Source: a virus
IMG/VR virus record: IMGVR_UViG_3300042902_000010
Coordinates: 1 to 22,468 of that record
DNA: 22,468 nt
Direction: 5' to 3' (one strand)
The notes under the pieces are model-generated. The model made no database searches and was not told the origin of the DNA. It saw only the letters and a program-made list of their open reading frames with translations. The translations under genes were made by a program, and so were the position numbers. Of this stretch, positions 1 to 22,468 are shown piece by piece. How positions within the stretch are numbered: the first letter of the stretch is position 1; each line of letters opens with the position of its first letter.

Positions 1-118
1 CAACATGACATTCAAGATAGCCAATAATTTTGATAAACAAGGAATTGTGGACTTCATTGCGGCAAGAATTGATGCGCACGAAAAACACGCTTGGATGTTG
101 CGCAGTTTTAGTAAATAA
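1..118 (+). CDS. C-terminal end of a Dps-like (ferritin-family) protein, partial
   Basis: This frame is open from base 2 and ends with TAA at 116-118, sharing one base with the ATG of the terminase gene (TAATG). The last 38 residues are visible; they include HEKHAWMLRSF near the end. That pattern (His-Glu-Lys, then Trp-Met-Leu-Arg) resembles the last helix of many bacterial Dps proteins, the ferritin-like shells that bind DNA and oxidise iron. In T4 the gene before gp17 is the small terminase gp16, and these residues do not look like gp16 to me. The ferroxidase residues of Dps lie upstream of the window, so the call rests only on this short tail. Translation is probably coupled to gp17, since no clear Shine-Dalgarno site precedes the next ATG. 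Confidence 0.5.
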   Translation, partial: NMTFKIANNFDKQGIVDFIAARIDAHEKHAWMLRSFSK

Positions 119-1749
119 TGGTTGATGATAATTATCTTGGAAATTCTAGATTAAAAAAAGCAGGTGTAGAATTATCATACACTGAAGAACAACTATTAGA
201 AATTTCAAGATGTATTGATGATCCTGTTTATTTCATCAAAAATTATGTGAAGATTGTCAACGTGGATAGAGGTCTTATACCTTTTGAGATGTGGCCTTTC
301 CAAGAAGAAATGATCAAAACATTTCATGATAATAGATTCTCAATTGCAAAGATGCCACGTCAGGTTGGTAAAACAACAACGTCAGCAGGATACATGTTAT
401 GGTGTGTTTTATTTCAAGAAAATTTCAGTATTGCGATTCTTGCAAACAAAGGAAATTTAGCACAAGACATTTTGAGTAGAATACAATATTCATATGAATA
501 TCTGCCAATTTGGTTGCAACAGGGTATTGTTGTATGGAATAAACGAAGTCTTGAATTAGAAAATGGTTCAAAGATTGCCGCATATGCGACATCTGCATCG
601 GGTGTTCGAGGTGGAACATACAATTTAATTTTTCTTGATGAATTTGCGTTTGTTCCACAAAACATGGCAAACGATTTCTTCACATCAACATACCCTGTTA
701 TATCTTCAGGTAAAACTACAAAAGTTATTATTGTATCTACACCATATGGTCTGAATCATTTTTATAAAATGTGGATTGATGCTGTAGAAGGAAGATCAAC
801 ATATAAGACACTCGAAGTTCATTGGTCTATGGTTCCAGGCAGAGATGATGCTTGGAAAGAAGAGACGATTAGGAACACCAGTGAAGAACAGTTCAGACAG
901 GAATTTGAAACTGAGTTCATCGGTTCATCTGCAACATTAATACCAGCAGTAAAATTGAGAGCATTAGCATTCAGAAATTCAAGAAAGTCATTAGATGATC
1001 TTGATGTTTATACAGATCCTATAGAAAATGGAATATATGTTATAACAGTCGATTGTGCTGAAGGCGTTGGACAAGATTCTTCGGCATTTTCTGTGTTTGA
1101 TGTCAGTGAAATTCCATACCGACAAGTCGCTAAATATAAAAATAATACTATAGCACCACTATTATATCCAACAATAATATACAATGTTGCTAGAAAATAT
1201 AATGATGCATATGTTCTTGTAGAAACAAACAATATTGGACAACAAGTTGTTGATATTTTGCATTACGATTTGGAATATGAGAACATATTCACATTAGAAC
1301 ACCATAACATCAAGGGTCAACATATTTCAGCAGGTTTTAAACGATCTGTATCTTTTGGTTTAAAAACAACAAAATCTGTGAAGAAGATAGGTTGTGCAAA
1401 CTTAAAAACATTGATAGAAACCGATAAACTATTGATTGAAGATTTTGACACAATTTCAGAGTTGAATACATTTGTGAGAATAAAAGATTCTTATGGAGCA
1501 GAAGAAGGAAATCATGACGATATGGTCATGACATTAGTATTTTTCTCATGGTTAACAGCACAAAGTTATTTCAAAGAGATCACTAATAATGATGTTAGAG
1601 AAAGATTAGCAAAAGAACGTATAGCATATATGGAAGAGGACATGTCACCTATTGGTTTTTTAGATGAAGAAGTGTATAAACAAGAAAGATTTCTTGAAAA
1701 TAATGAATTGTGGGAGTTGACAGAAAGTCCGAAAGAATTTCCTGTATAA
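118..1749 (+). CDS. 17: Terminase large subunit gp17 (DNA-packaging ATPase/nuclease)
   Basis: This is the motor that pumps phage DNA into the prohead and cuts the concatemer. The N-terminal ATPase has the terminase-type Walker A RQVGKTT at residues 81-87, Walker B LIFLDEF at 170-176 and the coupling motif VSTPYG at 206-211. The C-terminal RNase H-like nuclease has the expected acidic residues: D312 in VDCAEG, E369 in VLVETNN and D467/D468 in NHDDMV. At 543 residues it is shorter than T4 gp17 (610) but contains both domains. The start at 118 gives the conserved-looking opening NYLGN and overlaps the upstream stop by one base, suggesting translational coupling. In the finished motor it docks on the portal gp20 encoded downstream. 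Confidence 0.97.
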   Translation: MVDDNYLGNSRLKKAGVELSYTEEQLLEISRCIDDPVYFIKNYVKIVNVDRGLIPFEMWPFQEEMIKTFHDNRFSIAKMPRQVGKTTTSAGYMLWCVLFQENFSIAILANKGNLAQDILSRIQYSYEYLPIWLQQGIVVWNKRSLELENGSKIAAYATSASGVRGGTYNLIFLDEFAFVPQNMANDFFTSTYPVISSGKTTKVIIVSTPYGLNHFYKMWIDAVEGRSTYKTLEVHWSMVPGRDDAWKEETIRNTSEEQFRQEFETEFIGSSATLIPAVKLRALAFRNSRKSLDDLDVYTDPIENGIYVITVDCAEGVGQDSSAFSVFDVSEIPYRQVAKYKNNTIAPLLYPTIIYNVARKYNDAYVLVETNNIGQQVVDILHYDLEYENIFTLEHHNIKGQHISAGFKRSVSFGLKTTKSVKKIGCANLKTLIETDKLLIEDFDTISELNTFVRIKDSYGAEEGNHDDMVMTLVFFSWLTAQSYFKEITNNDVRERLAKERIAYMEEDMSPIGFLDEEVYKQERFLENNELWELTESPKEFPV

Positions 1750-1766
1750 AACAGAACTTTAAAAAA

Positions 1767-1774
1767 CATAAATA
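1767..1774 (+). promoter_or_regulatory. T4-type late promoter box (one-base variant) before gp18
   Basis: CATAAATA differs from the T4 late consensus TATAAATA only at its first base. It sits in the 81-base gap between gp17 and gp18, 56 bases before the gp18 start. Late boxes are read by the phage sigma factor gp55, which is encoded in this same window. Confidence 0.55.
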
Positions 1775-1830
1775 CATGATAAAAATGAGATAATTTTTCA
1801 TGATAATGAATATAATAAGGAGAAAAAAAT

Positions 1831-3492
1831 ATGGCTTTCCAACTATCACCCGGAGTTAGTGTCTCCGAAGTAGATTTGACAACGGTTGTTCCTGCCGTTG
1901 CAACTACTATTGGTGGTTTAGCCGGACAGTTTGCGTGGGGACCAGTTGAAGAAATCGTAAGTATTTCTAATGAGATCCAATTAGCAGATAGATTCGGTAA
2001 ACCAGACAGTAACACATTTCAGTATTTTTTCACGGCAGCAAACTTTTTATCTTATGGTAGCAACTTGAGAGTTGTTCGTGCCAACAGTACATCGTTAAAT
2101 GCAACAACATCAGGTACAGGAAGATTAATTAAGAATTCTTCTGATTATACTGAAAATAATTCAGCAGGAACAGGCAGTGATGACTTTGTTGCTAAGTATC
2201 CTGGAGCAATAGGAAATGCTCTAAGAGTTTCAATTTCGGACAGCAACACACATTCGAGTTGGGCATATTCTGGAAATTTTGATTCAGCACCATCGACTTC
2301 AGAATTTGTAAGCAACAAAGGTGGCAGTAATGATGAATTACACATTGTTGTTGTTGACATTACTGGAGATATTTCTGGACAGGCAAATACTGTTCTCGAA
2401 AGATTTGGTTATGTCTCAAAAGCATCTGACGCCAAAAATTCAGATGGATCAGCAAATTATTATAAAGATGTCATCAATACAAGTTCAAAATATGTTTGGT
2501 GGACAAAACACAATGATGAAGGTACAAATTGGGGCGATACATCTGTATCAACAACTTTTGATCTTCTAAGTGCCGCAGATTCATTCGATTTATCTGGCGG
2601 TGTAAGTTCTACTCCATCAGCAGGTAATGTTGATACTGCATATGATTTATTTTCAAATGCAGACTCTACAGATGTTTCATTATTGATGGCAGGTCCTGCA
2701 GCAGATTCTACAATTATCAATCTCATATCTCTTGTGGGTACTAGGAAAGATTGTTTGTTATTCATTTCACCAAATCAATCAGACGTTGTTAACAATTCTG
2801 GTTCTGAATCAACATCGATTGTTTCTAGACGGGATGGTTATGGATCATCGTCATATGTTGTAATGGATAGTGGTTATAAGTATCAGTATGACAAATATAA
2901 TGACACTTATCGTTGGGTTCCACTCAATGGAGACATTGCAGGTTTAACAGTTAGAACAGATAATGAAAGAGATCCTTGGTTTTCACCAGCAGGTTTCAAT
3001 CGTGGTTCTATTAAAAATGTTGTTAAATTGTCATATAATCCATCACAATCTGACAGAGACACAATCTATAAAGTTGGTGTCAATCCAGTAGTTACTTTCC
3101 CTGGAGAAGGAACACTGTTGTATGGCGACAAGACGATGTTATCTCGTCCAAGTGCATTTGATAGAATCAATGTTCGCAGATTGTTCATTGTTTTGGAAAA
3201 ATCAATTGCTAAGGCAGCAAGATCAACATTGTTTGAATTCAATGATGAATTTTCAAGATCACAATTTGTCAATCTAGTTGAACCATTTTTACGTGATGTG
3301 CAAGGAAGACGTGGGATCTATGATTTCCGTGTCGTATGTGATACAACAAATAATACTCCAGAAATCATTGATCGCAACGAGTTTGTTGGCGACATCTATA
3401 TTAAGCCCGCACGTTCAATTAACTTTATCCAACTAAACTTTGTGGCTGTGCGCACTGGCGTATCATTCCAAGAAGTTGTTGGACAATTTTAA
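1831..3492 (+). CDS. 18: Contractile tail sheath protein gp18
   Basis: This is the sheath subunit that polymerises around the tail tube and contracts to drive it through the host envelope. The opening MAFQLSPGVSVSEVD and the following GLAGQFAWGP are typical of the T4-like sheath N-terminus. The C-terminal part, with RRGIYDFRVV and then GDIYIKPARSINFIQLNF, is the conserved core and extended strand that links neighbouring subunits. Its 553 residues are fewer than the 659 of T4 gp18; the middle, Ser/Asp/Asn-rich part (about 90-280) is the surface-exposed variable region. A good Shine-Dalgarno AAGGAG at 1817-1822 fixes the start. It is followed by the tube gene, as in T4. Confidence 0.96.
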   Translation: MAFQLSPGVSVSEVDLTTVVPAVATTIGGLAGQFAWGPVEEIVSISNEIQLADRFGKPDSNTFQYFFTAANFLSYGSNLRVVRANSTSLNATTSGTGRLIKNSSDYTENNSAGTGSDDFVAKYPGAIGNALRVSISDSNTHSSWAYSGNFDSAPSTSEFVSNKGGSNDELHIVVVDITGDISGQANTVLERFGYVSKASDAKNSDGSANYYKDVINTSSKYVWWTKHNDEGTNWGDTSVSTTFDLLSAADSFDLSGGVSSTPSAGNVDTAYDLFSNADSTDVSLLMAGPAADSTIINLISLVGTRKDCLLFISPNQSDVVNNSGSESTSIVSRRDGYGSSSYVVMDSGYKYQYDKYNDTYRWVPLNGDIAGLTVRTDNERDPWFSPAGFNRGSIKNVVKLSYNPSQSDRDTIYKVGVNPVVTFPGEGTLLYGDKTMLSRPSAFDRINVRRLFIVLEKSIAKAARSTLFEFNDEFSRSQFVNLVEPFLRDVQGRRGIYDFRVVCDTTNNTPEIIDRNEFVGDIYIKPARSINFIQLNFVAVRTGVSFQEVVGQF

Positions 3493-3498
3493 TAAATA
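3491..3498 (+). promoter_or_regulatory. T4-type late promoter box (one-base variant) before gp19
   Basis: AATAAATA overlaps the stop codon of gp18 and lies 22 bases before the gp19 start. It differs from TATAAATA at the first base. A Shine-Dalgarno-like AGGAG follows at 3507-3511. Confidence 0.5.
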
Positions 3499-3520
3499 AG
3501 AGAGATAGGAGAAAAACAAA

Positions 3521-4066
3521 ATGGCATTTTCAGTAAATGAATTCCGCTCTCAAATGCAGGGTGATGGTGCAAGACCAAATCTTTTCGAGGTCACATTACC
3601 ATTTCCTGCTTTTGCTTTGCCAGGAACAGCACAAACTAAAATGAGTTTTATGTGTAAAACTGCTCAATTACCAGGATCTACTGTTGGCATTGTTCCAGTT
3701 CAATACTTCGGTCGTGAATTGAAATTTGCAGGCAATAGGTCTTTCACAGATTGGACAGTTTCAGTTATCAATGATGAAGACTTTGTTATACGTAATGCTT
3801 TTGAAAGATGGATGAATGGCATCAATAGTCATTCAGGCAACTTAAGAAGTGATGCGGCTCAAACTCCATCAGGATATACAGTCGATTCTGAAGTTCGTCA
3901 GTATGGTAAGAATGGTGATATACTCAAGAAGTATAAGTTTCTTGGATTATTTCCAACAGACTTGTCTCCAATTGATGTTGATTGGGGTTCAAATGATACT
4001 ATTGAAGAATTTACAGTAACATTCTCATACCAATGGTGGGAATCCGTTGAGGATAGTGTAGCATAA
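3521..4066 (+). CDS. 19: Tail tube protein gp19
   Basis: This subunit stacks in hexameric rings to form the rigid inner tube of the contractile tail. The length (181 residues) is close to T4 gp19 (163). The N-terminus, with a short helix followed by RPNLFEVTLPFP and later CKTAQLPGSTVG, has the usual tube-protein layout, and the position directly after the sheath gene agrees. The end, FTVTFSYQWWE, is a typical closing beta strand. An AGGAG about nine bases before the ATG supports the start. A hairpin terminator follows the stop codon directly, so this gene ends the high-copy tail block. A second, more distant tube-like protein is encoded at 11154. Confidence 0.95.
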   Translation: MAFSVNEFRSQMQGDGARPNLFEVTLPFPAFALPGTAQTKMSFMCKTAQLPGSTVGIVPVQYFGRELKFAGNRSFTDWTVSVINDEDFVIRNAFERWMNGINSHSGNLRSDAAQTPSGYTVDSEVRQYGKNGDILKKYKFLGLFPTDLSPIDVDWGSNDTIEEFTVTFSYQWWESVEDSVA

Positions 4067-4067
4067 G

Positions 4068-4101
4068 TATAGAGAAGGATTAATTTCCTTCTCTATATTT
4101 T
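4068..4101 (+). terminator. Intrinsic terminator after gp19
   Basis: A perfect 12-bp stem (4068-4079 with 4086-4097) encloses the loop TTAATT and is followed by TTTT. The next gene starts only 25 bases later, and no TATAAATA-like box lies between, so the hairpin probably acts as a partial terminator that lowers expression of gp20. Confidence 0.85.
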
Positions 4102-4125
4102 CATTATGAAAAAAAGGATAACGGA

Positions 4126-5757
4126 ATGGCAGTCAAATTATTTGGTTTTACATTAGGGAATAAAGACATTGTTCGGGAAGAAAAACCTGAACAAAGTTCT
4201 TTCACACTTCCAACAGAAGCACTAGACGATGGTGCAATTACAATCACTCAGAATGCGCATTATGGCACATATGTTGATTTGGAAGGTTCTGTCCGTAATG
4301 AACTAGAACTCATAACCCGTTACAGAGAAATGGCAAATCACCCAGAATGTGATAATGCAATTTCTGAAATTGTCGATGAGGCAATCACAAGTGATCCTTC
4401 AGGACAATGTGTATCTATTGTTTTAGATAAATTGAAACAACCAGATTCGATCAAGAAAAAAATTAACGAAGAATTCCAAGCTGTTTTGAGAATGATGAAT
4501 TTTCAAAACTTATCTGACGATATTTTCCGTAGATGGTATATTGATGGTAGATTATACTATCATGTTGTAGTCAATGATAAGAATCCAAAACAAGGTATTC
4601 AAGAATTGAGATTCATTGATCCAAGAAAAATTAGAAAAGTAAGAGAGATAAAGAAAGATAGAGACCCTAAAACAGGTGCTGTTATTATTAAATCTCTTGC
4701 TGAATATTATATGTTTAATGATAAGGGAACAGCAACCCAATCATACACATCAGGCACAAATCAAGGTTTGAAAATATCACCAGAATCTATAATTAACGTA
4801 AATTCTGGAATGATGGACGCAAAGAACACATTTGTGATATCATATTTACATAAAGCAATTAAACCACTCAATCAATTAAGAATGATTGAAGATGCTGTGG
4901 TTATCTATAGAATATCAAGAGCACCAGAAAGACGTATTTTTTATATTGACGTTGGTAATTTGCCTAAAGGTAAAGCAGAACAATATCTTCGTGATATTAT
5001 GCTCAAGTATAAAAATAAAATGGTTTACGATGCCAATACTGGCGAACTAAGAGATGATCGTAAACACATGTCTATGCTTGAAGACTTTTGGTTACCAAGA
5101 CGAGAAGGTGGTAAAGGTACCGAAATTACAACATTGCCTGCTGGACAAAACTTGGGTCAAATGGACGATGTTTTATATTTCCAGAAAAAATTACTACAAT
5201 CTATGAACGTACCATATTCTAGACTTGAACCACAAGGTGGTGGTTTAGCTGGCATAGGAAGAACAACTGAAGTCACGAGAGATGAGTTAAAATTTAACAA
5301 GTTTATACAGAAACTCAGAAATAGATTTTCACAAATTTTTGATGATGCTCTGAGAGTTCAATTGACACTGAAAGGTATTTGTACTTTAGAAGAGTGGGAA
5401 GAATTTAAAGAATATATATCATATGATTTCGTAAAAGATAACAACTTTACAGAAATGCGTGAAATTGAAGTCCTTCGAGAACGAGTTGCCACATTAAATC
5501 AAATTGATCCTTATGTTGGTAGATATTATTCGGCTGAATGGGTTAAAAAGAATGTTCTTTTCTTAAATGATGATGACATTCAAGAGATGGATAAACAAAT
5601 AGAAAAAGAAGGTCCCAGAGAAGATTTGGATCAAAGTGGTCAACAGGATCAACAGCAAGATCAGCAACAAGAACCTGTTGACAATACAATAGATAATTCG
5701 CAAGAAGAATCTGATACTCCAGACCTCGATAAAAAATTAGAAAGATATTCTAAATAA
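4126..5757 (+). CDS. 20: Portal vertex protein gp20
   Basis: This protein forms the dodecameric ring at one capsid vertex through which DNA enters and leaves. It starts head assembly and is the docking site for gp17 and later the tail. Length is 543 residues (T4: 524). Typical stretches include the N-terminal region with GTYVDLEG, the segment NHPECDNAISEIVDEAI that follows, PERRIFYIDVGNLPKGKAEQ in the middle, and the run DVLYFQKKLLQSMNVP with GIGRTTEVTRDELKF. The C-terminal tail is unusually rich in Gln and Asp (about residues 504-525, encoded by short CAA/CAG repeats) and is probably disordered. No late promoter box is seen between the terminator at 4068-4101 and this gene. Confidence 0.96.
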   Translation: MAVKLFGFTLGNKDIVREEKPEQSSFTLPTEALDDGAITITQNAHYGTYVDLEGSVRNELELITRYREMANHPECDNAISEIVDEAITSDPSGQCVSIVLDKLKQPDSIKKKINEEFQAVLRMMNFQNLSDDIFRRWYIDGRLYYHVVVNDKNPKQGIQELRFIDPRKIRKVREIKKDRDPKTGAVIIKSLAEYYMFNDKGTATQSYTSGTNQGLKISPESIINVNSGMMDAKNTFVISYLHKAIKPLNQLRMIEDAVVIYRISRAPERRIFYIDVGNLPKGKAEQYLRDIMLKYKNKMVYDANTGELRDDRKHMSMLEDFWLPRREGGKGTEITTLPAGQNLGQMDDVLYFQKKLLQSMNVPYSRLEPQGGGLAGIGRTTEVTRDELKFNKFIQKLRNRFSQIFDDALRVQLTLKGICTLEEWEEFKEYISYDFVKDNNFTEMREIEVLRERVATLNQIDPYVGRYYSAEWVKKNVLFLNDDDIQEMDKQIEKEGPREDLDQSGQQDQQQDQQQEPVDNTIDNSQEESDTPDLDKKLERYSK

Positions 5758-5765
5758 TATAAATA
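5758..5765 (+). promoter_or_regulatory. T4-type late promoter box TATAAATA
   Basis: This is an exact match to the T4 late promoter consensus, starting right after the gp20 stop codon. The Shine-Dalgarno AAGGA at 5771-5775 and the ATG at 5782 follow. It should start the head-core/protease transcript (gp67-like to gp21). Confidence 0.8.
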
Positions 5766-5781
5766 TATAAAAGGAATTTTC

Positions 5782-6330
5782 ATGGAACAAATTAAAAACT
5801 TTATCGATTTGCTTTCTCAGGGCGAAAACGCTGGAGCAAAAACAACATTGGAAGATTTACTTTCAGTTAGAGCGTTCGAAATGCTAGATGTAAAAAAACG
5901 AGAAATGGCATCATCTTTATTTGGTGGTGTAAGTGAATCTCAAGAAATGTATGAAGAAACATCCGTCCAACATATTAACGAATCTTATTATGATCCAAAA
6001 CACCCACACAGTTTTGATGATTATGATTATCATACATCACATAAAGAACTTCATGGTCATCCATTAAATCATATTACAAATCAAGGTAATGGTTCTATAA
6101 AAGACCACAGCACAAAATATTTGAAGAAAGCTCATGACGCTCACCATATGGTTGTTGATCATGAATATGAATCTGCTCACCCAGATAATAATGATGGAGA
6201 GAAAAATCATGAAGCGATGTCAGCACATACACACGCCAAACAAGCAGTAAATGATATTGAAAAAGAATTAAAATCGAGAAACGTTTCTGTAAAACATCCA
6301 ATTACGAATTCACATTATACATTTGATTAA
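5782..6330 (+). CDS. 67: Prohead core protein, gp67-like N-terminus with His-rich tail
   Basis: This is probably an internal head-core (scaffold) component removed by the gp21 protease during maturation. The first 50 residues match the style of T4 gp67: a short helix, then GAKTTLEDLLSVRAFEMLDVK and a Lys/Arg-Glu segment ending near SSLFGG. The position between gp20 and the gp68-like gene is that of T4 gene 67. T4 gp67 is only 80 residues and strongly acidic at the end; here the protein is 182 residues, and the part after residue 60 carries all 19 of its histidines, scattered as single or paired residues. That tail is unlike T4 gp67, and its role is unknown (possibly metal or pH response). The Shine-Dalgarno AAGGA at 5771-5775 supports the start. 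Confidence 0.7.
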   Translation: MEQIKNFIDLLSQGENAGAKTTLEDLLSVRAFEMLDVKKREMASSLFGGVSESQEMYEETSVQHINESYYDPKHPHSFDDYDYHTSHKELHGHPLNHITNQGNGSIKDHSTKYLKKAHDAHHMVVDHEYESAHPDNNDGEKNHEAMSAHTHAKQAVNDIEKELKSRNVSVKHPITNSHYTFD

Positions 6331-6355
6331 TCTCGGTGAACAAGCGGAAGAATAA

Positions 6356-7198
6356 ATGAAATCACTAGACGAATTTAAAAATATCATCACAGAAGAAAAA
6401 TCAGACTATGACAAGTTTGATATGTTGATTCGTGCCGGTCTGGCAAATAAAGCACAGATTGCACGAATCCATAAAATTATGGATAAAATGAAAGAAGATC
6501 GACCAGTGTTTAACAATGCTGATCGAATGATTCTTCAGAATCTTTTCAACAAAATGGTAGATTTAATTTCAAACAATAAACAAATCTTTCAACAAGCACG
6601 AAGATCAGTGCGAGAAGATGTTGGAGAAGAGTTGATTGATGAGACGTTGATTTCAACTTCAGACTATAAAATTTCTCCTTCTGGTAGAAAAGTTAGAGCA
6701 AAGAGATTCAAAATTTCTGATGATCCTACATCATTAGATGATGACGATAAATTGAAAGAAGATTTAGAACTTGATGAACAAAAAGTTACAAAGGGCACTC
6801 CACCGTTCACCCTCATATTAAAAAGAAAAGCAATCAGACAGTATCCTGGTGATACAAGAATTGCTTTATATTGGAGTGAGAAACTGAAAAAATATTTCAG
6901 TGTTCCATATGAAGAGAAAGATGGTGAAGTTTCTGGTATCATCCAATCAGAATCTGTTGAATTGACAGAATCTGCATTAGACACTTTGAATAAAATCGTG
7001 AGTCAAAAACAAGCAATGCCTGTTAAATTTTCTTCTGGTCACACTAAGAAAGTTGATCACTTCACGGCTTCAGCTATAACTAATGTCCATAAAAACTTGA
7101 ATGATGTTAATAAAAAGAAGTATGCTGATATGTTACACAAATCACCTGAACACTTTTTAAAAGCGGCAGAATTTGCCCTTAAACAACACTCAAAATGA
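6356..7198 (+). CDS. Unknown head-cluster protein (280 aa)
   Basis: I do not recognise a defined family. The N-terminal MKSLDEFKNIITEE is a short amphipathic segment of the kind seen on many proteins of T4-like head and tail clusters. Residues about 18-90 look helical (LIRAGLANKAQIARIHKIM, then NLFNKMVDLISN). The middle is acidic (SLDDDDKLKEDLELDE), and the C-terminal 70 residues form a second lysine-rich helical unit ending HFLKAAEFALKQ. The gene lies between the two core-protein genes and overlaps the gp68-like start by four bases (ATGA), so it is translated with them and is probably a head-core or head-assembly protein. A CGGAAG stretch about ten bases upstream may serve as ribosome site. 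The homologous family, if any, needs a profile search. Confidence 0.75.
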   Translation: MKSLDEFKNIITEEKSDYDKFDMLIRAGLANKAQIARIHKIMDKMKEDRPVFNNADRMILQNLFNKMVDLISNNKQIFQQARRSVREDVGEELIDETLISTSDYKISPSGRKVRAKRFKISDDPTSLDDDDKLKEDLELDEQKVTKGTPPFTLILKRKAIRQYPGDTRIALYWSEKLKKYFSVPYEEKDGEVSGIIQSESVELTESALDTLNKIVSQKQAMPVKFSSGHTKKVDHFTASAITNVHKNLNDVNKKKYADMLHKSPEHFLKAAEFALKQHSK

Positions 7199-7629
7199 AA
7201 ATAATAGATCTGATATTTCAGAATAAACTCTCTGAAGCGAAAGAACATATTTACGATAAACTAAATATAATATTAGATTGTAAGATAGAACAATATAAAA
7301 AATATGTTTCTGAAAGTTTTGTGCTTGATGAAACTGAAGAATTGAATGAAGCCAATCTAGTTAAGATGGGTCGAGTCACTAAGATTCGCAGAAGAATTAG
7401 AAGAAACAAACAAGGTAGAATTGTTGTTCAGAGAAATAGAAAACGTTCTGCAGTGAAAGGTTTTAGAATTTCTGGAAACAAATTAAAAAGAATTACAGCA
7501 GTTCAAAGAATAAACAAAGCCCGAAAACTTAAAAGATACTGGAAATCGAAAGGTCGTGCTACGTTACAGAGAAGAAAATTAAAACAGAAAATGTCTATTC
7601 GTAGGCGTAAGTCAATGGGAATAAGATAA
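7195..7629 (+). CDS. 68: Prohead core protein gp68-like (very basic)
   Basis: This is a likely component of the internal scaffolding core around which the capsid assembles, later degraded by gp21. The first 55 residues are a mixed helical segment. From residue about 58 the protein becomes extremely rich in Arg and Lys, with GRVTKIRRRIRRNKQGRIVV, then SAVKGFRISGNKLKRIT, and ends in RRRKSMGIR. This helical-head plus basic-tail layout, the length (144; T4 gp68 is 141) and the location before gp21 fit gene 68. The basic tail could bind DNA or the acidic scaffold gp22. Its ATG overlaps the upstream stop (ATGA), and the next gene starts one base after its own stop. Confidence 0.7.
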   Translation: MKIIDLIFQNKLSEAKEHIYDKLNIILDCKIEQYKKYVSESFVLDETEELNEANLVKMGRVTKIRRRIRRNKQGRIVVQRNRKRSAVKGFRISGNKLKRITAVQRINKARKLKRYWKSKGRATLQRRKLKQKMSIRRRKSMGIR

Positions 7630-7630
7630 A

Positions 7631-7990
7631 ATGGCATACGAAATTGTTAACTCAAGAAGAGCATCATCGATTATTCGGTGTGAGGGTGCAAGCACAACTA
7701 ATTTGGCGTTAGAATCCCTCTCGACAAATACAGATTTAGAAATAGTATCTTCAGCATCTATAAAGAGAGTTATTTGGTCAACTGGCGGAACAGTTACTGT
7801 CGCTAGAGGCGAACCAGCAAACACAGTTATCACTTTATATGGATCTGGAGAAATGAGATTAGATGAATTAGGTTATTCTCTTGCAAACGGCGCTACAGGA
7901 AATATTGTTGTCACGATTGCAACTGGTGGAACTTGTGTTATGGAAGTTTCTAAAGTGGCAACATACTCAACAGACTTGGATCAATTATGA
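7631..7990 (+). CDS. Unknown small beta-rich protein in the head cluster (119 aa)
   Basis: I do not recognise the family. Sequence after MAYEIVNSRRASSIIR is dominated by short hydrophobic strands separated by Gly/Thr/Ser/Asn turns (ASIKRVIWSTGGTVTVARG, then NTVITLYGSG and GNIVVTIATGG), suggesting a compact beta sandwich. There are no obvious catalytic residues, signal peptide or membrane segment. It sits one base after the gp68-like gene and overlaps the gp21 start by four bases, so it belongs to the late head operon and is probably a virion or assembly protein, for example a head-decorating protein. This slot has no counterpart in T4, where gene 68 is followed by gene 21. Confidence 0.75.
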   Translation: MAYEIVNSRRASSIIRCEGASTTNLALESLSTNTDLEIVSSASIKRVIWSTGGTVTVARGEPANTVITLYGSGEMRLDELGYSLANGATGNIVVTIATGGTCVMEVSKVATYSTDLDQL

Positions 7991-8637
7991 AACTAATAAC
8001 AGAAACAATCGAAGAAGTTAAATATTTGGTTGAATCTACCGAAGATGGTAAAAAATCATTGTTCATTCAAGGACCATTCCTTGTTTATGATAAACCAAAT
8101 AGAAATGGTAGAATGTATTCTAAAAATATCCTTCAAAAAGAAGTTGATAGATATAACGAAGAATATGTTAAAACAAAACGAGCGTTAGGTGAATTAGGTC
8201 ATCCTGATACACCATCAATAAATTTAGAAAGAGTTTCACACATCATTACAGAACTGAAAGATGATGGAACATGTTATATCGGTAAAGCAAAAATTCTAGA
8301 AACACCATATGGAAACATTGTCAAAAACTTCATGGACTCTGGTGTGAGTTTAGGTGTTTCTTCTAGAGGTATGGGTACATTAAAACCAGGTAACAGTGGT
8401 ATTAATCTGGTACAAGATGATTTTAAATTAGCAACAGCCGCAGATATTGTCGCTGATCCATCAGCTCCAGGTGCTTTTGTAAATGGCATCATGGAAAATA
8501 AAGAATGGTTATTTGTCGAAGGTCGATACGTAGAGGTCGATATTGATAGTGCAAAACGACAAATAAGACAAGCATCAGCAAAAGAGATAGAGACTGTTGC
8601 AGTGAAACTGTTCGAAAACTTTCTATCAAAACTTTAA
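7987..8637 (+). CDS. 21: Prohead maturation protease gp21
   Basis: This serine protease inside the prohead trims the capsid protein and destroys the scaffold so that DNA can enter. Length is 216 residues (T4 gp21: 212). The early region GPFLVYDKPNRNGRMYS is typical of the family. The catalytic histidine is probably H72 in ALGELGHP and the serine S125 or S126 in LGVSSRGMG; a following DIVADPSAPGAFV segment contains the conserved aspartates (D153, D157). T4 gp21 cleaves after glutamate in (Leu/Ile)-X-Glu; a matching LQE occurs in the gp23 here at residues 50-52. The start overlaps the preceding gene by four bases (ATGA), indicating coupled translation. Confidence 0.93.
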   Translation: MKLITETIEEVKYLVESTEDGKKSLFIQGPFLVYDKPNRNGRMYSKNILQKEVDRYNEEYVKTKRALGELGHPDTPSINLERVSHIITELKDDGTCYIGKAKILETPYGNIVKNFMDSGVSLGVSSRGMGTLKPGNSGINLVQDDFKLATAADIVADPSAPGAFVNGIMENKEWLFVEGRYVEVDIDSAKRQIRQASAKEIETVAVKLFENFLSKL

Positions 8638-8640
8638 TTT

Positions 8641-8648
8641 TATAAATA
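8641..8648 (+). promoter_or_regulatory. T4-type late promoter box TATAAATA before gp22
   Basis: An exact TATAAATA lies three bases after the gp21 stop. The strong Shine-Dalgarno AAAAGGAG at 8658-8665 and the ATG at 8673 follow. It should drive the scaffold and capsid genes together, as no separate box is seen before gp23. Confidence 0.85.
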
Positions 8649-8672
8649 AGATATCATAAAAGGAGATTCCTA

Positions 8673-9707
8673 ATGTCAACAAACAAATTATTTGAGGCAG
8701 CATCTGACATTCTTTCTAAGAGCAAAAGTTCAGCACCTGCTGATCCAGCTCGGAAATTGGATGCAGAGATTGTCGATCTAGGTGGACCAACTAATAAAGA
8801 TGCTAGTCCAATGAATCACGCAGAAAAAATTGATGCAACTAAAGGCGCTAAGACTGCTGTAGCACCCAAGACAAAACCATCAGCAGCTTCTGGTGATACA
8901 CAAATGGGCAAGATGAAGCAAGAAGAAACTGAATCGGAAGATGAAGTCATTTCTGAAGAAGAATCAGGATACCAAGAACTCGATCTATCAGAAGATATTG
9001 ATGCCATTTTTGGTGGTGAACAAATCTCTGAAGACTTCCGTTCAAAAGTTACTACAATTTTTGAAGCACGAGTTTATGATAAAATTGCTCAAGTTCAAGA
9101 ACAACTTGAAACAGAATATTCTTCAATGTTAGAAGAAGCAGTTGAGTCTGTTAAAGAAGACTTATCTGAAAAAGTTAATGACTATTTGTCGTATGTCGTT
9201 GAACAGTGGATTGCTGACAATGAAATCGCAATCGAATCTGGTCTCCGTTCAGAATTGACTGAAGAGTTTATTTCTGGTCTTAGAAATCTTTTTGCAGAAC
9301 ATTATATTGACGTTCCATCAGAAAAAGCAGATTTGGTTGAAGAACTCGCTAATAAAGTCGAAGAACTCGAAGACAAATTGAATGAAGAAATTGAATATGG
9401 TATCGATCTTAAGAAGTCATTGATCGAATCACTCAAAGTTGAAATTGCACATGAAGTAACTGAAGGTCTTACAGCAACACAGGTAGAAAAAATCAAGTCA
9501 CTCGCAGAAAGTGTTGGATTCTCCACAGCGGACGAATACAAAGACAAACTTGAAACAATTCGTGAGAATTATTTCCCATCTGGCGTTAAAAAAGCTGAAG
9601 CAAGACAACTTCAAGAACAAATGGAAGATGAAACCGAACAAAAGTCGATCTCAGCAGATCCATATGTTCAGTCAGTCATGCAAGCATTATCAAAAACAAA
9701 AGTTTAA
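8673..9707 (+). CDS. 22: Prohead scaffolding core protein gp22
   Basis: This is the main internal scaffold that shapes the prohead and is later digested by gp21. The protein is acidic and low in aromatic residues. An Ala/Lys/Asp-rich N-terminal third (about 1-85) is likely disordered; a Glu-rich stretch at 85-110 follows. Residues about 115-275 are long helices with heptad character (for example DLVEELANKVEELEDKL), expected for a coiled-coil core. At 344 residues it is longer than T4 gp22 (269), mostly because of the N-terminal extension. Position between gp21 and gp23 is diagnostic. It has its own late promoter and a strong ribosome site. Confidence 0.9.
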   Translation: MSTNKLFEAASDILSKSKSSAPADPARKLDAEIVDLGGPTNKDASPMNHAEKIDATKGAKTAVAPKTKPSAASGDTQMGKMKQEETESEDEVISEEESGYQELDLSEDIDAIFGGEQISEDFRSKVTTIFEARVYDKIAQVQEQLETEYSSMLEEAVESVKEDLSEKVNDYLSYVVEQWIADNEIAIESGLRSELTEEFISGLRNLFAEHYIDVPSEKADLVEELANKVEELEDKLNEEIEYGIDLKKSLIESLKVEIAHEVTEGLTATQVEKIKSLAESVGFSTADEYKDKLETIRENYFPSGVKKAEARQLQEQMEDETEQKSISADPYVQSVMQALSKTKV

Positions 9708-9735
9708 CCTAAAAAACTCTAATAAGGGGATTTAA

Positions 9736-11067
9736 ATGTATTTAACCGAAGACTTACAAAAAAAATGGCAACCAGTTTTGGACCATGCAGACTTACCAGC
9801 AATCACTGATCCATATCGTAAAGCAATTACTGCTCTCGTTTTGGAAAATCAACAACAAGCAATGATCAAAGAAGGTTCAATCCTTCAAGAAACAGCACCA
9901 ACGAACTCTGCTGGTACAGGTGGTTTTAGTGGTGGTGCAACTGCAACTGGTCCAGTAGCAGGTTTCGATCCAATCTTGATCTCGCTTGTTCGCCGTTCAT
10001 TGCCAAATCTTATCGCTTATGACGTTTGCGGTGTTCAACCAATGACAGGCCCAACCGGTTTGATTTTCGCTATGCGTTCAATGTATGGTACAGATCGTGT
10101 TCCAAGTTCTGGTGCAGAATCGTTCTACAATGAAGCCAACACACAGTATTCTGGTGCAAACACTCACGGTACTTTCTCACTTGCCGCTAACACAGCAGTA
10201 GGTAATGGTAACGTTTTTGCCGCAACAATGACTACTGGTACAGGTATGCCAACAGCAACTGCTGAAGGTTTAACTCCTGCTGAAATGGGTTTCTCAATTG
10301 AGAAAGTTACTGTTTCTGCTAAGACTCGTGCTTTGAAAGCAGAATACTCAATCGAATTGGCACAAGACTTGAAAGCAGTTCATGGTCTTGACGCTGAAAC
10401 AGAATTAGCAAACATTCTTTCTTCAGAAATTCTTGCTGAAATCAACCGTGAAGTTCTCCGCACAATCTATTTGACTGCTAAAGTTGGTGCTCAAGTTGGT
10501 ACTACAACTGCTGGTACATTCGACTTAGACACAGACTCAAATGGTCGTTGGATGGTTGAGAAGATCAAAGGTTTAGCATATCAGTTAGAACGTGAAGCAA
10601 ATACTATTGCTAAAACAACCCGTCGTGGTAAAGGTAATGTAATCATCTGTTCATCGGATGTTGCTTCTGCTTTTGCAATGGCTGGTTTACTTGACTATAA
10701 CTCAGCACTCGTAGGTCAAACAAACTTGACAGTTGACGATACAGGTAACACATTTGCTGGTACTATGTTTGGTCGCTTGAAAGTTTACATCGATCCATAT
10801 TTTGCCGCATCATCGACATCAGAATTTGCTGTTATCGGTTACAAAGGCTCAAATGCATATGACGCTGGCTTGTTCTATTGCCCATACGTTCCTCTGCAAA
10901 TGGTTCGTGCTGTAGATACAAATACCTTCCAACCAAAGATTGGCTTCAAAACACGTTACGGTTTAGTTGCTAACCCATTTGCTGAAGGTACAACGCAAGG
11001 TTCAGGCGAATTGAATGTCATGAGCAACGTGTACTACCGTGCAATGAAAATCTCGAACATTATGTAA
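9736..11067 (+). CDS. 23: Major capsid protein gp23
   Basis: This HK97-fold subunit builds the hexameric lattice of the head. The opening is MYLTEDLQKKWQPVLDH, and the body contains family stretches such as GFDPILISLVRRSLPNLIAYD and PMTGPTGLIFAMR. A probable gp21 cleavage site is L50-Q51-E52 followed by T53, which would remove a 52-residue N-terminal piece. Length is 443 (T4: 521). The Shine-Dalgarno AAGGGGA lies 8-9 bases before the ATG. Codon use differs from the neighbours: all 16 arginines use CGT or CGC and none AGA, as expected for the most abundant virion protein. A strong terminator follows. No separate gp24 vertex gene is seen next to it. Confidence 0.97.
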   Translation: MYLTEDLQKKWQPVLDHADLPAITDPYRKAITALVLENQQQAMIKEGSILQETAPTNSAGTGGFSGGATATGPVAGFDPILISLVRRSLPNLIAYDVCGVQPMTGPTGLIFAMRSMYGTDRVPSSGAESFYNEANTQYSGANTHGTFSLAANTAVGNGNVFAATMTTGTGMPTATAEGLTPAEMGFSIEKVTVSAKTRALKAEYSIELAQDLKAVHGLDAETELANILSSEILAEINREVLRTIYLTAKVGAQVGTTTAGTFDLDTDSNGRWMVEKIKGLAYQLEREANTIAKTTRRGKGNVIICSSDVASAFAMAGLLDYNSALVGQTNLTVDDTGNTFAGTMFGRLKVYIDPYFAASSTSEFAVIGYKGSNAYDAGLFYCPYVPLQMVRAVDTNTFQPKIGFKTRYGLVANPFAEGTTQGSGELNVMSNVYYRAMKISNIM

Positions 11068-11106
11068 TTTTGTTTGTTGATTAAATCACCGTTAAGAGTG
11101 ATGTTT

Positions 11107-11139
11107 AGAGAGAGAACTTCGGTTCTCTCTCTTTTTTTT
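11107..11139 (+). terminator. Strong intrinsic terminator after gp23
   Basis: A perfect 11-bp stem (11107-11117 with 11122-11132) is capped by the very stable UUCG tetraloop closed by C-G and runs into eight T residues. It ends the capsid transcript. The next late promoter begins one base beyond the T-run. Confidence 0.95.
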
Positions 11140-11140
11140 A

Positions 11141-11148
11141 TATAAATA
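11141..11148 (+). promoter_or_regulatory. T4-type late promoter box TATAAATA, five bases before a start codon
   Basis: This is an exact late box immediately after the gp23 terminator. Late transcripts in T4 start a few bases after the box, so this transcript would start at or next to the ATG at 11154. No Shine-Dalgarno site can fit between. Confidence 0.75.
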
Positions 11149-11153
11149 CATCT

Positions 11154-11687
11154 ATGAGTATACTAGACAGAAACCCAACAAATCCAAACTTCCTTCAACC
11201 GAATAAATTTCAGTTGTCGTTCAGTCGTGCGCCAGCACTTCAATATTTTTGCCAAGCAGTCACTGTTCCAGGAATATCAACATCTGAAATTCCTAGAAAC
11301 ACACCGTTTGTTGATCTATATGTTCCTGGCGAAAAAGCAATATATGACATATTCAACGTAACTTTTTTAGTTGATGAATCATTACAATCTTGGTTAGAGA
11401 TACATGATTGGATAAGAGGAATGACTTTTCCAAAAGATTTCACAGAATATCAAGATCTTTCAAGGTTGTCTAAGTATACTGGCAATGTAGATAGACCACA
11501 ATATTCTGATGCGACACTTACAATCATGTCTTCAGCAAATACACCTACGGTGAGATTTAAAATGTATGATTGTTTTCCAACATCAATCTCAGCATTTGTA
11601 TTATCATCACAAGAATCTCCTGATAATATAATTACTGCAGATGCGGCATTCAGATTTTCATACTATGACATTGAAAAATTAATTTAA
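11154..11687 (+). CDS. gp19-like tail tube family structural protein
   Basis: This is probably a virion protein related to the tail tube. It begins MSILDRNPTNPNFLQPNKFQ, and the segment LQYFCQAVTVPGIS parallels the CKTAQLPGSTVG region of gp19. The following EIHDWIRGMTFP and a closing strand AAFRFSYYDIEKL also fit the gp19/tube-initiator fold. Length is 177 residues. T4 has no such gene after gp23; in some relatives this slot carries a tail-completion gene (gp3), and I cannot exclude that role. The ATG lacks any Shine-Dalgarno and lies five bases after a perfect late promoter box, so the message may be leaderless. No better start is visible, because the first residues look like conserved sequence. 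Confidence 0.75.
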   Translation: MSILDRNPTNPNFLQPNKFQLSFSRAPALQYFCQAVTVPGISTSEIPRNTPFVDLYVPGEKAIYDIFNVTFLVDESLQSWLEIHDWIRGMTFPKDFTEYQDLSRLSKYTGNVDRPQYSDATLTIMSSANTPTVRFKMYDCFPTSISAFVLSSQESPDNIITADAAFRFSYYDIEKLI

Positions 11688-11720
11688 TTATGTTTTGATC
11701 CTCAAGGAGGACACTATTTT

Positions 11721-12155
11721 ATGTTTAAACTTGATGAAATATTAGCGGAATGGGACAAAGATTCAGAACTCGATAGAACTGAACCAGGACGTGAATTAAT
11801 AAAAATACCAAAACTTCACAGCAAATACTTAACCATAATGTCTCACTATAGACAGTTGGTCAGAAGTAATGAATTCAGAATTGCTGAACTGAAGAAACTC
11901 AAATGGCAATACTACACAGGTAAAATGTCTCAGGAAGATCTTGCAGAGAATTCTTGGCAACCATTTCCGTATGTGTTGAAATCCGATGTCACTACATATA
12001 TTGATGGTGATAAAGACTTGAATAGATTGATGGCACAAAAATCCATGAATCAAGAATGTGTTACTGCATGTGAGTTCATTTTAAAAGAATTGCACAGTAG
12101 AACATTTCAATTGAAATCATTCATCGATTATGAGAGATTTATACAAGGTGCTTAA
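11721..12155 (+). CDS. uvsY: UvsY recombination mediator protein
   Basis: UvsY helps the UvsX recombinase displace the single-strand binding protein gp32 and load on ssDNA during recombination-dependent replication and repair. Length is 144 residues (T4: 137). The helical segment SKYLTIMSHYRQLVRSNEFR, then LKKLKWQYYTGKM, matches the T4 pattern in which basic residues precede a Tyr-Tyr-x-Gly motif; the C-terminus is a second helical region. The perfect Shine-Dalgarno AAGGAGG at 11704-11710 fixes the start. The stop overlaps the uvsW start by one base (TAATG). T4 also carries uvsW and uvsY close together, in the other order. Confidence 0.88.
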   Translation: MFKLDEILAEWDKDSELDRTEPGRELIKIPKLHSKYLTIMSHYRQLVRSNEFRIAELKKLKWQYYTGKMSQEDLAENSWQPFPYVLKSDVTTYIDGDKDLNRLMAQKSMNQECVTACEFILKELHSRTFQLKSFIDYERFIQGA

Positions 12156-13621
12156 TGGACGTTTTACAACTCACTAAACTTAATGATGCATTCATAAAAG
12201 TTGAATGTGAGAGGAGTATGGCTCAAGAATTGTCTGATTTTTTCACATTCTTTGTTCCTGGGTATCAATTCATGCCTTCATATAAGAACAAAATTTGGGA
12301 TGGAAAAATCAGACTTTTCGATTCCAGAACTAACACAATATATTATGGATTAATACCATACATCAAATCTTTTTGTGATGAAAGAAATTACAAAATACAA
12401 ATCGATCCAAATTTAATTCTGACTCAAGAATTTTCAATCAAAGAAGCGGTTGATTTTATATCAACATTAAATTTACCATTCGAACCAAGAGATTACCAAA
12501 TTAAGGCTTTTGTCCATGCTATACGAAACAAAAGAACTCTTATATTATCACCAACAGCGTCAGGCAAATCACTAATAATATATCTGATTCTTCGTTACAT
12601 GGAAGAATGTGATCATAAAAGAGGTTTGCTTATTGTACCGACAACATCACTTGTTGAACAGATGTATAGTGATTTCAAGTCTTATGGATATGATTCTGAA
12701 GAATATTGCCACAGACAGTATTCGGGAAAGGAGAAACATACAAATAAATTCTTAACAATCACAACTTGGCAAAGCATATACAAAAATCCAAAAGACTATT
12801 TTGAACAATTTGATTTTGTTTTTGGAGATGAATGTCACCAATTTAAATCCAAATCTTTAACGACAATTATGTCCCAGATCACAGACTCGAAATATAGAGT
12901 CGGTTTAACAGGAACATTGGATGGAGCACACACACACAAACTTGTGCTTGAAGGATTGTTTGGTCCAGTATATAAATCAGTCACTACAAAAGAATTGATT
13001 GACAGTAAACATCTGTCAGATTTTAGTATTAGATGTTTAGTGCTCAAGTATCCAGAAGATATATGCAAGTTGGCAAAGAAGTGGAAGTACATGGACGAAA
13101 TGAATTATATTGTATCTAATAATTCAAGAAACGTTTTTATCAAAAATTTATGCTTATCTTTAAAGGGAAATTCTCTAGTTTTGTTCAATTATGTAGAGAA
13201 ACATGGCAAAATTCTATATAAAATGATAGAATTAGAGAAGAAAAAAAGAAAAGTATTTTTTGTGTTCGGAGGCACAGATGTAGATGTACGTGAATCAATT
13301 CGTGCAATTACAGAGCAGGAAAATGATGCCATTATTGTTGCGTCATATGGCACGTTTTCGACAGGCATAAATATACGTAACTTGCACAATGTCATCTTTG
13401 CATCACCATCAAAGTCTAGAGTTAGAAATCTACAATCAATTGGTAGAGGATTAAGAAGGGGTGAAAACAAAGATGAAGCAGTTCTCTATGATATTTCAGA
13501 TGATTTTAGAAATGGTTCTTTTGTGAATTTTACATTGAGGCATTTTATAGAGAGAGTCAAAATATATGATGAAGAGAAATTTAAATATAAATTTTATAAT
13601 GTGGATTTGAAAAATGGATAA
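12155..13621 (+). CDS. uvsW: UvsW RNA-DNA/DNA helicase
   Basis: UvsW is a superfamily 2 helicase that unwinds R-loops and branched DNA and helps shift T4 replication from origin-dependent to recombination-dependent initiation. The N-terminal 105 residues fit the small UvsW DNA-binding domain. Helicase motifs follow: a Q-like PRDYQIKA at 111-118, motif I SPTASGKS at 132-139, motif II DECH at 225-228, motif III LTGT at 251-254 and motif VI QSIGRGLRR at 427-435. Length is 488 (T4: 503). The start overlaps the uvsY stop by one base and the stop overlaps the next gene by eight bases, so three genes form one unit. Confidence 0.95.
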   Translation: MDVLQLTKLNDAFIKVECERSMAQELSDFFTFFVPGYQFMPSYKNKIWDGKIRLFDSRTNTIYYGLIPYIKSFCDERNYKIQIDPNLILTQEFSIKEAVDFISTLNLPFEPRDYQIKAFVHAIRNKRTLILSPTASGKSLIIYLILRYMEECDHKRGLLIVPTTSLVEQMYSDFKSYGYDSEEYCHRQYSGKEKHTNKFLTITTWQSIYKNPKDYFEQFDFVFGDECHQFKSKSLTTIMSQITDSKYRVGLTGTLDGAHTHKLVLEGLFGPVYKSVTTKELIDSKHLSDFSIRCLVLKYPEDICKLAKKWKYMDEMNYIVSNNSRNVFIKNLCLSLKGNSLVLFNYVEKHGKILYKMIELEKKKRKVFFVFGGTDVDVRESIRAITEQENDAIIVASYGTFSTGINIRNLHNVIFASPSKSRVRNLQSIGRGLRRGENKDEAVLYDISDDFRNGSFVNFTLRHFIERVKIYDEEKFKYKFYNVDLKNG

Positions 13622-14033
13622 AGTTCTTATAGTTAGACTTCAAACTGGTGAAGATGTCATTGCAAAATATACAGAATTGGAAGGTAGTGGTGAAGTAATT
13701 CTTACTGATCCAATGACATTAATATTCAAACAAGTATCTTCTGGTAAAGCGTTCATCATGAGTCCTTGGTTACCAGTAGACTTGATTGAAAAGAATCAAG
13801 CATACATATTCATGGGTGATATCATTACCCAAGTCAAACCAAAAAGAGTTGTAATTGAATATTACAAAAAGATAGTCAATGAAACTAATATTGAAGTCAT
13901 GCAGTCTGCAAAAGATATTGAAGAATCATTGTTGAATGATTGTGAAGAGTCTTTTAATATAGATGATGAATTGTTTGAAGATGATATAGAATCATTTAAT
14001 AACCAAACTACTAAGAAGCAATTACTACATTAA
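13614..14033 (+). CDS. Small Sm/LSm-like protein with acidic tail
   Basis: The function is not established. Residues about 1-85 look like a five-strand small barrel of the Sm/LSm/Hfq type: a start KVLIVRLQTGEDVIAKYTE, a strand GEVILTDPMTLIFKQ, a central SPWLPVDL and a strand IITQVKPKRVVIEYY. In Sm-like proteins this fold binds RNA as a ring, but I see no clear RNA-binding signature and the call is by pattern only. The C-terminal 50 residues are acidic and Asn-rich (DDELFEDDIESFNNQ), probably disordered. The gene overlaps the uvsW end by eight bases. The 157 bases after it hold no gene; their right part is the promoter for gp55. Confidence 0.7.
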   Translation: MDKVLIVRLQTGEDVIAKYTELEGSGEVILTDPMTLIFKQVSSGKAFIMSPWLPVDLIEKNQAYIFMGDIITQVKPKRVVIEYYKKIVNETNIEVMQSAKDIEESLLNDCEESFNIDDELFEDDIESFNNQTTKKQLLH

Positions 14034-14135
14034 TATTATTATTCTTAACTACCCAACAGCACCATTATACTGTGTTTGAAATATCTTGTCAAGTACTATT
14101 TTAGGTAAAGATATTAAATATATTAAAATAAACAT

Positions 14136-14164
14136 TTGACATCATATTCCATTTGTGTTATACT
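14136..14164 (+). promoter_or_regulatory. Sigma-70 promoter for gp55
   Basis: TTGACA (14136-14141), a 17-base spacer and TATACT (14159-14164), with the extended -10 TG at 14156-14157. The transcript should start near 14171, leaving a leader of about 20 bases before the ATG at 14191. This is a host-polymerase (early/middle) promoter, unlike the TATAAATA boxes upstream. Confidence 0.9.
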
Positions 14165-14190
14165 TACATTATGTTGATTACGGGAGTATC

Positions 14191-14745
14191 ATGGCTAAAA
14201 ATCCAAAACACTATGTTAATAATGCAGACTTTCTTGCATCACTAATAGAGTATCATAAAAATTGTGCAGACTCAAGGGAAAATAATAGACCCGAACCTGC
14301 CATACCAAACTATATTGGCGAGTGTTTTTTGAAGATCGCCGAACATCTTTCTAGAAAACCTAATTTTATTTCATATTCATTTAGAGATGAGATGATAGGT
14401 GATGGTATTGAAAATTGCATTATGTATTTTAGAAATTTTGATCCATTAAAATCTAGTAATCCATTTGCTTACTTTACACAAATCATTTATTTTGCCTTTC
14501 TACGTAGAATCACACGAGAGAAGAAACAATTGTATGTGAAATATAAAGCAACAGAACAGTTTGCTATTCTTGATGAAGGCGAATTGTTTGAAGATGAGAA
14601 TGGAAATACAAGACAGTTTGTACTCTATGATAATATCAGTGAGTTTATTCAGACTTATGAAGAAGCAAAGAAACAGAAGAAAGTTAAAAAGAAAGGTCTT
14701 GAGAACTTTATAGAGGAAGATAATGCGGATAGCACTGATCAATGA
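14191..14745 (+). CDS. 55: Late sigma factor gp55
   Basis: gp55 directs host RNA polymerase to TATAAATA late promoters, such as those in the first half of this window. Length is 184 residues from the ATG at 14191 (T4: 185). An in-frame ATG at 14155 is rejected because it lies inside the promoter; the chosen ATG has GGGAG at 14182-14186. The region FRDEMIGDGIENCIMYFRNF, then NPFAYFTQ and FLRRITREKKQ (about 64-112), matches T4 gp55 and is the sigma region 2-like part that binds polymerase and the -10 DNA. Near the C-terminus, LENFIEE (170-176) resembles the sliding-clamp contact of T4 gp55. The gene overlaps gp47 by 23 bases. Confidence 0.93.
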   Translation: MAKNPKHYVNNADFLASLIEYHKNCADSRENNRPEPAIPNYIGECFLKIAEHLSRKPNFISYSFRDEMIGDGIENCIMYFRNFDPLKSSNPFAYFTQIIYFAFLRRITREKKQLYVKYKATEQFAILDEGELFEDENGNTRQFVLYDNISEFIQTYEEAKKQKKVKKKGLENFIEEDNADSTDQ

Positions 14746-15793
14746 TACTCACGCTGGAGCTAGAGGTGATAGTTCAATATTCAATGAATTCTTTTTTAAA
14801 TTTTGGGAAAATACATTCTTTCCATACCTGAAAGAAAACAACATCAAACATGTATGCCATTTGGGTGATGTTGTTGATCGCAGAAAGTTTATTAATTTTG
14901 TCACTTTGAATTCTTGGCGAAAAAGATTTTTTGATGTGTTGAAAAATGAAGGTATTACAATGGACGTTATCGTTGGTAATCACGATGTCTATTTTCGTAA
15001 CACAAATGAAGTTAATGCAATGAATGAATTGTTTTATGGTTACGACAACATCAAAGTGTATATTGATCCAATCGACATAGATTATGACGGACTTTCAGTT
15101 GCTTTAGTGCCCTGGATAAATTCTACAAATTATGAACAGTCTATTGAGTTTTTAAATAAAACAAAATCACAAGTTGTTTTCGGTCACTTTGAAATTGCTG
15201 GTTTCGAGATGGATCGTGGCAACATAAGTCATGGTGGATTGGATAGAAAGTTGTTCAATAGATTCGATACAGTTTTATCAGGACATTTTCATCATAAATC
15301 TTCAAGTGGTAATATCACTTACCTTGGCAATCAATATGAAATAACATGGGCAGATAGTGGTGATCAAAGAGGTTTTCATGTAATTGATACTGATACGAGA
15401 GAAGTTGAGTTCGTTCAAAATCCACATACAATTTTTCATAAAATGTCTTATGATGATACTGAACGTGAATTTGAGTATTGGAATTCATATGATTTTTCTA
15501 AACTGAAAGATTGTTATATTAAGATTATTGTCGTAAACAAAAATAATGCATATTTGTTTGATAGTGTTGTTGATAAATTATATAAGGCGGATGTTGCAGA
15601 CATCTCAATCGTTGAAGATTTCACTGAACTCGACATTGAAGATGATTCAGAATTGATAGATCAAGCAGAAGATACAATGACAATTCTTTCATCATATATT
15701 GATGGGCTGAAATTGAATGTAGAATCTGATACACTTAAAAAACTTATGCGTGAACTTTACGTTGAATCTTTAACCTCAGAAATTATAGAATGA
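14723..15793 (+). CDS. 47: Recombination nuclease subunit gp47 (Mre11-type)
   Basis: gp47 is the metal-dependent nuclease subunit of the gp46/gp47 complex, which resects DNA ends to make 3' single strands for recombination and helps degrade host DNA. Calcineurin-like phosphoesterase motifs are in order: NDTHAG with D8 and H10, GDVVDRR at 48-54, GNHD at 85-88, GHFE at 154-157 and SGHFHH at 186-191. Length is 356 (T4: 339). The C-terminal third would bind gp46. The start lies within the end of gp55 and has GAGGAA at 14713-14718 upstream; the end overlaps gp46 by four bases (ATGA). Confidence 0.96.
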   Translation: MRIALINDTHAGARGDSSIFNEFFFKFWENTFFPYLKENNIKHVCHLGDVVDRRKFINFVTLNSWRKRFFDVLKNEGITMDVIVGNHDVYFRNTNEVNAMNELFYGYDNIKVYIDPIDIDYDGLSVALVPWINSTNYEQSIEFLNKTKSQVVFGHFEIAGFEMDRGNISHGGLDRKLFNRFDTVLSGHFHHKSSSGNITYLGNQYEITWADSGDQRGFHVIDTDTREVEFVQNPHTIFHKMSYDDTEREFEYWNSYDFSKLKDCYIKIIVVNKNNAYLFDSVVDKLYKADVADISIVEDFTELDIEDDSELIDQAEDTMTILSSYIDGLKLNVESDTLKKLMRELYVESLTSEIIE

Positions 15794-17502
15794 TATATTT
15801 TAAAAAAATCCGATATATGAATTTCATAAGTTCAGGAAATTACTTTACTGAAATTCAATTAGACCGATCACAGAATGTGTTGGTCGTTGGTTCAAATGGT
15901 GCAGGTAAAAGTACCATGTTGGACGCATTGTGCTTTTCTCTTTTTGGTAAAGCATTCCGTAATATCAATAAACCAGCCCTGGTGAACAGTATCAATCAAA
16001 AAGATTGTGTTGTTGAAATTGAGTTTGATATTGGTAACAAATCATATAAGATTGTGCGTGGAATTAAACCAAACATTTTTGAGATTTATTTAAATGGTAA
16101 TTTATTAAATCAAAATGCGGCAATCAAAGATTATCAAGAACATCTTGAGAAGGTTATACTTAAACTAAATTATAAATCTTTCACACAGATTGTTATTTTA
16201 GGGTCAGCATCATTTGTTCCTTTCATGCAATTGTCCACATCAGATAGGCGCAATATCATTGAAGATTTATTGGATATTCAGATTTTCTCTTCAATGAATA
16301 ACATTCTTAAAGATAAAGTTTCACAAAACAAAGAGAGTTATCTCGATAATAAACATCAAATTGAATTTGCGACACAATCTTATGATATACAGAAAGGAAA
16401 TATTTTAAAATTAAAAGCAAACAATGAAGAAGAGGTTGTTAAGTTTCAAGACGAGATTGAACAGAATAATTTAAAAATAAAAGAATATCTTGAAGCCTCA
16501 GATAAAATTTCTGTACGCATCAATGAAATACAACAAGAAGTTTTGGACAAAGATGATGTTTCAGGAAAAATAAAAACTTTGAATCAGTTGGAAACACAGA
16601 TTGAGACCAACTTAAAGAAGTTGAATAAAGATATTAAATTTTTTGATGCGAGTGATGAATGTCCAACATGTAGACAGTCGATAGAGGAAGAATTTAAAAA
16701 AAATCAATTGATGTCATTGAATGCTAAGGCTAAAAAATGTGATCATGGTTTGACTGATCTGGAAACAAAACTTCAACATGAACACAAAAGATTAGAACAA
16801 ATTAATTCTAAGTTGGAAGATATACAAAAACTTCAAGTTAAGTTAGCAACCAACAATACTACTATTTCAGAAATGAATAGATATGTTTCAAGATTGAATG
16901 TTCAGATCGAAAATTTGAAAGGTGTTAAAAAAGATCTTGATAGTGAAACTGAAAAGTTAATCGATATCGAAAATAAATTGATCGAACTTAAAGATGAACA
17001 TAAGAAATTAATTGATGAGAAGACTTATTATGATGCGGCATCATTGTTATTGAAAGATACAGGAATCAAAACACGAATCGTTAAACAGTATTTGCCCATT
17101 ATTAATAAATTGGTAAACAAGTATCTTTCCTCTTTAGATTTTTTCGTCAATTTCAATTTAGATGAGTCGTTTAAAGAATCTATAAAATCTAGACACAGAG
17201 ATGAATTTACGTATGCATCTTTTTCCGAAGGTGAAAAACAAAGAATTGATATGTCTTTGATGTTGACTTGGAGAGCAGTTGCTAAGTTGAAGAATTCCAC
17301 GAATACAAATTTATTGGTTCTTGATGAAGTTTTCGATTCGAGTCTTGATGCGAATGGTACAGAATACTTGATGAATGTTTTACACATGTTGGAAGATGTG
17401 AATTTATTTGTGATCAGTCATAAGGGCGATATTTTACAAGATAAGTTTAGGTCTATAATTAAGTTTGAGAAACATAATAATTTTTCTAGGATAATGAAAT
17501 GA
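15790..17502 (+). CDS. 46: Recombination nuclease subunit gp46 (Rad50-type ATPase)
   Basis: gp46 is the SMC/Rad50-like ATPase partner of gp47. Walker A GSNGAGKST is at 34-42. Two coiled-coil arms follow (about 170-285 and 300-420) around a zinc hook CPTC at 291-294. The C-terminal half carries the ABC signature FSEGEKQRID at 478-487, Walker B LLVLDEVFD at 508-516 and the switch-like H544 in ISHKG. Length is 570 (T4: 560). Overlaps of four bases at both ends (with gp47 and with the deformylase gene) suggest a single translation-coupled transcript from the gp55 promoter. Confidence 0.97.
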   Translation: MIYFKKIRYMNFISSGNYFTEIQLDRSQNVLVVGSNGAGKSTMLDALCFSLFGKAFRNINKPALVNSINQKDCVVEIEFDIGNKSYKIVRGIKPNIFEIYLNGNLLNQNAAIKDYQEHLEKVILKLNYKSFTQIVILGSASFVPFMQLSTSDRRNIIEDLLDIQIFSSMNNILKDKVSQNKESYLDNKHQIEFATQSYDIQKGNILKLKANNEEEVVKFQDEIEQNNLKIKEYLEASDKISVRINEIQQEVLDKDDVSGKIKTLNQLETQIETNLKKLNKDIKFFDASDECPTCRQSIEEEFKKNQLMSLNAKAKKCDHGLTDLETKLQHEHKRLEQINSKLEDIQKLQVKLATNNTTISEMNRYVSRLNVQIENLKGVKKDLDSETEKLIDIENKLIELKDEHKKLIDEKTYYDAASLLLKDTGIKTRIVKQYLPIINKLVNKYLSSLDFFVNFNLDESFKESIKSRHRDEFTYASFSEGEKQRIDMSLMLTWRAVAKLKNSTNTNLLVLDEVFDSSLDANGTEYLMNVLHMLEDVNLFVISHKGDILQDKFRSIIKFEKHNNFSRIMK

Positions 17503-18068
17503 GTGAAATTTTTACAATAGATACAGAACAGAATATTACAAAGAAATTTGAAGTTCAACCATTACCCCTTTATGGTGAAGATTACTTCATGTTGAAAGAG
17601 ATTATGCCTGAATTTGATGTTAGTGTGTTACCAAGTGAAGTGACTTCAAAATTGATTGATCGACTGAAACTTACACTGAAATTATATTCTGGTGTAGGAC
17701 TTTCTGCAAATCAATGTGGAATCAAGATGCGAATTTTTGTTATGGGTTCACACGACTTTCAAATGACATGCATTAATCCAAAGATTACAAAAACTTATGG
17801 TGAATTGGTAAAAATGAATGAGGGTTGCTTGTCTTCTCCTGGATTGTATGTTAAGATAAAAAGGTATGAAACGATTGACGTTGAATATTATGATGGAATG
17901 GGTAAAAAAATTACGACAATGCTTGATGGTGTTACTGCTCAATGTTTCCAACATGAGTTAGATCACATGAATGGTGTACACTTCACAAAACTTGCTGGAG
18001 ACGTATCCTTGATTCTTGCCAGAAAAAGACAATCAAAATTGATAAAAAAGATGAAAAAAACTATGTAA
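17499..18068 (+). CDS. def: Peptide deformylase
   Basis: This enzyme removes the formyl group from the N-terminal methionine of new proteins. All three family motifs are present: GVGLSANQ at 65-72 (consensus GxGLAAxQ), EGCLS at 108-112 with metal ligand C110, and HELDH at 152-156 with the two metal-binding histidines and the catalytic glutamate. Length is 189, with an N-terminal extension of roughly 25-30 residues before the usual start of the domain and a short Lys/Arg-rich tail. Deformylases are known in cyanophages and other aquatic phages; T4 lacks one. The ATG overlaps the gp46 stop by four bases. It may speed maturation of phage proteins or favour particular host proteins. Confidence 0.95.
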   Translation: MSEIFTIDTEQNITKKFEVQPLPLYGEDYFMLKEIMPEFDVSVLPSEVTSKLIDRLKLTLKLYSGVGLSANQCGIKMRIFVMGSHDFQMTCINPKITKTYGELVKMNEGCLSSPGLYVKIKRYETIDVEYYDGMGKKITTMLDGVTAQCFQHELDHMNGVHFTKLAGDVSLILARKRQSKLIKKMKKTM

Positions 18069-18094
18069 ATGTTGTTTTTTTGCAACATAGTGAC

Positions 18095-18122
18095 TTGACA
18101 ATTGGTGTGGTTGTGTTATAAT
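18095..18122 (+). promoter_or_regulatory. Sigma-70 promoter for the CobT-like operon
   Basis: Perfect TTGACA (18095-18100), a 16-base spacer and perfect TATAAT (18117-18122), with extended -10 TG at 18114-18115. A leader of about 15 bases precedes the ATG at 18145. Confidence 0.92.
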
Positions 18123-18144
18123 CTTTATATCGATTGGGAGAACT

Positions 18145-18333
18145 ATGTTGCAAGATTATTCACACACATTGCAAGAACAAGAGGAAATGCATTTTTATTC
18201 ATGTATTTCCGATGTTACTGAATCTTTTCTCAACCATGGCGTAAAAAACATTTTATTTGAAATATCTAAAAATCCTGAATTTCGCAAACAAATTGCGGAA
18301 TATTTTCAAAATCTTGAAACGGAAATTAACTAA
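18145..18333 (+). CDS. Unknown 62-aa protein ahead of the CobT-like gene
   Basis: I do not recognise this small protein. It is helical and acidic-to-neutral, beginning MLQDYSHTLQEQEEMHFYS and ending EFRKQIAEYFQNLETEIN. There is no signal peptide or membrane segment. It is credible as a gene: it starts at a suitable distance after a consensus promoter, has TGGGAG at 18135-18140 as ribosome site, and its stop overlaps the start of the next gene by one base (TAATG). The tight coupling suggests that it works with, or sets the translation level of, the CobT-like protein. Confidence 0.75.
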   Translation: MLQDYSHTLQEQEEMHFYSCISDVTESFLNHGVKNILFEISKNPEFRKQIAEYFQNLETEIN

Positions 18334-20564
18334 TGTTTACTGTTGAATCTAAATCTCAGTTAGCAAAACTTCTTGCTTCAGAAAATCTGAATGTTGAACA
18401 CAAGAAAATTCAAACTGCATACTTCGATCTTAAGACAAGAACTTTGGCATGTCCTATTTGGAAAGATATGTCTGGTGAATTGTATGATCTTTTGATGGGT
18501 CATGAAGTTGGTCACGCTTTATATACTCCTGCTGAAGGTTGGCATGATGCTATTTGTGAAAATGGCAAAAATTTTAAAAGTTTTCTTAATGTCATTGAAG
18601 ATGCTCGGATCGAAAAGAAAATTAAACGTAAATATCCTGGCATCAAACGATCTTTTGTTGCCGCATATAAGGATCTAATTGATAAAGATTTTTTCGGCAT
18701 CAAAGACAAAGATATCCAATCATTGCCATTTATTGATAAAGTAAATTTAGAAACTAAAACCGAAAGTTCATTGAATATACAATTTGACGATGAACAACAA
18801 GTTCTTATGGACGAAGTTTTTGCTTGCGAAACTTGGGAAGAAGTTGTTACTGTATCACAAAAGATTTTTGATTATTCTAAAAATGAACAGAAATCTATGT
18901 TAGAAGATTTCTTTTCTGTACCAGAATATGAGTTGTCTGAATTTGATGATGGTTTGGATTATGAAGAAACTGATATCGAAAGTGATGATGAAGAATCTGA
19001 TATCGAAAGTGATGCTGAAGAATCTGAGTCTAAAGAATCTGATGGCGAAAGCGATTCTGAAGAGACTTCAGATAATCCAGATACTAATTTCGATAAAACT
19101 GAATCAGAAAATTTTGATCCAGTATGTAAAACTGATGAAATTTTTCGTAGAAGTGAAGTCAATTTACTAGATGAAAAAAGTAAAGAGTATGTGTACGCTG
19201 AAATTCCTAAGTTTGATCTTGACGATATTGTGACGCCTGTTGAAGTTGTTCATCATTATTTGTCGGATAAGTTTTCTCTGTACTACACTGAAGAACAACT
19301 GAATTCACAGTATAAAGAATTTCGTAAAAAGAATGACAAATATATTTCATTGTTGGTAAAAGAATTTGAGATGAAAAAATCTGCAAAAGCATATTTGAAA
19401 TCTAAAACTTCAGATACTGGCGATATTGATATTAATAAAATTTTTAAGTATCAAATTGACGATAACATCTTTAAAAAGATAACATCTCAACCAAAAGGCA
19501 AATCACACGGTCTTTTATTATTACTTGATCGTTCAGGTTCTATGTATGGTAATATGAAATCATCAATAGAACAAATTTTGATTTTGTCTTTATTTTGTAA
19601 AAAAGTCAATATTCCATTTATCGTTTATGGTTTCGGTGATTGTTCACTTTCTCGGCATGCAGATTTTCCAGGTCTAAATTATAAACCAACATTTCAGGAG
19701 AGTGAAAATTCTCTTGCACTTGGTGATGTGTATCTTCGTGAATATTTAAATTCGTCAATGAAGAAAAGTCAATTCAATGAATGTGTTCGCAATTTAGTTT
19801 TGTTATCCGAGTTATATGATATTGACTATGGCCGATATCGACTGCCTATCAATGAGTCTTTATCTTCGACACCTTTAATTGAGGCTATGGTTGTAATGAA
19901 ATCTATAGCAAAGAAATTTAAAAAAGATTACAATCTTGATATAATCAATACAGCTATCGTGCATGATGGTGATGCTGATAGTATTCGAAGTGTCAAAAAG
20001 TATGATAGTGAATATGAAAAATTTTATACACAAACTTTTGATATACAATCTAATAATGTGTTTATAGTTGATAAAAATGAAAATCAACAAATTAAAGTTG
20101 TTTCAGATACCACTATGGGAAACTATTATTATGATAATGGTTTGAAAAATTCTATATTCGAATTATATACGAAAGTTACTGGCAGTAAAATATTTGGTTT
20201 CTTTATAGTGGGAAAAGGAGTTACTGCTAAAAAGAATATTACATCAAAATATCGTAAACTAGGCAATCTTCCTATTATAACCACCACTAAAAGTTATGAT
20301 CTATTTCGTGATACTTATGAAAGTCCAGAGATGGATAAATTGATGGCTAAGTTTAAGGAAGATAAATTTTTACAATCTTTTAATTATGGTTATGAAAGTT
20401 TCTATTTGATTCCTGGCGGTAAAGATTTATCTGTTGGTGATGAGGAACTAGTTATTGATGGCAATATCACAAAAGGTAAACTTAAGACGGCATTTATGAA
20501 ATTAGGTAAGAAAAAACAGACTAATAGAGTCTTAGTATCTAAATTTATTTCTGGAATTGCTTAA
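18333..20564 (+). CDS. cobT: CobT-like protein: HExxH metallopeptidase-like N-terminus plus VWA domain
   Basis: The protein has 743 residues. The N-terminal part contains HEVGHALYTP (HExxH at 57-61), with a possible third metal ligand E89 in NVIEDARIE, which looks like a zinc-peptidase site. An acidic stretch at about 203-262 (Glu/Asp/Ser) is encoded partly by a DNA tandem repeat. A helical linker follows, then a VWA domain with the MIDAS motif DRSGS at 399-403, a probable T513 in SSTPL and D545 in VHDGD. A long acidic middle and C-terminal VWA is the layout of CobT, the partner of the AAA+ ATPase CobS in aerobic cobaltochelatase, and a CobS gene follows. No CobN subunit is seen, so cobalt insertion is not proven; a MoxR/VWA-type remodelling pair is the alternative. 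Confidence 0.8.
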   Translation: MFTVESKSQLAKLLASENLNVEHKKIQTAYFDLKTRTLACPIWKDMSGELYDLLMGHEVGHALYTPAEGWHDAICENGKNFKSFLNVIEDARIEKKIKRKYPGIKRSFVAAYKDLIDKDFFGIKDKDIQSLPFIDKVNLETKTESSLNIQFDDEQQVLMDEVFACETWEEVVTVSQKIFDYSKNEQKSMLEDFFSVPEYELSEFDDGLDYEETDIESDDEESDIESDAEESESKESDGESDSEETSDNPDTNFDKTESENFDPVCKTDEIFRRSEVNLLDEKSKEYVYAEIPKFDLDDIVTPVEVVHHYLSDKFSLYYTEEQLNSQYKEFRKKNDKYISLLVKEFEMKKSAKAYLKSKTSDTGDIDINKIFKYQIDDNIFKKITSQPKGKSHGLLLLLDRSGSMYGNMKSSIEQILILSLFCKKVNIPFIVYGFGDCSLSRHADFPGLNYKPTFQESENSLALGDVYLREYLNSSMKKSQFNECVRNLVLLSELYDIDYGRYRLPINESLSSTPLIEAMVVMKSIAKKFKKDYNLDIINTAIVHDGDADSIRSVKKYDSEYEKFYTQTFDIQSNNVFIVDKNENQQIKVVSDTTMGNYYYDNGLKNSIFELYTKVTGSKIFGFFIVGKGVTAKKNITSKYRKLGNLPIITTTKSYDLFRDTYESPEMDKLMAKFKEDKFLQSFNYGYESFYLIPGGKDLSVGDEELVIDGNITKGKLKTAFMKLGKKKQTNRVLVSKFISGIA
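18970..19023 (+). repeat. 27-bp tandem repeat (two copies) in the acidic linker
   Basis: Two copies, 18970-18996 and 18997-19023, differ at one base. They encode two nearly identical nine-residue units containing DIESD; a degenerate third copy seems to follow to about 19064. The repeat keeps the reading frame and could change the linker length by slippage. Confidence 0.85.
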
Positions 20565-20571
20565 AAAACGC

Positions 20572-20600
20572 TTGACAATTGCAAATTTTCATGTTATTAT
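20572..20600 (+). promoter_or_regulatory. Sigma-70 promoter for cobS
   Basis: Perfect TTGACA (20572-20577), a 17-base spacer and TATTAT (20595-20600), with extended -10 TG at 20592-20593. It lies in the 65-base gap after the CobT-like gene and gives cobS its own promoter. Confidence 0.88.
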
Positions 20601-20629
20601 TGTATTGTTACTTGATGAGGTATTAAATT

Positions 20630-21796
20630 ATGAGAAATAAAACTGTTGAAATTCGTGATAAGTTCTATAAATTGTTGTCAAATCTCAACCAAGAAGTTGT
20701 TGGATGGGACGAAATTAATGGTGTTTGTGAAAAAATTGGTGTGAAGTCTGCTAATTGGTTCACTGGCGATCCATCAAATAAAGTATCTCGTGGTCAGTAT
20801 CGTGTTCCAAATTTTAAAAATTCCTCAGTTCAGATGGTTGCACAAGTTATTCCTATGAAAAAAGTTGATGATGTGAAATCGAGCAATCGAATTACCAACA
20901 TAACTACAGAATTGGAAACAGAGAACCTTGTTCCCTCTGTATATGAAAACTACGTTCCTTTCGGACACTTCACTGATCTACTTGCTATTTTTGGATCAAA
21001 ACAGTTTTATCCAATTTTCATTACAGGTCATTCGGGTAATGGCAAAACAATGTCCGTAGAACAGGCGTGTGCTAAACTTGGTCGTAAATTTATCTGTGTA
21101 TCAATGACTCCAGAAACTGATGAGTCGGACTTACTTGGTAACTTTATTTTAATTAATGGAGAAATGCAATGGCGTGATGGTCCTGTGACTGTTGCCGCAA
21201 GACAAGGTGCTGTATTGTGTATAGATGAAATTGATTATGGTGCTCAAAATCTAGCATCTCTTCAACGAGTTCTTGAGGGCAAACCTTTTCTGTTAAAGAA
21301 AAAGAATGAGACAGTTGTTCCCGCTCAAGGATTCACTGTAGTTGCTACTGCTAATACAAAAGGCAAAGGATCAGATGATGGTCGTTATATGTTCACAAAT
21401 ATTTTGAATGAGGCTTTCTTAGAAAGATTCTTAAATACATATGAACAAGAATTTCCATCTACTGCTGTCGAGAAGAAAATTCTTAAAAAAGAATTGAAAT
21501 CTAATGGTCGTGAAGATGATGATTTTGCTAATAAACTCGTTGATTGGGCAGAAGTGATTCGCAAATCTTTTGTCGAAGATGCTGTTGACGAAGTGATTTC
21601 AACACGCCGTCTAGTTCATATTGCTAGAACTTATGGTGTATTTGGTGATCGCACCAAAGCCGTTCAATTATGTTTAAATCGTTTTGATGATGATACAAAA
21701 TTCTCATTTCTTGATTTGTATCGTAAGATTGATGGTGATGAACCTGTCGATGTGTCAGAGTCCACTGAAACTGTAGTTGAACACAATCCTTTCTAA
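20630..21796 (+). CDS. cobS: CobS-type AAA+ ATPase
   Basis: This is a MoxR-group AAA+ ATPase like the CobS subunit of aerobic cobaltochelatase, widely carried by T4-like cyanophages. An N-terminal helical unit (1-60) of unclear role comes first. The ATPase core has ENYVPFGHF at 106-113, Walker A GHSGNGKT at 133-140, Walker B VLCIDEID at 195-202, sensor 1 ATANT at 239-243, an arginine-finger candidate R266 in FLERF and sensor 2 around RR 326-327. Length is 388. GATGAGG at 20614-20620 is the ribosome site. In the bacterial chelatase CobS works with CobT, whose likely relative lies just upstream; the actual phage substrate is unknown. Confidence 0.9.
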   Translation: MRNKTVEIRDKFYKLLSNLNQEVVGWDEINGVCEKIGVKSANWFTGDPSNKVSRGQYRVPNFKNSSVQMVAQVIPMKKVDDVKSSNRITNITTELETENLVPSVYENYVPFGHFTDLLAIFGSKQFYPIFITGHSGNGKTMSVEQACAKLGRKFICVSMTPETDESDLLGNFILINGEMQWRDGPVTVAARQGAVLCIDEIDYGAQNLASLQRVLEGKPFLLKKKNETVVPAQGFTVVATANTKGKGSDDGRYMFTNILNEAFLERFLNTYEQEFPSTAVEKKILKKELKSNGREDDDFANKLVDWAEVIRKSFVEDAVDEVISTRRLVHIARTYGVFGDRTKAVQLCLNRFDDDTKFSFLDLYRKIDGDEPVDVSESTETVVEHNPF

Positions 21797-21826
21797 AATC
21801 AATAGTCATGTTTACCTGAAATATGG

Positions 21827-21855
21827 TTGACAATCGTGTAATAGTTTGTTATAAT
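21827..21855 (+). promoter_or_regulatory. Sigma-70 promoter for the small HTH gene
   Basis: Perfect TTGACA (21827-21832), a 17-base spacer and perfect TATAAT (21850-21855), with extended -10 TG at 21847-21848. The transcript should start near 21862, giving the longest leader in this group (about 68 bases). Confidence 0.94.
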
Positions 21856-21858
21856 GTT

Positions 21859-21904
21859 TATTAGAGATACAGGTCAACTCTAATATTTCTTAATGTCAAG
21901 ACCT
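21859..21904 (+). promoter_or_regulatory. Structured 5' leader, possible pseudoknot
   Basis: An 8-bp stem (21859-21866 with 21878-21885) encloses an 11-base loop that contains AGGTC (21871-21875). The complement GACCT follows at 21900-21904, so loop and downstream strand could pair as an H-type pseudoknot just before the ribosome site at 21916-21921. The transcription start may fall inside the first stem arm, which would weaken it. Confidence 0.4.
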
Positions 21905-21929
21905 AAAATTAAATTATGGAGTTTTTAAT

Positions 21930-22202
21930 ATGTCAGCAAAATCAAAAGTTCTCGCCTACTTATCAAAAGATGGTAAATACAACACATTAACATCAAACAA
22001 AATTCAAACTATGTTTGGCGTCAAGAATGTTTCGGCTACAATTAATGAATTGCGAAGTGAAGGTCATTCAATTTATTTGAATCAACGTAAAACTCGAAAT
22101 GGTGATAAAGTTTCATACTATCGATTAGGTTCTCCAACTAAACGTGTTGTCGCTGCTGGAATTATGGCACTACGTAAGCGCGGCGCATCAACTTCTGCTT
22201 AA
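21930..22202 (+). CDS. Small helix-turn-helix (winged-helix-like) protein
   Basis: This 90-residue protein is probably a DNA-binding protein, of a type common in aquatic phages. The segment KVLAYLSKDGKYNTLTSNKI, then FGVKNVSATINELRSEG, looks like two helices plus a recognition helix. The following IYLNQRKTRNGDKVSYYRLG is a beta-hairpin wing. The C-terminal tail is basic (KRVVAAGIMALRKRG). No target is known; a role as regulator or nucleoid-type protein is inference. TATGGAG at 21916-21921 is the ribosome site. The gene has a consensus promoter and its own terminator, so it is a single-gene unit and probably strongly expressed. All of its arginine codons are CGN, as in gp23. Confidence 0.82.
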   Translation: MSAKSKVLAYLSKDGKYNTLTSNKIQTMFGVKNVSATINELRSEGHSIYLNQRKTRNGDKVSYYRLGSPTKRVVAAGIMALRKRGASTSA

Positions 22203-22227
22203 TTTGAAAACATTTTAATCCCGAAAG

Positions 22228-22256
22228 AGAGATATATACTTTTATATCTCTTTTTT
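22228..22256 (+). terminator. Intrinsic terminator after the HTH gene
   Basis: A perfect 9-bp stem (22228-22236 with 22243-22251), a six-base loop and then a T-run to 22256. It closes the HTH transcript 26 bases after its stop codon. Confidence 0.85.
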
Positions 22257-22272
22257 ATTTAATGGAAATATT

Positions 22273-22468
22273 ATGGAAATCAAAGTTAAAGTTGAAGATT
22301 TAAAAAACTATAAAGTGTTTGTTGCAACACCAATGTATGGCGGCATGTCACATGGAATGTATGTGAAATCGTGTTTGGATTTGCAAGGACTACTTTCTCG
22401 ATATGGTGTGGAAGTGAAGTTTTCGTTTCTTTTTAACGAATCTCTCATTACTCGTGCCCGAAATTACC
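22273..22468 (+). CDS. N-terminus of a putative glycosyltransferase, partial
   Basis: The frame is open from ATG 22273 to the end of the window (65 residues). It begins MEIKVKVEDLKNYKVFVATP, followed by MYGGMSHG, and contains FLFNESLITRARNY at the end. A short Rossmann-like first strand with a Pro-Met-Tyr turn and a downstream ESLITRARN is a pattern seen in phage proteins annotated as GT-A-like glycosyltransferases. The catalytic DxD motif, if present, lies beyond the window, so the function is tentative. The Shine-Dalgarno is weak (GGAAA at 22264-22268), and no promoter box is visible between the terminator and this start. Confidence 0.6.
   Translation, partial: MEIKVKVEDLKNYKVFVATPMYGGMSHGMYVKSCLDLQGLLSRYGVEVKFSFLFNESLITRARNY

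Follow-up and report, generated by a model that had tools for sequence, protein, structure and literature searches.

In most accounts, phage cobS is an auxiliary metabolic gene for vitamin B12, and it is one of six named cyanophage-core genes (Sullivan 2010, PMC3037559). Its partner goes under two annotations, peptidase and CobT, and two published readings conflict: Liu et al. (2021, PMC8651126), who proposed viral cobST as auxiliary metabolic genes, regard the name "peptidase" as mistaken, whereas the MoxR-vWA-metallopeptidase pair of jumbo phages was proposed to act in virion assembly or maturation (Iyer et al. 2021, PMC7824862). Here, we analyzed a 22-kb fragment (the window; 22,468 nucleotides, the whole of IMG/VR record IMGVR_UViG_3300042902_000010), which carries a further member of this already known pair, a 743-aa protein and a CobS-like ATPase (Table 1). 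We favor the protease-machine side: the pair is probably an early phage MoxR-class AAA+/VWA remodeling machine with a zincin domain at the N-terminus of the VWA partner. The ORF coordinates, residue numbers, and motif positions of a first-pass annotation of the window all held on recheck.

Table 1. Features of the locus and their positions in the window.
Feature	Position	Strand	Basis
Perfect sigma-70 promoter TTGACA-16-TATAAT, upstream of the 62-aa and zincin/VWA genes	18095..18122	+	
62-aa protein, translationally coupled to the 743-aa gene, lineage-specific	18145..18333	+	ORF call
743-aa zincin-VWA protein, phrog_459 "peptidase", CobT-like	18333..20564	+	phrog_459 E 8.5e-178
N-terminal zincin-like metallopeptidase domain, residues 1-195	18333..18917	+	Predicted model, pLDDT 91.8
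HEVGH predicted metal site, H57-E58-x-x-H61	18501..18515	+	Invariant 78/78
E89, candidate third zinc ligand, motif NVxEDxRIE	18597..18599	+	Invariant 78/78; helix after HExxH helix in model
Acidic low-confidence linker, residues 196-264	18918..19124	+	46% D+E; dN/dS about 1
Long helix and loop preceding VWA core, residues 319-389, candidate pore "finger"	19287..19499	+	Invariant KEFEM-K-A; NorD analogy
VWA domain, complete MIDAS, conserved C-terminus (R732, F738)	19500..20561	+	Conservation; Midasin/NorD fold matches
Sigma-70 promoter TTGACA-17-TATTAT of CobS-like gene	20572..20600	+	Motif scan
CobS-like MoxR-class AAA+ ATPase, phrog_249	20630..21796	+	Walker A GHSGNGKT, Walker B CIDEID
Perfect sigma-70 promoter TTGACA-17-TATAAT of HTH_39-like gene	21827..21855	+	Motif scan
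HTH_39-like gene after CobS-like gene	21930-22202	+	Weak HTH_39 match, E 4e-4

Both proteins matched full-length phage profiles, residues 1-743 of the larger one aligning on 1-736 of phrog_459 and the ATPase matching phrog_249 with an E-value of 1.8e-103. With adjacent genes on the same strand in the gp46-gp45 interval, they are, by these profiles, a member of the phrog_459/phrog_249 pair. A neighborhood survey gave the phage gene order gp55-gp47-gp46-pair-gp45-gp44-gp62-regA, which places the pair in the replication/transcription module; gp45 falls past the end of the window and its position was read from relatives. The pair belongs to the core genes of marine T4-like phages, including cyanophages, a status that the author of the first-pass annotation did not know of, and it is also carried by pelagiphages; both genes were found in the same phage groups. 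That annotation had placed the 743-aa gene beside a CobS AAA+ gene and had proposed surveying HExxH-VWA and CobS pairs. The adjacency stood, with the ATPase being CobS-like and below equivalog level, and the CobS-like gene followed the zincin-VWA gene in every locus with room for it except L027 and L063. The pairing is obligatory. Twenty matches from genome bins had at first the look of bacterial genes, but a cellular origin was rejected: 14 of the 20 adjoin T4-like gp46, gp47, gp55, gp45, or gp44 and the remaining six come from loci that are partial or short and show the pair or one pair gene only, so that all 20 were treated as phage contigs.

Pfam and NCBIfam assigned no family to the 743-aa protein, and PDB sequence searches with the protein or profiles as query returned only chance or acidic-stretch matches. 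The first-pass annotation had pointed to an HExxH with E89 as candidate third ligand, and had set beforehand that a motif not conserved in homologues would count against it. Both positions proved exact (HExxH is residues 57-61), and H57, E58, H61, N86, E89, D90, and R92 were invariant in 78/78 homologues, at identities down to 28%. Since H57, E58, H61, and E89 are invariant throughout, the motif is not due to chance. A dN/dS of 0.06 in the zincin part, as opposed to 1.0 in the linker, indicates that the former is under strong purifying selection. Structure prediction, another of the proposed checks, yielded an AF2 model with pLDDT 78.6 for the whole protein and a zincin-like N-domain model with pLDDT of about 92, in which helices span residues 48-64 and 79-100 and E89 sits on the helix following the HExxH helix. 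In sequence and model, the domain thus has the HExxH and a candidate third ligand on the following helix, as expected of a zincin, and its PDB matches, led by zincins, are almost exclusively zincin metallopeptidases (selecase/jannalysin, ArdC, BlaR1, IrrE/PprI, Wss1), each with a modest score (best Z 7.6, Foldseek E 0.04). The zincin head is probably active, and the 743-aa protein would bind zinc and carry out proteolysis. HExxH was lost while the pair was retained in phages nickie and BUCTxx99 and in one Acinetobacter plasmid; the machine can therefore exist without catalysis. DUF2201_N, a known HExxH-VWA family that is rare in Pseudomonadota, matched one of 51 relatives at E 0.15, and no link is claimed.

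Profile alignment of the N-domain with 31 CobT sequences (95 columns, E 1.3e-5, probability 80) shows, at that profile probability, that the two share common descent, and a chelatase-like use is therefore formally possible. The alignment sets HExxH on CobT GHADS and E89 on EQARVE, a degenerate site; HExxH was found in 0/31 CobT sequences, and the earlier remark that this motif is foreign to classical CobT was correct. The comparison suggests that CobT is descended from, or sister to, a metallopeptidase, with loss of the metal site. Pfam CobT gave no match for the 743-aa protein and matched only one of 51 relatives, at E 0.0098. CobT sequences (e.g., 9uka, 21vu) are present in the PDB sequence set; the absence of a CobT entry among the Foldseek N-domain matches (library to April 2026) says nothing about folds. 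As first reported, no CobN is visible in the window, which is a 22-kb fragment. CobN was found in 0/18 pair-bearing elements and in 2/50,697 records of phages, both of which lie outside the observed pair carriers.

The long acidic linker and the MIDAS VWA domain described earlier were both recovered, the latter with all five MIDAS residues (D399, S401, S403, and T513 invariant, D545 at 99% in the homologue alignment). In the predicted model, the VWA domain matched the MIDAS domain of Midasin (Z 16.4) and the VWA domain of NorD (Z 15.4). Ahead of it, residues 343-347, 349, 351, 363, and 380 are invariant, and the helix before the VWA core may be a pore finger by analogy with NorD, for which a finger role is known (PMC13036017). 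The ATPase matched AAA_5 (E 9e-21) and CbbQ_C (E 4e-6) in Pfam and solved CobS at E 9.5e-22, and it missed the CobS equivalog TIGR01650 (71.4 bits vs a cutoff of 558.55). The locus thus has a MoxR/CbbQ-type AAA+ protein adjoining a MIDAS VWA protein. Midasin was the best match of the ATPase, a result inflated by several AAA domains per chain. Assignment to a defense system was set aside, PADLOC giving only a marginal match of the ATPase to IetA (E 0.009).

The stop codon of the 62-aa gene and the start codon of the 743-aa gene share one base (TAATG), in line with the co-translation proposed at first. Judged by its dN/dS of 0.06 (vs locus L015), the 62-aa protein is a real gene; it has no family match in Pfam, PHROGs, or NCBIfam. 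Its gene is present in one further locus among about 80, and being lineage-specific it cannot be a general partner of the pair, a role that we rejected. The separate consensus sigma-70 promoters claimed for the two genes were both located. Perfect sigma-70 matches on the plus strand of the window numbered 2, compared to 0.03 expected from shuffles. Among homologous loci, a promoter with 0-1 mismatches was found upstream of the zincin/VWA gene in 20/44 (300 nt scanned) and ahead of the CobS-like gene in 23/43, the latter compared to 5/235 random stretches. By promoter type the pair would be early genes, although promoter type neither proves timing nor excludes late activity.

In the machine that we favor, host sigma-70 RNA polymerase would transcribe the pair early in infection and the CobS-like ATPase would assemble as a ring, on which the 743-aa protein would dock through its VWA domain, helical finger, and C-terminus, like NorD on NorQ; complex formation is proposed on that analogy. 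The MIDAS would bind a target, a protein of the host or the phage that is dealt with early, and ATP-driven twisting would open the target and present it to the zincin head, which would cut or trim it.

Three other readings were weighed against this machine. That the pair is an assembly chaperone with a maturation protease for the virion is consistent with the domain layout of the jumbo-phage pair as Iyer et al. describe it, with the processing of head proteins during T4-like maturation, and with an archaeal virus MoxR-VWA pair that serves tail development (as cited in PMC7824862). The pair has sigma-70 promoters and is located among replication and transcription genes, however, while late TATAAATA elements in the window stand at structural genes only, and we consider this role unlikely; judging by promoters, the best reading is that the pair is not a late maturation protease. 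T4-like phages moreover have an established gp21-type prohead protease. A NorQD-like insertase, in which HExxH would bind or hand over a metal for a phage or host metalloenzyme (e.g., ribonucleotide reductase) instead of cleaving protein, would suit the location among replication genes and the standing of NorQD, an iron inserter, as the closest solved VWA partner machine; a third-ligand glutamate together with an invariant catalytic-type E58 is more in keeping with a peptidase than with a carrier of metal, and we consider this reading unlikely.

The remaining proposal has a phage CobST working with the CobN of the host to increase cobalamin synthesis; in its favor are the homology between N-domain and CobT, that between the ATPase and CobS, and the CobN-family proteins of cyanobacterial hosts. 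We find it improbable. The phage HExxH and E89 are invariant where CobT has no HExxH; CobN was not seen in 18/20 host bins with such phage contigs, including a Nonlabens isolate assembly (bins are incomplete and membership is weak host evidence); and the pair occurs in pelagiphages, whose SAR11 hosts are without MetH (PMC12478193). Of the two options in the first-pass annotation, the separate AAA+/VWA machine is therefore kept, and topping up a host chelatase is disfavored because the catalytic subunit CobN is all but absent from the phage records searched, the ATPase falls far under the equivalog cutoff, and the N-domain keeps the site that CobT lost.

A stronger and distinctly more tentative version of the remodeling machine, which we put forward as a possibility on the unlikely side, makes this early core pair of the commonest T4-like phages of the ocean an ATP-driven unfolder-protease directed at a host protein (e.g., of the transcription, replication, or defense machinery), which it would remove or reprogram, with CobT descending from such a protein by loss of the protease site; the statement that phage cobS boosts vitamin B12 would then be wrong. 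If the favored protease-machine reading is right, B12 claims resting on phage cobS in viromes would need revision. H57, E58, and E89 offer a residue-level test, and early vs late expression a timing test.

Among known systems, the phrog_459 and phrog_249 ("porphyrin biosynthesis/CobS") pair of cyanophages has the same pairing and the same gp46-gp45 place, at 32% identity (the closest full-length relative in IMG/VR is at 47%), and differs by the extra lineage-specific 62-aa leader gene here. CobS/CobT of CobNST (Pfam CobT, TIGR01650) have in common with the pair the AAA+ motor, the CobT-like N-domain, the acidic linker, and the C-terminal MIDAS VWA; in contrast, HExxH is intact in the phage protein and degenerate in CobT, the phage ATPase scores below the equivalog, no CobN was seen in the window or the pair-bearing elements tested, and the phage pair stands in a viral replication context. 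NorQ/NorD and Midasin (Rea1/MDN1), which gave the VWA domain its best structural matches, likewise combine a MoxR/clade-7 AAA+ motor with a MIDAS VWA partner, but their N-terminal parts are not zincins and they act on nitric oxide reductase and pre-60S ribosomes. In IncC-type plasmids and phage-plasmids (e.g., SSU5, pNDM-116-14, ICP2, Gordonia phages), an AAA+ gene adjoins an HExxH-VWA gene in most cases, often beside DNA polymerase III alpha or primase genes; these pairs are very distant, with only short N-domain similarity, and HExxH has been lost in several. The jumbo-phage pair, likened by description only, joins a MoxR ATPase gene to that of a vWA protein carrying an N-terminal metallopeptidase, and its proposed role in virion assembly is at odds with the early promoters found here.

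Its gene content identifies the window as part of a T4-like myovirus genome, with structural and packaging genes (large terminase, tail sheath, portal, scaffold and major head protein) together with genes for a UvsW-like helicase, gp55, gp47- and gp46-like proteins and a peptide deformylase, after which comes the pair formed by the 743-aa zincin-VWA protein and the CobS-like MoxR ATPase (see table). Among named phages, marine ones of Synechococcus and Prochlorococcus come closest, with ~63% identity in the major head protein. Genome-level searches for this phage covered the 22,468 bases of the record.

Features of the window and of related loci
Feature	Position	Strand	Remark
Late element	5758, 8641, 11141		TATAAATA; at structural genes of the window
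Gene facing minus-strand promoter	13614-14033
Minus-strand sigma-70 promoter	14092 leftwards (region 14069-14164)	-	perfect, TTGACA-17-TATAAT
gp55 promoter	14136	+
62-aa gene	18145-18333	+
743-aa protein gene	18333-20564	+
Metal-site motif	residues 57-61 of 743-aa protein		HEVGH
Downstream glutamate	E89 of 743-aa protein
ATPase gene	20630-21796	+
HTH_39-like gene	21930-22202		90-aa winged-helix protein
phrog_1574 and phrog_480	L010:9982-11063		related phage locus
AAA+, DUF3150, HExxH-VWA genes	L082:2685-7986		IncC-type plasmid pNDM-116-14
CobT-like gene	L143:2588-4783		731-aa Pseudomonadota protein
CobN gene	OQ572414.1:16274-19999		Pseudomonas phage record (Y13)

The pair is already known and widespread. 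The 743-aa protein matches phrog_459 ("peptidase") over its whole length, and the ATPase matches phrog_249 ("porphyrin biosynthesis"). Using tblastn, we found relatives of the former in 463 phage records, most of them from cyanophages, the others from pelagiphages and from one phage each of Stenotrophomonas, Pseudoalteromonas and Ochrobactrum. The ATPase occurs in 510 records, its counts for cyanophages and for pelagiphages matching those of the 743-aa protein, and at least 599 candidate stretches in IMG/VR encode relatives. A neighbourhood survey of 80 loci placed the ATPase gene directly after the zincin-VWA gene in all that extend far enough to tell, the exceptions being L027 and L063. The pair of the window is a member of this known gene family, for which functions have been proposed. 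A T4-like phage with the order gp55-gp47-gp46-pair-gp45-gp44 also lies on a 188-kb contig of a Nonlabens xiamenensis isolate assembly, in which CobN was not found.

The coordinates and residue numbers of the first-pass annotation all proved correct against the window sequence and the homologue alignment, and the HExxH motif it had singled out is constant: H57, E58, H61, N86, E89, D90 and R92 are invariant across 78 homologues with a mean pairwise identity of about 35%. The protein is completed by an acidic linker and by a VWA domain in which all five MIDAS residues are conserved; compared with the closest relative (L015), dN/dS was 0.06 in the zincin part and 1.0 in the linker. In a model of residues 1-195 built from 48 sequences (pLDDT 91.8), helices 48-64 and 79-100 carry HExxH and E89, respectively, and the top PDB matches by both Foldseek and VIA-align were zincin metallopeptidases (jannalysin, selecase, ArdC, BlaR1, IrrE/PprI, Wss1, ZMPSTE24 and others). 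Taken singly, the scores reach no more than modest values (Z 7.6 and Foldseek E 0.04 at best), and the zincin assignment is persuasive because several such matches agree. Sequence and model together predict a real metal site. The 62-aa gene, coupled to the 743-aa gene, is under purifying selection relative to L015 and is present in just one other locus; elsewhere in the family its place is empty or taken by small genes unrelated to it.

HExxH was absent from all 31 CobT proteins taken from Pseudomonadota genomes, bearing out the earlier remark that it is foreign to classical CobT. Profile-profile alignment nevertheless joined the phage family to CobT over 95 columns of the N-domain (probability 80, E 1.3e-5), with phage GHEVGHAL opposite CobT RGHADSMAL and VIEDARIE opposite AVEQARVE; this domain is therefore common to both. 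True CobT keeps the glutamate helix and would have lost HExxH, a direction of change drawn from motif logic rather than from a rooted tree. Among mobile elements the motif is kept in the IncC-type plasmid pNDM-116-14, SSU5 and related phage-plasmids, and Rhizobium, Gordonia, Rhodococcus and ICP2 phages. It is replaced by DSEIS, DREVS and DQEVA in phage nickie (L150), Stenotrophomonas phage BUCTxx99 (L154) and an Acinetobacter plasmid (L084), respectively, which retain the AAA+/VWA pair and appear to be natural pseudo-peptidases. Consecutive AAA+, DUF3150 and HExxH-VWA genes are found on pNDM-116-14, and the first two of these also on an IncA plasmid, with no VWA gene within the stretch examined there. 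A 731-aa Pseudomonadota protein matching Pfam CobT (5e-8) yet carrying HECGH and a MIDAS motif is a possible bridge between the two groups.

Published views on such pairs conflict. Liu et al. (2021; PMC8651126) called the peptidase label mistaken and proposed hijacking of host CobN, whereas Iyer et al. (2021; PMC7824862) described a jumbo-phage MoxR-vWA pair with an N-terminal metallopeptidase and proposed virion assembly. Names add confusion in some papers, cobS being termed the final step of cobalamin synthesis (PMC2984593) and cobT presented as a lower-ligand enzyme (PMC11288001). The ATPase scored far below the CobS equivalog cutoff (71 bits vs 558). A search of 50,697 phage records yielded CobN in 2, both lacking annotation and neither being one of the pair carriers identified; 18 elements with the pair (phages, viral contigs and plasmids) yielded none. 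Genome bins holding a pair-bearing phage contig contained CobN-family proteins in 2 of 20 cases, both cyanobacterial, such incomplete bins being weak host evidence. By the tests available, the pair would not be a cobaltochelatase. The unannotated Pseudomonas phage record Y13 holds a full-length CobN gene that is probably host DNA in the assembly.

Timing bears on the alternatives as well. Separate consensus sigma-70 promoters had been assigned to the two genes, and two perfect or near-perfect ones indeed precede two transcription units, one each. Within the window such promoters (perfect or with one mismatch) lie ahead of gp55, the pair and the HTH-like gene. In homologous loci, the interval before the ATPase contained one with 0-1 mismatch in 23 of 43 cases, compared with 5 of 235 for random stretches; late elements were rare there. 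A single promoter ahead of a hypothetical gene and peptidase was reported for phage DLP6 (PMC5349666). Gene order is conserved as gp55-gp47-gp46-pair-two unknowns-gp45-gp44-gp62-regA, and other phage and plasmid relatives often adjoin DNA polymerase III alpha or primase genes. Promoter types and neighbourhood favour a function early in infection, connected with replication, transcription or takeover, and make a late maturation protease less likely. The minus-strand promoter, back to back with that of gp55, points antisense into the adjacent gene and the UvsW-like helicase. The HTH_39-like gene comes directly after the pair and has its own perfect sigma-70 promoter; many related phages carry relatives of it at the corresponding position. 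In many relatives the stretch from the pair to gp45 holds two conserved genes, phrog_1574 and phrog_480, the second of which weakly matches nucleotide kinases.

Of the options raised by the first-pass annotation, a separate AAA+/VWA machine gains from the zincin-like fold and early promoters, and topping up a host chelatase loses by the equivalog and CobN results. Taken as a whole, the reading with most support is that the pair forms a phage remodelling machine of the MoxR AAA+/VWA type that acts early and bears a zincin head, probably an active one; we hold it with moderate confidence, the machine class being firmer than the predicted proteolysis. This helps in choosing between the two functions that have been published for this core pair of ocean-phage genes, and simple tests follow from it.

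The motor half of this putative machine resembles known systems. The ATPase matches AAA_5 and CbbQ_C and is similar in sequence to solved CobS, NorQ, CbbQ and Midasin. In the full-length 743-aa model (pLDDT 78.6), the predicted VWA domain is closest to the Midasin MIDAS domain (Z 16.4) and to NorD of the NorQD complex (Z 15.4). In NorQD, a finger of the VWA domain reaches into the pore of the ring, which is held by the C-terminus of NorD, and the linker is twisted as ATP turns over (PMC13036017). In the 743-aa protein, an invariant KEFEM-K-A block lies on a long helix immediately preceding the VWA core, and the C-terminus is conserved; by analogy with NorQD, we infer that these two parts may serve as the finger and the C-terminal contact, respectively.
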